Assembly (NCBI RefSeq): GCF_002924445.1
Contig: NZ_PIGG01000026.1
Location: forward strand, 62,001-126,000
Source: Minwuia thermotolerans
GTDB lineage: Bacteria; Pseudomonadota; Alphaproteobacteria; Minwuiales; Minwuiaceae
Reading direction: 5' to 3'
DNA length: 64,000 nucleotides
A program made the position numbers and the translations under genes. Of the stretch, positions 1 to 64,000 are shown piece after piece. Under the pieces are notes generated by a model, which saw only the letters and a program-made list of their open reading frames with translations, was not told where the DNA came from and did no database searches. Each line of letters opens with the position of its first letter. The stretch's first letter is position 1.

Positions 1-1
1 G

Positions 2-421
2 CAGGCCAACGGCCTGATGGACACGCCGGGACGCGAGTTCTACACGCGCTACCCGAAGACCTGGGTGCTGTCGGGCGACAATATCGACGCCGGGCGCTGG
101 GCGCTGGCGCCGTCGAACCTGCGCTTCGAGATGGTGCCGCTGTCGAACCCCTTTCGCTGGCTCTCGGGCGACTCGGTGGATGTACGCGTGCTCTACGAGG
201 GCCAGCCGCTCGAAGGCGTGCTCGTCACCACCTTCACCAAATCGAGCCAGGGCCGCATCGGCGCGGTCCGCTCCGGCCCGGACGGTGTGGCGAGGATTTC
301 GATCGACCGGCCGGGGCGCTGGCTGGCGGCGGCGGTGCACATGATCCCCGCCGAGGGCCGCCCCGACATCGACTGGGAAAGCTTCTGGACCAGCTTCACC
401 ATCGACGTGCCGGCGGAGTGA
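2..421 (+). CDS. DUF4198 domain-containing protein (C-terminal part)
   Basis: The reading frame is open from the window edge, so the N-terminus and any signal peptide are missing. The visible part has a beta-rich pattern: PLSNPF early on, then a segment VRVLYEGQPLEGVLVTTF, then a GPDGVARISIDRPGRW segment and a final FWTSFTIDVP strand. This matches the end of DUF4198 proteins, periplasmic proteins related to NikM-like nickel/cobalt uptake components, where the added-domain and GxWxxxA-like parts are typical. The metal role is known only for some relatives and is inference here. The gene ends facing the GMC oxidoreductase gene; the short convergent gap (422-477) holds nothing I can name. Confidence 0.65.
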   Translation, partial: QANGLMDTPGREFYTRYPKTWVLSGDNIDAGRWALAPSNLRFEMVPLSNPFRWLSGDSVDVRVLYEGQPLEGVLVTTFTKSSQGRIGAVRSGPDGVARISIDRPGRWLAAAVHMIPAEGRPDIDWESFWTSFTIDVPAE

Positions 422-477
422 TGCCACCCATGCGGCGTCCCGGGGTCTTGGATCGTGTCCAGAGACGCTCTTCGGGG

Positions 478-2106
478 TCACCCCCTCAGCACGTACTCTG
501 CGCCCTTCTCGGCGATCATGATTGTCGGCGTGTTGGTGTTGCCCGAGGTGATCGTCGGCATCACCGAGGCGTCGATCACGCGCAGGCCCTCGAGGCCGAT
601 GACGCGCAGCCGCTCGTCGACCACCGCCTGCCCGTCGTCCGCGCGGCCCATCTTCGCCGTGCCGACGGGATGGAAGATCGTCGTGCCGATGTCGCCCGCC
701 GCCTGGGCCAGGGCCGCATCGTCGTCGCCGACGCCGGGGCCGGGCAGCAACTCCTCGGGCTCGAACTGCAGCATCGCGGGCTGCCGCATCAGCTTTCGCG
801 TCACCCGGATCGCGTCCGCGGCGACCTGCCGGTCCTCCGCCGTCGCTAGGTAGTTGGGCGCGATCAGCGGGTGGTCTTCCGGCTTCGGTGAGCGGATGCG
901 GATCGTGCCCCGGCTGGTCGGCTGCAGGTTGCAGGCGCTGACCGTGATCGCGGGGAAGCGGTGCAGCGGGTCGCCGAACTTGTCGAGCGACAGCGGCTGG
1001 ACGTGGAACTGGATGTTGGCGCGGTCCCGAGACGGGTCGGAGCGGGTGAAGATGCCGAGCTGCGACGGCGCCATGGTTAGCGGGCCTTTGCGGAACAGCG
1101 CGTATTCCAGACCCATCGCCGCGCGGCCGATCAGCGAGTGATAGGTCTCGTTCAGCGTCTTGACGCCGTGGACCTTGTAGATCGCGCGCTGCTGCAGGTG
1201 ATCCTGCAGGTTGCGGCCGACGCCCTGGCGGTCGGCGATGACGTCGATGCCGTGCTCGCCGAGCCATTCCGCAGGCCCCACGCCGGAGAGCTGGAGGATC
1301 TGCACCGAGCCGATGGCGCCGGCGGACAGAATCACCTCGCCCCGCGCCTTCGCCATGTATTCCGCGCCGTCGCGGCGAAACCGCACGCCCACCGCCCGCC
1401 GGCCCTCGAAGGCGACGCGCTCGACGGTGACGCCGGTCTCCACGCGCAGGTTCGGGCGGCGCATCACGGGCTTCAGGAAGGCGCGGGCCGCCGAGACGCG
1501 GACGCCGCGCCTCTGATTGACGTGGAAGTAGCTGACGCCCTCGTTGTCGCCGGTGTTGAAGTCGGGGATCCGGCTGACGCCCATCTGCTCGGCGGCGTCC
1601 TCCACCGCATCCAGCACCTTCCAGGAGACGCGGGGCGGCTCGACCCGCCATTCGCCGCCCGTGCCGTGATGTTCGTTCGGTCCCAGGAAATGGTCCTCGA
1701 TCCGGCGGAAGACCGGCTGCACGTCCTCCCAGTCCCAGCCGTCGAGGCCGAGCTGGCGCCAGTGGCGGTAGTCGTCCGCCTGGCCGCGCATGGAGATCAT
1801 GGCGTTGATGGCGGAACTGCCGCCCAGCGCCTTGCCGCGCGGATAGATCAGGCTGCGCCCGTTGAGTCCGGCCTCGGCCTCGGTCTTGTAAAGCCAGTCC
1901 GAGCGCGGATTGCCGATGGCGAACAGATAGCCGACGGGGATGTGGAACCAGATCCAGTTGTCCCTGCCGCCGCCCTCCAGCACCAGCACCCGGTTCTTCG
2001 GGTCGGCCGACAGCCGGTTGGCGAGTACGCAGCCGGCCGAGCCTGCGCCGACCACGATGTAGTCCCATTCGCCCTCGAAGGACGTGGCCTCGTCTCCGTT
2101 CCCCAT
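478..2106 (-). CDS. GMC family FAD oxidoreductase (choline dehydrogenase-like)
   Basis: A 542-residue flavoprotein that oxidises an alcohol group using bound FAD. The Rossmann FAD motif GAGSAG is at residues 20-25, followed by the acidic LVLEGGG strand end. The GMC signature GKALGGSSAINAM lies near residues 90-105. Near the C-terminus FHPVGTAKMG carries the conserved active-site His and GNTNTP the second active-site residue (Asn, as in many alcohol-acting members). Length fits the choline/alcohol dehydrogenase branch; the substrate cannot be read from sequence. It is divergent from putA across a 65-base gap containing the palindrome GCGCATGCGC (2143-2152). Without betB or betI nearby, a role in betaine synthesis is not supported. 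Confidence 0.9.
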   Translation of the reverse strand: MGNGDEATSFEGEWDYIVVGAGSAGCVLANRLSADPKNRVLVLEGGGRDNWIWFHIPVGYLFAIGNPRSDWLYKTEAEAGLNGRSLIYPRGKALGGSSAINAMISMRGQADDYRHWRQLGLDGWDWEDVQPVFRRIEDHFLGPNEHHGTGGEWRVEPPRVSWKVLDAVEDAAEQMGVSRIPDFNTGDNEGVSYFHVNQRRGVRVSAARAFLKPVMRRPNLRVETGVTVERVAFEGRRAVGVRFRRDGAEYMAKARGEVILSAGAIGSVQILQLSGVGPAEWLGEHGIDVIADRQGVGRNLQDHLQQRAIYKVHGVKTLNETYHSLIGRAAMGLEYALFRKGPLTMAPSQLGIFTRSDPSRDRANIQFHVQPLSLDKFGDPLHRFPAITVSACNLQPTSRGTIRIRSPKPEDHPLIAPNYLATAEDRQVAADAIRVTRKLMRQPAMLQFEPEELLPGPGVGDDDAALAQAAGDIGTTIFHPVGTAKMGRADDGQAVVDERLRVIGLEGLRVIDASVMPTITSGNTNTPTIMIAEKGAEYVLRG

Positions 2107-2171
2107 GGGGGCATTGTCTCAGGCGGCAGGGTACCGTGGCAAGCGCATGCGCGTTTCGCTAGTCTTCCGCC

Positions 2172-5100
2172 ATGACAGAGACGCTCGACGATATCCGCCA
2201 GCGGCTCCGGGCCGCGATCCTGGCCGACGAGGCAGAGACCATCGCGCGGCTGCGCGAGGAAGCGCGGCTGTCGCCGGCGGAACGCGATGCCGTCAGTCAC
2301 CGTGGCGCCGGCCTGGTCCGGTCGGTGCGCGAAGCCGGGCCGCCCGTGGCGCTGGAAGCCTTCCTGTCCGAATACGGCCTGTCGACGCGGGAGGGCGTGG
2401 CGCTGATGTGCCTGGCCGAGGCCATGCTGCGGGTGCCCGACGCCGAAACCATCGATGAACTGATCCGCGACAAGATCGCGCCGCACGACTGGGGCAGCCA
2501 TGTCGGCGATTCAGGTTCCATCCTGGTCAACGCCTCGACCTGGGCGCTGATGCTGACCGGCCGGGTGCTGGAGGACGAGGAGCCGGGCATAGCCGGCGCA
2601 CTGCGCGGGCTGGTCCGGCGCATGGGCGAGCCGGTCATCCGCACGGCGGTCGCCGGCGCCATGAAGGAACTGGGCGGGCAGTTCGTCCTCGGCCAGACGA
2701 TCGAGGAGGCGATGAAGCGCGGCCGGCCCATGGAGGAGAAAGGCTACACCTATTCCTACGACATGCTGGGCGAGGCCGCGCGGACCGAGGCCGACGCCGC
2801 CCGCTACCGGGAAGCCTATCGCAGCGCCATCGCCTCGATCGCGAAGCATGCGAAGTCCGACGAGATCGCCGCCAATCCCGGCATTTCGGTCAAGCTCTCC
2901 GCCCTGCACCCGCGCTACGAGTTCGGCAAGGGCGAAGCGATGATCGGGACGCTGGCGGAACGGACGCTCGAGCTCGCCCGGCAGGCGGCCCGGGCGAGGA
3001 TCGGCTTCAATATCGACGCCGAGGAGGCCGACCGACTCGACCCCTCGCTGGACGTGATCGAGCGTGTGCTCTCCGATCCGGAACTCGCCGGCTGGGATGG
3101 CTTCAGCGTGGTCGTCCAGGCCTATGGCCAGCGCGCCGGCCCGGTTCTCGACTGGCTTCACGCCCTGGCGGAGAAGCTGGACCGGCGAATCATGGTCCGC
3201 CTGGTCAAGGGCGCCTACTGGGACACCGAGATCAAGCGCGCCCAGGTGATGGGCCTCGACGGCTTCCCCGTGTTCACGCGCAAGATCAACACCGACATCA
3301 GCTACATCGCCAATGCGCGCAAGCTGCTGGAGATGCGCGGCCGTATCTACCCGCAGTTCGCCACACACAACGCCCACACGGCGGCGGCGGTGCTGCACAT
3401 GGCCGGCGACCGCATGGAAGGCTTCGAGTTCCAGCGTCTGCACGGCATGGGGGAGGCGCTGCACGAAGCGATCCGGAAGAAGGACGGCACGCGCTGCCGC
3501 ATCTATGCGCCGGTCGGCAAGCACCGCGACCTGCTGGCCTATCTGGTCCGGCGGCTGCTGGAGAACGGCGCCAACAGCTCCTTCGTCCACCAGATCGCCG
3601 ACACCGAGGTGCCGCCGGAGGAGATCGCGCGCGACCCCTTCGCCGAACTGGAGAAGCTGGAGAGCGTGGCCCATCCGAAGATCGCGCGCGGCACCGATCT
3701 CTACGGCAGGGGCCGGCGCAATTCGAAGGGCTGGGATATCACCGATCCGGCGGACGTCGCCCGCATAGAGGCCGGGCGCGCGCCCTTCGCCTCGCCGCAC
3801 CAGTGGACCGCGGGGGCGGAAGGGATGGTCCGCGGCGTGGTCAATCCGGCCGATCCCGATGATGTGGTGGGCCAGGTGTTCGAGGCCGACGCCGCCATGG
3901 CGAAGGCTGCGGTGGGCCGCGCCATCGACGCGCAGCCCGGCTGGGCCGCGACGCCGGTCGCCGAGCGCGGTGCGATTCTGAACCGCGTCGCCGATCTCTA
4001 CGAAGCGGCGGCCGAGGAGTTCTTCGCCATCGCCGCGCGCGAGGCCGGCAAGACGCCGCTGGACGCCGTCGCCGAGGTCCGCGAGGCGGTCGACTTCCTG
4101 CGCTATTACGCCATGCAGGCCCCCCGCGTGGAACAGGGCACGGCGGCGCGCGGCGTCATCGCCTGCATCAGCCCGTGGAATTTCCCGCTGGCGATCTTCA
4201 CCGGCCAGGTGGCCGCGGCGCTGGCGACCGGCAACGCGGTGATTGCCAAGCCTGCCGAGCAGACGCCGCTGATCGCCGCCCGCGCCGTCGAGGCCATGCA
4301 CGAGGCCGGGGTGCCGGCCGACGTGCTGCAGCTCCTGCCCGGCGACGGCCCGTCGGTGGGCGCGCCGCTGACCGCCGATCCGCGCCTCGCCGGGGTCTGC
4401 TTCACCGGCTCCACCGAGGTCGCCAAACGGATCGAGCGCCAGCTCGCCGAGACCGGCCCGGCGGACGCCATGCTGATCGCCGAGACCGGCGGGCTGAACG
4501 CCATGATCGTGGATTCCACGGCGCTGCCGGAGCAGGCCGTGCGCGACATCCTGGCCAGCGCTTTCCAGAGTGCGGGTCAGCGTTGCTCGGCGTTGCGTGT
4601 GCTCTACGTCCAGGACGACGTCGCCGATACCATGCTGGAAATGCTGTTCGGCGCGATGGATTCGCAGGCGCTCGGCGACCCCTGGTCCTGGGCCACCGAT
4701 GTCGGTCCGGTGATCGACGAAGAGGCCCGCGACGACATCCGGGCCTATGTCGACGCCGCTGAGCAGAAGGGCCGGGTGCTGAAGCGCATGGCCGTGCCCG
4801 AGCGCGGCCTGTTCGTCGGCCCGGCGGCGATCGAGGTCAGCGGAATCGGCGAGATGGAGCGGGAGGTCTTCGGCCCGGTCCTGCACATCGCCCGCTACGA
4901 TGCCGAGAAGGTCGACAGCGTGGTCCGGGAGATCAACGCCCGCGGCTACGGCCTCACCTTCGGCATGCACAGCCGCATCGACCGCCGGGTGCAGGACCTG
5001 GTCGAGGGCGTCCATGTCGGCAATCTCTACGTCAACCGCAACCAGATCGGCGCCATCGTCGGCTGCCAGCCCTTCGGCGGCGAGGGGTTGTCGGGCACGG

Positions 5101-5771
5101 GACCCAAGGCCGGCGGCCCGCACTATCTCCGCCGTTTCCGCCGGGCGGTCGAGGCGCCGCAGGACGCGCCATCAGGCAAGGCCATCGGAGCGGACGATCT
5201 TCGCAAGGCGCTCTCGAAGCTCGATGCCGGCGGCTGGGCCGGTCAGCCGGGGCGGGTGACGGCGCTGCGCAACGCGCTCCGCGGCAGGGCCGAGGAAGCG
5301 ATGGCCGCCGCGGCGGCGCTGGATTGCGGGCCGATCGACCTGCCCGGGCCGACGGGCGAATCCAACCGCTACTGGCTGAACCCGCGAGGGCCCGTGCTGT
5401 GCCTCGGGCCCACGGCGGAGGCGGCGCTGGATCAGGCGGTCCAGGCGCTCCGCATCGGCGCGCCGGCGCTGATGGCGGCGCCCGGGGCCAGGGAAGCCGC
5501 ACAGCCACTGATCGAGGCGAAGCTGCCCGTCGCGGCGCTGGATGGCGAAGCCGACGCGACGGCGCTCGCGGAACTGGAGATCGGCGTTGCGGCCTTCTGC
5601 GGCGGGGCGGACCGGATGCGCGCGCTGAAAAAGGCGCTGGCGGCGCGCGAGGGGCCGATCACGCCGCTGATCGCCGAACGCATCCACCCGGCGGCCTTCG
5701 CCCACGAGCGCGCCATCTGCATCGACACCACCGCCGCCGGCGGCAACGCCCAGCTGCTGGGGAGCGTTTGA
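2172..5771 (+). CDS. putA: Bifunctional proline dehydrogenase / L-glutamate gamma-semialdehyde dehydrogenase PutA
   Basis: Oxidises proline to glutamate in two steps with FAD and NAD+. The first half is the PRODH barrel, with VKLSALHPRYE, RLVKGAYWD and FATHNAHT motifs. The second half is an aldehyde dehydrogenase, with FTGSTEVAKRI, the ETGG glutamate and the catalytic Cys in SAGQRCSALR. Residues from about 1030 to 1199 form a further C-terminal domain, which with the 1199-residue length points to a type-B PutA. The N-terminus starts directly with helical arm sequence and has no ribbon-helix-helix region, so unlike E. coli PutA it should not be its own repressor. The gene stands alone; PutP is not nearby. 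ATG at 2172 follows a short divergent promoter region. Confidence 0.96.
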   Translation: MTETLDDIRQRLRAAILADEAETIARLREEARLSPAERDAVSHRGAGLVRSVREAGPPVALEAFLSEYGLSTREGVALMCLAEAMLRVPDAETIDELIRDKIAPHDWGSHVGDSGSILVNASTWALMLTGRVLEDEEPGIAGALRGLVRRMGEPVIRTAVAGAMKELGGQFVLGQTIEEAMKRGRPMEEKGYTYSYDMLGEAARTEADAARYREAYRSAIASIAKHAKSDEIAANPGISVKLSALHPRYEFGKGEAMIGTLAERTLELARQAARARIGFNIDAEEADRLDPSLDVIERVLSDPELAGWDGFSVVVQAYGQRAGPVLDWLHALAEKLDRRIMVRLVKGAYWDTEIKRAQVMGLDGFPVFTRKINTDISYIANARKLLEMRGRIYPQFATHNAHTAAAVLHMAGDRMEGFEFQRLHGMGEALHEAIRKKDGTRCRIYAPVGKHRDLLAYLVRRLLENGANSSFVHQIADTEVPPEEIARDPFAELEKLESVAHPKIARGTDLYGRGRRNSKGWDITDPADVARIEAGRAPFASPHQWTAGAEGMVRGVVNPADPDDVVGQVFEADAAMAKAAVGRAIDAQPGWAATPVAERGAILNRVADLYEAAAEEFFAIAAREAGKTPLDAVAEVREAVDFLRYYAMQAPRVEQGTAARGVIACISPWNFPLAIFTGQVAAALATGNAVIAKPAEQTPLIAARAVEAMHEAGVPADVLQLLPGDGPSVGAPLTADPRLAGVCFTGSTEVAKRIERQLAETGPADAMLIAETGGLNAMIVDSTALPEQAVRDILASAFQSAGQRCSALRVLYVQDDVADTMLEMLFGAMDSQALGDPWSWATDVGPVIDEEARDDIRAYVDAAEQKGRVLKRMAVPERGLFVGPAAIEVSGIGEMEREVFGPVLHIARYDAEKVDSVVREINARGYGLTFGMHSRIDRRVQDLVEGVHVGNLYVNRNQIGAIVGCQPFGGEGLSGTGPKAGGPHYLRRFRRAVEAPQDAPSGKAIGADDLRKALSKLDAGGWAGQPGRVTALRNALRGRAEEAMAAAAALDCGPIDLPGPTGESNRYWLNPRGPVLCLGPTAEAALDQAVQALRIGAPALMAAPGAREAAQPLIEAKLPVAALDGEADATALAELEIGVAAFCGGADRMRALKKALAAREGPITPLIAERIHPAAFAHERAICIDTTAAGGNAQLLGSV

Positions 5772-5786
5772 CTGCCAATGTCTGCC

Positions 5787-5849
5787 GCCCTTGGACTCGA
5801 TCCAAGGGCCCAGCGAACCGAAAGACTGGATCCTGGGGTCAAGCTCCAG
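5787..5849. repeat. Double-hairpin intergenic element between convergent genes
   Basis: The gap between putA and the SHOCT gene holds an 8-bp perfect stem, GCCCTTGG (5787-5794) with CCAAGGGC (5802-5809), and a second weaker stem CTGGA/TCCAG (5826-5830/5845-5849). Two spaced hairpins at a convergent junction recur at 19088, 37931 and 49264. It probably acts as a two-way terminator; this is inferred from structure and position. Confidence 0.5.
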
Positions 5850-5862
5850 AACGCCGAGTCAG

Positions 5863-6735
5863 TCAGATCCGCGAGAGCAGCTCGGTCTTCTTGGCGTTGT
5901 AGTCCTCGTCCGTCAGCGCGCCCTTGTCGCGCAGTTCGGCCAGCCGCTCGATGGTCCTCAGAACGGAATCGACGTCAGCCAGGGCGGTGGAGGGGCCGGC
6001 GGTCATCGTCGCGGGCGGCGGGGGCGGCGGGGCCGCCCGGGGCGCCTCGGTCCTGGTCTCCTGCGGTGTTTCCGGATCCACACGCGCGGGAGCGTGTTCA
6101 GCCTGCACGCCTGAGTCCTGCCAGGAAGCCTGACCGCCGCCGCCCTGGGTCTGGGTCTGGGCCTGGCCGCCGCCGTCGACGCGCGGCAGCTCGACCAGGG
6201 CCAGATTCCCAAACTGGCTCTGGAAGCTCAGCGACGACAGGCCGCCGCCGGACTGGCTCTGGGAGACGCCGCCGATATTGTGCTCGCGGGTGTCGAACAG
6301 GAAGACGCGCTCGCCCAGCTTTACCGCCAGCCGCCGCGTGGACGGAAAGACGGCGTAGGCGATGTCGTTCTGGCCGCCGGTGGCGCTCGGCTGGCCCAGC
6401 CCGTCGGGCCACCAGCCATGGCTCTGGCCCATCATCCCCATGGACGTGGTCTTCGGCGCCTCGACCAGCCGTTCGGCGTTCATCTGGCCGGCGAGGTCGC
6501 TGGCAAGGCCGGCGACGGTCGCCTGAAGCCCGTGATTGAACATGTCGCCGACCATGGTCATGCCGCCGGCCAGCCACTGGCCGCTGCCGCCCAGTTCGGG
6601 AATGTTGAATTGCGCCATGGTGCCGCCGCCGCGGACCAGCGCGTGCAGCATGGCTTCGGCCGTCTGCTCGGAGACGCCGTATCGCCCGGCCGCCTCGCGC
6701 ACCGCCCGACGGCCGGCCTCGGTCAGTCCGCTCAT
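5863..6735 (-). CDS. SHOCT domain-containing protein
   Basis: About 290 residues. The C-terminal 40 residues, beginning LADVDSVLRTIERLAELRDKG and continuing with LTDEDYNAKKTELL, are a clear SHOCT helical pair, a short oligomerisation module. The N-terminal third is helical; the middle has Gly/Gln-rich and Pro/Ala-rich stretches that look disordered. The upstream part contains a segment (AVFPSTRRLAVKLGERVFLFDTREH) resembling a small beta domain. I chose the ATG at 6735 because GGAGG precedes it; a start 9 codons further up has no such site. It lies downstream of the FAD oxidoreductase on the same strand, 81 bases away. Function is unknown; SHOCT proteins are often membrane or cell-surface associated, but no membrane segment is seen here. 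Confidence 0.75.
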   Translation of the reverse strand: MSGLTEAGRRAVREAAGRYGVSEQTAEAMLHALVRGGGTMAQFNIPELGGSGQWLAGGMTMVGDMFNHGLQATVAGLASDLAGQMNAERLVEAPKTTSMGMMGQSHGWWPDGLGQPSATGGQNDIAYAVFPSTRRLAVKLGERVFLFDTREHNIGGVSQSQSGGGLSSLSFQSQFGNLALVELPRVDGGGQAQTQTQGGGGQASWQDSGVQAEHAPARVDPETPQETRTEAPRAAPPPPPPATMTAGPSTALADVDSVLRTIERLAELRDKGALTDEDYNAKKTELLSRI

Positions 6736-6816
6736 TGTCGCCTCCTCGATGGAATATGGCACGGAGATGAGGCTTCCCCCTGGCGAAGTCCAGCGGGAAG
6801 TTGGGGCCGTCGTTCC

Positions 6817-8100
6817 TCAGACCGCCGTGCCGACCTCCAGCGCCGTGCCGTCGGCGAAGCGGCCGAAGCGGAAGGCGGCAAGGTCGAGGGAAGGTCTGCC
6901 GTCTGCGACGATCTCGCTGACCAGCCGCCCGACGATCGGACCCATGCCGAAGCCGTGGCCGGAAAAGCCGGTGGCGATCACCAGGCCCTGCGGTTCGTCC
7001 ATCGCCTCGATCACCGGCAGCAGGTCGGGCGTCATGTCGATATAGCCGGCCCAGCTCCTGTCGATGCGCGCGGCCTTCAACGCCGGAATCGCCTGTTTCA
7101 GCTCGGCCAGGGCCTCTTCCAGCACCTGCATGTTCGGCTTCGGATCGAGCACGCGATGGCGCAGCAGTTCGTTGGCCAGCGCGGCGTCCGAAAAATGTCC
7201 CATCGCCGTGTCCAGCAGCAGCTTGCGGAAGCGGATGCGGAAGTCGCCGGCGTGCTGGCGGCTGAGTTTCCGGAACGACCGCCCGTGCAGAAGGCTCTGC
7301 ACCATCAGGTCGTGATCGGCGGAACGGCGGGCGAAGTTGACCGTGCCGTCGCGGCGCTGGCGGATGCCGACGCCGGCCCAGATGGCGGACTTCGCGAATT
7401 CGGGCTGCGGATCGGTGCGTCCGACCGAGCCGGTGACCCAGACCTGCGGCAGTTTCAGCCCCAGATGGCTCAGCATCTTCGACGACCAGGCGCCGGTGGT
7501 CAGGACCACTACCGGCGCGCGGATTTCGCCCTGTTCCGTCTCGACGCCGGCGACGCGCCCGCCCTCCCGGATCAGCCGGAAGACGGCGCAGTTCTCCAGG
7601 AACGTGGCGCCGCGGCCCTCGGCGGCGCGCGCCAAGGCCGGTGTGACCTTCGCGGGTTCGGCGTGACCGTCGGAGGGAGTGTAGATGGCGCCGTGTTCGC
7701 CGAAATTCGTGCCCGTGGCGATCCGGTCGATATCGGCGCGGTCGACCATGCGGCTGTCGAGGCCATGCGCCTTCGCGTGATCGAGCCAGCGCCCGAACAT
7801 CGCCCGCTCCGCCTCGTCGCGGAACACGACCATGTTGCCGCCGGCGGTCCACTCCAGGTCGGCGTTCAGTTCCCGCTCCAGCCCGCGCCAGAGGCGGTTG
7901 GCTTCCATCATCAGCGGGATCTCGGCCGGGTCGCGGCCCTGCTGGCGGACGAAGCCCCAGTTGCGGCTGGACTGCTCGCCGGCGATGCGGCCCTTCTCGC
8001 AGACGACGACGTTCAGTCCCCGCGAGGCCATGTAGAAGGCGCTGGCCGCGCCGGCGATTCCGGCGCCGATGACGACGGCGTCGGCCGGCAGGTTGGTCAC
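6817..8100 (-). CDS. FAD-dependent oxidoreductase of the DAO (glycine/D-amino acid oxidase-like) family
   Basis: A 427-residue flavoprotein with the FAD motif GAGIAG at residues 12-17 and the acidic CEKG end of the next strand. The SSRNWGFVRQQGRD segment is shared with DadA/SoxB-like amine oxidases. Near the C-terminus, TGFSGHGFGMGP is the second FAD-binding motif typical of the family. It likely oxidises an amino acid or secondary amine; the substrate is not readable. The start is a GTG whose last two bases overlap the typA stop (GTGA), so it should be translated by coupling from typA. That pairing with a ribosomal GTPase is odd and probably reflects shared transcription rather than shared function. 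Confidence 0.88.
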   Translation of the reverse strand: MTNLPADAVVIGAGIAGAASAFYMASRGLNVVVCEKGRIAGEQSSRNWGFVRQQGRDPAEIPLMMEANRLWRGLERELNADLEWTAGGNMVVFRDEAERAMFGRWLDHAKAHGLDSRMVDRADIDRIATGTNFGEHGAIYTPSDGHAEPAKVTPALARAAEGRGATFLENCAVFRLIREGGRVAGVETEQGEIRAPVVVLTTGAWSSKMLSHLGLKLPQVWVTGSVGRTDPQPEFAKSAIWAGVGIRQRRDGTVNFARRSADHDLMVQSLLHGRSFRKLSRQHAGDFRIRFRKLLLDTAMGHFSDAALANELLRHRVLDPKPNMQVLEEALAELKQAIPALKAARIDRSWAGYIDMTPDLLPVIEAMDEPQGLVIATGFSGHGFGMGPIVGRLVSEIVADGRPSLDLAAFRFGRFADGTALEVGTAV

Positions 8101-9920
8101 GAAGCCGCGCGGCGCTCGAACTTCTTGCGCTCGTGACGGTCCAGGAAGCGCTTGCGCAGGCGGATGTGGTTCGGCGTGACCTCGACCAGCTCGTCGTCGT
8201 CAATATAGGCGATGGCCTGCTCCAGGCTCATCCGGCGCGGCGGGGTGAGGTCGACGGCGTCGTCCTTGCCGGCGGCGCGGATGTTGGTCAGCTTCTTGCC
8301 CTTGAGCGGGTTGACCTCCAGGTCGCCGGAGCGCGCGTTCTCGCCGATGATCATGCCGTCGTAGATGTCCTCGCCGGCGCCGACGAACATGACGCCGCGC
8401 TCCTCCAGGTTCCACAGGGCATAGGCCACCGACCGGCCGGTCTCCAGACTGATCAGCACGCCGTTGCGGCGTCCCTGGATCGGCCCCTTCCAGGGCGCGA
8501 AGCCGTGGAAGACGCGGTTCATGATGCCGGTGCCGCGCGTGTCGGTCAGGAACTCGCCGTGATAGCCGATCAGCCCGCGCGAGGGCGCGACGAAGGTGAT
8601 CCGGGTCCGTCCCTCGCCGGAGGGGCGCATGTCGACCAGCTCGCCCTTGCGGCCGGCCATCTTCTCCACGACGATGCCGGAGAACTCGTCATCGACGTCG
8701 ATGACGACGTCCTCCATCGGCTCGATGCGGTTGCCCAGCTCGTCCTCGCGGAACAGGACGCGGGGCCTGGAGATGGAGAGCTCGAAGCCTTCCCGGCGCA
8801 TGGTCTCGATCAGCACGCCCAGCTGCAGCTCGCCCCGGCCGGCGACCTCGTAGGCGTCCTTGTCGGCCGTCTCGGTCACGCGGATGGCGACGTTGCCTTC
8901 CGCCTCCTTCAGCAGGCGGTCGCGGATGACGCGGCTCTGCACCTTGCCGCCGTCGCGGCCAGCCAGCGGCGAATCGTTGATGCCGAAGGTGACCGCCAGG
9001 GTCGGCGGATCGACCGGCTGGGCCGGGATCGGGTCGGTGACCGTCGGGTCGCAGATGGTGTTGGAGACGCCGGCGGCGGTGACGCCGGCGATGGCGATGA
9101 TGTCGCCCGCGCGCGCCTCGTCGATCGGCGTGCGCTCCAGGCCGTCGAAGCTGAGCAGCTTGGTGACCCGCAGCGTCTCGACCTTCTTCCCGTCGCGGCT
9201 CAGCGCCTGGACGGTCTGGTTGGGGCGGATCGTCCCGTCATAGACCTTGCCGGTCAGCGTGCGGCCCAGGAACGGGTCGGCGTCGAGCAGGCTGGCCAGC
9301 ATGCGGAACGGCTTGGCCGGATCGCCGCCGGGGGCGGGCACATGGCGCATGATCAGCTCGAACAGCGGCTTCAGGTCCCCGCCGCGGTCATCGGGGCTCT
9401 CGGCGGCCCAGCCATCGCGGCCCACGGCGTAGAGCACGGGAAAGTCGAGCTGCTCGTCACTGGCTTCGAGGGCGGCGAACAGGTCGAAGACCTCCTCGTG
9501 GACCGCCTCGGGACGGGCATCGCCGCGGTCGACCTTGTTGACCACGACGATGGGCTTCAGCCCCAGGCCGAGCGCCTTGGAGGTGACGAACTTGGTCTGG
9601 GGCATCGGCCCCTCGGCCGCGTCGACCAACAGGATGACGCCGTCGACCATCGACAGGATGCGCTCCACCTCGCCGCCGAAATCGGCGTGGCCGGGCGTGT
9701 CGACGATGTTGATGCGGGTCTCGCCGTACATCACCGAGGTGCACTTGGCGAGAATGGTGATGCCGCGCTCCTTCTCCAGGTCGCTGGAGTCCATGGCGCG
9801 CTCGGCGATCTGCTGATGCGCCTTGACGGTGCCGGACTGCCGGAAGAGGGCATCCACAAGGGTGGTCTTGCCATGATCGACATGGGCGATGATGGCGATG
9901 TTGCGGCGATCTGTGCTCAT
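8097..9920 (-). CDS. typA: Translational GTPase TypA/BipA
   Basis: A ribosome-binding GTPase of 607 residues, the usual length. The G1 loop AHVDHGKT is at residues 12-19, with ERGITI (switch region), DTPGHADF (G3) and NKVDR (G4) following in order. The later region has the EF-G-like domains and the TypA-specific C-terminal domain, including [19 protein letters not shown]. TypA assists 50S assembly and growth at low temperature or under stress. It is the first gene of a two-gene transcript with the FAD oxidoreductase (GTGA overlap). The start ATG at 9920 gives the canonical [14 protein letters not shown]-terminus. Confidence 0.97.
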
Positions 9921-9982
9921 GGGCGGCTATGTAGCCCCGGCCCGCGCTTGCTGCAATGCACAAAAGCGGGGGCCACGCCGGA

Positions 9983-10750
9983 TCAGCCGCCGCGTCTGCT
10001 CATGGCCTCGAGCTGTTCGGCCGCCCTGATACGGGTCTCGGGACCGATCCATGGCTGGGCCAGCGGCTCCGCGCCTTCCAGCGCGGCGGCCATTCGCGCC
10101 AGCGCCGGCGCCCGGAACTGGCGTTTGACGGCGGCGTAGGTCTCCCGCGGCGAGCCGGCGAGATGCGCCGCCATCTCCAGCGACCGGGACAGCACTTCCG
10201 ACGCCGGGCGCAGTTCGTCGACCATGCCGCGCGCCAGCGCTTCGCCGGGTCCGAACAGGTCGCCGGTCAGCACGGCCTTGCGCCATTCCTCGGGACGCAG
10301 CTCCGCCTTGAGGATCTCGATCGCCGTCACCGGATAGGGGATGCCCACGCGGATCTCGGTGACGCCGAGCAGCGCGTTCTGATCGACCGCGACCCGGTAG
10401 TCGGCCGCCAGCGCGAGAACCAGGCCGCCGGCGATGGCGTGGCCGTTGACGGCTGCGACAAGGGGAACGGGGAGCCGGTAGGCGGCGTGGAACAGCCGGT
10501 TGAGGACGCGCAGCATCGTCCGTTGTTCCCCGGCGTCGTAGTGCGGCACTGTCTTCAGGTCGGCCCCGGCCGAAAAGCAGTCGCCGCGTCCGGTCAGCAC
10601 CGCGGCGCATGCGCGTCCGTCGGCGGCGAGGGCGATCAGCTCACGAGTCACGGTTTCGCAGTAATCGATGTCGAGCGCGTTCACCGGCGCCCTTTGCAGT
10701 CTGAGGAGGGCGATATCGCCTTCCCAGTCCACCGCCATTTCTTCGGACAT
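9983..10750 (-). CDS. Enoyl-CoA hydratase/isomerase family protein
   Basis: A crotonase-fold protein of about 255 residues acting on an acyl-CoA thioester. Seen are the oxyanion-hole region GDCFSAGADLK and the second one, AIAGGLVLALAAD. In that second motif the first catalytic Glu of enoyl-CoA hydratase is replaced (Val in GGLVLA), while the second Glu is kept in LLGVTEIRVGIP. Loss of one Glu is common in crotonases that act as isomerases or other lyases, so simple hydratase activity should not be assumed. The ATG at 10750 is preceded by GGGAGGG; a longer start 10 codons upstream has no such site. The gene follows regA on the same strand after a 90-base gap. Confidence 0.85.
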   Translation of the reverse strand: MSEEMAVDWEGDIALLRLQRAPVNALDIDYCETVTRELIALAADGRACAAVLTGRGDCFSAGADLKTVPHYDAGEQRTMLRVLNRLFHAAYRLPVPLVAAVNGHAIAGGLVLALAADYRVAVDQNALLGVTEIRVGIPYPVTAIEILKAELRPEEWRKAVLTGDLFGPGEALARGMVDELRPASEVLSRSLEMAAHLAGSPRETYAAVKRQFRAPALARMAAALEGAEPLAQPWIGPETRIRAAEQLEAMSRRGG

Positions 10751-10840
10751 GCGACCCTCCCCTTGTGCGGTCATCATCATTTGCTGGCCGCCTGCTGTGC
10801 CGCAACAGGGCCTGTCATTCCGGGGCGTCCGGCTTGCCGC

Positions 10841-11428
10841 CTACTTAGGCGACCGTTTCGCCAGAATGCGCTGCAGCGTGCGGCGGTGCATGTTGAGCCG
10901 CCGCGCGGTTTCGGAGACGTTGCGGCCGCATAGCTCGTAGACCCGCTGGATATGCTCCCAGCGGACGCGGTCGGCCGACATGGGGTTCTCCGGCGGGGCC
11001 GGGCGTTCGCCGTCGACCACCAGCAGCGCCTTGGAGACGTCGTCGGCGTCGGCCGGCTTGGCCAGATAGTCGATGGCGCCGGCCTTCACCGCGGCCACCG
11101 CCGTGGCGATGTTGCCGTAGCCGGTCAGCATGACCACCCGCGCCTCGGGCCGGACGTCGTGAAGGACGGTGACGATATCGAGGCCGTTGCCGTCCTCGAG
11201 ACGCAGATCGACCACGGCGAAGGCGGGGTGGATTTCGCGCACCAGCGCCATGCCTTCCTCGACCGACTCGGCCACTTCCACGTCGAAGCCCCGTTTCTCC
11301 ATGGCGCGCGCCAGGCGCTGGCGGAAGGGGCGGTCGTCGTCGATGATCAGCAGCGAGCGGTCGTCCAGGGTTTCCAGATCGATCTGCTGCCGACCGTCAT
11401 CGGCGGCGTCGTTGTTGTTTTCGTTCAT
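10841..11428 (-). CDS. regA: Redox response regulator of the RegA/ActR/PrrA family
   Basis: A 195-residue response regulator. The receiver domain has the acidic IIDDD patch near residues 29-32, the phosphoacceptor Asp in VVDLRLEDG (about D74), Thr in MLTGYG and Lys in LAKPAD. A short linker with prolines leads to a Fis-type helix-turn-helix with the sequence NVSETARRLNMHRRTLQRIL, the conserved DNA-binding end of RegA/ActR. It is 33 bases downstream of regB on the same strand, so one transcript is likely. The family controls photosynthesis, respiration, nitrogen and hydrogen genes in response to the quinone pool. I use ATG at 11428; a GTG two codons earlier is possible. The copy here has no senC/prrC neighbour. 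Confidence 0.93.
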   Translation of the reverse strand: MNENNNDAADDGRQQIDLETLDDRSLLIIDDDRPFRQRLARAMEKRGFDVEVAESVEEGMALVREIHPAFAVVDLRLEDGNGLDIVTVLHDVRPEARVVMLTGYGNIATAVAAVKAGAIDYLAKPADADDVSKALLVVDGERPAPPENPMSADRVRWEHIQRVYELCGRNVSETARRLNMHRRTLQRILAKRSPK

Positions 11429-11467
11429 GCTCACGTTCCGGAAGCTCCGACTCGATACTCTGGTCCG

Positions 11468-12808
11468 TCACTGTTGCCCTACAGGTAAATGACCCGCAAG
11501 GTTCGGGTCAATAATGCCACGCCCCCAGCGGATGGCAACGCGGGCGCCGGTGACGATGCCGTTTTCGACGCGGTTGGCATAGGTCACGCGCGCCCCGGAA
11601 TGCTCCAGCAGCGTCGTGGCGATGAAGACGCCGAGGCCCATGCCGCCCTTGTGGGGCCGCGACGTCTTGTAGGGCTCGCCCAGATTGCGCAGCACGTCCG
11701 GCGGGATGCCGGGCCCGTCGTCCTCGATGACGATGACGATCTCCGGTTCGTCCCAGTAGATGCGGATCCAGACATGGGTGCGGGCGAAATCGACCGCGTT
11801 CTCGGTGATGTTGGCCAGCCCGTGCAGCACCTCGGGACTGCGGTAGACATTCGGCGGCCGGCCGGTCTGCGGCTCGATCGAGATCGCGACGCCGAGACTG
11901 GCGTAGTGCTCGGCCGCGGCCTCGACCAGGCCGACGATCGTGGTTTCGCGGAAGGCCCGGTCACCCTCGCCGGGCCGGCGGGAGAGTTCGGCCAGGATAT
12001 CGCGGCAGCGTTCGGCCTGGCTGACCAGCAGGTCCAGATCCTCGCGGTGTTCCCAGTCCCCGGGCAGTTCACGTCCCAGCTCCTTGGCGACCAGGTGGAT
12101 GGTGCCGAGCGGCGTGCCGAGTTCGTGCGCCGCCGCGGCGGCCAGTCCGCCGACCGCCGAAAGCTGCTGTTCGCGCGACAGCGCCGACTGGGTCGCCGCC
12201 AGCGCGTCCGACATGCGCTTGGTCTCGAAGGAAATCCGCCCCGCATAGGCGGACATGAAGACGATGCCCAGCGCCAGACCCGCCCAGATGCCGCCGATAT
12301 AGAGGTCGGGCAGCACCAGCGGCTCCGGCGACCAGGGCAGCGGCAGATACCACATGGCCAGCAGGCTGATGAACATCAGCGCCAGCCCGCCGAGGACGAT
12401 GGTGCTCCAGAACGACAGGATGGTGGCCGAGATCGTCACCGGCACCAGGATCAGGATGGCGAAGGGGTTGGTCAGGCCCCCCGTCATGTACAGCAGGGCG
12501 CCGAGCTGCAGCAGGTCGTAGGCCAGGAACAGCGAGGCGCCCCGGTCGGAAAGCCGCGCCGTGTTCGGGTACTGCAGCGCCAGGATGATGTTCAGCCCCG
12601 CCGAGGCCGCCACCGTGACCATGCAGGGGACGATCGGCAGCTCGAAGCCGATGCCGTAGCGCACGAAGAGCAGCGAGAAGCTCTGGCCGATCACCGCCAT
12701 CCAGCGGATCAGGATCAGCGTCTGCAGCCGCACCCGCCCGGAGCCGCTGCTGCCCGGCCCGGTCCCGACGACGAAGAGATCCTCCGAATGGAAGGTGCGA
12801 TCGTTCAT
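11468..12808 (-). CDS. regB: Redox sensor histidine kinase RegB/ActS/PrrB
   Basis: A membrane histidine kinase of 446 residues and partner of RegA. Six hydrophobic segments occupy residues 30-190. The loop GGLTNPF at 110-116 is the RegB ubiquinone-sensing motif. The phosphoacceptor is His228 in AAAAHELGTPLG. Cys268 in SQAERCRDIL lies 40 residues later, the same spacing as the redox-active cysteine of Rhodobacter RegB, so disulfide control is plausible. The ATPase domain ends with DDGPGIPPD and the GMGLGVFIATTLLEHSGA G-boxes. ATG at 12808 follows GGAGGG; a longer open frame upstream lacks one and reads through the divergent promoter region. Oxygen or redox sensing is inferred from the family. 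Confidence 0.94.
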   Translation of the reverse strand: MNDRTFHSEDLFVVGTGPGSSGSGRVRLQTLILIRWMAVIGQSFSLLFVRYGIGFELPIVPCMVTVAASAGLNIILALQYPNTARLSDRGASLFLAYDLLQLGALLYMTGGLTNPFAILILVPVTISATILSFWSTIVLGGLALMFISLLAMWYLPLPWSPEPLVLPDLYIGGIWAGLALGIVFMSAYAGRISFETKRMSDALAATQSALSREQQLSAVGGLAAAAAHELGTPLGTIHLVAKELGRELPGDWEHREDLDLLVSQAERCRDILAELSRRPGEGDRAFRETTIVGLVEAAAEHYASLGVAISIEPQTGRPPNVYRSPEVLHGLANITENAVDFARTHVWIRIYWDEPEIVIVIEDDGPGIPPDVLRNLGEPYKTSRPHKGGMGLGVFIATTLLEHSGARVTYANRVENGIVTGARVAIRWGRGIIDPNLAGHLPVGQQ

Positions 12809-12846
12809 GTCCCTCCAATACCGCCGATCCGCCGTCGAGGGAAACA

Positions 12847-12885
12847 GGACTCGAAAGTCCGGACAGGGTCCAACCCTCGGTTGGA
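12847..12885. promoter_or_regulatory. Paired palindromes in the regB / LytTR divergent promoter
   Basis: The 118-base region between the divergent regB and LytTR genes has two dyads: GGACT (12847-12851) with AGTCC (12856-12860), and TCCAAC (12869-12874) with GTTGGA (12880-12885). Such pairs often bind a regulator that controls both directions. No known consensus is matched, so no factor is named. Confidence 0.35.
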
Positions 12886-12926
12886 TTGGGGCGGCGCCGG
12901 CGCTAGATAGGGCGCGTGAGAACACG

Positions 12927-13760
12927 ATGCGGATACGGGGCGGACCCTTGGCTTCCGACGGCGTGAGCGGCGAGCGATCCGCGGATCGGGCCGGCGCGCT
13001 GGCCCGCCTGCGTGCGCCCGCCATGGAGACGGGCATGGTTCTGGCCGTATTCGGCCTGGCGGTGATGATCGGGCCCTTCGGCACGTTCGGCCTGACGGTG
13101 GCGGAGCGGGCCCAGTACTGGGGCATCATCATCGGGGTGAACTGGGCGCAGCTCCGCTTTCTCCAGATTCTGCTGTTCCGGCTCGCGGGTCACGACCGCT
13201 TCTGGCTCGCCACCCTGGGCAGCACGCTGACGGCCTCCTTCCCCGCGACGCTGGAGGTGCTGTGGCTGGAGCGGACCTTCCGTCCGGAGATCGCGGCGGA
13301 ACTGACCTACCTGGAGCTCTACCCTCAGGTTCTGGCCCTGACTCTGGCGATCATGGCGCCGGTCTCCTGGTTCTTCTTCAGCCGCGCGATGGCCGCCGAG
13401 CTGGACGAGATCGAGGCCAATGCGCCGCAGATGCCGTCCGCCGCCGAGAGCGCGTTCCACCGACGCATCCCGCTGGCGCTGGGCCGCGAACTGCATGCCC
13501 TGCAGGCCGAGGATCACTACGTCCGGGTCTACACGTCGAAGGGCGACGACCTGGTGCTGCACCGTTTCAGCGACGCGGTCGAGGAACTGGCCGGACATGA
13601 CGGGCTGAGGGTGCATCGTTCATGGTGGGTCGCCCGCGAGGGCGTCGCCGGCGTCGAGCGGCGCGACCGCAAGGTCTGGCTGAGGCTGAAGAACGGCCAG
13701 GAGGCGCCGGTCAGCCGCACCTATCTGGGCGACGTGCGCGATGCGGGGTGGCTGTCATGA
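12927..13760 (+). CDS. Membrane-anchored LytTR DNA-binding protein
   Basis: A 277-residue protein. The N-terminal half has about four hydrophobic helices, with segments starting [60 protein letters not shown] and [17 protein letters not shown]. The C-terminal 100 residues are a LytTR domain: [24 protein letters not shown], then [11 protein letters not shown] direct link between membrane and DNA binding, without a kinase or receiver, is the usual LytTR layout in Alphaproteobacteria. The signal sensed is unknown. The start at 12927 is a guess, as no strong ribosome site is seen. Its stop overlaps the start of the next gene (ATGA), so the YcgN protein is translationally coupled. Confidence 0.85.
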
Positions 13761-14221
13761 GGTCGATTGCCGACCGCCGCCTGCGGCAGAGCCGCTTCTG
13801 GGAGAAGAAGAGCCTGGCCGAGATGACCGACGCCGAGTGGGAAGCGCTGTGCGACGGCTGCGGCAAATGCTGCCTCTACAAGCTGCAGGACATCGACACC
13901 GACGAGATCGTCTTCACCAATGTCGCCTGCCGTCTGCTGGACTGCCGCACCTGCCGTTGCGGCGACTACGCCAACCGGTTCGCGCGCGTCGACGACTGCG
14001 TCCAGCTCAGCCGGGAGAATGTCGGCGATCTCGCCTGGCTGCCTTCGAGCTGCGCCTATCGCCGGCTGGACGAGGGCCGGGGGCTGGCCGACTGGCATCC
14101 GCTGGTGACAGGGGACCCCGAAAGCGTTCATCGTGCCGGCATATCCGTGCGTGGCCGCGTCGTCCCCGAGGACGAGGCCGATCCCGATCTCGAAAATCAT
14201 GTCCTGGAAGGGGAGCCATGA
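13757..14221 (+). CDS. YcgN family cysteine cluster protein (UPF0260)
   Basis: A 154-residue cytosolic protein. The cysteine pattern CDGCGKCC, then [11 protein letters not shown], then CVQL and SSCAYR is that of the YcgN/UPF0260 and YkgJ-type zinc or iron-sulfur cluster family. Nothing is known of its reaction in general. The start overlaps the LytTR stop and its own stop overlaps the next gene (ATGA), so LytTR, YcgN and the DapA-like enzyme form one tightly coupled run. The C-terminal third ends in acidic [11 protein letters not shown], as in the family. Confidence 0.88.
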
Positions 14222-15147
14222 CTGAAGCGCGCCAGGGGGTCTGGGCGGCCTCGATCACGCCCTTCAACGCCGACATGTCCATCGACCGCGGCGCGCTCTG
14301 CGCCCATGTGGACTGGCTGCTGGAGAATGGCTGCGACGGCGTCGCGCTGCTGGGGACGACGGGCGAGGCGAACTCGCTGGGCGTCAACGAGCGTCTGTCG
14401 CTGATCGAGGAAATGGAGGGCCGCTGGCCGGCGGACCGCATCATGATCGGCGTCGGCACCACGGCGATACCCGACACGGTGGCGCTGATCCACGCCGCAG
14501 TGGACCACGAATTCCCCAACGTGCTGATGCTGCCGCCCTTCTACTACAAGGGCGTGGCCGACGACGGCCTCTACCAGACGGTGGCCGAAGTGATGCGGCG
14601 GATGGGCACCTCCCGGCCGCGCATCCACCTCTACGACTTTCCCGCGATGGTGGGCTTTCCCTTCTCGACCGGGCTGATCGCGCGGCTGAACGATGCCTTC
14701 ACCCACACCGTCGTCGGCATGAAGGATTCCTCGGGCGACTTCGCCAAGATGAAGGACGTGCTGACCCGGGTGCCGGGCTTCGCGGTCTATGCGGGGACGG
14801 AGGCGCTGCTGCTGGACATCCTGAAGGAAGGCGGCGCGGGGTGCATCTCGGCGACCTGCAACGTCACCGCGCCGGGCGCGGCGGCGGTCTGGCGGGCCTG
14901 GCGGAGCGGCGACCTGGCGGCGGCGGAGGCGGCGCAGGCGAAGCTGACCGCCCAGCGCGAGGCGCTGCAGAAATGGCCCATGGTGCCGGCGGTCAAGGCG
15001 GTGCTGCGCCGGGCCTTCCCCGACCGGGTCGGCCGGGTCATCCGCCCGCCGCTTCTCAGCCTGTCGGACCTGGACCGCGAGCGGCTGTTCCAGGCCCTGG
15101 ACGAGATCGGCTTCGAGATCCCGGGAGCGGCCGCCAGAACTGCATAG
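14218..15147 (+). CDS. Dihydrodipicolinate synthase family (DapA-like) aldolase
   Basis: A 309-residue TIM-barrel aldolase forming a Schiff base with pyruvate or a related keto acid. Lys169 in GMKDSSG is the Schiff-base lysine, Tyr139 in HLYDFPA the proton relay, and GTTGE (46-50) the substrate-carboxylate motif. The pattern LYDFP in place of LYNxP and the missing lysine-pathway neighbours suggest another substrate than DapA, for example a sugar acid or N-acetylneuraminate-like acceptor. It follows YcgN with an ATGA overlap. The true dapA would be elsewhere; the alternative, lysine synthesis, is less likely. Confidence 0.82.
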
Positions 15148-15224
15148 TGCTGGCATATCTCGTGTTTCGACTTGTCGCCCACACCTGATATGGTGGCTTG
15201 GGTTTCAGCCAACAGCGTGATTCG

Positions 15225-17198
15225 ATGAACGACATGAGCGATCTTTTCGCCGCGGGCAAGAACGACGGCGGCGACAGCTATTCCGCCAAGGACATCAAGG
15301 TCCTGGAAGGGCTCGAGCCCGTCCGGCAGCGCCCCGGCATGTATATCGGCGGCACCGACGAGCGGGCGCTGCACCATCTGGTGGCGGAGGTGCTCGACAA
15401 CGCCATGGACGAGGCCGTGGCCGGTCACGCCAGCCGCATCGAGGTGGGGCTGGACGCCGACGGGGCGGTCACGGTCGACGACAACGGGCGCGGCATTCCG
15501 GTCGATCCGCATCCGCGCTTCACCGACAAGTCGGCCCTGGAGGTGATCCTCACCACCCTGCATTCGGGCGGCAAGTTCGAACAGGGGGCCTACGCCACCG
15601 CCGGCGGCCTGCACGGCGTCGGCGTGTCCGTCGTCAATGCGCTTTCCGACGAAGTGAACGTGGAGGTCGCGCGGGAGCGGCGGCTGTGGCGGCAGTCCTT
15701 CCGGCGGGGCAAGCCCACGGGGCCGCTGGAGGATCTGGGCCCGGTGCAGAACCGGCGCGGCACGCGCGTCCGTTTCCATCCCGATCCGGAGATCTTCGGC
15801 GCCAGCCTGACCTTCAGACCGGCCCGAATCTACCGCCTTGCCCGCTCCAAGGCCTATCTCTATCCGGGCGTCGAGATCCGCTGGCGCTGTGCGCCGGAGC
15901 TGATCCAGGACGACACGCCGTCCGAAGCTGTGCTGCGGTTTCCCGGCGGGCTCGCCGACTACCTGACCGAGAATCTGGGCGAGCAGCCCGTGGTGGCGCC
16001 TGCGGCCTTCGCCGGTCAGGTGGAGCTGCCCGACGGCCAGGGCCGTGTGGAATGGGCCCTGCAGTGGCTGGAATACGGCGACGGCTGGACCACCAGCTAC
16101 TGCAACACCATTCCGACCCCGCAGGGCGGCAGCCACGAGAACGGTTTCCGCTCGGCGATCAGCCGCGGACTGAAGGCCCATGGCGAGCTGACGGGCAACA
16201 AGCGCGCGGCGCAGATCACGGCCGACGACGCGCTGGGCGGCGCGGCGGGGCTGCTCTCCGTCTTCATCCGCGATCCGCAGTTCCAGGGCCAGACCAAGGA
16301 GAAGCTGTCGAGCCCCGAGGCCCAGCGCCTGGTCGAGAATGTGGTCAAGGATCATTTCGATCACTGGCTCTCGGGCAGCCCGAAGATCGCCGAACGGCTG
16401 CTGGAGAAGGCGATCGACCGCGCCGAGGACCGCCTGCGCCGCCGCAAGGAGAAGGAAGTCAGCCGCAAGACCGCGACGCGCAAGCTGCGCCTGCCCGGCA
16501 AGCTGGCCGACTGCACCTCCAACCAGCGCGACGACACCGAGCTGTTCATCGTCGAGGGCGATTCCGCCGGCGGCTCCGCGAAATCCGCGCGCAAGCGCGA
16601 GACCCAGGCGATCCTGCCGCTGCGCGGCAAGATCCTGAACGTGATGAGCGCCGGGGCGGAGAAGCTGGCGCAGAACCAGGAACTCGCAGACCTGTCGCTT
16701 GCGCTCGGCTGCGGCATGGGTGCGCGCTTCAACCCCGAGGACCTGCGCTACGGCAAGGTCATCATCATGACCGACGCCGATGTCGACGGCGCGCACATCG
16801 CCGCGCTGCTGATCACCTTCTTCTTCCGCGAGATGCCGGGCCTGGTGGACCAGGGCCGGCTCTACCTCGCCTGCCCGCCGCTCTACCGCATGAGCCAGGG
16901 CGGCAAGACGCATTACGCCATCGACGACCGCCACCGCGAGGAACTGCTGAAGACCGAGTTCAAGGGCAAGGCGAAGGTCGAGGTCAGCCGCTTCAAGGGC
17001 CTGGGCGAGATGCCGCCGGCCCAGCTCCGCGACACTACCATGGACCCGAAGAAGCGAAGGCTGCTGCGCGTCGACCTGCCGGCCGAGGACCGCGCCGACG
17101 CCGCCGGCCTGATCGAGCGGCTGATGGGCCGCAAGCCCGAGAAGCGTCTGGAGTTCATCCAGGACAACGCCCGCTTCGTCGACGACGTGGACGTGTAG
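15225..17198 (+). CDS. parE: DNA topoisomerase IV subunit B
   Basis: A 657-residue type II topoisomerase subunit that hydrolyses ATP and, with ParC, decatenates daughter chromosomes. The GHKL ATPase part has EVLDNAMDE, DDNGRGIPVD and the lid motif GLHGVGVSVVNALS. The TOPRIM domain has VEGDSAGGSAK and TDADVDGAHI. The length (GyrB is near 800) and the MSDLF-type start support ParE rather than GyrB. A TTG start nine codons up is possible, but the ATG at 15225 matches family N-termini. parC is not nearby. It is the last high-G+C gene before the AT-rich island. Confidence 0.93.
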   Translation: MNDMSDLFAAGKNDGGDSYSAKDIKVLEGLEPVRQRPGMYIGGTDERALHHLVAEVLDNAMDEAVAGHASRIEVGLDADGAVTVDDNGRGIPVDPHPRFTDKSALEVILTTLHSGGKFEQGAYATAGGLHGVGVSVVNALSDEVNVEVARERRLWRQSFRRGKPTGPLEDLGPVQNRRGTRVRFHPDPEIFGASLTFRPARIYRLARSKAYLYPGVEIRWRCAPELIQDDTPSEAVLRFPGGLADYLTENLGEQPVVAPAAFAGQVELPDGQGRVEWALQWLEYGDGWTTSYCNTIPTPQGGSHENGFRSAISRGLKAHGELTGNKRAAQITADDALGGAAGLLSVFIRDPQFQGQTKEKLSSPEAQRLVENVVKDHFDHWLSGSPKIAERLLEKAIDRAEDRLRRRKEKEVSRKTATRKLRLPGKLADCTSNQRDDTELFIVEGDSAGGSAKSARKRETQAILPLRGKILNVMSAGAEKLAQNQELADLSLALGCGMGARFNPEDLRYGKVIIMTDADVDGAHIAALLITFFFREMPGLVDQGRLYLACPPLYRMSQGGKTHYAIDDRHREELLKTEFKGKAKVEVSRFKGLGEMPPAQLRDTTMDPKKRRLLRVDLPAEDRADAAGLIERLMGRKPEKRLEFIQDNARFVDDVDV

Positions 17199-17241
17199 CG
17201 GGTGGATTTTCCCCCCTCTGTGTACACCCCCATGACCACGT

Positions 17242-17285
17242 ACGATCACTAAACGATCACTGATGATACGATCACACATGATCAC
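17242..17285 (+). repeat. Iteron-like ACGATCAC direct repeats
   Basis: Four copies of GATCAC, three within ACGATCAC(T/A), start at 17244, 17255, 17270 and 17280. Spacings are 11, 15 and 10 bases, near one to one and a half helical turns. Such clustered repeats can be replication iterons or regulator sites; neither is shown. Confidence 0.6.
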
Positions 17286-17359
17286 AGCGCACCTTTGCAA
17301 AAAGCCCAGTTTTCCGCGCCTGAGATCGAATGACGTATTTCAGTTCAGATATTGAATGT

Positions 17360-17373
17360 GCCATATTTATGGC
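17360..17373. promoter_or_regulatory. Palindrome GCCATA-TT-TATGGC
   Basis: A perfect 6-bp dyad with a 2-base spacer inside the AT-rich leader, about 220 bases before the unknown gene at 17596. Could be an operator; no known consensus is matched. Confidence 0.35.
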
Positions 17374-17479
17374 GCTCTGGTGTACTGAATCTGCATTTTT
17401 TGGCTGTAACTGGACAAATTGAGCGCGACAAAAATCATGGACGCCCAAGAAATTTTTCATAGATTGAAGGTGGGAGAAC

Positions 17480-17574
17480 CGGGAAGCGGCGAAGCCTAGG
17501 GTCCAAACCCAGAACTTCGCCTTCCCGTAACCAGACCATGGTTTTCCTAGGGCCAAGGGTCCAATCCTTGGCCC
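17480..17574 (+). promoter_or_regulatory. Tandem hairpins sharing the motif GGGTCCAA
   Basis: Hairpin one pairs CGGGAAG (17480-17486) with CTTCCCG (17521-17527), GCGAAG (17489-17494) with CTTCGC (17515-17520) and GGGT with ACCC (17499-17502/17507-17510). Hairpin two pairs GGGCCAAGG (17550-17558) with CCTTGGCCC (17566-17574). GGGTCCAA occurs at 17499 and again at 17557, at the apex of each. The second ends 9 bases before the AGGAGG ribosome site (17584-17589). It may control translation or bind a regulator; it could also be a terminator pair for upstream transcription. Confidence 0.5.
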
Positions 17575-17595
17575 GCCCCTTATAGGAGGCAGATT

Positions 17596-18198
17596 ATGGC
17601 AGGCTCAGGCCGCAGTCGATCTAAGATTGAACGTCGAAATCGCTTGCTTCGTGATAGCTTGTGGCCTGATGCGGAGTCGCGAATCTGGCACTATCAGAAA
17701 AGCGATGGCTGGCTGAACATACCTAGGGCAATGCCTGCAATCCTTCGAACTATGGATTCGTTGACAAAAGGGCAGCCCGTATCATCGACCTATTTTGACC
17801 TCTGGTGTAGAACCTACAACAATGGGTTTGTTACTGCGAGCAAGCCGGGTGAGATGGCCTTTTTTTCTGGCTTTGATGGCGAAAGAGCGCAAAGAACTTG
17901 GATTTCTCGTGTTCGTAAATTGCAGGAACTCGGATTCATAGATATTAAAGAGGGCCCAAGTGGTCCTGTAAGTTACATATTAATTGAGAATCCTTATACT
18001 GCTCTTAAGAAATTGAGTGATAAAGGGTTGATTCAAGCGCGAATGTGGAATGCATTGATAGCGAGAATGATTGAGATTGGAGCTGATGATTTTGAATTGT
18101 TGTCGGGCGAGAATGATGAAAAGGATGGTGGGCAAGTTGAGGCTGGTTCCGTCACAAGAGGGCGAAAGGCGAGAATAAAAAGAGAGCCAAGGCGATAA
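17596..18198 (+). CDS. Hypothetical protein, probable winged-helix domain, AT-rich (acquired)
   Basis: A 200-residue protein not recognised as any named family. N-terminal 25 residues are very basic. The middle (about 45-130) has helix-rich sequence with a pattern like a winged helix: DGERAQRTWISRVRKLQELG followed by FIDIKEGPSGPVSYILI, which looks like helix then beta wing. The C-terminus is low complexity, acidic then strongly basic (RKARIKREP). Its G+C is far below its neighbours: one 60-base line (17941-18000) has 21 G or C, against 45 in the line from 18541. Codons ATA and TTA are frequent. A good AGGAGG precedes the ATG. Replication- or partition-type DNA binding is a guess based on the adjacent repeats. 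Confidence 0.6.
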   Translation: MAGSGRSRSKIERRNRLLRDSLWPDAESRIWHYQKSDGWLNIPRAMPAILRTMDSLTKGQPVSSTYFDLWCRTYNNGFVTASKPGEMAFFSGFDGERAQRTWISRVRKLQELGFIDIKEGPSGPVSYILIENPYTALKKLSDKGLIQARMWNALIARMIEIGADDFELLSGENDEKDGGQVEAGSVTRGRKARIKREPRR

Positions 18199-18238
18199 TT
18201 TTATCCCTTTCTTTTAAGTTTTTTGGTGGAGGAAGACC

Positions 18239-19075
18239 ATGAAATTCGGCGTGATGATGTTTCCGACGGACTATTCCATCGCTCCGGCGGCGCTGGGCAG
18301 GGCGGCCGAGGAGCGGGGCTTCGAGAGCATCTGGCTGCCCGAGCATTCGCACATCCCGGCGTCGCGGAAGTCGCCCTGGCCGGGCGGGGCGGAGCTGCCG
18401 AAGATGTACTACGACGTCATGGACCCGTTCGTGGCGCTGGCGACGGTGGCGTCCGTGACCTCGAAGCTCAAACTCTGCACCGGCATCTGCCTGATCGTGC
18501 AGCGCGACGTCATCCAGCTCGCCAAGGAAGTGGCGACGCTGGACCAGCTCTCGGGCGGGCGGGTGATCCTCGGCATCGGCGCGGGCTGGAACGCCGAGGA
18601 GATGGAGGATCACGGCACGCCCTTCGACCGGCGCATGAAGGTGATGCGGGAGAAGGTCGAGGCGCTGAAGGCGATCTGGACCGAGGCGAAGGCGGAATAT
18701 CACGGCGAGTTCGTGAACTTCGACCAGATGATGGCCTGGCCCAAGCCGGTGCAGCAGCCGCATCCGCCGATCCTGGTCGGCGGCGGCTTTCCCGGCGGCG
18801 CCAAACGCGCGATCCGCTATGGCGACGGCTGGATGCCCATCGACGGGCGCGGCTGGGACATCACCGAGACGCTGTCGGAGTACCGTCAGATGGCGGCGGC
18901 GGAAGGCCGCGAGCCCGACGACCTGCCGCCCACGATCTTCGCCGCCTCCGAGGATCCCGACCGGATCCGGACCTATCGCGACGTCGGCGTGGAACGCCTC
19001 GTGTTCGGCCTGCCGCCGGAGAAGGAAGACACCATCCTGCCGAAGCTGGACGAACTCGCGAAGCTGATGGACTGA
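18239..19075 (+). CDS. LLM-class flavin/F420-dependent oxidoreductase
   Basis: A 278-residue luciferase-like TIM barrel. Seen are the N-terminal KFGVMMFPTDY strand, the SIWLPEHSHIP and the GGRVILGIGAGWNAEE motif near the flavin/F420 site, and PHPPILVGGG. The pattern resembles the TIGR03619-type F420 family; F420 use cannot be proven, and FMN is possible. GGAGGA precedes the ATG. G+C returns to the genome level here, so it marks the right edge of the AT-rich island. Substrate unknown. Related enzymes are encoded at 35112-36065 and 46662-47699. Confidence 0.85.
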   Translation: MKFGVMMFPTDYSIAPAALGRAAEERGFESIWLPEHSHIPASRKSPWPGGAELPKMYYDVMDPFVALATVASVTSKLKLCTGICLIVQRDVIQLAKEVATLDQLSGGRVILGIGAGWNAEEMEDHGTPFDRRMKVMREKVEALKAIWTEAKAEYHGEFVNFDQMMAWPKPVQQPHPPILVGGGFPGGAKRAIRYGDGWMPIDGRGWDITETLSEYRQMAAAEGREPDDLPPTIFAASEDPDRIRTYRDVGVERLVFGLPPEKEDTILPKLDELAKLMD

Positions 19076-19087
19076 TAATTGGCGTCG

Positions 19088-19158
19088 CTGCCCGGCTCGT
19101 CCGGGCAGCCCTCGGCCCGCACCGCAGCTCGATGGATGGCCCGGACAAGCCGGGCCAT
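19088..19158. repeat. Double-hairpin convergent-gene repeat, copy A
   Basis: Two perfect hairpins: CTGCCCGG (19088-19095) with CCGGGCAG (19101-19108), loop CTCGT; and ATGGCCCGG (19136-19144) with CCGGGCCAT (19150-19158), loop ACAAG. It lies between the convergent LLM and asnB genes. A related copy at 49264 has changed stem bases that still pair. Probably a bidirectional terminator or a dispersed element of the type common in Alphaproteobacteria. Confidence 0.75.
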
Positions 19159-19204
19159 GACGATATAAGGCAGGTCGCCGATCTTCCTTCGCCTCGCCGG
19201 CGCT

Positions 19205-21007
19205 TCAGGGCGGCGTCTCGCCGTCGATGAAGATGCGGTGCCAGTGCTCCAGCGCCAGCAGGGCGCGGATCTCGCGGGTGTTGTTCTGCGATCCCTGGAT
19301 ATGGTTCTCCAGCATCAGCTCGACGGCGTCGCGGTCGAACAGCCGCCGGTCGTGGAACCGCTCGCCGCGCAGCATCTCCCGGGCATAGGCGGCCAGTTCG
19401 GTGCGGAACCATTCGCCGACGGGGACGGTGAACATCTGCTTGCGGCGATCGGTCAGGGCCGCGCCGATCAGCGGCCGGACCGTGTTCTTGAGCACCACCT
19501 TGGTCTCGCCGTTCCGGAGCTTCATCGCGCCCGGCAGGCGGAAGGCGTGCTCGACTACCCTGTAGTCGAGGAAGGGCGTCCGCGCCTCCAGCGAGACCGC
19601 CATCGCCATGCGGTCGGGTTTGACCAGATTGTTGCCTGGCAGCAGCAGGGCCGTATCGAGATAGAGGGCCTGATTGACGCGGTCCATGTGGGCGGCGGCC
19701 TCGAAATGCTCCTCGATCAGGTCGAAGGTGGAGCAGCCGTCGGTCTCGGCGGCGAAATCGGGGTGGTAGAGCGCCCGCCGCGCCTCGCCCTCGGGGAACA
19801 TCGCCAGCGCGCGATCGAAATAGCGCCGGCGGAAACCGGCCTCGTCCATGTCTTCGGGCATATCGACGAAGGCGTGCACGTACTTGTCGTAGCCGGCGAA
19901 CAGCTCGTCGCCGCCGTCGCCGGTCAGCACCATCTTGACCTGCCGCGCGGCCAGCTCGGCGACCCTCAACGTCGGCAGGAATGAGACGTCGCCATGGGGC
20001 TGGTCCAGGTGATGCAGCGCCCGGGGCCATCGGTCCAGCATGCGCGGCGAGACGATGTCCAGGTGATGGGATGCGCCGAAACGGCGGGCGGCGGCCTCGG
20101 CATGGGCGCTCTCGTCGAAGCGCGGATCGTCGAAGCCGATGGCGAAGGTCTCGACGGGCCGCTCCATGTGCATCGACATCAGCCCGACCACGGTCGACGA
20201 ATCGATGCCGCCCGACAGAAAGGCGCCGAAAGGCACATCGGCCCTGAGCCTGAGACGGACCGCGTCGTCCAGCAGAGCCAGCACCTCCGCCTGCGCGCCG
20301 GCCTCCTGACCGCGCCACGGCTGGTGGCCGCAGTCCGCCAGCCGCCACCAGGCGTCGGTCTCCGCGCCACGCGGGGTGATCTTCATGTGCCCGCCGGGCG
20401 GCAGGTGCCGGATGCCCTGGAATGCCGTGAGAGGCGGCGGCACGTAGTTCAGCGTGAGGAAATGGTGCAGCGCGGCCTTGTCGGCCTCAGCCGGTGCGCC
20501 ACCGGCCAGCAGCGCCTTGATCTCCGAACCGAACAGCAGCCGATCGCCGTCCTCGTACACGAACAGCGGCTTGACGCCGACCCTGTCGCGCCAGAGGTGC
20601 AGCACCGGCTCCGGTCCGCGCGCGTCGTAGACGGCGATCGCGAACATGCCGTTCAGCCGGCGGACGAAACCCGGCCCGTCCCTGAGATAGAGGCCGAGCA
20701 GCACCTCGGTATCGGAATGGGTCCGGGGGCGCCAGCCCGACTGCCGCAGTTCCGCGCCCAGTTCCACATAGTTGTAGATTTCGCCGTTCTGAACCAGGGC
20801 GACCTTGCCCTCGGCGGCGGTCATGGGCTGATGGCCGCCGGCGATGTCGATGATGGACAGCCGACGGTTGCCGATGGCGCCGTGGTCGAAGCGCGCGACC
20901 CCCGAATCGTCGGGGCCGCGGTAGATCAAGCTGTCGCTCATGGCCTTCAGCGCCGCGTCGGTCATCGGCCGCGCGCCGCGGTCGAAATATCCGTAAATGC
21001 CGCACAT
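19205..21007 (-). CDS. asnB: Asparagine synthase (glutamine-hydrolysing), AsnB type
   Basis: A 600-residue two-domain amidotransferase. Cys2 in MCGIYGYF is the glutaminase nucleophile after Met removal, and RRLSIID, QNGEIYNY and DTEVLL are class-II glutaminase motifs. The PP-loop of the synthetase half is SGGIDSS (about residues 255-262). It uses glutamine and ATP to make an amide. Because it ends a surface-glycan-type operon, it may amidate a uronic acid or other sugar acid rather than make asparagine, as AsnB homologues do in O-antigen loci. Its first base overlaps the last base of the aldolase gene (TGATG), so translation is coupled. Confidence 0.92.
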   Translation of the reverse strand: MCGIYGYFDRGARPMTDAALKAMSDSLIYRGPDDSGVARFDHGAIGNRRLSIIDIAGGHQPMTAAEGKVALVQNGEIYNYVELGAELRQSGWRPRTHSDTEVLLGLYLRDGPGFVRRLNGMFAIAVYDARGPEPVLHLWRDRVGVKPLFVYEDGDRLLFGSEIKALLAGGAPAEADKAALHHFLTLNYVPPPLTAFQGIRHLPPGGHMKITPRGAETDAWWRLADCGHQPWRGQEAGAQAEVLALLDDAVRLRLRADVPFGAFLSGGIDSSTVVGLMSMHMERPVETFAIGFDDPRFDESAHAEAAARRFGASHHLDIVSPRMLDRWPRALHHLDQPHGDVSFLPTLRVAELAARQVKMVLTGDGGDELFAGYDKYVHAFVDMPEDMDEAGFRRRYFDRALAMFPEGEARRALYHPDFAAETDGCSTFDLIEEHFEAAAHMDRVNQALYLDTALLLPGNNLVKPDRMAMAVSLEARTPFLDYRVVEHAFRLPGAMKLRNGETKVVLKNTVRPLIGAALTDRRKQMFTVPVGEWFRTELAAYAREMLRGERFHDRRLFDRDAVELMLENHIQGSQNNTREIRALLALEHWHRIFIDGETPP

Positions 21008-21809
21008 CAGCCGGCCGCCCTCTGCGCCGCCGCGAGTTCCGCGATGCGCCGGGCGATACGCTGCCGGTCACGCTCGGCTGCGGCGGGCGTTCGCGCCGCC
21101 AGATCGCGCTCGCAGTCTCGGATGCGGCCGACTTCCCTGCCCCAGTCGAAATCCGCGCCGGCTGTCGCCTTGAAGCTGCGCGAAAGGATGACGGCGGTCG
21201 AGCCGAGGCGGACATGCTCGCCCAGGATCCATTCGGCCGGCAGATCGCCCCGGCCGATGCGCGCCATGCCGCCGAAACCGAAGGACAGGCCGTGCTCCAG
21301 CGCGATGCGGCCCAGACGTTCCACGGCGCCGTCTGCCAGGGGCTCGAACATGAACCGGTCGCCGCGCTGGCGGTGCAGGTCGTTCAAGCCGATGAAGATC
21401 TCGCCGACGCCCTCGATCGCGCAGATCTCGGGCAGCCGGTCGGCGGAGGCGACGGTCTCGATCAGCGGAACCACGGGGGCGCGGCCTGCGACCAGGCGGC
21501 AGAGCGCGCCAACCTCCCCTGGGGTCGTGATCATCGGCAGCATCAGCATGTCGGCGCCCTGGTCCAGGACGCGTTCGATATCCGCCGCTGCTACCGACGG
21601 CCAGGGGTCGAGCCGAACCAGCAGCGTGGCGTCCGGCGCGGCGCGGCGGTAGCGCGCGATCTCTTCGACGCCGTGTTCGCTGATCCAGGTGCCGCCGCCC
21701 TGGCGTTCGAACTTCCCGCTGCGCTCCAGGTCGACGAAAATCCTGTCGACGCCGCCCCTGGCCGCTGCCGCCGCCATCTCCGGGCTTTCCGGAATCACCA
21801 TCAGACGGA

Positions 21810-21813
<4 letters not shown>
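21007..21813 (-). CDS. HpcH/HpaI (CitE-like) aldolase/citrate lyase family protein
   Basis: A 268-residue TIM-barrel of the HpcH/HpaI family. The metal-binding Glu is in PLIETVASADRL and the Asp in IFIGLNDLHRQRG. Near the N-terminus VDRIFVDLERSGK carries the conserved DxE-like strand. The family forms or splits C-C bonds between pyruvate or acetyl-type donors and aldehydes or acyl-CoA. Its stop overlaps asnB and its start overlaps the aminotransferase stop (ATGA). In this operon it could add or remove a 2- to 4-carbon side chain of an unusual sugar; that is inference. Last 40 residues are Ala/Arg-rich helical sequence. Confidence 0.85.
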
Positions 21814-23288
<1,475 letters not shown>

Positions 23289-23388
23289 GGGCGCCCGCGT
23301 CTGGCGATCCGGGTTCGGGAACGGGCGGCACTATCGTGGCAGGGCTGCCGGCGGTCAACGTGCGGCGGGAAGGCAGGGGCCCGGACCG

Positions 23389-24642
23389 TCATGCCTCGCC
23401 CTCCCGCCGGGCCAGGACGACCGCCAGCGCCGCCAGCATGAAGAAGGCGCAAAGCCACCAGCCGAGCCAGATCGAGTGCGCCGCGCCGAGCGCCGCCAGC
23501 ACCATCACCGCAAGCGCCGTGAAGCCAGGCCGGAGCACAGGCGATGCGCGCAGGATGGCGAGAAAGACGCCGCCGGCCAGCACGCAAAGCAATGCCGCGC
23601 CAGCCAGGCCCAGATCCTGCCAGATCTGCACGAAGATCGAGTGCGGATGCCAGATTCCTTCGGGACCGTAGAAGACGTTGGGGCCGGGATAGTCGCCGTG
23701 CACGCGCTGATAGCCGATGCCGTGGCCCAGCCAGAACCGCTCCGGGACCGTCTTCGCCAGCGCCGCCCAGATCTCCGAGCGCTCCCGGATCTTGTGGGTG
23801 AGCGTGCTGCCGCCGGCGAACAGCGCCCCGGTCGCCCGGTCGAGCAGCGGAAACAGCCATGGCGTCGTCAGGATGGCGGCGAGAACGGAAGCCATGATCG
23901 CGAGGACGCCCGCTCTGCCCGCCGCCAGCACCAGCAGGGCGGCGATCAGGCCGGCCAGCGCCATCACCAGCGACGTTTCGCTGATCGTCAGCAGCGACGC
24001 CGCCATCAGAGCCGCCAGCACGAGCGGCGGTGCCCAGCGCCGTCCGGAGGTGACCGCGAGCAGGGTGAGAGCCAGTGTCGCCAGCATCCAGAAATCGTTG
24101 AACCGCGCCAGGAAGTCCGCCGGCTCGTAGCTGTTCGCGCGATCCAGCAATGCGCCATCCCATCCCCCTTCGGCCACGGCCAGCCGCAATCTCAAAAGCC
24201 AGCGGCCGCTCAGCATGTCGGCGAGGGCGATGAGCGCCGCGATGCTGCACCCGGCGGTGAGCCAGGGGCGCAGGCGGACGCCGTCCAGTGGTGCGCGGGC
24301 GGCGCACCAGAGCAGGACGATGCCGGCCAGCAGCGCCGGGCCGGCGCGGCCGGCCAGCTTCTCCATGCCGGGCCGGTAGGTGCTCTCGCCCCAGCCCGGG
24401 CTCAGCAGGGCCAGCAGCGTGATCGCTGCAAGTGCGGCAATGGCCAGGATGAGCGGCAGCCCGGGCCTTGAGGCGCGGAACTCCCGCCGTCCCGGAACCC
24501 AGGCGGCGAGGAACGCCAGCACCGCGGGCGCGATCAGCCAGGCCATGGCGCGGTCCGAGGGGAAAGCGAGCCAGGGAAGGAACAGCGCCATGAGGATCAC
24601 GGCGGTCTGGGCGAGCCTTGGCCCGAGCCGGATGGCTGTCAT
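23389..24642 (-). CDS. O-antigen ligase/polymerase family membrane protein (Wzy_C)
   Basis: A 417-residue polytopic protein with about ten hydrophobic helices. The large periplasmic loop has GHGIGYQRVHGDYPGPNVFYGPEGIWHPH, here split for length: it matches the Wzy_C/WaaL loop, including a His preceding the IFVQIWQDLGLAG helix. It would ligate or polymerise polysaccharide at the outer face of the inner membrane. ATG at 24642 is chosen because AGAAGG precedes it; the open frame extends further upstream without a good site. It starts a minus-strand run toward the aminotransferase, 100 bases away, and so heads a surface-glycan operon. Lipid A or pilin targets cannot be told apart. Confidence 0.85.
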   Translation of the reverse strand: MTAIRLGPRLAQTAVILMALFLPWLAFPSDRAMAWLIAPAVLAFLAAWVPGRREFRASRPGLPLILAIAALAAITLLALLSPGWGESTYRPGMEKLAGRAGPALLAGIVLLWCAARAPLDGVRLRPWLTAGCSIAALIALADMLSGRWLLRLRLAVAEGGWDGALLDRANSYEPADFLARFNDFWMLATLALTLLAVTSGRRWAPPLVLAALMAASLLTISETSLVMALAGLIAALLVLAAGRAGVLAIMASVLAAILTTPWLFPLLDRATGALFAGGSTLTHKIRERSEIWAALAKTVPERFWLGHGIGYQRVHGDYPGPNVFYGPEGIWHPHSIFVQIWQDLGLAGAALLCVLAGGVFLAILRASPVLRPGFTALAVMVLAALGAAHSIWLGWWLCAFFMLAALAVVLARREGEA

Positions 24643-24798
24643 GGACGGCACCTTCTGGGAGCGGCGGATTCGGCGGCGAAGTTGCTTCAGGCGGGTGCGG
24701 GCCGCAAGCTCTTCGTTGCCGGATGCGCAATCCCCTCTGGCGAGTGCCGTCCCGCGCCGGTATCTGTTGATCGAATGGGAGGACGGGAGGACTTCGCC

Positions 24799-26547
24799 AT
24801 GGGTGCAACGATCGCGGACAGGATGCTGGCGCGGCGGGCCGAGCGCGAGGTGCTGCCGGGCGGCGGGTTCGTGCTCAGTTCGCCGGCGGCGCTGGGCGAG
24901 CATCCGCCGACGATCGGCGCAGCGCTCGGCGAGCAGGCCGCGCGGCGGCCGGATGCGCCCTTCCTGCGCTACCGTGACGGCGATGGCTGGGCGACGCTGA
25001 GCTATGCCGACACACTCGGGCGCGCCAACGCGGTGGCGCACCGTCTGCGGGAACTCGGCCTCTCCAGCGAACGCCCGCTGATGATCCTGTCAGGCAATTC
25101 GATTGGCCACGCGCTCGCCAGTCTCGGGGCGATCGTGGCGGGCGTGCCTGTCGTCCCCGTCTCGCCAGCCTACAGCCTGATGAGCGGCGACATGGGCAAG
25201 ATCGCCCACATCGCCGGGCTGGTCACCCCCGGCGCGCTTTACGCCGATGCACGCGAGCCCTTCGGGAAGGCCATCGCCGCTGCCGGCCCCGATCTGCCGC
25301 TGCTGCAGGCCGCCGATATCACGGAACGCGCAACCGCCGAGTCGGATCCGGACGCGCACACGGGACCGGACGACATCGCCAAGATCCTCTTCACCTCCGG
25401 TTCGACAGGCATGCCCAAGGGCGTGATCAACACCCACCGCATGCTCTGCGCCAATCAGGCGATGATCCAGGCAGGCTGGCCGTTCGTCATGGAGGCTCCG
25501 CCGGTGCTGGTGGACTGGCTCCCCTGGAACCATACCTTCGGCGGCAATTTCTGTTTCAATCTGGCGCTGTTCAACGGCGGTGTCTTCCACATCGACGACG
25601 GCAAGCCGGCGCCGGGCCTGATCGAGCGCACGGTGGAGAACCTCCGTCTGGCCTCGCCGAACCTCTATTTCAACGTGCCCGCCGGTTTCGCCGCGCTGCT
25701 GCCGTTCCTGGAGGACGACGCGGCCTTGCGCGAGAACTTCTTCCGCGATCTCGAACTGATCTTCTACGCCGGGGCCGCGCTGCCCCAGGATCTGTGGGAG
25801 CGGCTGGAGAAGGTCGCCGCCCGCTCAGGCAAGGAGCCGCCGATGATGGTCTCCGCCTGGGGCTCGACCGAGACGTCGCCGCTGGCGACGCTGGTGCATT
25901 TCCCGATCCCGCGCGCGGGCAATATCGGCCTGCCGGCGCCGGGCGTGGAACTGAAGTTCGCGCCCGTGGGCGACAAGCTGGAACTCCGCGTGAAGGGGCC
26001 GAACGTCACGCCCGGCTACTGGCGGCAGCCGGAACTGACGGCGGCGGCCTTCGACGCCGACGGGTTCTACCGCATGGGCGACGCGGGCTATCTGGCCGAC
26101 GACGCGGACCCTTCGGCCGGCGTGATCTTCGATGGCCGGGTCTCCGAAGATTTCAAGCTGATGACCGGCACCTGGGTCAGTACCGGCGCGCTCCGGGTCC
26201 GGCTGGTCGCCGCCTGCGCGCCGCTGGTTCAGGACATGATCGTCTGCGGCCACGACCGGGCCGAGGTCGGCGTCCTGATCTGGCGCGGGCCGGGCGCGGC
26301 CGACATGGCCGTCGACCGGCTGACCGACGAGCTGTCGCAGCGGCTGGCCGCATGGAATGCGGGGAACCCCGGCTCGTCGACCGCGGTGCGGCGGTTCCGG
26401 GTGCTGGAGACGCCGCCCTCCATCGACGCCAACGAGATCACCGACAAGGGCTATGTGAACCAGGGCGCGGCGCTGGCCGCGCGCGCCGCCGATCTTGCCG
26501 CGCTCTACGACGACGCGGCGGCGGGGACTTATCTGGTCGCCCGCTGA
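24799..26547 (+). CDS. AMP-binding acyl/aryl-CoA ligase, feruloyl-CoA synthetase-like
   Basis: A 582-residue adenylate-forming ligase. The phosphate-binding loop is [10 protein letters not shown], followed by [13 protein letters not shown], the [12 protein letters not shown] motif and GDAGYLADD. The residues around [12 protein letters not shown] and the C-terminal [15 protein letters not shown] are those of the feruloyl-CoA synthetase (FCS) group rather than fatty acid ligases; note the missing usual GEIxxxG-K near the end. It would activate an aromatic or phenylpropenoid acid. ATG at 24799 follows GGGAGG. It stands alone, divergent from the O-antigen ligase, and its stop lies at the edge of the flgK promoter. 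Confidence 0.86.
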
Positions 26548-26548
26548 C

Positions 26549-26563
26549 TGGCCCCGCCATTGC
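26549..26563 (+). promoter_or_regulatory. Sigma-54 promoter for flgK
   Basis: TGGCCCCGCCATTGC has the sigma-54 (RpoN) -24/-12 spacing GG-N10-GC, and matches TGGC and TTGC of the consensus. It starts one base after the CoA ligase stop codon and lies about 185 bases before flgK. RpoN control of late hook-associated genes is standard in several flagellated proteobacteria including Caulobacter. An enhancer-binding protein site was not found. Confidence 0.6.
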
Positions 26564-26626
26564 AACCTGCCTTCGTGAAACCGTGCCGGGGACGACTTTC
26601 CGGTATGGAGAAGAAGGCAGAAAGCG

Positions 26627-26752
26627 ATGGAATTTCATAAGCTTGACCAGAAAGACGGGCTGATCCGGGCGGCGGGAAGAATCTGCCGGGCGGATCGCCG
26701 GACGTCCGGGATTCCGGCAAGGCTTGCCGCCCGCCGGGGAGGCCGCGCATGA
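26627..26752 (+). CDS. Possible 41-residue basic peptide before flgK
   Basis: An open frame of 41 codons, starting MEFHKLDQK and rich in Arg after residue 12, lies inside the flgK leader. AGAAGG precedes the ATG, and the stop overlaps the flgK ATG (ATGA), which would couple flgK translation. No family is recognised. It may be a real leader peptide or just open sequence in G+C-rich DNA; the sigma-54 site would transcribe it with flgK. Confidence 0.3.
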   Translation: MEFHKLDQKDGLIRAAGRICRADRRTSGIPARLAARRGGRA

Positions 26753-28839
26753 GCCTGACCGCTTCTCTCAACTCCGCGCTCAGCGGCCTCAATGTCGCCC
26801 AGGCCGGTATCGCCGTCGTCTCCGACAATGTCGCCAACGTCAATACCGAGGGCTATGCCCGAAAGTCCGTGATCCAGAGCGCCCGGGTCACCGGCGGCGT
26901 CGGCACGGGCGTCAAGGTCGAAGAGGTCCGCCGCATCGCCGACCAGTTCCTCAACAGCGAACTGCGCATCGCGATGGCCGAGTTCGGACGCTTCGAGGCC
27001 AGGAGCACCCTGCAGGAGCAGGCGACGTCGCTGATCGGCGATCCGACCGGGGAGCGCAACCTGGTCGCCCTGCTGGACAAGGCCCTGGTGGCGGCGGGCG
27101 CGCTCTCCGCCAACCCCGAGGCCAGCGGCAACCGCAGCGCCCTGGTCGACGCCCTGCAGCGCTTCGGCGAGGATCTCGACCGGGTTTCCGACGGTATCCT
27201 TGATCTGCGCCGCCAGGCCGACCGGCGCATCGACGAAAAGGTCGGCCAGGCCAACACGCTGCTCTCGCAGGTCCACGACCTCAACCTGCGCATCGCTTCG
27301 CTGGCCCAGTCCCAGGAGGCAAACGGCCTGATCGAACAGCGCGAGAAGAAGCTGGACGAGCTCTCGCAGATCATCGGCATCCGCGTCAGCAATACCGAGG
27401 ACCGCCGCGTCTCGATCAGCACGACCGCGGGCCTGCCCCTGCTCGACACGGAGTTGCGCCGGATCGTCCACGAGAATGCCGGCAGCAGCGATTTCGGCCA
27501 GGTGTTCTCGCCGCTCTCGGTCGAGCGGGTGGATTCGCTCAGCGGCCAGACCTTCACCATCGACGGCAATATCGACGACCTTCTCGGTTCGGGCGAACTG
27601 CGCGGCCTGCTGGAAATGCGCGACGGCGACCTGAACCAGCTATCGGTCGAGGTCGGCGCCTTCGCCGGCCAGGTCGCCGACCGGATCAACGCCGTACACA
27701 ACGAATTCACCGCCGTGCCGCCGCCTTCGGCCATGACCGGTCACGACACCGGCGCGCTGGCCACCGACCCGCACGGCTTCACCGGCATCGCCAGCTTCCA
27801 CGCCTTCGACGGCAGCAACAACATCGTCGCCACGGCGACCGTCGACTTCGGCGCCATCGGCGGCACCGTCAACGATGTCATCAATGCCGTGAACGCGGGC
27901 CTGGGCGGCGCCGGCACGCTGGCGCTGAACGGCGGCGTCATGAGTTTCTCCGCCGCCGGAGGCTCCGCCGGCGTCGGTATCGCCCAGGATGCGGCGAACC
28001 CCGCCGACGCCAGCGGGCGCGGTTTCGCCCACCGCTTCGGGCTGAACGATCTGGTGCGTACGCCGACGGGGCCGCATTTCCAGACCGGGCTCGCCGCCGG
28101 TTCGGCGCACGGCTTCACCGGCGAAGCGACCTTCGCCATGGTCGGACCACGCAACGAACGGCCGTTGTCGACCGCGATCGATTTCGGCGCGGTCGGCGGC
28201 ACGGTCAACGACCTGCTCACCCAGCTCAATACCGACTTCGCGGGCGCCGCGACCTTCGGCATCGACGGTGCAGGCCAGCTCACCATGACCCCGGCCGGTG
28301 GCTTCTCGGATTTCCGTCTGGAACTGACCGCAGACAACACCCAGCGCGGCGCCTCGTCCCGTTCGGTTTCCGACTTCTTCGGCCTCGGTTCGGGACCGCA
28401 GGCCTCTATGGCCGCCGGCTTCGCCGTTCGCAGCGACATCGCCGCCAGCCCGTCTGCCCTCGCCCTGGCGGAAATCAACGCCGCGGGCACACCGGCGGTC
28501 GCGGTCGGCGACAACGCCGGGGCCGTGGCCCTGCAGGGACTGACCTCGGCCACCGACGCCTTCTCGGGCGCAGGCCGTCTGCCGGCGATGAACGCGACGC
28601 TTTCCGAAATCGGGGCCGAACTGATGGGCCGGGCCGGGCAGGCTGCGCAGGACATCACCATCCGAGCCGAGGACCGCGAAGCCCTGATGGAAGAGCTGAA
28701 GCTCAAGGTCGCGGAAATCTCGGGCGTCAACATGGATGAGGAAATGGCTCAGCTGATCCAGCTGCAGACAGCGTTCAACGCCGCCTCGCGCGTCATCTCG
28801 ACGACGAACGAGCTGTTCGACATGCTGTTGCAGATCTGA
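26749..28839 (+). CDS. flgK: Flagellar hook-associated protein FlgK (HAP1)
   Basis: A 696-residue hook-filament junction protein. The N-terminal D0/D1 helix is LNSALSGLNVAQAGIAVVSDNVANVNTEGYAR, split here for length, and the C-terminal D0 ends with AFNAASRVISTTNELFDMLLQI-type sequence. It is longer than most FlgK proteins because two related surface domains are repeated: one from about residue 342 (PHGFTG, then VDFGAIGGTVND) and another from 454 (AHGFTG, then IDFGAVGGTVND), each about 95 residues. Secreted through the flagellar type III system. It is followed by flgL after 16 bases. Other flagellar genes are not in the window. Confidence 0.93.
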   Translation: MSLTASLNSALSGLNVAQAGIAVVSDNVANVNTEGYARKSVIQSARVTGGVGTGVKVEEVRRIADQFLNSELRIAMAEFGRFEARSTLQEQATSLIGDPTGERNLVALLDKALVAAGALSANPEASGNRSALVDALQRFGEDLDRVSDGILDLRRQADRRIDEKVGQANTLLSQVHDLNLRIASLAQSQEANGLIEQREKKLDELSQIIGIRVSNTEDRRVSISTTAGLPLLDTELRRIVHENAGSSDFGQVFSPLSVERVDSLSGQTFTIDGNIDDLLGSGELRGLLEMRDGDLNQLSVEVGAFAGQVADRINAVHNEFTAVPPPSAMTGHDTGALATDPHGFTGIASFHAFDGSNNIVATATVDFGAIGGTVNDVINAVNAGLGGAGTLALNGGVMSFSAAGGSAGVGIAQDAANPADASGRGFAHRFGLNDLVRTPTGPHFQTGLAAGSAHGFTGEATFAMVGPRNERPLSTAIDFGAVGGTVNDLLTQLNTDFAGAATFGIDGAGQLTMTPAGGFSDFRLELTADNTQRGASSRSVSDFFGLGSGPQASMAAGFAVRSDIAASPSALALAEINAAGTPAVAVGDNAGAVALQGLTSATDAFSGAGRLPAMNATLSEIGAELMGRAGQAAQDITIRAEDREALMEELKLKVAEISGVNMDEEMAQLIQLQTAFNAASRVISTTNELFDMLLQI

Positions 28840-28855
28840 TTGGAGTGAACATCTG

Positions 28856-29812
28856 ATGCGGATTGGAACCTTCAGCCAGAACGACCTGCTGGTACAGCAG
28901 ATGCTGCGCCAGCAGGTGGAGCTCAGCCGCAGCCAGGAGCAGGTCTCCACCGGCAAGCGCTACAACGACACCGAGGGCTTCGGCGCCCAGTCGGCCAACA
29001 TCGTCAACAGCCGCTCGCTGCTGACCCAGATCGAGGGCTTCCAGACCTCCAACCAGGCGCTGAAGGGCCGGCTCTCGGCCTTCGATTCCGCGCTTGTCGA
29101 GCTGGAATCGATCGGGGGGGAGCTTCGCGACGCGCTGCAGAAGGCCCGGGGTCTGGGCGACGGCACCGGCTTGGGCTCCACGGTCAGCGGTTTGCTGGAA
29201 CGCGCCGCGGCGGTGCTCAACACCCGCTTCGAGGGCCGCTTCCTGTTCGGCGGGACGACCTCCGATCAGCCGCCTCTGCTGGTCACCGACGAAGCCGGGA
29301 TCCTCGCGGTCGCGGAGCCGCCGGGCGGGCAGTTCTTCGCCGATAGCGGCGAGGCGCTCACGGCCCGCGTCGACGAGCGCACCACCATCGAGATCGGCGT
29401 CACCGCCTCCCAGGTCGCCGGCGATCTGCTGCATTCCATGCAGCGCATCCTGATGTTCGATTCCGGCACCCTGCCGGCGGGCGCGGCCGGCTTCGCGCCG
29501 GCGGACGCCCTGGCCGGCCAGCTCTCCGAGAACGAGATCGACTTCATCGCCGACGAACTGGACAACATCTCTACCGCGGTCACCGGCCTGCAGACCGCGG
29601 CGACGGAGAACGGCCTCAACATGAAGGCCCTGGACGACGTCCAGGGGCGTCTGGAGGATCAGCAGATCGCGCTGACCGACATCCTCGCCAACGAGGAGGA
29701 CGTCGATCTGGCCAAGGTCGCCGCGAAGCTCAATCAGCAGCAGGTGGCTCTGGAGGCCAGCCTGCGCATGATCGCCCAGATGCGCTCCATGAGCCTGCTC
29801 AATTTCCTCTGA
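28856..29812 (+). CDS. flgL: Flagellar hook-associated protein FlgL / flagellin-like (HAP3)
   Basis: A 318-residue protein with the flagellin-type N-terminal coiled helix (LLRQQVELSRSQEQVSTGKRYN-like) and a C-terminal helix ending LNQQQVALEASLRMIAQMRSMSLLNFL, split for length. The short middle region, the absence of a long variable domain and the position after flgK favour FlgL over a filament flagellin. A GGTTTFGG-type segment (FLFGGTTSDQPPL) is the usual FlgL turn. A GC hairpin (29816-29830) without a T run follows the stop and may end the transcript. Confidence 0.9.
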   Translation: MRIGTFSQNDLLVQQMLRQQVELSRSQEQVSTGKRYNDTEGFGAQSANIVNSRSLLTQIEGFQTSNQALKGRLSAFDSALVELESIGGELRDALQKARGLGDGTGLGSTVSGLLERAAAVLNTRFEGRFLFGGTTSDQPPLLVTDEAGILAVAEPPGGQFFADSGEALTARVDERTTIEIGVTASQVAGDLLHSMQRILMFDSGTLPAGAAGFAPADALAGQLSENEIDFIADELDNISTAVTGLQTAATENGLNMKALDDVQGRLEDQQIALTDILANEEDVDLAKVAAKLNQQQVALEASLRMIAQMRSMSLLNFL

Positions 29813-29908
29813 TCCGGCGCGCGGCGCGCCCCGCGAGAAGAAGGCTTAACCCGGGCCGCTCCGGCGTCCAGAATGGCCGCGGGAGCATGACGTACTGGGG
29901 AGGAAGAC

Positions 29909-31144
29909 TTGGCCGCTGTCGCATTCGAACTGCCCGACGAGGTGAGAGACGTCGTCGAGGGCCTGAAGGCCTTCGCGCGCAAGGAGGTGCTGACTCGCCA
30001 CGAGAAGCACCGGGGGCTGCTGGAGGACGGCCGCCGCAAATATGCCGACGACGGCCGCATCGCACCGGAGGTGGTCGAACTGATCCGCGAAGTGCGGATG
30101 GCCGCCTCGGAAGCCGGCTATTACCAGATGTGCGTCCCCGAAGCCCTGGGCGGCGGCGGTCTCGGCATGCAGGCCTATTACGCCGGCTGGGAAGCGCTTT
30201 TTCACATGTGCGGGCCGCACAACTGGCTGATGGTATATGCCATCAGTCACTGGGCCTTCGGCCCCAGCCGATTGCTGGAAAAGGTCACCGACCGGGCGCG
30301 GGAAGATATCCTGGAGCCGCTGATGTCGGGGCGCGCGGGCATGTGCTTCGGTCTCTCCGAGCCCGGCGCCGGCTCCGACGCTTCCATGATCCGAACCCGC
30401 GCGACGCCGGACGGCGACGGCTGGGTGATCGAGGGCCGCAAGATCTGGACGACGAACTCGCCGGTCGCCGACTACTGCATCGTCTTCGCGGTGACGGACC
30501 CGGAGCGGGCGAAAGCGAAGAAGGGCGGCATCTCCGCCTTTCTCGTCCCCACGGACGCGCCCGGCTTCGAGGTGCAGCGGATCGTCAAGATGTTCGGTCA
30601 GATCGGCGGCGACGAAGCGGAGCTTCGCTTCGAGGGTTTGCGCGTCGAGCCATGGCAGCTCGTCGGCGAATTGCACGAAGGTTTCGCCACCGCGCTCTAC
30701 GGCGTCTCCCTGGGTCGGGTCTACAACTCGGCCCGCGCGGTCGGTACCGGCCGCTGGGCGCTGGAACTGGCGATCGAGTACAGCCAGGCGCGCGAGTCCT
30801 TCGGCAAGACCATCTCCGAGTATCAGGGCGTGACCTTCCCGCTGGCGAGTTCGGCGATGGAGCTGCACGCCGCCCATCTGATGGGCCTCAACGCCGCGAA
30901 ACTGCTGGACTCCGGTGCGCCGGCGGTGAAGGAACTGTCGATGACCAAGGCCTTTTCCGTGGAGATCGGAGTCAAGGCGGTCGACCGCGCGATGCAGACC
31001 CACGGCGCCATGGGGTTCACCAACGAGGTCGGTCTGTCGGAGGCCTGGCACAATCTCAGGATCATCAACGTCGCCGACGGCACCAACGAGATCCTGCGGC
31101 GGACCATCGTGCAGCGGCTGATGAAGGGCGATCTCGATCTGTAG
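29909..31144 (+). CDS. Acyl-CoA dehydrogenase
   Basis: A 411-residue flavin acyl-CoA dehydrogenase that introduces a trans-2 double bond and passes electrons to ETF. Motifs seen are CFGLSEPGAGSDA, VIEGRKIWTTNS, QTHGAMGFTNEVGLSEAWHNLR and VADGTNEI; the last two are the flavin and helix regions at the end of the fold. The start is TTG at 29909, strongly supported by GGGGAGGA a few bases before it; no ATG fits. It follows flgL after 96 bases, but its function is unrelated, so a separate promoter is likely. Chain-length or substrate class is not readable. Confidence 0.9.
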   Translation: MAAVAFELPDEVRDVVEGLKAFARKEVLTRHEKHRGLLEDGRRKYADDGRIAPEVVELIREVRMAASEAGYYQMCVPEALGGGGLGMQAYYAGWEALFHMCGPHNWLMVYAISHWAFGPSRLLEKVTDRAREDILEPLMSGRAGMCFGLSEPGAGSDASMIRTRATPDGDGWVIEGRKIWTTNSPVADYCIVFAVTDPERAKAKKGGISAFLVPTDAPGFEVQRIVKMFGQIGGDEAELRFEGLRVEPWQLVGELHEGFATALYGVSLGRVYNSARAVGTGRWALELAIEYSQARESFGKTISEYQGVTFPLASSAMELHAAHLMGLNAAKLLDSGAPAVKELSMTKAFSVEIGVKAVDRAMQTHGAMGFTNEVGLSEAWHNLRIINVADGTNEILRRTIVQRLMKGDLDL

Positions 31145-31156
31145 GAGGGCGGGGCG

Positions 31157-32098
31157 ATGGCGGACTGGCAGGTAACAGCGGCGGACGGCGTGCGGCTGGG
31201 CGGGCTGCGCTGGGACATCCCCGAACCGCGCGGCCTCGTCTACATCGCGCACGGTCTGGCCGAGCATGTCGGCCGCTATGACCGCTTCGCCCGGCGCCTG
31301 AACGGACTGGGCTTCTCGGTCGCCGGCCACGACCACCGCGGCCACGGGCGCAGCGTCGCGGGCGATGCCGAACCGGGGCACATCGCCGACCGTGACGGCT
31401 TCCATCTCATGGCGGACGATCTCGGCCGCGGCATGGATGCGTGGCGGGCGGAGCATGACGGGCTGAAGCTGGGCCTCTTCGCCCATTCCATGGGCTCCTT
31501 CCTGGCGCAGATGGGCATGTGGCGCTGGCCGGAGAAGGTCGACGCCGTGGTTCTGTCGGGCTCCAACGGCCCGCCGCCGCCGATCGCGGGCGCGGGGCGG
31601 CTGATCGCGCGCATGGAACGGCTCCGGCTCGGCCGGCGCGGCCGCAGCCTGCTGATTCATGGCCTCGCCTTCGACGCCAACAACAAGGCCTTTGCGGCGG
31701 ACGGTCCCACGAAACTGGAATGGCTGAGCCGGGACCGGGACGAGGTGGACGCCTATGTCGCCGATCCCCGGTGCGGCTTCATCGCCACGACGGCGAGCTG
31801 GATCGCGCTGCTGGACGCGCTGCCGAAGCTGACGGCGAAGGGCAATGTCGGCCGGATTCCGAAGAATCTTCCGTTGCTGATCGCCTCCGGCGACCGGGAT
31901 CCGATCGGCGACATGGGCCGGGGCGTCCGCCGCCTGCAGGCCATCTACGCCGGCCACGGCATGTCGGACGTGACGCTGAAACTCTACGAGGGCGGCCGGC
32001 ACGAGATGCTCAACGAGATCAACCGCGACCAGGTCATGGCCGATCTCGGCGACTGGCTGGCCGCGCGCCTTGTGACAGGCCGCGGCGGCGGGGCATAA
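31157..32098 (+). CDS. Alpha/beta hydrolase, monoacylglycerol lipase-like
   Basis: A 313-residue serine hydrolase. The nucleophile Ser is in FAHSMGS, the oxyanion region is VYIAHGLAEH, and GHDHRGHGRS is the typical monoglyceride lipase motif. The Asp of the triad is probably in SGDRDPIGD and the His in GGRHEML. The whole domain is cytosolic, with no signal peptide. It follows the acyl-CoA dehydrogenase by 12 bases, so the two may act together in lipid breakdown: release of a fatty acid, then oxidation. The link is inferred from spacing. Confidence 0.88.
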   Translation: MADWQVTAADGVRLGGLRWDIPEPRGLVYIAHGLAEHVGRYDRFARRLNGLGFSVAGHDHRGHGRSVAGDAEPGHIADRDGFHLMADDLGRGMDAWRAEHDGLKLGLFAHSMGSFLAQMGMWRWPEKVDAVVLSGSNGPPPPIAGAGRLIARMERLRLGRRGRSLLIHGLAFDANNKAFAADGPTKLEWLSRDRDEVDAYVADPRCGFIATTASWIALLDALPKLTAKGNVGRIPKNLPLLIASGDRDPIGDMGRGVRRLQAIYAGHGMSDVTLKLYEGGRHEMLNEINRDQVMADLGDWLAARLVTGRGGGA

Positions 32099-32140
32099 TC
32101 GGCGCTTCGGCCCAGCGGCCATTCAACCTCGAGGTGCAGC

Positions 32141-32854
32141 GTGGACGCGCCGGAACGCCTGTCGATTCTCGTCGCTGACGACAATCCTGCGGCGCGCACC
32201 CAGATCGTCCGCATCCTGGAAGAACTGGGCCATGACACCACGGCGGTCGGGGACGGCGCCGAGGCGGTCTCGGCCATGGCAGCGCTGCGTTTCGACCTTG
32301 TGGTTCTCGACTTCGAGATGCCGGGCTTGCGCGGCGACGAGGTCGCCCGCCGCGCCGGCGCCGACGGGCCGGTCTCGATCGGGCTTTCCTCGGCCGGTCT
32401 CGGCCGCACCGAGTGGGGCGATGCGCCGATCGCCGAATGGCTCGCCAAGCCGGTCGACGCCAGGGCCCTGGCGGAGGCGGTCCGCCGCGCCGCGGCGCGG
32501 GGCCAGGACAGCGTCACCTCCGCACCGCCAGTCGATCTCACCCATCTCGCCACCTACACGGACGGTGACGCGGCCCTGGAACGGGAGCTGGCGGCGCTTT
32601 TCGCCGAGTCCTGCGAACGCTATGCCGGTCAGATGGCCCGTGCGGAGGACAGCCATCAGTGGCGGGACGCGGCGCACGGGCTGAAGGGCGCGGCGCGCGG
32701 CATCGGCGCCACCGAAGTCGCGCGGCTCGCGGCGTTCGCGGAAACCCTGCTGGGCCGCGGCGCGGAACAGCGCCGACAGGATGTGCTGGAACAGATCCGG
32801 GCGGCGGCGGACGACGTCAGCGCCTTCTTCGCCCGTCACCTGCAGGAAGGCTGA
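32141..32854 (+). CDS. Response receiver with C-terminal Hpt domain
   Basis: A 237-residue two-domain signalling protein. The receiver has acidic ADDN near residue 13, phosphoacceptor Asp in VVLDFEMPG and Lys in WLAKPVD. The C-terminal part is a histidine phosphotransfer domain with the His in AAHGLKGAARGIGA. No DNA-binding output exists, so it is a phosphorelay middle piece. No kinase lies next to it, so it is an orphan. The start is GTG at 32141 with GAGGTG upstream. It faces the next gene with no gap: its stop and the stop of the 133-residue protein gene are adjacent. Confidence 0.85.
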   Translation: MDAPERLSILVADDNPAARTQIVRILEELGHDTTAVGDGAEAVSAMAALRFDLVVLDFEMPGLRGDEVARRAGADGPVSIGLSSAGLGRTEWGDAPIAEWLAKPVDARALAEAVRRAAARGQDSVTSAPPVDLTHLATYTDGDAALERELAALFAESCERYAGQMARAEDSHQWRDAAHGLKGAARGIGATEVARLAAFAETLLGRGAEQRRQDVLEQIRAAADDVSAFFARHLQEG

Positions 32855-33256
32855 TCAGATACGGATGCGCAGGTCGTCCATCGCCTTCAGCGCGGCGGTG
32901 TCGCCCACCTGATGCCGCACGCGGGCGACGGTGTCGCGCAGGTTCTCGTCGACCCGGCCGGCGACTTCCTTCAGCACCTCCTCGCCATCGTCGACGAACA
33001 GCGCCTGCAGGCGCGCGATCGCCTGTTCGATCATCACGGTCTCGTCGTGGGGGGCGTGGGGAAAGTCGTCCTTGCTGCGCACGACGTCAGCGAGGTTCTC
33101 GGCGAGAGCGTCGATCCTGTCCGCTTCGGCCAGGACGCGCCGCGCCCGGTCGGTGTCGAGCCCATCGGCGGCGGCCCTCAGCCGGGCGACGCCATCCCGG
33201 GCCTCGACGATCACCTCGTTGATGGCGACGACTTCGTCACTGCGGATCAGTTCCAT
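32855..33256 (-). CDS. Hypothetical helical protein
   Basis: A 133-residue protein that I do not recognise. It is almost wholly helical with heptad-like Leu/Ala/Val spacing (IVEARDGVARLRAAADGL, then ARRVLAEADRIDALAENLADV), suggesting a four-helix bundle of cytosolic type. No cysteine and no signal peptide. It is transcribed away from the lipid kinase gene, 28 bases downstream of it on the same strand, so co-transcription is likely. The gene stops against the REC-Hpt gene. Confidence 0.6.
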   Translation of the reverse strand: MELIRSDEVVAINEVIVEARDGVARLRAAADGLDTDRARRVLAEADRIDALAENLADVVRSKDDFPHAPHDETVMIEQAIARLQALFVDDGEEVLKEVAGRVDENLRDTVARVRHQVGDTAALKAMDDLRIRI

Positions 33257-33283
33257 GCCCGTATTCTCCGGTCTCCATACTGG

Positions 33284-34165
33284 TCATTTAGTAGCGGGAA
33301 CGAAAACCTCCAAGGCTTTCGGCAGCACGGAGAAATCGGCGGGCGTTTCGGCGATCACGTCGCCGTCGACATTGATCTCCTGCGTCGGCGTCGTCTCGAC
33401 GCGCACGGCGGCGGCGCGGAGGGTGCGGACGTCCTGACGCCGCTTCAGGGCGCCGAACTTCAGATAGGGCAGCAGTTTGAGCATGCCCCATGGTCCGAGC
33501 GGTTTGACGTAGTAGACGTCCAGCCAGCCGTCATCGATGGCGGCATCGTCGGCGATGGTGAGGCCGCCGCCGTAATGGACGCCATTGCCGACGGCGATCA
33601 TGGTCGATTTCGTCTTCTTGGTGTCGCCGTTCCACGTGATCCGGGCCTCGAACGGTTTCATGTCCCGCTGGGCGTCGAGCCAGCTCAGCGGATAGCTCAG
33701 CAGTTTGAGGCGCTTCTTGCGCTCGCCGGTATGGTAGTTCGCGACCTTTACGCTGAAACCCAGGCTGGCGACATTGAAGAAGGGCCGGCCGTTTACAATG
33801 CCAAGGTCGATGCGCCGCAGACCGCCGCGCAGCACCACCCTGGCCGCGCGCTCGGGCTCGTGGGGAATGGCGAAGGTGCGCGCCAGATCGTTGGCGGTGC
33901 CGAGCGGCAGGATGCCGAAGGGACGTCCCGCATCCAGCAATGCTTCCGCGGAATGGCTGAACGTGCCGTCGCCGCCGCCGAGAACGATGCGGTCCGAAGC
34001 GGGACCCAGGCTGCGGATCAGGTCGGAGATCTCCGCCGGGTCTTCGGGCAGGTGAAAATCGACCCTGTCGCCCCCCGTTTCGAGCGTCCGGCAGGCCCTG
34101 CGGCCCGCGTCGGCCGCGTCGCCGCCGCCCGGATTGACGATCAACAGGGTTCTCTTGCCGCTCAC
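33284..34165 (-). CDS. Diacylglycerol kinase-family lipid kinase (YegS/DgkB-like)
   Basis: A 293-residue kinase. The nucleotide-binding GGGDGTF motif is near residue 62 and the GTANDLAR motif near 90. The fold continues with NGRPFFNVASLGF and NVDGDVI, as in YegS/DgkB and sphingosine kinase relatives. It would phosphorylate diacylglycerol or a related lipid such as a sphingoid base. The nearby ceramidase gene at 45.3 kb makes a sphingolipid substrate conceivable, but this is weak. Precedes the helical hypothetical gene on the same strand. Confidence 0.88.
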   Translation of the reverse strand: MSGKRTLLIVNPGGGDAADAGRRACRTLETGGDRVDFHLPEDPAEISDLIRSLGPASDRIVLGGGDGTFSHSAEALLDAGRPFGILPLGTANDLARTFAIPHEPERAARVVLRGGLRRIDLGIVNGRPFFNVASLGFSVKVANYHTGERKKRLKLLSYPLSWLDAQRDMKPFEARITWNGDTKKTKSTMIAVGNGVHYGGGLTIADDAAIDDGWLDVYYVKPLGPWGMLKLLPYLKFGALKRRQDVRTLRAAAVRVETTPTQEINVDGDVIAETPADFSVLPKALEVFVPATK

Positions 34166-34204
34166 TGTCAGCCCGCCCTTCCCGAAACGCCGTGCCGGGG
34201 AGGC

Positions 34205-34669
34205 TTATCCCGCCTCGTTCCCGGGTATGAAAGAATAGCGGCTGTCGCCGTCCTTCGGCACCTTCATGATTCCGTTGGCGCGCAGCACGATTTCACCGTC
34301 CGCCTCCAGCCAGGCGTTGCAGAAGACCATGCGCGGGGTGGCCCGGACCAGTTCCGTGCGGCCCTGTACCCATTGGCCGAGTTTCGCCGGCGCCACGAAG
34401 TCGCAGGTGAGATTGACGGTGGGATAGAAGCGGCGCTGGCCGTTCGCGACAGCCGCGCCGAAGCCGATCTGCACGTCGACAAGGGTCGCCAGCATGCCGC
34501 CGTGGCAGGTGCCGACCGGATTGAGATGCTTGCGTTCGACGCGGAAGCCGAGACTGGCCTGACCGTCGACGACGCGGCCGTAAATCGGTCCGACCAGGCC
34601 GAACAGGCCGTCACGGACGCCGAAGGGCTTGAAGCCCTCGGGTATGGTTGTCGCTTCGGTTTCGCTCAT
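34205..34669 (-). CDS. PaaI-type thioesterase (hotdog)
   Basis: A 154-residue hotdog enzyme hydrolysing an acyl- or aryl-CoA. The pattern GTCHGGMLATLVD holds the conserved HGG and the catalytic Asp or Asn neighbour, with the strand VNLTCDFVAPA. It overlaps the next upstream gene by 4 bases (ATGA), a second thioesterase of the same family. The pair are paralogues and may form a heteromer. The gene is last of the LLM-thioesterase-thioesterase run. Confidence 0.85.
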   Translation of the reverse strand: MSETEATTIPEGFKPFGVRDGLFGLVGPIYGRVVDGQASLGFRVERKHLNPVGTCHGGMLATLVDVQIGFGAAVANGQRRFYPTVNLTCDFVAPAKLGQWVQGRTELVRATPRMVFCNAWLEADGEIVLRANGIMKVPKDGDSRYSFIPGNEAG

Positions 34670-35112
34670 GAAAATGCCGCCCTGGGATCGAATGTGCCGT
34701 ATTCGCTGCCGCCCAGCTTGAAGATTCCGTTGGCGCGGGCCAGCAGCTCCCCGTCGCCGCGCCGGATGCGGCAGTCGGCGAAGACCGTGCGTCCGCCGCG
34801 ACGCAGGATCTCCGTGCGGCCCTCGACCCAGTCGCCGATATTGGCGGGCGCCAGAAAGTCGATGTTGGCGGCGACAGTCGGGATGAACTGCGCCGTATCC
34901 AGCTGGTAGTTCAGCGCGCAGTTGAGCTGCATGTCGACCATGGTCATCAGCATGCCGCCATGCAGGTTGCCGGCGGCATTGGTGTGGCGGCGCTCGACGC
35001 GGAAGCCGAGCGACAGTCCGCCGTCCAGGTCGCGCCAGTAGAGCGGGCCGTTGGCCTCGACGAACGGCGCAGGGATTCTTGCAGGGCGAAAGCCCTCCGG
35101 AATGTCGGTCAT
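34666..35112 (-). CDS. PaaI-type thioesterase (hotdog)
   Basis: A 148-residue hotdog thioesterase, related to the next gene (GNLHGGMLMTMVD, then VAANIDFLAPA, then GRTEIL). It is translationally coupled on both sides: its first base overlaps the LLM stop and its stop overlaps the second thioesterase. Which CoA ester it uses is unknown; the partner oxidoreductase suggests a catabolic acyl-CoA pathway. Confidence 0.85.
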   Translation of the reverse strand: MTDIPEGFRPARIPAPFVEANGPLYWRDLDGGLSLGFRVERRHTNAAGNLHGGMLMTMVDMQLNCALNYQLDTAQFIPTVAANIDFLAPANIGDWVEGRTEILRRGGRTVFADCRIRRGDGELLARANGIFKLGGSEYGTFDPRAAFS

Positions 35113-36065
35113 CAGGCCTTCGCGACCACGTCGGCCATGAACTGCTCCATCCGTCCGATGCTGTTCGCGGCGTCGCGGGCGGCCAGGTTGAGCATCAGGT
35201 GATTGAAGCCGGCCTCCTTCAGGCGCGCCACATCCTCCGCGACGGTCGCCGCCGAGCCGGTCAGGATCATCCGTTCGCCGTCCTTGTTCTTCACTTCCTC
35301 GCCGATGGTGTTCCAGTGGCTCCAGTAGGCGAGGTCGATGGTCGACATGTCGCGGCCGGCCTCATCGGCGAAGCCCTTCAGCCGTTCCAGCCGCTTCGCG
35401 ATCCGGGCATGGGTGTCCAGCGGGAATTTCGGATTGTTGCCGATCGGGTACCAGCCGTCGCCATGGCTGACCACGCGCTTCAGCGCCGGCGCGCTCTCGC
35501 CGCCGATCCATAGCGGCGGATGCGGCTTCTGCACGGGCAGGGGGCGGGTGCCCACATTGTCGAAGCGCACGTACTTGCCGTGGAAACTCGCCTGCTCGCT
35601 GGTCCAGACGGTGCGGAAGACCTCGAGATACTCGTCGGTCACCGCGCCGCGCTCGTCATAGGGCGGGACCTGCAGGGCTTCGAACTCCTCCTCCATCCAG
35701 CCGGCGCCGCAGCCGATGGTGATACGGCCGTTGGAGAGCTGATCGATGGTCGCGATGATCTTCGCCGTCAGCAGCGCCGGACGATGCGGCACCACCATCA
35801 CCGATGTCAGCATCCGCAGCTTCGTGGTCGCGGCCATGGCGAAGGCGATGGCCGTGAGCTGGTCCATGCATTCGCCCGTCGCGGTGCCGGGGAAGGAGCC
35901 GTCGGGACTGTAGGGATAGGTACTGTCGATCTGCGTCGGGATGACGACGTGATCGGGCACCAGCATGTAGCTGTAGCCGAGCCGCTCGCCGGCCGCCGCG
36001 AGGGTCTTCAGCCCCTCGGCGTTGGCCATCGGCCCGCGGGTGAACCAGGCGAAGCCGAAATCCAT
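35112..36065 (-). CDS. LLM-class flavin/F420-dependent oxidoreductase
   Basis: A 317-residue luciferase-like monooxygenase/oxidoreductase. Motifs are DFGFAWFTRG, LVPDHVVIP, NGRITIGCGAGWMEEEF and KPHPPLWIGGES. Start at 36065 is chosen because GGGAGGATG precedes it; an open frame runs further upstream into the divergent gene. It heads an operon with the two thioesterases. The start is 80 bases from the divergent PPOX-family gene, so a shared bidirectional promoter is likely, and both enzymes may use the same deazaflavin or FMN. Confidence 0.88.
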   Translation of the reverse strand: MDFGFAWFTRGPMANAEGLKTLAAAGERLGYSYMLVPDHVVIPTQIDSTYPYSPDGSFPGTATGECMDQLTAIAFAMAATTKLRMLTSVMVVPHRPALLTAKIIATIDQLSNGRITIGCGAGWMEEEFEALQVPPYDERGAVTDEYLEVFRTVWTSEQASFHGKYVRFDNVGTRPLPVQKPHPPLWIGGESAPALKRVVSHGDGWYPIGNNPKFPLDTHARIAKRLERLKGFADEAGRDMSTIDLAYWSHWNTIGEEVKNKDGERMILTGSAATVAEDVARLKEAGFNHLMLNLAARDAANSIGRMEQFMADVVAKA

Positions 36066-36144
36066 GACATCCTCCCCATGCGCACTATCTTCGGGGCCGA
36101 AGATAGCGGGCCTGCCGCCCGGGTCAAAAGGCATTGGTTGCGAC

Positions 36145-36570
36145 ATGATCTCGAAGGAGGAGCGGGAATTCGTACTGCGCCGGCCGCTGGGGCATCTGGG
36201 CACGGCGGACGCCGGAGCCGCGCCGCATGTCATGCCGGTCTGTTTCGCGCTGGAGGCGGCGGAAATATTCATCCCCATCGACGAGAAGCCGAAGGGGGGT
36301 GATATCCGCCGGCTGAAGCGGCTGCGCAACATCGCCGACAACCCGCGCGTCTGCCTGATGGTCGACCGCTACGATCCGGACTGGTCCGGGCTCGGCTGGG
36401 TCATGCTGCGGGGCGCTGCGGCGATCTGGGAGAGGGCGGCGGACCGCGCCGGTGCGATCGAGCTTCTCCGCGCACGCTATGTGCAGTACCAGAGCATGGA
36501 CCTGGAGACGCGGCCGCTGATCGTCATCCGGGTCGACAATGTCAGCAGCTGGGGCGACCTGAGCCGATAG
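36145..36570 (+). CDS. PPOX-class pyridoxamine-oxidase-fold flavin/F420 protein
   Basis: A 141-residue split-barrel protein. The beta pattern is FVLRRPLGHLGTADAGAAPHVMPV then the NPRVCLMVDRYD strand, as in TIGR03668-like F420/FMN binding proteins. It has a WGDLS end. Start at 36145 is the first ATG that gives the family N-terminus; there is no strong ribosome site but the ATG is 9 bases after a GG-rich stretch. Followed by the PaiB-like gene by 27 bases on the same strand. Substrate unknown. Confidence 0.8.
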   Translation: MISKEEREFVLRRPLGHLGTADAGAAPHVMPVCFALEAAEIFIPIDEKPKGGDIRRLKRLRNIADNPRVCLMVDRYDPDWSGLGWVMLRGAAAIWERAADRAGAIELLRARYVQYQSMDLETRPLIVIRVDNVSSWGDLSR

Positions 36571-36597
36571 GGTCCGTCCGCCGGGGGGAGAAGCACG

Positions 36598-37212
36598 ATG
36601 TACACGCCCGCGCATTTCGCCGTCGAGGACAGGGCAGCCTGTCACGACATCATCGAAGCCAACGAGTTCGGGCTGCTGGTGACGGCCGCTGGCGGCGCGC
36701 CCGAGGCCAGCCATCTGCCCTTCGTGCTGGATCGCGGCGAAGGGGAGCGGGGCGTGCTCTACGCCCATATGGCGCGCGCCAACCCGCAGTGGCGCGATTT
36801 CGGCGAAGCCGACGCCCTCTGCATCTTCGCCGGTCCCCACGCCTATGTCTCGCCGACCTGGTATCCCGGTGACGGCCCCGCCGTGCCGACCTGGAACTAC
36901 ACCGCCGTGCATTGCCAAGGCCGGCCGGAGATCATCGATGATGCGGTCGAACGCGACCGTCTGATGGAGCGGCTGTCGGCGCGCTACGAGGGCAGCGGGC
37001 CCTGGTCCTATGGCGGCCTGCCCGAGAAGTTCCGCAGCGCGATGGTGAAGGGGATCGTGCCCTTCCGCATTCCCATCGCGCGCATGGAAGGCAAGGCGAA
37101 GCTGAGCCAGAACAAGTCCGCCGCCGACCGCGAGGCGCTGGCCCGCGGCCTGGTGGAAAGCGGGCGGCCCATGGAGGCCGAGATCGCCGCCGCGATGCGG
37201 GCGATCGAATGA
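36598..37212 (+). CDS. PaiB-family FMN-binding protein
   Basis: A 204-residue split-barrel protein. The YTPAHFAVED start, EASHLPFVLDRGEG, FAGPHAYVSPTWYP and VPTWNYTAVH motifs are those of the PaiB family, named as a negative transcriptional regulator in Bacillus but mostly a flavin/heme-binding protein. GGGGGGAGA precedes the ATG. Following the PPOX-type gene it could be a second flavin protein of the same system. Confidence 0.88.
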   Translation: MYTPAHFAVEDRAACHDIIEANEFGLLVTAAGGAPEASHLPFVLDRGEGERGVLYAHMARANPQWRDFGEADALCIFAGPHAYVSPTWYPGDGPAVPTWNYTAVHCQGRPEIIDDAVERDRLMERLSARYEGSGPWSYGGLPEKFRSAMVKGIVPFRIPIARMEGKAKLSQNKSAADREALARGLVESGRPMEAEIAAAMRAIE

Positions 37213-37323
37213 CCCGCTGGCGCAGGTGAAACGCCGCGCCGCCTTCGCTATCCTGCGGCGCAGCGCATTGCGGTCACAATTCGGGGCGAGAAGCCGCATG
37301 TCACCAACCGAACGGAGGGCGTC

Positions 37324-37863
37324 ATGAACCGATATCTGCTCGCTGGCGCGATCGGGCTGCTGCTGGCACTGCCGGCAATGGCCCAGAACCAGAAGGACGA
37401 AGAGCAACCGGCGGCGGATGCGAACCCGGCTCCGGAGGTCATCAAGGTCTATGACGAGAACACGCTGAAGCCGGAGGATATCCGGGCCTGTCTGAAGAGC
37501 GACATCGCGATCGCCGACATGGAGACCAGGGTCGCCGACTACGAGGATACGCTCGTCGATTTCCGTCAGAAGATCGCCGATCTCGGCGAAGACCTCGACC
37601 GCCGCCGCAAGCAGATCGACGGCACCGATCCGGAGGCGGTGGCCGAGTACAACCGCCGCGTCGACCGCCATGCGGATATGATCGACCGCTACAACGAGAA
37701 GTTCGTACCCAACCTCACGGACCGTCGGAAACGGCTGAACGAGGCCATCGACGCCTACAACCGCGACTGCGCCGACAAGGCCTATTTCGAGGAAGACTGG
37801 CTGGAGGCCGTGGCGGAGCTCGGCATCAAGGATCCGCGCGCGACCGCAGGCGGCGGCAAGTAG
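37324..37863 (+). CDS. Secreted coiled-coil hypothetical protein
   Basis: A 179-residue protein with a clear Sec signal peptide (MNRYLLAGAIGLLLALPAMAQ, cut after AMA, about residues 1-20). The mature part is acidic, then a long charged helix from about 65 to 135 with heptad-like spacing (DYEDTLVDFRQKIADLGEDL, DRRRKQIDG). It has two conserved-looking Cys (residues about 56 and 144). No family is recognised. It probably sits in the periplasm. A GGAGG-type site precedes the ATG. Confidence 0.65.
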   Translation: MNRYLLAGAIGLLLALPAMAQNQKDEEQPAADANPAPEVIKVYDENTLKPEDIRACLKSDIAIADMETRVADYEDTLVDFRQKIADLGEDLDRRRKQIDGTDPEAVAEYNRRVDRHADMIDRYNEKFVPNLTDRRKRLNEAIDAYNRDCADKAYFEEDWLEAVAELGIKDPRATAGGGK

Positions 37864-37930
37864 GCCGTGGTCCCCTTCGTGGAAAGGTCTATAGCGTTCC
37901 GCTATTTGATTGAACCGCCACTCACCCGGC

Positions 37931-38023
37931 GTGTCACCCCCCGCCTCTGTGCGGGGGTCCGGAGCGGCTTCGCCGCAAGTCGATGATCCTAGCCGGATGC
38001 CCGCACGGGGGCGGGCATGACAC
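37931..38023. repeat. Double-hairpin convergent-gene repeat
   Basis: An outer inverted repeat GTGTCA (37931-37936) with TGACAC (38018-38023) encloses a hairpin ACCCCC...GCGGGGGT (37936-37958) and a perfect one, ATGCCCGC (37997-38004) with GCGGGCAT (38011-38018). It lies between the convergent hypothetical and DsbA-like genes. It resembles the 19088 and 49264 elements in place and layout, though stem sequences differ. Confidence 0.65.
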
Positions 38024-38062
38024 CGAAGCTCTACGGGCGATTCAATCCAACCGAGGATTGAT

Positions 38063-38656
38063 CTAGGCTGCCAACTGCTGCAGCCGCTCCTCGACCATCC
38101 AGAGACGGTCGCCGCCCCAGAACAGCTCCCCGTCGATGGCGAAGGTTGGCACCCCGAACACGCCCATGTCGATGGCCAGCTGTCTTTCGCGCTCGTGACG
38201 CTCGGCGCCCTCGCCCGTGTACCAGTCGTCGAAGCCGGCGGTGTCCGCGCCGACTTCCGCCAGCACCGCCTTCACCTCCTCGACCACGCCGGGATCCAGT
38301 TCGCGGTGGAAGAACTTCTCGAAGGTGCGCCGCGCATAGGCGTGCAGCAGCCCCTGTTCCTCGGCGTAGGTCAGCCCGATTCCGGCGGGACGGGAATCGA
38401 AGATCTTCTTCGGCCCCAGCACCGTCAGCCCCTTGCGGTTGGCCAGCCGGCGTGCGTCCATGTAGGCGTATTTCACCTTGCGCCATTCGTTTTCGGAGCG
38501 GGTTTCCACCGCACCCAGGAATTCGGGGATGTGCAGGGTGAAGTGGACCCAGCGGAAGGTGACGCCGTAGCGCTCCTCCAGCGCGAGCAGATCGTCCATC
38601 ACCAGATAGGCGAAGGGACTCTTCAGGTCGGTAAAATAGATCAGTTCCGCGTTCAT
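38063..38656 (-). CDS. DsbA-family / 2-hydroxychromene-2-carboxylate isomerase-like protein
   Basis: A 197-residue thioredoxin-fold protein. The TDLKSPFAYL start has Ser in the place of the Cys pair, which fits the glutathione-dependent isomerase (HCCA/kappa GST) rather than a disulfide oxidase. VFGVPTFAIDGELFWG contains the cis-Pro loop. It may act on glutathione-linked or aromatic intermediates. ATG at 38656 follows GGGGAGGGG. Its start overlaps the stop of the cupin gene (ATGA), so the two are coupled. Confidence 0.85.
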   Translation of the reverse strand: MNAELIYFTDLKSPFAYLVMDDLLALEERYGVTFRWVHFTLHIPEFLGAVETRSENEWRKVKYAYMDARRLANRKGLTVLGPKKIFDSRPAGIGLTYAEEQGLLHAYARRTFEKFFHRELDPGVVEEVKAVLAEVGADTAGFDDWYTGEGAERHERERQLAIDMGVFGVPTFAIDGELFWGGDRLWMVEERLQQLAA

Positions 38657-39327
38657 GCGCCCCTCCCCAAGTGGCCGGTCTTGACATAGAGCAGGCAGCC
38701 GCCGTCCGACCGTGGCCGATGGCTCGATCCGTCCGGAAGCCGCATCCACGTTCCGGCACGGTAGCGGCCGTTCTCGTCGGCCAGCTCGCCCGACACCACG
38801 AAGACTTCCTCCCCGCCCTCATGGGTGTGATGCGGCGCTTCCGCGCCCGGCGCAAGTCTTGACAGGTAGATGCGTTCTGCATGGCCGGGCTCGTCGAACA
38901 GGTCGAAGACCTCCCTGCCGGCCCATGTCGGCCGCCAGCCAGCCGGATCGCTGGTGTCGATGCGGCGGGTGGGCCGGTCGGTCCCGGCGTACTGGCAGAG
39001 CTTCACGAACAGCGTGCAGCCGTTCTCGGTCCAGGGGCGGTGGCGTGTGCCGGTGGGCAACAGGGTCATCGTTCCGGCTGGATATTCGCCGAATTCGTCC
39101 GCGAAGACGCCGTCCAGCACCAGCACCTCCTCGCCGAAGGGGTGATCGTGTTCCGGGAAGCCGCAGCCGGGATCGAAGCGCACGACCGAAGTGACCATGC
39201 CCTTTTCGGTATCGCCGATCAGTTCCAGGCGCTTGCGCCACACGCCGGGCGCGGGACTCGCCTGCCAGTCCATCTGGTTGGTGTCGATGATGACGGTCTT
39301 GCTGCGGTCGGCGTGCAGGTCGGACAT
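38653..39327 (-). CDS. Two-cupin (ChrR-like) protein
   Basis: A 224-residue protein with two cupin barrels. The first has FPEHDHPFGEEVLVLDGVF then DEFGEYPAGTMTLLPTGTRHRP; the second has APHHTHEGGEEVFVVSGEL and then ENGRYRAGTWMRLPDGSSH. Both have the HxHxxxEE metal-binding pattern. The family is close to ChrR-type cupin domains and to acetylacetone dioxygenase-like dioxygenases; the role is not proven. ATG at 39327 is an MSDLHAD start. It is coupled to the DsbA-like gene downstream. Confidence 0.82.
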   Translation of the reverse strand: MSDLHADRSKTVIIDTNQMDWQASPAPGVWRKRLELIGDTEKGMVTSVVRFDPGCGFPEHDHPFGEEVLVLDGVFADEFGEYPAGTMTLLPTGTRHRPWTENGCTLFVKLCQYAGTDRPTRRIDTSDPAGWRPTWAGREVFDLFDEPGHAERIYLSRLAPGAEAPHHTHEGGEEVFVVSGELADENGRYRAGTWMRLPDGSSHRPRSDGGCLLYVKTGHLGRGA

Positions 39328-39412
39328 GCGGCGGGCTCCGTTTGAATTCGCTCCATTCTGACGCAAGTTAGGGCGCTGGGGGATTCGGGACGAGAGCGGG
39401 GAGGGCTGAAAC

Positions 39413-40117
39413 ATGCAGCAGATCGTCATTCAGAAGCGATTCCGTGGGCCGTCGAAATCGGCCAATGGCGGCTATATCGCGGGCCTGCTGGCGGAGCTGA
39501 TCGACGGGCCGGCGGAGATCACGTTGCGCGCGCCGCCGCCGCTGGAGACGCCGCTGGACCTTGTCGGGGCCGACCAAGGGTTCGACCTGCGCCGCGAAGA
39601 CCAGTTGATCGGTTCGGTGCGGCCGGGCCGTTTCTCGCTGCGGGTTCCCGAGAAACCGACGGACGCGGAGATCGAGGCGGCGCTACCTCATTATCCGGGC
39701 GCACGGAACAGCCCCATCCCGCACTGCTTTGTCTGCGGCGTGGACAACGCCCCGGGCGAAGGGCTGCGCGTTTTCGCCTCGCCCGTGGCGGGGCGGGACC
39801 TCGCCGCCGCCAGGTGGGACCCGCATGCGAACATGGCCGACGAAGACGGCTTCATCCTGGAGCGCTACGTCTTCGCGGCGCTGGACTGCCCCGGCGCCCA
39901 TGCCTGGCACGGCGAGACCGGCGGCAGCATGCTGCTCGGCCGTATCGTCGGCGAGGTGACCGGCCGGGTGAGAGCCGGGGACCGGTGCACCGTGCTGGCC
40001 TGGCGCGAAGGGATGGAGGGCCGCAAGGCCTATGCGGGCTCCGCGGTGCTCGGCCCCGACGATCGTGTCGTCGCCAGCGCCTTCGCCACCTGGATCACGG
40101 TGCCGTCGGTCAGTTGA
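39413..40117 (+). CDS. Hotdog-fold thioesterase-like protein
   Basis: A 234-residue protein starting RFRGPSKSANGGYIAGLLA, which matches the helix-in-bun region (NGGYIAG) of double-hotdog acyl-CoA thioesterase relatives. There is a strand pattern LIGSVRPGRFSLRVPE and later SMLLGRIVGEV. A cysteine motif IPHCFVCGVDN is seen in the middle. No strong functional residue is certain. A loose ribosome site (GGGGAGGG) precedes the ATG. It is divergent from the cupin gene and close to the amidohydrolase gene (86 bases), so a shared catabolic role is possible. Confidence 0.6.
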   Translation: MQQIVIQKRFRGPSKSANGGYIAGLLAELIDGPAEITLRAPPPLETPLDLVGADQGFDLRREDQLIGSVRPGRFSLRVPEKPTDAEIEAALPHYPGARNSPIPHCFVCGVDNAPGEGLRVFASPVAGRDLAAARWDPHANMADEDGFILERYVFAALDCPGAHAWHGETGGSMLLGRIVGEVTGRVRAGDRCTVLAWREGMEGRKAYAGSAVLGPDDRVVASAFATWITVPSVS

Positions 40118-40203
40118 CCGCTGCCGGTCGTCTCGGGGAAACTGCGGAACAGTATCAGCGGCCGGCCCGGCTTCCGGGCGCCGCCGCCACGGGGAGAGAC
40201 GCC

Positions 40204-41397
40204 ATGCCATATGCCGAAGGCCGCATCATCCACGATGCCGACAGCCACCTGATGGAGACGGCGGATTGCCTGGACCCGTACCTGGAAGAGCGCCTCAGGG
40301 CGCGCTTGCACGCGACGCCGGGCTATCTGAGGCGCAAGGCCCAGCAGGAGGCGGCGGTCGAGGCCGCGAAGGCGAATCATGCCGACCCCGAGTTCCGCGC
40401 CGCTGCCAACGAGAACGTGATGCTGCGCAAGAATTACGACGCCCACGGCGCCTTCATCCGTGACGACCGCGGCGAGGCGCTGGACTACATGGGCTTCGCC
40501 AGTCAGCTCGTCTTCACCACCTTCTGCCTCGGCAATTTCGAGCTCGACCAATCGGGCGACATGGAGCTCTGCTACGCCGCCGCCCGCGCCCACAACCGGA
40601 TGATGACGGACTTCTGTTCCGTCGACCGCCGGCTGCTGCCGACGGCCTATATCCCGCTGGAGGAATTCGAGCGCGCCCGCGCCTGCATGGCCGAGGCGAT
40701 CGAACTGGGCGCGAAGGGCCTGATGGTGCCCTCCAAGTGCCCGCAGAACCATAGCCCCAGCCATGTCGGCCTGGACCCGCTGTGGGCCATGGCCCAGGAA
40801 GCCGGCCTGCCGGTCCTGTTCCATGTCGGCGGCGAGCAGAAGCTGAACCCGGCCTACAAGGAGAACGGCCTGCCGCCGGTCAAGGACTTCCACGGCGGCG
40901 ACGACAACTTCACCTCCGTCAGCTACATGCCGATCCCGGAGGCGGTGATGCAGACCGGCGCGACGCTGATCTTCGACGGCGTCTTCGACCGTTTCCCCGC
41001 CCTGAAATGGGGCGCGATCGAGCTGGGCGCGAACTGGGTGCCGGGCTGGATGCGGGCGATGGATTCGGCCGCGCACGCCTTCATCCGCAACGAGGAGCGG
41101 CTGCAGAAGCTGAGCGCGAAGCCCTCCGAGATCGTGCGCCGGCAGTTCCGCGCCGCGCCCTATCCGCACGAGGATGTGAGCTGGATCATCGCCAATGCGG
41201 GCGAGGAGGTGACGATGTTCTCCTCCGACTTCCCGCATATCGAGGGCGGCCGGAACCCGCTCAAGCGGTTCGGCGACTCGCTGGCCGACACGCCGGCGCG
41301 TGCGGTCGAGCGGTTCTACTGCGACAACTTCATCGATCTCATGGGGCGGGGCCTCGCGGAAGACCTGCGCCGTCCGGCGCAGATCTCGGCGGCCTGA
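40204..41397 (+). CDS. Amidohydrolase-2 family metal-dependent hydrolase/decarboxylase
   Basis: A 397-residue metallohydrolase of the amidohydrolase 2 family. The IIHDADSHLMET start provides the Asp-x-His ligand pattern, LPVLFHVGGEQ a His, and FSSDFPHIEGG near the end a final Asp/His region. Relatives include 2-amino-3-carboxymuconate semialdehyde decarboxylase and gamma-resorcylate decarboxylase, so a decarboxylase of a phenolic acid is plausible. ATG at 40204 after GGGGAGA. Terminates 10 bases from a convergent short gene. Confidence 0.85.
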   Translation: MPYAEGRIIHDADSHLMETADCLDPYLEERLRARLHATPGYLRRKAQQEAAVEAAKANHADPEFRAAANENVMLRKNYDAHGAFIRDDRGEALDYMGFASQLVFTTFCLGNFELDQSGDMELCYAAARAHNRMMTDFCSVDRRLLPTAYIPLEEFERARACMAEAIELGAKGLMVPSKCPQNHSPSHVGLDPLWAMAQEAGLPVLFHVGGEQKLNPAYKENGLPPVKDFHGGDDNFTSVSYMPIPEAVMQTGATLIFDGVFDRFPALKWGAIELGANWVPGWMRAMDSAAHAFIRNEERLQKLSAKPSEIVRRQFRAAPYPHEDVSWIIANAGEEVTMFSSDFPHIEGGRNPLKRFGDSLADTPARAVERFYCDNFIDLMGRGLAEDLRRPAQISAA

Positions 41398-41407
41398 ACC
41401 GCGAGCG

Positions 41408-41761
41408 TCAGGCGACGCGTTCGTAGAGGGTCAGGATGTATCGGCGGTCTTCGGGGTCGAGTTCGCCGCGCTCCAGTTCCTCGCGGTGTTCGCGCAGGTC
41501 CTCGGCGGTGCCTTCGTAAAGGCCGGGACGCGCCAGCAGGGCGTCGATGGCCTTGAGAACAGACCTGTCGTCCTCGCCGATGTCGAGCTTCGGCGCGGCC
41601 TCGGCCTGCTGGCCCAGGTTCGGGTCGATGATCTCGTCCCAGCCCAGGTCGGCCGCCTCCAGCATCGACTGCGCCTCGCGCGCCGCGGCGGCGGCGGCCG
41701 CGTCATCGGCGTCGCCCATGCGCTCCAGCGCGTCGATCAGTGCATCGCGGTCGATAGCCAT
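41408..41761 (-). CDS. Hypothetical protein, small acidic
   Basis: A 117-residue acidic protein, unrecognised. The N-terminal 30 residues are helical with an Ala tract (DDAAAAAAAREAQSM), followed by LEAADLGWDEIID and a helical end with LEGT... ERGELDPEDRRYILTLYERVA. Pattern conserved-looking but not characterised. It reads convergent to the amidohydrolase gene, and it is divergent from the GST gene, sharing the 94-base promoter region. Confidence 0.6.
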   Translation of the reverse strand: MAIDRDALIDALERMGDADDAAAAAAAREAQSMLEAADLGWDEIIDPNLGQQAEAAPKLDIGEDDRSVLKAIDALLARPGLYEGTAEDLREHREELERGELDPEDRRYILTLYERVA

Positions 41762-41855
41762 GTTGACGGTCTCCGGTTCTTCAGTTCACTTGGCGGGCGG
41801 ATCGCGCCATATCACGAAGCGCGGGCAAAGGACAGTGCATGCGGGACGGAAGCAT

Positions 41856-42554
41856 ATGATCGATCTCTACTACTGGCCGACGCCGAACGGCTGGAAGATC
41901 TCCATCATGCTGGAGGAATGCGGGCTGGACTACCGCATGGTCCCGGTGAATATCGGCGCGGGCGAGCAGTTCGAGCCGGATTTCCTGAAGATCAGCCCCA
42001 ACAACCGCATGCCCGCCATCGTCGACAATGACGGCCCCGAAGGCGCGCCCTGGCACCTGATGGAATCGGGCGCGATCCTGATCTACCTGGCGGAGAAGAC
42101 CGGCCGCTTCCTGCCCGCCGAGCCCGGCGGCCGCTACCGCGCCATCGAGTGGCTGATGTGGCAGATGGGCGGCGTCGGCCCGATGTTCGGCCAGAACGGG
42201 CATTTCCGTCTCTACGCTACCGAGGACATCCCCTACGCGAAGCAGCGCTATCTGAACGAGTCCAACCGCCTCTACGGCGTCCTCGACCGGCGTCTGGGCG
42301 AGGTGGAGTACGCCGCCGGCGACTATTCCATCGCCGACATGGCGCTGTTTCCATGGTTCATGGTGCACCGCCAGCAGGGCGTGGCCATGGACGACTACCC
42401 GAATGTCCGCCGCTGGTACGAGGCGATCAAGCAGCGGCCCGCGGTGCGCCGGGGCGTCGATCTCGGCCGGGAACTGCGCCGCAAGCCCGACGAGATGGGC
42501 GAGGCCGAGAAGAAGAACCTGTTCGGCGACAACCAGTTCGCCAAACGCGCATGA
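41856..42554 (+). CDS. Nu-class glutathione S-transferase (YfcG/YghU-like), copy 1
   Basis: A 232-residue GST. The TPNGWKISIMLEECGLDY start is the Nu-class signature TPNGxKxxxxLEE that binds glutathione disulfide, with SPNNRMPAIVD (cis-Pro) and ESGAILIYLAEKTG. It probably acts as disulfide-bond reductase as YfcG does. A similar gene at 43718 shares the pattern almost throughout, so they are paralogues. It is coupled to the cystathionine beta-lyase by ATGA. Confidence 0.9.
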   Translation: MIDLYYWPTPNGWKISIMLEECGLDYRMVPVNIGAGEQFEPDFLKISPNNRMPAIVDNDGPEGAPWHLMESGAILIYLAEKTGRFLPAEPGGRYRAIEWLMWQMGGVGPMFGQNGHFRLYATEDIPYAKQRYLNESNRLYGVLDRRLGEVEYAAGDYSIADMALFPWFMVHRQQGVAMDDYPNVRRWYEAIKQRPAVRRGVDLGRELRRKPDEMGEAEKKNLFGDNQFAKRA

Positions 42555-43693
42555 GCGCCGGTTCGGACAAGCCGGCGACCTACCTGGCCCAGGCGCTGGG
42601 TCATGTCGAGCCGGCGAGCCGCGGCCTGGCGCCGGCGATCTATCCGGCCACGACCTACGAGCGCGACGCCGACCTGACCCTGCCCGGCGGGGCGGAATAC
42701 GCCCGCGACGACAACCCCGGCTACACCCTGGCCGAGGAGATGCTGGCCAAGCTGGAAGGCGGCGCCGAGGCCATGCTCTACGCCTCCGGCATGGCGGCGG
42801 CGGTGGCGCTGTTCCAGTCGCTGAGGTCGGGGGATTCCGTAATCGCGCCGGAGGTGATGTATTTCGGGCTGAAGGCCTGGCTGCAGGATTTCGGCGAGCG
42901 CTTCGGCCTGAACGTCCGCTTCGTCGCCAACGATGCGGACGCCTATGCCGCTGCGCTGAAGGAACGGCCGGCGAAGCTGGTCTGGGCGGAGACGCCGGCC
43001 AACCCGCTCTGGCAGGTGACAGACCTTGCCGCCGTGGCGGAGGCCTGCCGGGCCGCGGGCGCGAAGCTGGGCGTCGACAACACGGTGCCGACGCCGCTGT
43101 TCACCCGGCCGCTGGAACTCGGCGCGGATTATGTCATGCATTCGGCCACGAAGTCGCTGAACGGCCATTCCGACGTGGTCGCCGGCGCGCTGGTGACCGG
43201 GAATGCCGATGATCCGCTCTGGCAGGGCGCCCACGTCCAGCGCCACAAGGGCGGCGCCATCGCCGGGCCGTTCGAGGCATGGCTGCTGGCCCGCGGCATG
43301 CGGACGCTCGCCGTCCGGGTCGAACGCGCTGCCGCGAACGCCATGCGCATCGCCGAGGCGCTCGAGGCGCGCGGCGACGTCACGGTTCTCTATCCCGGCC
43401 TGCCGAGCCATCCGGGCCATGCGATCGCGAAGCGGCAGATGACCGGCGGTTTCGGATCGATGATGTCGGTGCTGACCGGCGGCGGGCAGGAGAGGGCGTA
43501 TCGCGTGAAAGCGGGGCTCAGGCTGTTCCGCCGGGCGACGTCGCTGGGCGGGGTCGAGAGCCTGGTGGAACACCGCCGCATGGTGGAGGGGCCGACGTCG
43601 ATGGCGCCGGACGACCTGCTGCGTCTGTCGGTCGGGATCGAGGACGCAGACGACCTGATCGCGGACCTGATGCAGGCGCTGGACGGCGCCTAG
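42551..43693 (+). CDS. metC: Cystathionine beta-lyase (PLP)
   Basis: A 380-residue Cys/Met metabolism PLP enzyme. The Schiff-base Lys is in MHSATKSLNGHSDV and the phosphate-binding region is LYASGMAAAVAL. The MTGGFGSMMSVL end-motif and SLGGVESLVEHR are standard. It splits cystathionine to homocysteine, pyruvate and ammonia, so the surrounding GST genes may handle thiol redox balance. It begins within the end of the first GST gene (ATGA) and is followed by the second after 24 bases. The alternative is a cystathionine gamma-type enzyme; MetC is favoured but not certain. Confidence 0.82.
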   Translation: MSAGSDKPATYLAQALGHVEPASRGLAPAIYPATTYERDADLTLPGGAEYARDDNPGYTLAEEMLAKLEGGAEAMLYASGMAAAVALFQSLRSGDSVIAPEVMYFGLKAWLQDFGERFGLNVRFVANDADAYAAALKERPAKLVWAETPANPLWQVTDLAAVAEACRAAGAKLGVDNTVPTPLFTRPLELGADYVMHSATKSLNGHSDVVAGALVTGNADDPLWQGAHVQRHKGGAIAGPFEAWLLARGMRTLAVRVERAAANAMRIAEALEARGDVTVLYPGLPSHPGHAIAKRQMTGGFGSMMSVLTGGGQERAYRVKAGLRLFRRATSLGGVESLVEHRRMVEGPTSMAPDDLLRLSVGIEDADDLIADLMQALDGA

Positions 43694-43717
43694 ACAATAG
43701 GGGAAGGAAGCGCAGCG

Positions 43718-44335
43718 ATGATCGAACTCTACACCTGGGGCACGCCCAACGGCCGCAAGGTCTCCGTGATGCTGGAGGAATGCGGGCTCGACTATCAGGT
43801 TTATCCCGTGAACATCGCGAAGGACGAGCAATTCGATCCGGACTTCCTGAAGATCAGCCCCAACAACAAGATCCCCGCCATCGTCGACAGCGAGGGGCCG
43901 GACGGGGAGCCGATCTCGGTCTTCGAGACCGGCGCCATCCTGATCTATCTGGCGAAGAAGACGGGAAAGTTCCTGCCTGCCGAACCGCGCGCCTTCCACG
44001 AGACCATGCAGTGGCTGATGTGGCAGATGGGCGGTGTCGGTCCGATGATGGGACAGGCGCATCATTTCCGCCGTTTCGCGCCGGAGAAGATCCCCTACGC
44101 CATCGACCGCTACACCAACGAGACCGCGCGCCTCTACGGCGTGCTCGACAAGCGTGTCGCCGACAGGGACTGGCTGGCCGCCGGCGAATACACCATCGCC
44201 GACATCGCCACCTTCCCGTGGATTGCGCGCCATGAGTGGCAGGGCATGAAGCTGGAGGACTTCCCGAACCTGAAGCGCTGGTACGACCGCATCTGGTCGC
44301 GCGACGCGGTGAAGAAGGGCTTCGAGGTGCCATGA
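43718..44335 (+). CDS. Nu-class glutathione S-transferase, copy 2
   Basis: A 205-residue GST with the same Nu-class TPNGRKVSVMLEECGLDY start, SPNNKIPAIVD, TGAILIYLAKKTG and QWLMWQMGGVGPMMGQ as copy 1 at 41856. It lacks the 20-residue tail of copy 1. GGGGAAGGAAG precedes the ATG. Its stop overlaps the YbaK-family gene (ATGA). The two GST copies around metC look like a local duplication with a gene between. Confidence 0.9.
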   Translation: MIELYTWGTPNGRKVSVMLEECGLDYQVYPVNIAKDEQFDPDFLKISPNNKIPAIVDSEGPDGEPISVFETGAILIYLAKKTGKFLPAEPRAFHETMQWLMWQMGGVGPMMGQAHHFRRFAPEKIPYAIDRYTNETARLYGVLDKRVADRDWLAAGEYTIADIATFPWIARHEWQGMKLEDFPNLKRWYDRIWSRDAVKKGFEVP

Positions 44336-44829
44336 GCAACGGCGAGAAGCTGCTGCAACGCGAACCGGTCCAGCGCGTCCAGAACGCGCTGCGGGAGGCC
44401 GGGCTGGACACGGCGATTCGGGCGCTTTCGGAGACGGCGCGGACGGCGCAGGACGCGGCGCGCTCCCTCGATTGCGAACTGGGCGCGATCGTGAAGTCGC
44501 TGGTCTTCCGCGCCGGCGACAAGGCGGTCATGGCTCTGATCGCGGGCGACCGTACCTGCGACACCGATGCGCTGCGGGAAGTCCTCGACCTGCCCGACGA
44601 ACTGGACCGGGCAACGCCGGAGTTCGTCCGTGCCGAGACCGGCTTCACCATCGGCGGGGTCGCGCCTCTGGGTCATGTCAGCCCGGTTCCCATTGCCATC
44701 GATGCGTCGCTGGCCCGATTCGTGACGGTCTACGCCGCCGCCGGCCACCCGCACTGCGTCTTTCCGGCCACGTTCGACGATCTGATGCGGGCGACCGGCG
44801 CGACCGCCTCGGAAAGGATCGCGAATTAA
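44332..44829 (+). CDS. YbaK/EbsC-family Cys-tRNA(Pro)-like deacylase
   Basis: A 165-residue protein of the YbaK/ProX group, which removes misacylated amino acids from tRNA. LGAIVKSLVF holds the conserved Lys near the active site, then VTVYAAAGHPHCVFPATF at the end. Which amino acid or tRNA it edits is not visible; ProX, YbaK and EbsC branches differ subtly. It is coupled to the GST gene by ATGA. Confidence 0.85.
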   Translation: MSNGEKLLQREPVQRVQNALREAGLDTAIRALSETARTAQDAARSLDCELGAIVKSLVFRAGDKAVMALIAGDRTCDTDALREVLDLPDELDRATPEFVRAETGFTIGGVAPLGHVSPVPIAIDASLARFVTVYAAAGHPHCVFPATFDDLMRATGATASERIAN

Positions 44830-44916
44830 CCTTTCGGTGACGTCAGGATTACCGGGCGTTAACCTTTTCGGGCCCACGATCCTCCCGATGACGCGGCGGA
44901 AGCCGCATCGATCGGG
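44826..44916 (+). promoter_or_regulatory. TTAACCTTT(T)CGG direct repeats and leader stem-loop of the Sel1 gene
   Basis: TTAACCTTTCGG (44826-44837) and TTAACCTTTTCGG (44859-44871) are 33 bases apart, three helical turns, the first overlapping the YbaK stop. Downstream, CCCGAT (44884-44889) pairs ATCGGG (44911-44916), with GCGGC/GCCGC inside around a GGAA loop, just before the ribosome site. Possible operator pair plus structured leader. Confidence 0.4.
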
Positions 44917-44930
44917 AAGGAACCAACGAC

Positions 44931-45215
44931 ATGGGACGTTTTGATCCGAATCTCGCCGACGACCTGATGATCCGCGCCGAAACCGGCGATCGCGACGCGC
45001 AGTACCGCCTGGGCCTTGTCTACGCCACCGAGAACGGCCCGGACGCGCTGGTGATGGCGCACAAGTGGTTCAACCTGGCTGCGATGTCGGGCGATACCCG
45101 CGCCCGCGCCGAGCGCCAGGAAATGGCCGAAATGATGAGCGCCGCCGAGATCGCCGAGGCCCAGCGCCGCGCCCGGGCCTGGATGGCCGAGCGCCAGACC
45201 GCCCGCGCGGCCTGA
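44931..45215 (+). CDS. Small Sel1-repeat protein
   Basis: A 94-residue cytosolic protein with one and a half Sel1-like helix pairs: GDRDAQYRLGLVYATENG, then ALVMAHKWFNLAAMSGDTRAR, then the helical end AEIAEAQRRARAWMAERQT. Its small size is typical of alphaproteobacterial Sel1 proteins of unknown role. GGAAGGAA precedes the ATG, after a structured leader. Alternative: part of a larger protein cut by start choice, but no upstream extension exists. Confidence 0.82.
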   Translation: MGRFDPNLADDLMIRAETGDRDAQYRLGLVYATENGPDALVMAHKWFNLAAMSGDTRARAERQEMAEMMSAAEIAEAQRRARAWMAERQTARAA

Positions 45216-45274
45216 AACAGACGGTTACCGGCCGGCGCTTGACCGGCCGCTGACATTGCCGCCTGATCGGCGGC

Positions 45275-45946
45275 ATGAACGAATTCGTCGACGCCTATTG
45301 CGAGCGCACGGCCTACGGCTTCTGGAACGAACCGCTCAACGCCGTCACCAACCTAGCTTTCATCATTGCCGCCATCTGGCTCTGGCGCATCGCCGGGCGG
45401 CGTGGCGTACGAAGCGATCCGTATTTCCTGATTCCCGCAGCCCTGCTGGTCGCGACCGGCATTGGCAGCTTCCTGTGGCACACCACCGCCCAGGGCTGGG
45501 GCGGCGCCCTCGATACCGCGGCGCTCTCGCTCTGCCTCCTCGCCACCGTCTACGCCGGCGCGCGCCGGTGGCTGGGCATGCGCTGGTACACAGCGCTGGT
45601 CTGGCCGGCCTTCATGATCGCCGCCGCGGTGGCGCTGGGACGGCTGCCCGTGCCCGGCGCGTTCTATCTCGGGCCCTTCGTCACCGGCCTGGCCCTGTCG
45701 TTCTGGCTCTGGCGGCGCGGTCATCCGGCCTGGGGCTGGATCGCTGCCGCCGTCGCCGTCTTCGTTCCTTCCTTCATCTTCCGCTCGATCGACGAGCGGC
45801 TCTGCGATCTCTGGCCTGTCGGAACCCACTTCCTTTGGCATATCCTGAACGGCGCGGTCCTCGGCCTGGCCATCGCGCCGCTGGCGAGGGGACTGACACG
45901 GGGAGAGGGAGGACACAACGATGGCGCTGGTCGAGCGGACCGATGA
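45275..45946 (+). CDS. Alkaline ceramidase-family (CREST) membrane protein
   Basis: A 223-residue membrane protein of about seven helices. YCERTAYGFWNEPLNAVTNLAF matches the alkaline ceramidase start, split for length. The SFLWHTTA and HFLWHILN motifs give His residues and the early DAYCE and LDTAAL give acidic residues, as needed for the zinc site. It would split an amide lipid such as ceramide to a sphingoid base and fatty acid. Sphingolipids occur in some Alphaproteobacteria, so a real lipid substrate is possible. The end overlaps the next gene by 26 bases. Confidence 0.8.
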   Translation: MNEFVDAYCERTAYGFWNEPLNAVTNLAFIIAAIWLWRIAGRRGVRSDPYFLIPAALLVATGIGSFLWHTTAQGWGGALDTAALSLCLLATVYAGARRWLGMRWYTALVWPAFMIAAAVALGRLPVPGAFYLGPFVTGLALSFWLWRRGHPAWGWIAAAVAVFVPSFIFRSIDERLCDLWPVGTHFLWHILNGAVLGLAIAPLARGLTRGEGGHNDGAGRADR

Positions 45947-46658
45947 CGACGGTCTCTGCATACTCACGCTGAACCGGCCGGAGGCGCTGAACGCGCTCTC
46001 GCCGAAACTGGTCATGGAACTGCGCGCCCATGTCGACGCCCTGCACCGCCAGCAGGACGAGATAGGCGTCGTCATCCTGCGCGCCGAAGGCCGCTCCTTC
46101 TGCGCCGGCAACGACCTGAAGGCGATCCAGTCGGGCGAGGAAGCGCCGGCGCCCAACTATCAGTCGGACACGGTGGACCTCATCGAGACCCTGCCGCAGC
46201 CGGTGATCGGTGCGGTGCAGGGCCATTGCTACACCGGTGGGCTGGAACTGGCGCTGGCCGTCGACATCATCGTCGCCGGGTCGTCGGCGAAGTTCGCGGA
46301 TACGCACGGCAAGTGGGGCATGACCCCGCGCTGGGGCATGAGCCGCCGGCTGCCCGACCGCGTCGGCGTGCAGCGCGCCAAGGAGATGATGTACTCCGGC
46401 CGCACGGTGGACGCCGAGGAGGCGGTGCGGATCGGCCTCGCTGTCGAATGGGTGCCCGACGAGGAACTGCAGGATCACGTCGTGAAGATGGCCCGCGGCT
46501 TCCTTGCCAACTCCTGGCACACGCTGCGCGGCGACAAGATGCTGGTCAACGAGGGCCAGAACCGCGGCCACAGCGACGCGCTCGCCTTCGAGCGCGTGCA
46601 CAGCCCGGGCCGGTCGCCGGACGTCGCCGAACGCGTGAAGAACTTCGGAAAGGGCTGA
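45921..46658 (+). CDS. Enoyl-CoA hydratase/isomerase family protein
   Basis: A 245-residue crotonase-fold protein. Motifs are RSFCAGNDLKA and GHCYTGGLELALAVDI; the first catalytic Glu is kept in GGLELA. The second Glu of hydratases is replaced by His in the motif FADTHGKWGMTP, which differs from the E-x-x-G of a true hydratase. So isomerase or other activity is possible. It overlaps the ceramidase by 26 bases and is followed by the LLM gene after 3 bases: one transcript. Confidence 0.85.
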   Translation: MALVERTDDDGLCILTLNRPEALNALSPKLVMELRAHVDALHRQQDEIGVVILRAEGRSFCAGNDLKAIQSGEEAPAPNYQSDTVDLIETLPQPVIGAVQGHCYTGGLELALAVDIIVAGSSAKFADTHGKWGMTPRWGMSRRLPDRVGVQRAKEMMYSGRTVDAEEAVRIGLAVEWVPDEELQDHVVKMARGFLANSWHTLRGDKMLVNEGQNRGHSDALAFERVHSPGRSPDVAERVKNFGKG

Positions 46659-46661
46659 GCC

Positions 46662-47699
46662 ATGGCGCTGCTCAAGGTTTCCATCAGCGTCGGCGGCTAT
46701 GACCGCAGCGGCATGGGCGCGGTGGCCGAATTCGTGAAGGCGGCCGAATCCATGGGCGTCGACTGCGCCTGGTCGGCGGAGGCCTGGGGGCAGGACGCCG
46801 CCACCTCGCTCGCCTATCTCGCCGCCCGGACCAGCCGGATCAGGCTCGGCACGGGCATCATGCAGATCAGCGCGCGCGTCCCCTCCATGACGGCGATGAC
46901 CGCGCTTTCGCTCCACAGCCTGTCGGGCGGGCGCTTCATCCTGGGGCTGGGGGTCAGCGGCCCGCAGGTCGTCGAAGGCCTTCAGGGCCGGGACTACCGG
47001 AAGCCGCTCACCCGCCTGAAGGAAACGGTCGACGTGGTCCGCATGGCCTTCCGGGGCGAGAAGCTGAAATACGACGGCGAGACCATCACCCTGCCCAGGC
47101 CGGGCGGGGAAGGAAAGGCGATCCGCCTGGACTTCCCGCCGACGGAGATCCCGATCTACCTCGCCACCCTGGGGCCGAAATCCCTCGAATATACCGGGGA
47201 GGCAGCGGACGGCTGGCTTGGCACGTCCTTCTCGCCGGACCATCCGGAAGCGCACCTGGCCTATATCCGCCGGGGTGCGGAACGCGCCGGGCGCAGCCTC
47301 GCCGACATTCATCTCAACGCGGCCTGCTCGGTCGGCATCGGGGAGGATGTCGAGGCGCTGATCGATTCCCGCCGGCCCGGCATCGCCTTCCAGATGGGCG
47401 CCATGGGCTCGGCGCAGACCAATTTCTACAACGAGGCCTTTCAGCGTTCCGGCTTCGAGGACGAGGCGAAGGAGATCCAGCGGCTCTGGATCGAGGGCTG
47501 CCGCGACGAGGCGGCGAAGATCGTCCCCGACGCGATGATCACCGAGTTCGGCGCCGTCGGCACGCCGGAGATGGTGCGGAAGCGCTTCGAGACCTACGCC
47601 GCCGCCGGCGTTGGCGGCGTCACCGTCCGCTTCGATCCGAAACTCGACGCTGCCGGCCAGCTCGCCCAGCTCGAGAAGGTGATGGAACTGGTAGGCTGA
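46662..47699 (+). CDS. LLM-class flavin/F420-dependent oxidoreductase
   Basis: A 345-residue luciferase-like protein: KVSISVGGYD start, CAWSAEAWGQDA, RIRLGTGIMQISARVP, GGRFILGLGVSGPQVVEGL, and FPPTEIPIYLATLGPKSLEYTG. The family resembles F420-dependent methylenetetrahydromethanopterin reductase-like enzymes used widely in acyl/steroid degradation. It is directly after the enoyl-CoA hydratase-like gene, so a joint catabolic step on an acyl-CoA is likely. F420 use is inference. Ends at the left edge of the TIR insert. Confidence 0.86.
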   Translation: MALLKVSISVGGYDRSGMGAVAEFVKAAESMGVDCAWSAEAWGQDAATSLAYLAARTSRIRLGTGIMQISARVPSMTAMTALSLHSLSGGRFILGLGVSGPQVVEGLQGRDYRKPLTRLKETVDVVRMAFRGEKLKYDGETITLPRPGGEGKAIRLDFPPTEIPIYLATLGPKSLEYTGEAADGWLGTSFSPDHPEAHLAYIRRGAERAGRSLADIHLNAACSVGIGEDVEALIDSRRPGIAFQMGAMGSAQTNFYNEAFQRSGFEDEAKEIQRLWIEGCRDEAAKIVPDAMITEFGAVGTPEMVRKRFETYAAAGVGGVTVRFDPKLDAAGQLAQLEKVMELVG

Positions 47700-47726
47700 T
47701 TTAAATATCTATGCGAGAGATTTACT

Positions 47727-48656
47727 ATGTCTACAAAAGTGGTCGGATTTTTCTGCTATGCGCATAGGGATTTTGATAATTCTAGTGGTGAATTGAGTTG
47801 GGTATTTGAGCAAATTCAGCGCGAGCTGCGACTTCAATCTGGCGAAGATGTGGAGGTGTTTCATGATAGAAAGAATATTCGTTGGGGAGATTTATGGAGA
47901 AGTGCCATTGATTTAACACTTGTTTCATCATATTTTTTAGTGCCAATCTTGAGCCCATCGTTTTTTACCAGCAATGAATGTAGGCGAGAATTTTTTGAGT
48001 TTTTAAAATCTGATCAAGTTGATTTATCTTATAGTCGAATATTTCCAATAAAATTTATTCACGATAGAAAGAGAATGACTGATGATTCAGAGGATGAATT
48101 AGTAAGAGAGGCGTTACGTAGGCAGTACATAGATTGGACAGCATATCGTTTTTGTGAGGAAAAAAGGAAGGTGGAGAAGATAAACGAAATGGTTCTTAGA
48201 CTTGCCGATATTATGGAATTGCATAAAAATAACATCCTTGCTGAGACGAAAAAGCCAATAATAGACCAGTCCCCCAAATCAAGTGAATATGAAGCACAGT
48301 CTGAATCAATCTACAATGAGTTGAGTTCTAATGTTCTAAAAATGCCGATAAATGACAAATCACTGGAAGTATATCAGAAATTATTGATACCAAACATGCC
48401 AACTTCTCCGAACCTAAATCATCGCCTGCTTGTCGATATTGATCGGCTAGGATATGAGTATATCTCCGATATTCATCGTGTCGTAAGAATGCAAGAGAAA
48501 AATGTAATAGAATACTATAAAGAAAATCCCAACTTGTTTGGTTTTTCGACAGATTTTCTAACCAAATCATTGATATTTGAAGATAAAGAATTTCGAGCAC
48601 GACATCCAGCGAGCGCCCAGACGTTAAATGTCGCGCAACAAATCGGACGAATATAG
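47727..48656 (+). CDS. TIR-domain protein, candidate defence effector (acquired)
   Basis: A 309-residue protein whose first 130 residues are a bacterial TIR (TIR_2-type) domain: box 1 FFCYAHRDFD (8-17), EVFHDRKNIRWGDLWRSAI (43-61) and VPILSPSFFTSNECRREFFEF (72-92). Glu88, at the C-x-x-E position after Cys85, is the candidate NAD-cleaving residue. Residues 130-309 are unrecognised, helical, and include LLVDIDRLGYEYISDIHRVV (about 235-255), which loosely resembles a helix-hairpin-helix. G+C is low: 24 of 60 bases in 47941-48000. It sits alone between high-G+C genes, with no phage genes beside it. TIR NADases are known in Thoeris, CBASS and Pycsar defence; what this stand-alone version does is unknown. 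Confidence 0.8.
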   Translation: MSTKVVGFFCYAHRDFDNSSGELSWVFEQIQRELRLQSGEDVEVFHDRKNIRWGDLWRSAIDLTLVSSYFLVPILSPSFFTSNECRREFFEFLKSDQVDLSYSRIFPIKFIHDRKRMTDDSEDELVREALRRQYIDWTAYRFCEEKRKVEKINEMVLRLADIMELHKNNILAETKKPIIDQSPKSSEYEAQSESIYNELSSNVLKMPINDKSLEVYQKLLIPNMPTSPNLNHRLLVDIDRLGYEYISDIHRVVRMQEKNVIEYYKENPNLFGFSTDFLTKSLIFEDKEFRARHPASAQTLNVAQQIGRI

Positions 48657-48674
48657 ACACGATTCGAAACGCCC

Positions 48675-49250
48675 ATGGAAGCACTGATCGTCTCCGCCGG
48701 CGTGGTCGCCCTGGCCGAGATCGGCGACAAGACCATGCTGCTGGCCCTGGTGCTCGCCGCGCGTTTCCGCGCGCCGGCGCTGGTGATCGCCGGCATCCTT
48801 GTCGCCACCCTCGCCAATCATGGTCTGGCCGCGCTGGTCGGCGTCTCGGCGGCGGAACTGTTGGACGGGGCGTGGCTCAGGTGGATCGTCGGGCTGTCCT
48901 TCCTCGCCATGGCGGGATGGACACTCATTCCCGACAAGGCAGACGACCTGAATGTGGAACCGCGCCGCCGCTTCGGGCCGTTCCTCGCCACGACGGCCGC
49001 CTTCTTCCTGGTCGAGATCGGTGACAAGACCCAGCTCGCGACCGTGGTGCTGGCCGCGCGCTTCGATTCCATTCTGATCGTCACGATCGGGACCACGGCG
49101 GGCATGCTGGCGGTCAATGCGCCGACGGTGCTGCTGGGCGGGGCGCTGTCGGAGCGGTTGCCGCTGGGTGCGATCCGCGCGGCGGCGGCGGCGATCTTCG
49201 CCGTTCTCGGTATCCTGACTCTCGCAGCGCCGGAGACGATCGGAGCGTAG
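48675..49250 (+). CDS. TMEM165/GDT1 (UPF0016) cation transporter
   Basis: A 191-residue membrane protein with two copies of the family motif E-x-G-D-K-(T/S): EIGDKTM at residues 15-21 and EIGDKTQ about residue 114. Six helices in two inverted halves with a charged loop between (PDKADDLNVEPRRR) are the family layout. Bacterial members (MneA and relatives) export manganese; Ca2+ is the other candidate. It follows the TIR gene by 18 bases but in high-G+C sequence, so it is a native gene. Confidence 0.9.
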   Translation: MEALIVSAGVVALAEIGDKTMLLALVLAARFRAPALVIAGILVATLANHGLAALVGVSAAELLDGAWLRWIVGLSFLAMAGWTLIPDKADDLNVEPRRRFGPFLATTAAFFLVEIGDKTQLATVVLAARFDSILIVTIGTTAGMLAVNAPTVLLGGALSERLPLGAIRAAAAAIFAVLGILTLAAPETIGA

Positions 49251-49263
49251 TCCAGTGCTCGTC

Positions 49264-49327
49264 ATTGCCCGGTTCAGCCGGGCAATCCATATGCGGGGCC
49301 GATGGACCGCCCGGACAAACCGGGCGG
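49264..49327. repeat. Double-hairpin convergent-gene repeat, copy B
   Basis: Two perfect hairpins: ATTGCCCGG (49264-49272) with CCGGGCAAT (49278-49286), loop TTCAG; CCGCCCGG (49307-49314) with CCGGGCGG (49320-49327), loop ACAAA. It lies between the convergent GDT1 and acyl-CoA synthetase genes. Against copy A at 19088, stem bases change on both sides and still pair, so structure is conserved. Probable two-way terminator. Confidence 0.75.
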
Positions 49328-49341
49328 TGACGGCGCGTGTG

Positions 49342-51201
49342 TTACCCCCGCCCGATCTCGAAGCGGGTCTCGTAGCCGCCGACCGTCTCGCGGATGCGCT
49401 CCTCGGTCTCCGGCGGCCCGTCCTTCACCGTGATCGCCGCCAGCGTGCCATGGACCTTGTCCTGGCGGACCTCGACCATGATCTCGGCGCCCAGTTCGTT
49501 GGCGAGCATGCCGATATCGCGGTCGAAGACGCGTTGCACCGCCTCGATCCGGAGCGAGGGCTTGAAGATCTTGCCGACGCCGGTGAGCGGCATCTCCTCG
49601 ATCGGGATGATCTCGACCGGGTTCGCCGCGCGTTCGGTGATGCGTTCGGCGACGAAGCCCTTCAGTTCGTCCTCTGTGGCCGAACGGCCCCTCGCGAACT
49701 GCACGAAGACGACGGGCAACTCGCCCACGCGCCGGTCGGGCCGGCCCACTGCCGCGGCCAGCTCGATCGCCGGGTGCTGGTAGAGGATGTCCTCGATGGT
49801 CGCCGGATCGATGTTGTGGCCGCCGCGGATGATCAGGTCCTTCGACCGGCCGGTCAGCCAGATATAGCCGTCGGCGTCGATGCGGCCGAGATCGCCGGTG
49901 TCGAACCATTCGCCGTCCAGCCAGGCCTTGCCGTCATGGACCGGATCGAGATAGCCGCCGAATATCTGCGGGCCGCGGCAGACCACCAGGCCGATCTCGT
50001 CGATCTTGCAGTCGCCCTCGATATGGCCATCGTCGTCGGTGCGCACCACGCGGATCTCGTTGAAGGGCAGGCGGAAGCCGATCGAGCCCACACGGACCTC
50101 GCCCTCGAACGGGTTCGAGGCCGAGAAGCCATGGGTCTCGGTCATGCCCCAGCCCTCGACCAGCGGGACACCGAGTCTGCGGGTCGCGAGATTGGCGACC
50201 TCGACGGAGAGCGTCGAGCCGCCCACCGCGCCATAGCGCAGCGACGACAGGTCGTGCTCTTCGATCGGTTGCTGCAGCAGCATCGACCATATGGCCGGCA
50301 CGACCGGGATCAGGTTCCACTTCAGCCGCGCCGCGTTGGCGAAGAAGTCGCGGGCCACGTTCGGGTTCCGGAATCCCTCCGATCCCAGCAGGGTGATGGT
50401 GTGGCCCCACAGGAACGGCATCGCGCCCCAGGCGGTGGCGCCGCCGACATGGAACAGCGGCAGGCCCATCGGCGCGTGCAGGTCGTCCAGCGGGATGGCG
50501 TTGCCGTAGTTCCAGCTCTGCAGCATCAGACCCTTCTGGGTGTGCCGCGCCAGCTTGGGCACGCCGGTAGTGCCGCCGGTGTGGAACAGCGCCGCCGTGC
50601 CGTGCATGTCGAAGTCGCGGGCAAAGGTCAGCCGCCCGGCCTCGACGCCTTCCATGGCCTGCTCGTAGAGGATCACGTCCCCGTCGACATCGGCGCCGCT
50701 GCCGCCGACCTGGATCACTTTCAGGCCGGGGATTTCCTTCCGCACCGCCTCGATCCGCGGCCAGGGGTCGGGGCTGATCGAGGGATGGCAGCCGACGATC
50801 ACCTTCGTGCCCGCCGCCTTGCAGATGGAGACGATGTGCTCCGGCTCCAGGAAGGGGTTCACCGGATTGACGATGCCCGCCGTTTCCGCGCCCCACAGCA
50901 GGTAGTGCGTTTCCGGTACGATCGGCATCAGCAGGGTGACCACGTCCTCCTCGCCGACGCCCAGGCCGCGCAGCATGTTTGCGGTCTGCGTCACGCGCCG
51001 GAACAGGTCGCGATAGGTGATCTTCTCGGGCTCGTCGGCCAGCTCGCCGCGCGCCAGGTTCCAGATCGCCGGGCGGTCCGGATGGCGCTCGGCAGAGTGG
51101 CGGAGCGCGGCGTAGATGTTGTCGGCCGGCAGTAGTTCGGTGAACGGCGTCTTCTCGATCTCGACAACGTCCGCCAGCGTGTTCGCGGGTTTCTTCTGCA
51201 T
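49342..51201 (-). CDS. AMP-binding acyl-CoA synthetase
   Basis: A 619-residue adenylate-forming enzyme making an acyl-CoA. The P-loop is [16 protein letters not shown], the adenine motif [10 protein letters not shown], and [27 protein letters not shown] is the usual A8 region. The C-terminal [14 protein letters not shown] has the catalytic Lys. ATG at 51201 has GGGGAGG before it; a GTG one codon earlier is possible. No clear neighbour partner is in the same strand run; a HAD phosphatase gene lies 61 bases upstream. Fatty or aryl acid chain length is unknown. Confidence 0.9.
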
Positions 51202-51262
51202 CACGGTCCTCCCCGTGCAGGAGGTTAGAGCATTCCGGCGGGGAGTGAAATCGCGCCTGCGC

Positions 51263-52120
51263 CTACCACTCGAGCTGAGTCATGGCGGCGACCGGCCAGA
51301 GGTCGGCCGCCGCGCAGATGCGGATCAGCGCCGCCTCGTCCAACCGCCCTTCGGCCATCACCTCGCGCGCGTGAATGCCGCCGGTCACCAGCACGCCCGC
51401 GATGCCGGCGGCGGTGGCGCCGGCAATGTCGGTGCGCAGCGTGTCGCCCACGGCCAGCATCCGGTCCGGGGCGATATCGCCCAGTTCGTGGCGACAGTAA
51501 TCGTAGGCGACCCCGTAGGGCTTGCCGAACCAGTGCACCTTGCCGCCGATGTCCTGATAGGCCTGCGCCAGCGCGCCGGCGCAAGGCAGCATCTCGTGGC
51601 CGCGCATCACCTCGTAGTCCGGATTGGCGCAGACCATGGGCAGGCCGCGGTTCTTCGCCTGCGCCAGCGCGCCGGCGTAGTCGTCGACGGTCTCGGTCTC
51701 GTCGTTGTTCAGCCCGCCGCAGAGGATGAAGTCGGCGTCTCCCAGACTGTCCGTCTCCTCCAGATCGAGCCCCTCGGTGATGGTGCGGTCCGGGCCCTTG
51801 CCCCAGAAGAGGAAGCGCCGCCCGACGTCGACCGCGCCGCTTTCCAGCGCCGCCCGCACCAGGTCGCCGGAAGCCACCACGCGGTCGTAATGTTCCCGCG
51901 GGACGCCCATCCTGGCCAGGAAGGGATCGACCACCGTGCCGAGCCGGGGCGCGTTGGAGAGCAGCAGCACGCGTTTGCCCTGCGCCGTCAGCGCCGCCAG
52001 GGTGCGCAGCGCGCCGGGATAGGCCTCGATCCCATTGTGGACCACGCCCCACAGGTCGAAGAGAAACGCGTCATGGCGCTCGGCCAGCGGCGCGATATGA
52101 TCGATCACGTCAACAGTCAT
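51263..52120 (-). CDS. HAD-superfamily sugar-phosphate phosphatase (NagD-like, TIGR01459 type)
   Basis: A 285-residue phosphatase. The nucleophile Asp is in [12 protein letters not shown] and the second motif is [10 protein letters not shown]. The acidic motif IV is in [14 protein letters not shown] with a Lys in [12 protein letters not shown]. The pattern with DLWGVVHNG fits the TIGR01459 group of NagD-type phosphatases. Substrate unknown, probably a small phosphorylated metabolite. ATG at 52120; an open frame continues far upstream but runs antisense through the next gene, so I reject it. Divergent from the SDR gene. Confidence 0.88.
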
Positions 52121-52180
52121 GGCCGCTCCGTTAGCCGAAGGCGGGAGGCGGTTCAACGAAGATCTCGGGGGAGGGGAAAG

Positions 52181-52966
52181 ATGGATCTCGATCTGAAGGG
52201 AAAGACCGTGCTGATCACCGGCGCCAGCCGCGGGATCGGCTTCGGCTGCGCCGAGGTCTTCGCACAGGAGGGCGCGAGCCTGCACCTCGTCTCGCAGGAC
52301 CCGGACCGGCTGGCCGAGGCGAAGCGCATCATCGACATGACCTATCATGTCCCCGTGGCCACCAGCGCCCTCGACCTTTCCGACAGCGCGGCCATCGCGA
52401 CGCTGGCGGCCGAGTGCCCCGAGCCGGACATCCTGATCAACAACGCCGGCGCCATTCCCGCGGGCACGCTGGATCGCGTCGACGAGGCCACCTGGCGCAA
52501 GGCCTGGGACCTGAAGGTCTTCGGCTACATCAACATGATCCGCGACTACTACGCCCGCTTCGCCGCGCGGGGCCGGGGCGTGATCGTCAACGTCATCGGC
52601 ATGGCGGGCGAGAATCCGGATTCGTCCTATGTCGCCGGCTCGACCGGCAACGCCGCGCTGATGGCCTTCACGAAGACCATGGGCGGGACCAGCCTGGCCG
52701 ACGGCATCCGCATCGTCGGCGTCAATCCTGGCGCGGTGCTGACCGAGCGCATCCGCACCATGCTGCGCACGGTGGCGGAGCAGGAACTGGGCGACGCCGA
52801 ACGCTGGTCGGAGATGATGGACAAGCTGCCGCTGGGGCGCGCCGCGACGGTCCGCGAGACGGCAGACGTGGTCGCATTCCTCGCCTCCGCGCGGGCGTCC
52901 TACATTTCCGGCACCATCGTCACCGTCGACGGCGGTCACGCGTCCAAGAACTCGAGCTTCCGGTAA
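52181..52966 (+). CDS. Short-chain dehydrogenase/reductase-like protein lacking the catalytic Ser and Lys
   Basis: A 261-residue Rossmann protein. The NAD(P) motif TGASRGIG is at residues 13-20 and NNAG at 87-90, but the catalytic region reads Y150-VAGS, so the usual YxxxK lysine is Ser154. The Ser about 13 residues before the Tyr is also absent (NVIGMAG). An NNAG loop and VNPG are normal. This matches a small known group of SDRs (PRK06125-like) with Y-x-x-G-S. It may be a reductase with a different proton relay, or a binding protein. GGGGGAGGGG precedes the ATG. Alone on its strand, convergent with pqqE. Confidence 0.85.
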
Positions 52967-53061
52967 CGGACCGGCGCGCGAGGGGTGGTATGGCCGGCTC
53001 GAGCGCTGTCCGAATTCTGGCGCCGTCGGTCCGCCACGGCGGCAGGCGTTCTCGGCAGCGC

Positions 53062-54156
53062 CTACAGGAACCGCCGGTAATCGTACTCGCCGACATGGCT
53101 GTCGGCGGCCGTCCCGGCCATGGCGCGCAGCCTCTCGTGCTGATCCGACTTCTCGCAGGCGGGATCGGTCGCGGCGGCGTCCCCGGCGATGGCCAGCGCC
53201 TGGCAGCGGCAGCCGCCGAAGTCGATCTCGCGCCGGTCGCAGCTCCGGCAGGGCTCCGGCATCCAGTCCGTGCCGCGGAAGGCGTTGAAGGCCTGGCCGC
53301 CGCTCCAGATCTCCGCCAGCGGCTTTTCGCGGACATTGTCGAACGTCAGCCCCGGGATCGTCTCGGCAGCGTGGCAGGGCAGCACCTTGCCCGAGGGCGT
53401 GACGTTCAGCGAGCGGCGGCCCCAGCCGCCGACGCAGGGCTTCGGACGCTTCGCGTAGTAGTCGGGGACGACGGCGTCGATGACGATCCGGCCCTTCAGG
53501 CTCTCGCGCAGGTCCTCGACGGTTGCCAGCGCCCGCTCGACCTGGGCGATTGTCGGCATCAGCGCATTCCTGTTTCTCAGCGCCCAGCCGTAGTACTGCG
53601 CGTGGGCGATCTCGACCCGGCGCGCGCCGAGACCGACGGCGAAACGCACCATGTCGCCGACCAGATCGATATTGGCGCGGTGGATGACGGCGTTGACTGT
53701 CAGCGGCAGGCCGAGCCGGACGACTTCCTCGGCCAGGGCGAGCTTGGCGCGGTGGGCGCCGTCCAGCCCGGCGATACGGTCCGCCGGAGCCTCGTGCACG
53801 CCCTCGAAGGATATCTGCACATGGTCCAGGCCGGCATCGGCCAGTTCCTCGAGACGCCCGGCCTTCACGCCGACGCCCGAGGTGATCAGGTTGGTGTAGA
53901 GACCGGCGGCGGCGCAGTGGGCGACGAGGTCGACGAGGTCGGCGCGGGCGGTGGGCTCGCCGCCGGACAGATGCACCTGGAGCACCCCGAGTTCCGCGGC
54001 CTCGGAGAAGACGCGGCGCCATTCATCGGTGGAGAGTTCTACCGAACGGCGGTCGAGCTCGACCGGGTTCGAGCAGTAGGGGCAGTGCAGCGGGCAGCGA
54101 TGGGTAAGTTCGGCCAGCAGGCCGATGGGCGGATCGATATGTGCGCCGGCGTTCAC
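53062..54156 (-). CDS. pqqE: PQQ biosynthesis radical SAM enzyme PqqE
   Basis: A 364-residue radical SAM protein that joins Glu and Tyr of the PqqA peptide. The CxxxCxxC motif is at Cys21, 25, 28 in [13 protein letters not shown]. The SPASM-type C-terminal region has [23 protein letters not shown], then [19 protein letters not shown] with the auxiliary cluster cysteines. Works with PqqD as peptide chaperone; pqqD is upstream and overlaps by 4 bases. Short and convergent with the SDR gene. Classic and complete. Confidence 0.97.
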
Positions 54157-54431
54157 AGGTCGAGGAACCGTTTCTCGGCCAGGCTGGCGAGCATGGCCTT
54201 CACGTCGGTGTCGATGCGCTCGCGCGGGGCGTCGAAGCTGGCGCAGAGGTCGTCGACGATGTCGGCGACAGAGCGTTCGCCGTTGACGCGCTCGAGGATC
54301 TCGACGGCGATCGGGTCCAGCTTGATCACGCGCTCCGGCGCCATCAGCGTCCAGCCGCCACGCGCCTTGTCCTCACGCAGCTTCACGCCGCGGGGCAGCA
54401 CGGGTACGGCGCTGTCGTCCGGTCCGTTCAC
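54153..54431 (-). CDS. pqqD: PQQ biosynthesis peptide chaperone PqqD
   Basis: A 92-residue PqqD that binds the PqqA peptide and presents it to PqqE. The pattern [30 protein letters not shown], split here, then [21 protein letters not shown] is typical. The start is GTG at 54431, chosen because its GTGA overlaps the pqqC stop; an open frame further up would read into pqqC. Couples pqqC to pqqE (4-base overlap). Confidence 0.93.
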
Positions 54432-55165
54432 CGTGCGCCGTCCGGCGTGAAGGCGTCGGGCGGGATCATGCCGGGCTCCACATAGGCGAAATACAGCGCG
54501 TCGAGCTGGGACCAGAGCACGTTGCACTTGAAGATCAGCGCCGCCAGCACGGCCTGCTGCTGGTCGGGGCGGACGGCGTGGCGCTTGACGTAGTCGAGAG
54601 CGAAGTCGGAATCCCGCGGCGCCTGGGTCAGACGCTTGTTGAAATAGGCCAGCGTGGCCTCGTCGACGAAGTCGTAACCGGCCAGCATGCCTGAGACCCG
54701 TTCGGAGATGATCGTCGGCGAGAACAGTTCGGTCAGCGAACTGGCGATGGCCTCCAGCAGGGGCTGATCGCGCACGAAATGGACATAGGCTTCCACGGCG
54801 AATCTCGTCGCCGGCAGGATGCCGCGCATGCTTTCGACATAGCCACGGTCGAGACCCAGCCCCTCGCAGAGGCCGAGCCAGCGCTCGATGCCGCCATCGC
54901 CTTCCGCCTCGCCGTCATGGTCGACGATCCGGCGGCGCCATTCGCGCCGCAGCGCCGCCGTCGGCAGGCGGGCCATCAGCGTCGCGTCCTTCGCCGGTAT
55001 GTGCGCCTGATAGCAGTAGCGGTTCAGCGCCCAGGCCTGCACCTGCCCCTTGTTCAACTCGCCGCCGTGCAGCAGCTTGTGGAACGGATGCAGATTGTGA
55101 TAGCGGCGGGCGCCGATATCGCGCAGCGCCGCCTCCAGGGCGTCAGGGGACATGGCCTCGTTCAT
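54428..55165 (-). CDS. pqqC: Pyrroloquinoline-quinone synthase PqqC
   Basis: A 245-residue cofactorless oxidase that does the final ring closure and eight-electron oxidation. Recognisable parts are YHNLHPFHKLLHGGELNKGQVQAWALNRYCYQ (split), WLGLCEGLGLDR and RFAVEAYVHFVRDQPLLEAIASSLTELFSP with His and Tyr/Arg residues of the active site. Follows pqqA after a 77-base gap with a terminator-like hairpin, and is coupled to pqqD. pqqB is not between pqqA and pqqC, where it often sits. Confidence 0.96.
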   Translation of the reverse strand: MNEAMSPDALEAALRDIGARRYHNLHPFHKLLHGGELNKGQVQAWALNRYCYQAHIPAKDATLMARLPTAALRREWRRRIVDHDGEAEGDGGIERWLGLCEGLGLDRGYVESMRGILPATRFAVEAYVHFVRDQPLLEAIASSLTELFSPTIISERVSGMLAGYDFVDEATLAYFNKRLTQAPRDSDFALDYVKRHAVRPDQQQAVLAALIFKCNVLWSQLDALYFAYVEPGMIPPDAFTPDGAR

Positions 55166-55184
55166 GATCGGGTCGTTCCTGACG

Positions 55185-55216
55185 AAAATGGCCGGCCCGT
55201 CAGGACCGGCCGGCCA
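55185..55216 (-). terminator. Intercistronic hairpin between pqqA and pqqC
   Basis: On the minus-strand transcript, TGGCCGGCC pairs GGCCGGCCA (plus strand 55208-55216 and 55189-55197) around a 10-base loop, then a run of T (55185-55188). A 9-bp GC-only stem with a short U tract is a partial Rho-independent terminator. It would let the short pqqA message outnumber the pqqCDE message, as reported for pqqA in other PQQ producers. Confidence 0.7.
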
Positions 55217-55242
55217 CTCTCACTTCGACGATGTCGAAAGGT

Positions 55243-55320
55243 TCAGATCTCGGCGGGGAAGTAGCCGTTGATTTCCATGCCGATGCAGATTTCTTCGATG
55301 ACGGGCGTCGTCCAGGCCAT
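55243..55320 (-). CDS. pqqA: PQQ precursor peptide PqqA
   Basis: A 25-residue peptide: MAWTTPVIEEICIGMEINGY then FPAEI. Glu16 and Tyr20 in E-I-N-G-Y are the residues cross-linked to become PQQ; the E-x-x-x-Y motif is the hallmark. GGGAGG stands 5 bases before the ATG. This gene is too short for usual gene callers. It starts the pqqA-C-D-E run and is followed by a terminator-like hairpin. Confidence 0.95.
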   Translation of the reverse strand: MAWTTPVIEEICIGMEINGYFPAEI

Positions 55321-55408
55321 GGTTGCCTCCCATAGTGTTTCGTGACCGGTTTGTAACTCGGTGACGCAGCGTAACGAAGTTGCGCGAGCGGGCCAAATCT
55401 TTTTCGCG

Positions 55409-56230
55409 TCAGTCGCCTGCGTTGGGGAAGAAGAGTTGCTGACCCTGCACCCGGAATTCGGCGATGGCGTGCTGGCCCTCGGGGGAGAGCAGCCAGTCGA
55501 TGAACGCCTGGCCCTGCTTCGCCTTGATGTGCGGGTGACGCGCCGGGTTCACCAGCATCACCGCATACTGGTTGAACAGCGCGGGATCGCCCTCGACCAG
55601 GATTTCGTGTTGGCCGCGGTTGGCGAAGCTGATCCAGGTCGCGCGGTCGGAGAGGGTGTAGGCGCCCATGCTCACCGCCGCATTCAGTGTCGCGCCCATG
55701 CCGGAGCCCATCTCGCGATACCAGCTCTGGGTGCCGCCATGGGGCTCCTGTCCCGCCTTGCGCCAGAGTCCCCGCTCCGCCTTGTTGGTGCCGCTGTCGT
55801 CGCCGCGGGAGGCGAAGGGCGCCTCCGCGCCGGCGATCTTCGCCAGAGCCTCCCCCGCCTTGGTCATGCCGCGAACGCCGGCCGGATCGGCCGCGGGGCC
55901 GACGATGACGAAATCGTTGTACATCACCTCGTGGCGCGCGACGCCGTGGCCGGCGGCCACGAATTTCTGTTCGCTTGGCTTGTGGTGGACGAACAGGACG
56001 TCTGCATCGCCATTGCTGGCCAGCCGGATGGCCTGACCGGTGCCGACGGCGATGACACGGACCTCGATGCCGGATTCCGATGTGAACTTCGGCAGGATAT
56101 GACCGAACAGGCCCGAGTTCTCCGTGGAGGTGGTCGAGGCGAGCGTGATGAAGCGGTCATCGGCGCTTGCTACCCCGGTGATGACGGTCAAGGCCGTTGT
56201 CAGGCCGATAATCGTGCGCCAGATGGGCAT
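55409..56230 (-). CDS. tupA: Tungstate ABC transporter substrate-binding protein TupA
   Basis: A 273-residue periplasmic protein with a signal peptide (about 1-23, ending GVASA). The LASTTSTENSGLFGHILP start matches the TupA TTTS-type oxyanion loop, and RGDDSGTNKAE is the second phosphate-like ligand loop. TupA binds tungstate very tightly, and molybdate weakly in some relatives. Last gene of tupB-tupC-tupA. The GC-rich gap to pqqA (55321-55408) holds only the pqqA leader. Confidence 0.93.
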   Translation of the reverse strand: MPIWRTIIGLTTALTVITGVASADDRFITLASTTSTENSGLFGHILPKFTSESGIEVRVIAVGTGQAIRLASNGDADVLFVHHKPSEQKFVAAGHGVARHEVMYNDFVIVGPAADPAGVRGMTKAGEALAKIAGAEAPFASRGDDSGTNKAERGLWRKAGQEPHGGTQSWYREMGSGMGATLNAAVSMGAYTLSDRATWISFANRGQHEILVEGDPALFNQYAVMLVNPARHPHIKAKQGQAFIDWLLSPEGQHAIAEFRVQGQQLFFPNAGD

Positions 56231-56247
56231 GATCGGTCTCCTTGTGG

Positions 56248-56961
56248 TTACCAGAGCAGTTCGCCCGAGAGATAGGCCCGGGCTTCGGGGCTTTCGGGCG
56301 CGGCGAAGAAATCGGCGGCGGGTCGCCGCTCCACAACGCGCCCGGCATGCAGGAAGATGACCTCGTCGGCCAGCCGCCTGGCCTGTGCGAGATCGTGGGT
56401 CGTCATCACGATCTTGGCGCCGGATCGGTGGATCTCGTCGATGATCCGCTCCACGGCTCCCGTGGCGCCGGGATCGAGGCTCGCCGTCGGCTCGTCCAGG
56501 AACAGGATGTCGGGCCTCAGCGCCCAGGCGCGGGCCAGGGCGAGACGCTGCTGCTCGCCGCCGGAGAGCTGCCTGGCGGATTGTTCGGCGCGGCCGGTCA
56601 GGCCGGCCCGCTCCAGCGCCTGCCGGGTCCGTTCCCGGCGGTCGTCCAACGGCAGGTTCCTGAGTTTCAGCCCGTACTCGACATTGGCGCGCACCGAGCG
56701 GCGCAGCATCACCGGCTTCTGGAATACCATCGCCTGTCGCTGTCGGGCCGCATCGGCGTCCGGGCCCTTCCAGGCGGCCGTGCCCTCGAAGCCGCCCAGA
56801 AGCCCGTGGCAGATTCGGAGCAGCAGGCTCTTGCCCGCGCCATTGGGTCCGAGGATGACGGTGCGCGGGCCTTCGCCGATCTCCAGCGAAATGCGGTCCA
56901 GCAGGGTCCGTCCCCCGGCGCGGAAGCTCACTTCGCTGAGTTCCAGCGGCAGCACGCCCAT
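56248..56961 (-). CDS. tupC: Tungstate ABC transporter ATP-binding protein TupC
   Basis: A 237-residue ABC ATPase. Walker A is GPNGAGKSL, the signature LSGGEQQRLALARA, Walker B DILFLDEPTASLD, and the H-loop is MTTHDL. It drives uptake of tungstate with TupB. The ordering tupB-tupC-tupA places it between permease and binding protein, 4 bases after tupB. C-terminal tail is short, with no regulatory domain. Confidence 0.92.
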   Translation of the reverse strand: MGVLPLELSEVSFRAGGRTLLDRISLEIGEGPRTVILGPNGAGKSLLLRICHGLLGGFEGTAAWKGPDADAARQRQAMVFQKPVMLRRSVRANVEYGLKLRNLPLDDRRERTRQALERAGLTGRAEQSARQLSGGEQQRLALARAWALRPDILFLDEPTASLDPGATGAVERIIDEIHRSGAKIVMTTHDLAQARRLADEVIFLHAGRVVERRPAADFFAAPESPEARAYLSGELLW

Positions 56962-56965
56962 CGTT

Positions 56966-57670
56966 TCAGCCTCGTCCGTGTGCGGTCGCGCCGCCCAGCA
57001 TTGCCACCGCCGCGTTCACGCCCAGTGCGATGGCCAGCAGGATGAAACCCAGCGCGAGCGCCAGGGCGAGATTGCCCTTGGAAGTCTCCAGCGCGATCGC
57101 GGTGGTCATCACGCGGGTCACGTGGGCGATGTTGCCGCCGACGATGAATACTGCGCCGACCTCCGCCGTGGCCCGGCCGAAGCCGGCCATCACCGCGGTC
57201 ATGAGCGCCAGCCGGCCGTCCCACAGCAGAGTCGGCACCATCTGTGCCGGGCGTGCGCCCAGCGAGCAGAGCTGCTCGCGGTACTCCTCGAACAGGTCGC
57301 GGACGATCTGGCGGGCGAGGGCGGCGATGATCGGCGTGATCAGCACGGTCTGGGCGATCACCATTGCCGTGGGGGTGAACAGCAGTCCCAGCGCCCCCAG
57401 CGGGCCGGCGCGCGAGAGCAAGAGATACACCATCAGGCCGACGAACACCGGCGGCAGCCCCATCAGGGCGTTGAGCAGGATGACGACGCCGCGGCGGCCG
57501 GGAAAGCGGTAGACCGCGACCACCGCGCCGAGCGGCAGACCGATCAGGGAGGCGAAGAAGACGGCGGTCAGGCTGACCTGCAGGGACCGGGCGACGATGC
57601 CGACCAGCTCGGCGTCGAAGCCGAGCACCAGACGGGCCGCAAGCAGCAGCGCTGAGCCGATGTCGGACAT
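56966..57670 (-). CDS. tupB: Tungstate ABC transporter permease TupB
   Basis: A 234-residue permease of six or so helices. The EAA-type loop with the conserved Gly is EEYREQLCSLGARPAQM, followed by TAVMAGFGRATAEVGAVFIVGGN. First gene of the tup run, starting 157 bases after coxM and separated from it by a strong hairpin, so the transporter likely has its own promoter. Confidence 0.9.
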   Translation of the reverse strand: MSDIGSALLLAARLVLGFDAELVGIVARSLQVSLTAVFFASLIGLPLGAVVAVYRFPGRRGVVILLNALMGLPPVFVGLMVYLLLSRAGPLGALGLLFTPTAMVIAQTVLITPIIAALARQIVRDLFEEYREQLCSLGARPAQMVPTLLWDGRLALMTAVMAGFGRATAEVGAVFIVGGNIAHVTRVMTTAIALETSKGNLALALALGFILLAIALGVNAAVAMLGGATAHGRG

Positions 57671-57767
57671 GTCGCCGGACTCCGAACGACGGGGTGCCGG
57701 CAGCGCACCCCGCGCCGCCGTTCTCAGGCCATCAACCCTATCGGAGCGTTGAAGGATTGCCCATCCG

Positions 57768-57817
57768 CGCCAGGCGACGCCCCGGCCCGCGACATCGGGC
57801 GGGCCGGGTGTCTGGCG
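57768..57817 (-). terminator. Hairpin terminator after coxM
   Basis: Two nested stems: CGCCAG (57768-57773) with CTGGCG (57812-57817), and CCCGGCCCG (57781-57789) with CGGGCCGGG (57800-57808). It is 10 bases past the coxM stop on the minus-strand transcript. There is no long T tract, so a pausing or Rho-assisted site is possible. Confidence 0.55.
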
Positions 57818-57826
57818 AAGGGTGGA

Positions 57827-58621
57827 TCAGCCGGCGGCCTGCACCGCCCGGCGGGTCATCACGGTGACCAGATGCGCGCGGTAATCGGCGCTGGCGTGAA
57901 TGTCGGAGTTGAGGTCGTCGGCGGAGACCGCGCCCTCGGGGATCGCGTCGGCCGCGAAGTTCGAGGACAGCGCATTCTCGTAGGCCGGCACCCGGAAGAC
58001 GCAGGGCCCGGCGCCGATGACCGCGACGCGGACGCCGCCCGAGGTTCTGGCCACGAAGCTGCCGACCAGCGGATAGCGCGAGGCCGGGTTCTCGAACTTC
58101 TCGTAGCCCGCCTTCTCCGGGATGGGGAAGGAGACCTGCACGATGATCTCGTCCTCCTCCAGGGCCGTGTCGAACATGGCGGTGAAGAAGTCTTCCGCGG
58201 CGATTTCGCGCTTCGTGGTCTTCACGGTCGCGCCCAGCGCCACCAGCGCCGCCGGGTAGTCGGCGGCCGGATCGTTGTTGGCGATGGAGCCGCCGATGGT
58301 GCCGCGGTTGCGCACCTGCGGATCGCCGATGCCGCCCACCAGTTTGGCCAGCGCGGGGATCGCCGACTTCACCTCGCCGGAGCCGGCGACGGCGGCGTGG
58401 GTCGTCATGGCGCCGACGACGATGTTGTCGCCTTCGCGCTTCACGCCCTTCAGATCGGCGATGCCGCCGAGATCGATGACGTCGCTGGGACTCGCCAGGC
58501 GCTGTTTCAGGGTCGGGATCAGGGTCATGCCGCCGGCCATGATCTTGCCGTCCTCGGCCGCCGCGATGGCCTTCGCCGCCTCGTCGAGGCTGCTCGCCTT
58601 CCTGTATTCGAATTCGTACAT
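57827..58621 (-). CDS. coxM: CoxM-type FAD-binding subunit of a xanthine dehydrogenase-family enzyme
   Basis: A 264-residue FAD subunit. YEFEYRKASSLDEAAKAIAAA start, then AGGMTLIPTLKQRL and the RNRGTIGGSIANNDPAADYPAAL loop for FAD. GQVSFP-like strand and the SSNFAADA end are standard. Passes electrons from the molybdenum site and Fe-S subunit to the chain. Follows coxL by 11 bases; last of the cox run before the terminator. Confidence 0.92.
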   Translation of the reverse strand: MYEFEYRKASSLDEAAKAIAAAEDGKIMAGGMTLIPTLKQRLASPSDVIDLGGIADLKGVKREGDNIVVGAMTTHAAVAGSGEVKSAIPALAKLVGGIGDPQVRNRGTIGGSIANNDPAADYPAALVALGATVKTTKREIAAEDFFTAMFDTALEEDEIIVQVSFPIPEKAGYEKFENPASRYPLVGSFVARTSGGVRVAVIGAGPCVFRVPAYENALSSNFAADAIPEGAVSADDLNSDIHASADYRAHLVTVMTRRAVQAAG

Positions 58622-58632
58622 GCTGATCCCCC

Positions 58633-61002
58633 TTATTCGGCCGCCGCGGCCATGCCGCCGTTCACGATCCGCCAGATTTTCGCCGGCGTGGCCGGCATGT
58701 CGATGTGGCTGACGCCATAGTCCTTCAAGGCGTCGACGATGGCGTTGATCACCGCCGGCGGCGAGCCGATGGCCCCGGCCTCGCCGCAGCCCTTCACCCC
58801 CAGCGGATTGTGGGTGCAGGCCGTGACCTGATGGTCGACGGTGAAGTTCGGGAAGTTGTAGGCGCGCGGCATGCAGTAGTCCATGTAGGTGCCGCTGACC
58901 AACTGGCCCTCATTGTCGTAGACGGTGTTTTCCAGCAACGCCTGGCCGATGCCCTGGGCCAGACCGCCATGGACCTGGCCTTCGACGATCATCGGATTGA
59001 TGACGTTGCCGAAATCGTCGGAGGCGTGGAAGCTGACGATCTCCACCGCGCCGGTCTGCGGCTCGATCTCGACCTCGCAGACATAGGTGCCGGCCGGGAA
59101 GGTGAAGTTCTTCGGATCGTAGAAGGCGGTCTCCTCCAGGCCCGGCTCCAGTTCGTCCAGCGGGTAGTTGTGCGGCACATAGGCCGTCAGCGCCACGTCG
59201 CCGAAGGCCACCTGCTTGTCGGTGCCGGTGACCTTGAAGCTGCCGTTCTCGAAGACGACGTCGTCGGCCGAGGCTTCCATGAGGTGCGCGGCGATCTTCG
59301 TCGCCTTGTTGACGATCTTGTCACAGGCGTTGGACAGCGCGGCGCCGCCGACGGCGATCGAGCGCGAACCGTAGGTCCCCATGCCGAAGGGGATCTTGTT
59401 GGTGTCGCCGTGCACGATGTCGATCTGATCGAGGCCGATGCCGAGGCGGTCGGCCACCACCTGGGCGAAGGTGGTCTCGTGGCCCTGGCCATGGCTGTGG
59501 CTGCCGGTCATGACCTGGATCGATCCGGTGGGATTGACGCGGACGGTGGCGCATTCGTACAGCCCCGCCCGGGCGCCCAGCGCGCCGGCGATGTTCGACG
59601 GCGCGATTCCGCAGGCTTCGATGTAGCAGGCGATGCCGATGCCGCGCAGCTTGCCCTTGCGTTTCGCTTCCTCGCGCCTCGCTTCGAAGCCGTCCCAGTC
59701 CGCCGCCTTCAGCGCCGCGGTCAGCGTGGCCTCGTAGTCCCCCGTGTCGTAGGTCAGTGCCACCGGCGTGGCGTAGGGGAACTGGTCGGGCTGGATGAAG
59801 TTCTTCCGCCGGATCTCGACCGGGTCCATGCCCATCTCGTCCGCGGCGAGGTCGATCACCCGCTCCAGCAGATACGTCGCTTCCGGCCGGCCCGCGCCGC
59901 GATAGGCGTCGACGGGGACGGTATTGGTAAAGACCGCCTTCACCTCGGCCAGGATCGCCGGCGTGGTGTACTGGCCCGCCAGCAGCGTGGCGTGCAGATA
60001 GGTCGGGATCGACGGCGCGAAGGTCGACAGATAGGCGCCCATGTTCGCCAGCGTCTGCTCGCGCAGCGCCAGGAACCTGCCCTCCTTGTCCATGGCCAGT
60101 TCGACCTTGGTGACGTGGTCGCGGCCGTGGGCGTCGGAGATGAAGGCTTCCGTGCGGTCGGAAGTCCACTTCACCGGCCGGCCCAGCACCTTGGCGGCGA
60201 CCGTGACGATCGCCTCCTCGGCGTAGTGATAGATCTTGGACCCGAAGCCGCCGCCCACGTCCGGGGAGTAGACCCGGAGCTTGTGCTCCGGAATCTGCAG
60301 CACGAAGGCGCCCATCAGCAGGCGGATGACATGCGGGTTCTGGCTGGAAGTGTAGAGCGTGTGTTCGCCCGAGGCGTCGTCGAAATCGCCGATGGCGCAG
60401 CGGGGCTCCATGGCGTTCGGCACCAGCCGGTTGTTGATCAGTTCCAGGGTGGTGACGTGGTCGGCCTTCCGGAACGCGGCCTCGACCGCCTCGCGGTCGC
60501 CCAGTTCCCAGTCGTAGCAGAGATTGTCGCCGGCCTCGTCATGGACCGAGGCGCCGTCCTCCAGGGCCGAGCGCATGTCGACCACCGCCGGCAGCGGCTC
60601 GTAGTCGATTTCGACCAGTTCCGCCGCGTCGCGGGCCTGCGCGCGGCTCTCGGCAATCACGACGGCGACCGGATCCCCGACGTGCCGGACCTTGCCTTCG
60701 GCCAGGATCGGGTGCTTGGGCTCGATCATCGGCTGTTCGTTCTTGCCGGTGACCTGCCAGCCGCAGGGCAGTCCGCCGAAGGCCGCGAAATCATCGGCCG
60801 TCAGCACGCCAACTACGCCCGGCGCGGCCCTGGCCGCCGAGGTGTCGATGCGGTTGATCTTCGCGTGCGCGTGCGGCGAGCGCACGATCGCCGCATAGCT
60901 CATGTCCTGCAGCACGATGTCGTCCGTGTACTTGCCGCGCCCCTTGATGAAGCGGAGGTCTTCCTTGCGGCGTACGCTTGCCCCGATACCCTGGTCCGTC
61001 AT
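58633..61002 (-). CDS. coxL: CoxL-type molybdenum hydroxylase large subunit, form II
   Basis: A 789-residue molybdopterin subunit. GGGFGSK is at residues 250-256 for cofactor binding, and the active-site loop reads AYRGAGR at 366-372. AYRGAGR is the form II signature; form I CO dehydrogenase has a Cys-containing loop instead. So CO oxidation should not be assumed; other purine or aromatic substrates are possible. The C-terminal [11 protein letters not shown] holds the Glu base. Next to coxS and coxM, with coxG as chaperone-like gene, and beside a tungstate/molybdate transporter. Confidence 0.93.
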
Positions 61003-61045
61003 GACGTTTCCTCCCTGAAAATCGCCGACGTTGATGGGAACTCCG

Positions 61046-61513
<468 letters not shown>

Positions 61514-61580
61514 GTCCCCCCGTCCTCCCTGTCTGGAACATTGGCAATTGGGCGCATCCTGCGCCGGGTATGGCGTTAAC

Positions 61581-62513
61581 TCAAGAGACGAGCGCGATGA
61601 GCACCAGAATCAGTGCGACCGCGCCGATGAACCAGACCCAGACCGGCAGGGCGCCGGCGGCGCCGGCCCTTTCGTCGCCTGCGGGCGCGGGCTTGGGCGG
61701 GATCGCGTGGGCCGCCTCGGGTGCGACGCTCGCCGCGGCGGCGCTGCCCCGCGCCTCTTCCTTTTCGGCGACGCTCTCGTCGACGGTCTTCGCCTCCGCG
61801 TCGGCCGACGGTCTGGCGCGCTTCTCGGCGATGGACGGATCCTGGGTGCCTTCGGCCGCGTCGATCCGCACGCCGCCGTCCGCTTCGGAACTGACCGGCG
61901 ACTCGCCGGCGGGCACGCCCGCGCCCTCGGTCGAGGGCGGCGCATCCTTGTCGTGCGGCGGCATCGCCGTCGCGGCGGCCGCGGTCTTCGTCTCTCCGGC
62001 CGCGGATTCCTCGACCTTGCTGCCTGGCGCCGCGGGTTCCTGCGGGGTGGCGCGCGCAGCCTCGGCGCTGCTGCTCTCCACGTGGTCGCGGAACCTGGCG
62101 AAGAACTGGTCAGCCATCTTCCTGGCCGTGCCGTCGATCAGCCGTCCGCCGACCTGCGCCAGCTTGCCGCCGACCTGAGCGTCCGCCTCGTAGGTCAGCA
62201 AGGTGCCGCCGTCGTCCTTTTCCTCAAGGCTGACATCGGCTCCGCCCTTGGCGAAGCCCGCCGCGCCGCCCTTGCCGCTGCCCTCGATGCGATAGGAGGA
62301 GGGGGGATTGAGATCCTTCAGCTCGACCGAGCCGTTGAACTTCGCCTTGACCGGCCCGACCTTCGCGGTCACTGCGGCGGTGAGCTCGTTCTCGCCGGTC
62401 ATTTCCAGGCTCTCGCAGCCCGGAATGCAGTCCTTGAGCACCTCGGGGTCGTTCAGCGCCTTCCAGACCGTCTCGCGGTCCGCGTCTATGTCGTAACTGC
62501 CGGTAATCTTCAT
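61581..62513 (-). CDS. coxG: CoxG-like SRPBCC protein with C-terminal membrane anchor
   Basis: A 310-residue protein. The SRPBCC START-like domain is residues 1-150 ([35 protein letters not shown]; pattern split), as in CoxG. Residues 150-285 are Pro/Ala/Glu-rich and disordered, ending with a hydrophobic segment [18 protein letters not shown] as a membrane anchor. CoxG recruits the CO dehydrogenase to the membrane in Oligotropha. Start ATG at 62513. First gene of the cox run, divergent from gpsA. The long disordered linker is longer than usual. Confidence 0.85.
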
Positions 62514-62669
62514 CTGAAAGGCACTCCCGCGGATGTTGGCGCGCCGGGCAGTAGCAGCCGGCCGCCACTTCTTGATCCTCGTCCAAGCTAGCGCCTGGCG
62601 CGCCACGACCCAAATTGACAGGTGGGTTTTGCGTCCCTATGCCGCAGAAATCAGGGGGAAACGCAGTCG

Positions 62670-63662
62670 ATGGAAAATCGTGACGAAAGGCTGATAGGCG
62701 TCGTCGGCGCGGGCGCCTGGGGCGCGGCTCTGGCGCAGTGCGCCGCCCAGGCGGATCATCCGGTCGTGCTCTGGGGCCGCGATCCTGCGCGGATGGCCGC
62801 CATCGCGGAAAGCCGCCGCCATCCCCGTCTCGAGGGGATGCGTCTGGATCGCAGGGTCGAATGCGTCGCCGACATGGCGGCGCTCGCGCCCGCCGCGGCC
62901 GTGGTGCTGGCGGTTCCCGCGCAGACGCTCCGCCCGGTGCTGGCGGCGCTCGCCGGGGTGCTGCGGCCGGATGCGCCCGCGGTCATCGCCGCCAAGGGGA
63001 TCGAACGCGAGAGCGCGATGACGATGCCGGAGGTGGTTTCGGACCTCGATCCCCGCCGCCCGGTCGCGGTTCTCTCCGGGCCCACCTTCGCCGGCGAACT
63101 GGCGCGCGGACTGCCGGCGGCGGCGACGCTCGCCTGCCGCGACATCGCGCTGGCGGAGGAACTGGCCGCCGTCTTTCACGGCGTCAATCTCAGGCTCTAC
63201 GCCAGCGACGACGTCACGGGCGCGGCGCTGGGAGGCGCGGTGAAGAATGTGCTGGCGATCGCCGCCGGCGCCGTCATCGGCGCCGGGCTCGGCTCGAACG
63301 CCCGCGCCGGGGTGATCGCCCGCGGCCTCGCCGAGATGACGCGCCTGGGCGAGGCGATGGGCGCGCGCACCGACACGCTCGCCGGTCTGTCCGGCCTCGG
63401 CGATCTGGTGCTGAGCTGCACCGACAGCCAGTCGCGCAACTTCTCCTTCGGCCACGCCCTGGCGCGCGGCGAGACGCCGGACGGCCAGCTCGTCGAGGGC
63501 GCGTTGACCGTCGGTCCGCTGCTGGCCCGGGCGGCGCGCCATGGCGCCGACATGCCCATCGCCGAAGCCGTGGACGCGGTCGTCAACCAGGGTGCGCCGC
63601 TGGACAGGGTGATCGCCCGTCTGCTCGCCCGCCCGGGGCGGCGGGAATCGACTAGCGGATGA
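62670..63662 (+). CDS. gpsA: NAD(P)-dependent glycerol-3-phosphate dehydrogenase
   Basis: A 330-residue enzyme making sn-glycerol 3-phosphate for phospholipids. The nucleotide motif GVVGAGAWGAALA is at the N-terminus, GAVKNVLAIAAGAVIGAGLG is the active-site lysine region, and ELARGLPAAA and NARAGVIARGL are standard. ATG at 62670 follows CAGGGGGAA. It overlaps the convergent mrp gene by 11 bases. It is divergent from coxG across a 156-base gap. Confidence 0.95.
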   Translation: MENRDERLIGVVGAGAWGAALAQCAAQADHPVVLWGRDPARMAAIAESRRHPRLEGMRLDRRVECVADMAALAPAAAVVLAVPAQTLRPVLAALAGVLRPDAPAVIAAKGIERESAMTMPEVVSDLDPRRPVAVLSGPTFAGELARGLPAAATLACRDIALAEELAAVFHGVNLRLYASDDVTGAALGGAVKNVLAIAAGAVIGAGLGSNARAGVIARGLAEMTRLGEAMGARTDTLAGLSGLGDLVLSCTDSQSRNFSFGHALARGETPDGQLVEGALTVGPLLARAARHGADMPIAEAVDAVVNQGAPLDRVIARLLARPGRRESTSG

Positions 63663-64000
63663 CGATCCGGGGCCCGCTGGAGGACTTTCCCAGGGCCGCG
63701 TCGATCTTCGCGGCCACCTTTTCCGCCACGTCGATGTAGGCCTGCGCGTAGTCGCTGTCCGGAGCCGATGCGACGATGGGATTGCCGGCGTCGGAGGTCT
63801 CCCGGATGGTCATGTGCAGCGGGATCTCGCCAAGGAAATCGGTCCCCAGTTCCTTGGCGGTCGCGCGCGCGCCGCCATGGCCGAAGATCTCCGATCGCTC
63901 GCCGCAGCTCGGACACAGGAAGTAGCTCATGTTCTCGACGATGCCGAAGACCGGCACGTCCACCTTGCGGAACATGGCCAGTCCCTTGCGGGCGTCGATC
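63652..64000 (-). CDS. Mrp/NBP35 family iron-sulfur carrier ATPase (C-terminal part)
   Basis: The gene continues beyond the right window edge. Visible from ARKGLAMFRKVDVPVFGIVENMSYFLCPSCGER, with the CxxC cluster-bridging motif and then the FLGEIPLHMTIRETSDAGNPIV end that is typical of ApbC/Mrp. It binds and transfers 4Fe-4S clusters. The N-terminal P-loop lies outside. It overlaps gpsA convergently by 11 bases. Confidence 0.92.
   Translation of the reverse strand, partial: IDARKGLAMFRKVDVPVFGIVENMSYFLCPSCGERSEIFGHGGARATAKELGTDFLGEIPLHMTIRETSDAGNPIVASAPDSDYAQAYIDVAEKVAAKIDAALGKSSSGPRIVIR

Follow-up and report, generated by a model that had tools for sequence, protein, structure and literature searches.

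Hairpins resembling the tRNA-Trp anticodon arm in the leader of a plasmid-borne gene family with a copy in an AT-rich island of Minwuia thermotolerans

How did a single AT-rich gene come to stand between parE and an LLM-type gene in Minwuia thermotolerans, and what might the structured leader in front of it do? We analysed a window of 64,000 nucleotides (contig NZ_PIGG01000026.1, positions 62,001 to 126,000 of the forward strand), and all coordinates refer to this window unless they carry another locus name.

An AT-rich island between parE and the LLM-type gene

G+C is 0.67–0.70 in parE and in the LLM-type gene and falls to 0.43–0.49 across 17250–18250. The only plausible gene of this stretch is an open reading frame of 200 amino acids (17596–18198, plus strand), which has a G+C of 0.46 and a GC3 of 0.42, whereas GC3 is 0.91–0.92 in both neighbours. 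It is preceded by the sequence of a ribosome-binding site, GGAGG (17585–17589, plus strand). The G+C profile and GC3 thus agree with the preliminary description, which had seen in this place a sharp drop in G+C and a one-gene AT-rich island.

We compared the junction between parE and the LLM-type gene among related genomes. In one genome of the same genus (G006), the stop codon of parE and the ATG of the LLM-type gene are separated by 157 bp that do not contain the island; this genome shares with the window 96% DNA identity in parE and 97% identity in the LLM protein. Relative to this empty site, the left edge of the island lies directly past the parE stop codon (17199) and its right edge at about 18222, just 5' of the ribosome-binding site of the LLM-type gene. 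Judged by the alignment with G006 and by the G+C profile, the acquired island (17199–18222, no strand assigned) replaces a native spacer of about 137 bp. The remaining genomes of the genus do not have the flanking genes side by side but on separate contigs or far apart. Searches of six further genomes from the genus, and of two from the family, did not detect the island protein. At the island itself, we observed neither an integrase or transposase nor a target-site duplication. The LLM-type gene downstream (18239–19075) is one of a large set of paralogues in this genome, with 34 matches in G000.

From these sequence comparisons, we conclude that the island is recently acquired and that it is a copy of a plasmid-borne gene family. 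The same island is hence not a constant feature of this junction, and the earlier suggestion of a lone regulator gained by transfer is borne out by its absence from the relatives within the genus, by the empty site in G006 and by relatives that are overwhelmingly located on plasmids.

A plasmid-borne family and its genomic company

The relatives of the island protein that we detected with tblastn are found on 164 plasmid records and in one P2-like Burkholderia phage, and chromosomal copies are rare (3 of 385 alphaproteobacterial genomes). An IMG/VR contig (L006) encodes the closest relative, with 78% identity in the best segment. When two other proteins of the family were used to scan viral contigs, no matches were obtained. 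Another lone chromosomal copy follows a uvrC-like gene in a metagenome-assembled genome of the Rhodobacteraceae (L005, 3567–6528) and has four UCCA hairpins in front of it.

Searches of Pfam, PHROG, NCBIfam, PADLOC and PDB gave no significant sequence match for the 200-residue protein, and the profile searches thus did not place it in a housekeeping family. An AF2 model that was built from only five sequences (mean pLDDT 70.9) has a winged-helix-like core at residues ~45–132. The structural matches of this model are generic winged-helix domains (best Foldseek E-value 0.035; highest VIA Z 5.0). The best matches are domains of the kind found in MarR-, TrmB- and CRP-like regulators, whereas the curated families of such regulators give no significant sequence match, and matches this weak mean only a common fold. 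Sequence, relatives and model together indicate that the open reading frame encodes a probable winged-helix protein of an uncharacterised family.

On small enterobacterial plasmids, the family gene usually opens a pair of genes whose second member varies. The second gene encodes a PBECR2 nuclease fold in L019, which is a larger plasmid (E 4e-16), and proteins that are weakly YjaZ-like or unclassified in others. Viewed side by side, L011–L014 and L016–L019 (enterobacterial plasmids, mostly small and ColE1-type) keep the first gene constant, while its partners are exchangeable and possibly toxic. Elsewhere, AbiJ is encoded 20 nt downstream of the family gene (L010), AbiEi is a neighbour (L006), the second gene encodes an NYN protein that matches a candidate defence family (L026), and a SIR2–short pAgo pair of the SPARSA type is found 105 nt downstream in Thalassobaculum litoreum (L004, 3606–7480). 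Judged by these neighbourhoods, the family gene is often located beside toxin-like or abortive-infection genes. On four plasmids (L019, L025, L027 and L094), a gene for a zincin-like metallopeptidase, which we take to be of the ArdC-like antirestriction type, lies a few kb from the family member, with a MobQ relaxase on the other side in two of them.

The preliminary description had also considered the island as a remnant or minimal form of a plasmid- or satellite-like element. A minimal replicon or satellite remnant would fit an AT-rich stretch with a single basic gene, repeats before this gene and kin on small plasmids. However, the sampled carrier plasmids have other replication functions, which are of the Rop/ColRNAI type on the small enterobacterial plasmids and consist of a separate replication initiator A on Labrenzia p1BIR, and on large plasmids and in the P2-like phage the family gene is clearly cargo. 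Because several carrier plasmids replicate by other functions, we regard the family gene as cargo and the replicon reading as very improbable.

UCCA hairpins in the leader

The leader of the island gene (17440–17600) folds far better than its shuffled versions (z −4.39; 0 of 200 as good). It contains a proximal hairpin, GGGCCAAGG-GUCCAAU-CCUUGGCCC (17550–17574, plus strand; loop 17559–17565), which is located 37 nt 5' of the start codon, and a distal hairpin (17481–17526, plus strand) that has a 7-nt loop GUCCAAA (17501–17507) and one A.C mismatch in the inner stem. Further upstream, we found a direct repeat, ACGATCACTGATGAT / ACGATCACACATGAT (17253–17282, no strand assigned), with 87% identity and a 15-nt period, and a palindrome, GTGCCATATTTATGGCGC (17358–17375, no strand assigned). 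Of the repeats and hairpins that had been described as gathered in the leader, the two hairpins, this repeat and the palindrome thus stand, whereas most of the other short repeats in the island look like chance matches.

The hairpins recur across part of the family, with the same loop in the leaders of alphaproteobacterial members. In a protein tree, the members with such hairpins all fall within one clade (96/93), here called clade A. The 5' leaders of 15 of its 16 intact members contain UCCA-type hairpins, usually 2–5 each, with a loop of the form N-U-C-C-A-N-N. Clade A further includes a truncated copy (L023) and the member with the NYN second gene (L026), which has no such leader and represents one loss of the hairpins within the clade. 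Clades B and C have no leader of this kind, and the members of clade B, with relatives in Sinorhizobium, Rhizobium, Neorhizobium and Paracoccus, are devoid of the element even in the same host groups as clade A. This distribution shows that the clade A gene is inherited together with its structured leader.

To count hairpins, we picked stable hairpins within 250 nt of the start codon regardless of their loop sequence. Among 46 such hairpins in the 15 clade-A leaders, 26 have UCCA in the loop, compared to 0 of 29 hairpins in 18 leaders outside the clade-A set, a contrast that is partly circular, since observed hairpins were the reason for grouping the 15 leaders. The comparison with shuffles, the covariation and the model searches are free of this circularity. 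When clade-A leaders were shuffled 200 times with their dinucleotides preserved, the mean number of UCCA hairpins was 0.43 and the maximum was 3. We also aligned 33 hairpins on their loops and observed that U, C, C and A at loop positions 2–5 (33–36) are invariant over 27 different stems, although the search pattern itself demanded UCCA, so that the unbiased figure is the 26 of 46 given above. The remaining loop positions are less strict (G32 in 26 hairpins, A37 in 25 and A38 in 28), and the 31–39 pair, mismatched in about a third of the hairpins, is G-C in 20 and a C.C mismatch in nine. The leaders of L093 (at ~−82 and ~−168 from the start) and L029 contain extra hairpins near the UCCA ones, with loops such as AUACAAGC and AUGCAAGC.

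The proximal UCCA hairpin is located 36–49 nt 5' of the start codon in 14 of the 15 clade-A leaders; in the remaining one (L005), it is found at 66 nt, with a non-UCCA hairpin between it and the start. Its stem is supported by substitutions on both sides in seven of nine pairs (22 such cells compared to 6.2 in shuffles), and its covariation of 0.502 is well above that of shuffles and slides (0.170; 0 of 500).

A covariance model built on the 15 proximal hairpins recovers distal hairpins outside its training set (L007, L027, L093, L094 and L005). Over 350 kb of loci, its matches beyond these leaders are limited to the reverse strand of one of them, and when three carrier genomes were searched in full, nothing but the leader matched below an E-value of 0.4. 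For the window, the proximal hairpin scores 34.7 bits (model R1) and is the sole match below this E-value in the 4.9-Mb genome. Among the 385 alphaproteobacterial genomes, E-values below 0.001 occur only in the three that have the protein; weaker matches in G244 and G158 are at chance level for this number of genomes. When IMG/VR was scanned at the DNA level for two copies of the core GGUCCAMWCC, 58 contigs were returned, among which there were no family members and no convincing hairpins, and the best of these (L092) looks coding.

We found no known RNA element that accounts for the hairpins. Searches with Rfam 15, including T-boxes, riboswitches and small RNAs, gave only sub-threshold matches, and on the sense strand none of these covered the leader hairpins; asX6 on the minus strand, for instance, reaches 22.6 bits compared to a gathering score of 50. 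A T-box was rejected as the loop presents an anticodon rather than a codon and as Rfam gave no match. CsrA/RsmE-type sites need an A two places before GGA. Hairpins of this type on the minus strand were rejected because the UGGA there has no A in this position and because the distance to the gene is fixed on the plus strand. ARAGORN detected no tRNA and no complete cloverleaf in the loci.

What could read the hairpins

A 7-nt loop with U33 and with CCA at positions 34–36 is the layout of the anticodon loop of tRNA-Trp. A general resemblance to a tRNA is, on its own, weak evidence, since 7-nt loops with U in second place are not rare and almost any triplet is some anticodon. The most specific likeness comes from the fourth hairpin of L005, CCGGUCUCCAAAACCGG, which is identical in 17 of 17 positions to the tRNA-Trp anticodon arm of the genome studied here and of the genome of L003; calculated post hoc from the letter frequencies of the other hairpins, the probability that at least one of the 33 hairpins would match like this is about 1e-4. 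On average, a hairpin agrees with the arm at 11.2 of 17 positions, so that most cannot be called close copies, and tRNA-Trp has C32, whereas 26 of the 33 hairpins have G32.

In Escherichia coli, the threonyl-tRNA synthetase binds hairpins in the leader of its own thrS mRNA by way of a region that resembles a tRNA, and thereby keeps the 30S subunit from binding (PMC3858243, PMC6542539). The leaders described here share with the thrS operator the anticodon-like loops near the Shine-Dalgarno sequence, the presence of more than one hairpin and the less structured stretches between them. They differ in that the loop contains CCA (Trp) rather than a Thr anticodon and that there are up to five hairpins rather than two. 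Moreover, the thrS operator controls the gene of its own synthetase, whereas the leader here precedes a mobile winged-helix gene, and binding by a synthetase is proposed by analogy. As the downstream gene is no synthetase gene, we describe the leader as working like the thrS operator and not as a member of that class.

By this analogy and from the sequence patterns, our preferred reading is that the leader is a thrS-like cis-acting translational operator on a mobile regulator gene, to which we assign a probability of roughly 0.45. The start-proximal hairpin and at least one further upstream hairpin would resemble the tRNA-Trp anticodon arm (U33, CCA and usually A37 and A38), and a protein that recognises this arm would bind two or more hairpins and thereby block or gate the entry of the ribosome at the downstream Shine-Dalgarno sequence. 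The simplest candidate for the binder is the host tryptophanyl-tRNA synthetase (TrpRS), or else another factor that binds tRNA-Trp; we put forward this identity only tentatively. With TrpRS as the binder, translation of the gene would report how much free TrpRS there is relative to tRNA-Trp, for instance when tRNA-Trp has been damaged. No such hairpins are present upstream of trpS in the host genome; if TrpRS is involved, the element was therefore not borrowed from its own gene.

The encoded protein is probably a DNA-binding autoregulator. The palindrome in the window is a candidate operator for it, and the closest relative (L006) has an AT-core palindrome, CGGCATATATATGTCG, at the corresponding position. 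Upstream palindromes, mostly with an AT core, also occur in the other clades, each with a sequence of its own (TGCGCGATATCGCGCA in clade B and GTAATATATATTAC in clade C); such sites are found at ~−170 in L030 and L032 and at ~−165 in L014, L015, L018 and L019. Their clade specificity suggests that the protein also binds DNA. Where toxin or defence genes lie next to its own gene, the protein may control them as well; in this genome, it stands alone.

The encoded protein might instead bind its own UCCA hairpins and repress its own translation, in which case the likeness to tRNA-Trp would be incidental or tRNA-Trp would be a second target. We consider this possible but doubtful, and about as likely as binding by TrpRS or another tRNA-Trp-binding factor. 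The hairpins track the protein clade rather than the host, and they are restricted to one gene in every searched genome, as expected for a private autoregulatory site; in addition, several clade-A proteins have basic tails. However, a cis element that is inherited with its gene gives the same pattern whatever the binder, winged helices bind DNA more often than RNA, the palindromes point to autoregulation at the DNA level, and self-binding offers no explanation for the hairpin of L005 that copies the tRNA-Trp arm exactly.

A third explanation assigns the leader RNA a role in trans, as a decoy or antitoxin, for instance as a sponge for an anticodon nuclease specific to tRNA-Trp or as a type III-like antitoxin for the encoded protein. 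A plasmid- or phage-borne gene that follows repeated RNA structures, in a defence context, is likewise a feature of type III toxin-antitoxin systems (ToxIN, CptIN and TenpIN). Many relatives of the island gene are found in a defence or toxin context, the 2–5 hairpins that share one loop resemble repeated binding sites, and one relative is followed by a protein with the PBECR2 nuclease fold, whose name refers to a similarity to colicin E5/D and other RNases. However, PBECR2 and most other second genes belong to clades without hairpins, and the fixed distance of the proximal hairpin to the start codon points to action in cis. The hairpins also differ from type III antitoxins in that they are not exact tandem repeats or copies of one unit, with stems that vary within a leader, and that no terminator separates them from the gene; furthermore, type III systems encode a ToxN-like endoRNase, whereas the protein here is a predicted winged helix. 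We thus regard a role in trans as unlikely.

Lastly, the hairpins might merely set the stability or folding of the mRNA, with UCCA kept for structural reasons or for RNA–RNA (kissing) contacts. GC-rich stems in AT-rich leaders would stabilise transcripts, and loops of the same sequence could pair with UGGA targets. However, four invariant loop letters in very diverged leaders exceed what stability needs, and we know of no conserved UGGA partner of the UCCA loops; we consider this explanation quite improbable.

Returning to the preferred reading of a cis-acting operator, a broader version of it concerns the mobile family as a whole. The array of putative tRNA-Trp arm mimics in its mRNA may, through translation or as a decoy in trans, monitor the tRNA-Trp and TrpRS of the host and couple the toxin or defence cargo of the plasmid to damage or depletion of that tRNA, a proposal that we make with considerable reserve. 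In the open-licence literature, we found no description of a Trp anticodon-mimic leader of a mobile gene. Even if the encoded protein is the binder, the leaders contain a conserved RNA element that has no Rfam family, and they belong to a plasmid gene family that has no curated profile. Well over 100 sequenced plasmids carry a member of this family, among them small ones of E. coli and Klebsiella, on which it is the first gene of two-gene modules whose partners vary and are partly toxin-like. If TrpRS or another tRNA-Trp-binding factor reads the hairpins, they would constitute an anticodon-mimic operator outside a synthetase gene and on mobile DNA, and plasmids would thereby gain a direct way to sense the state of one host tRNA.
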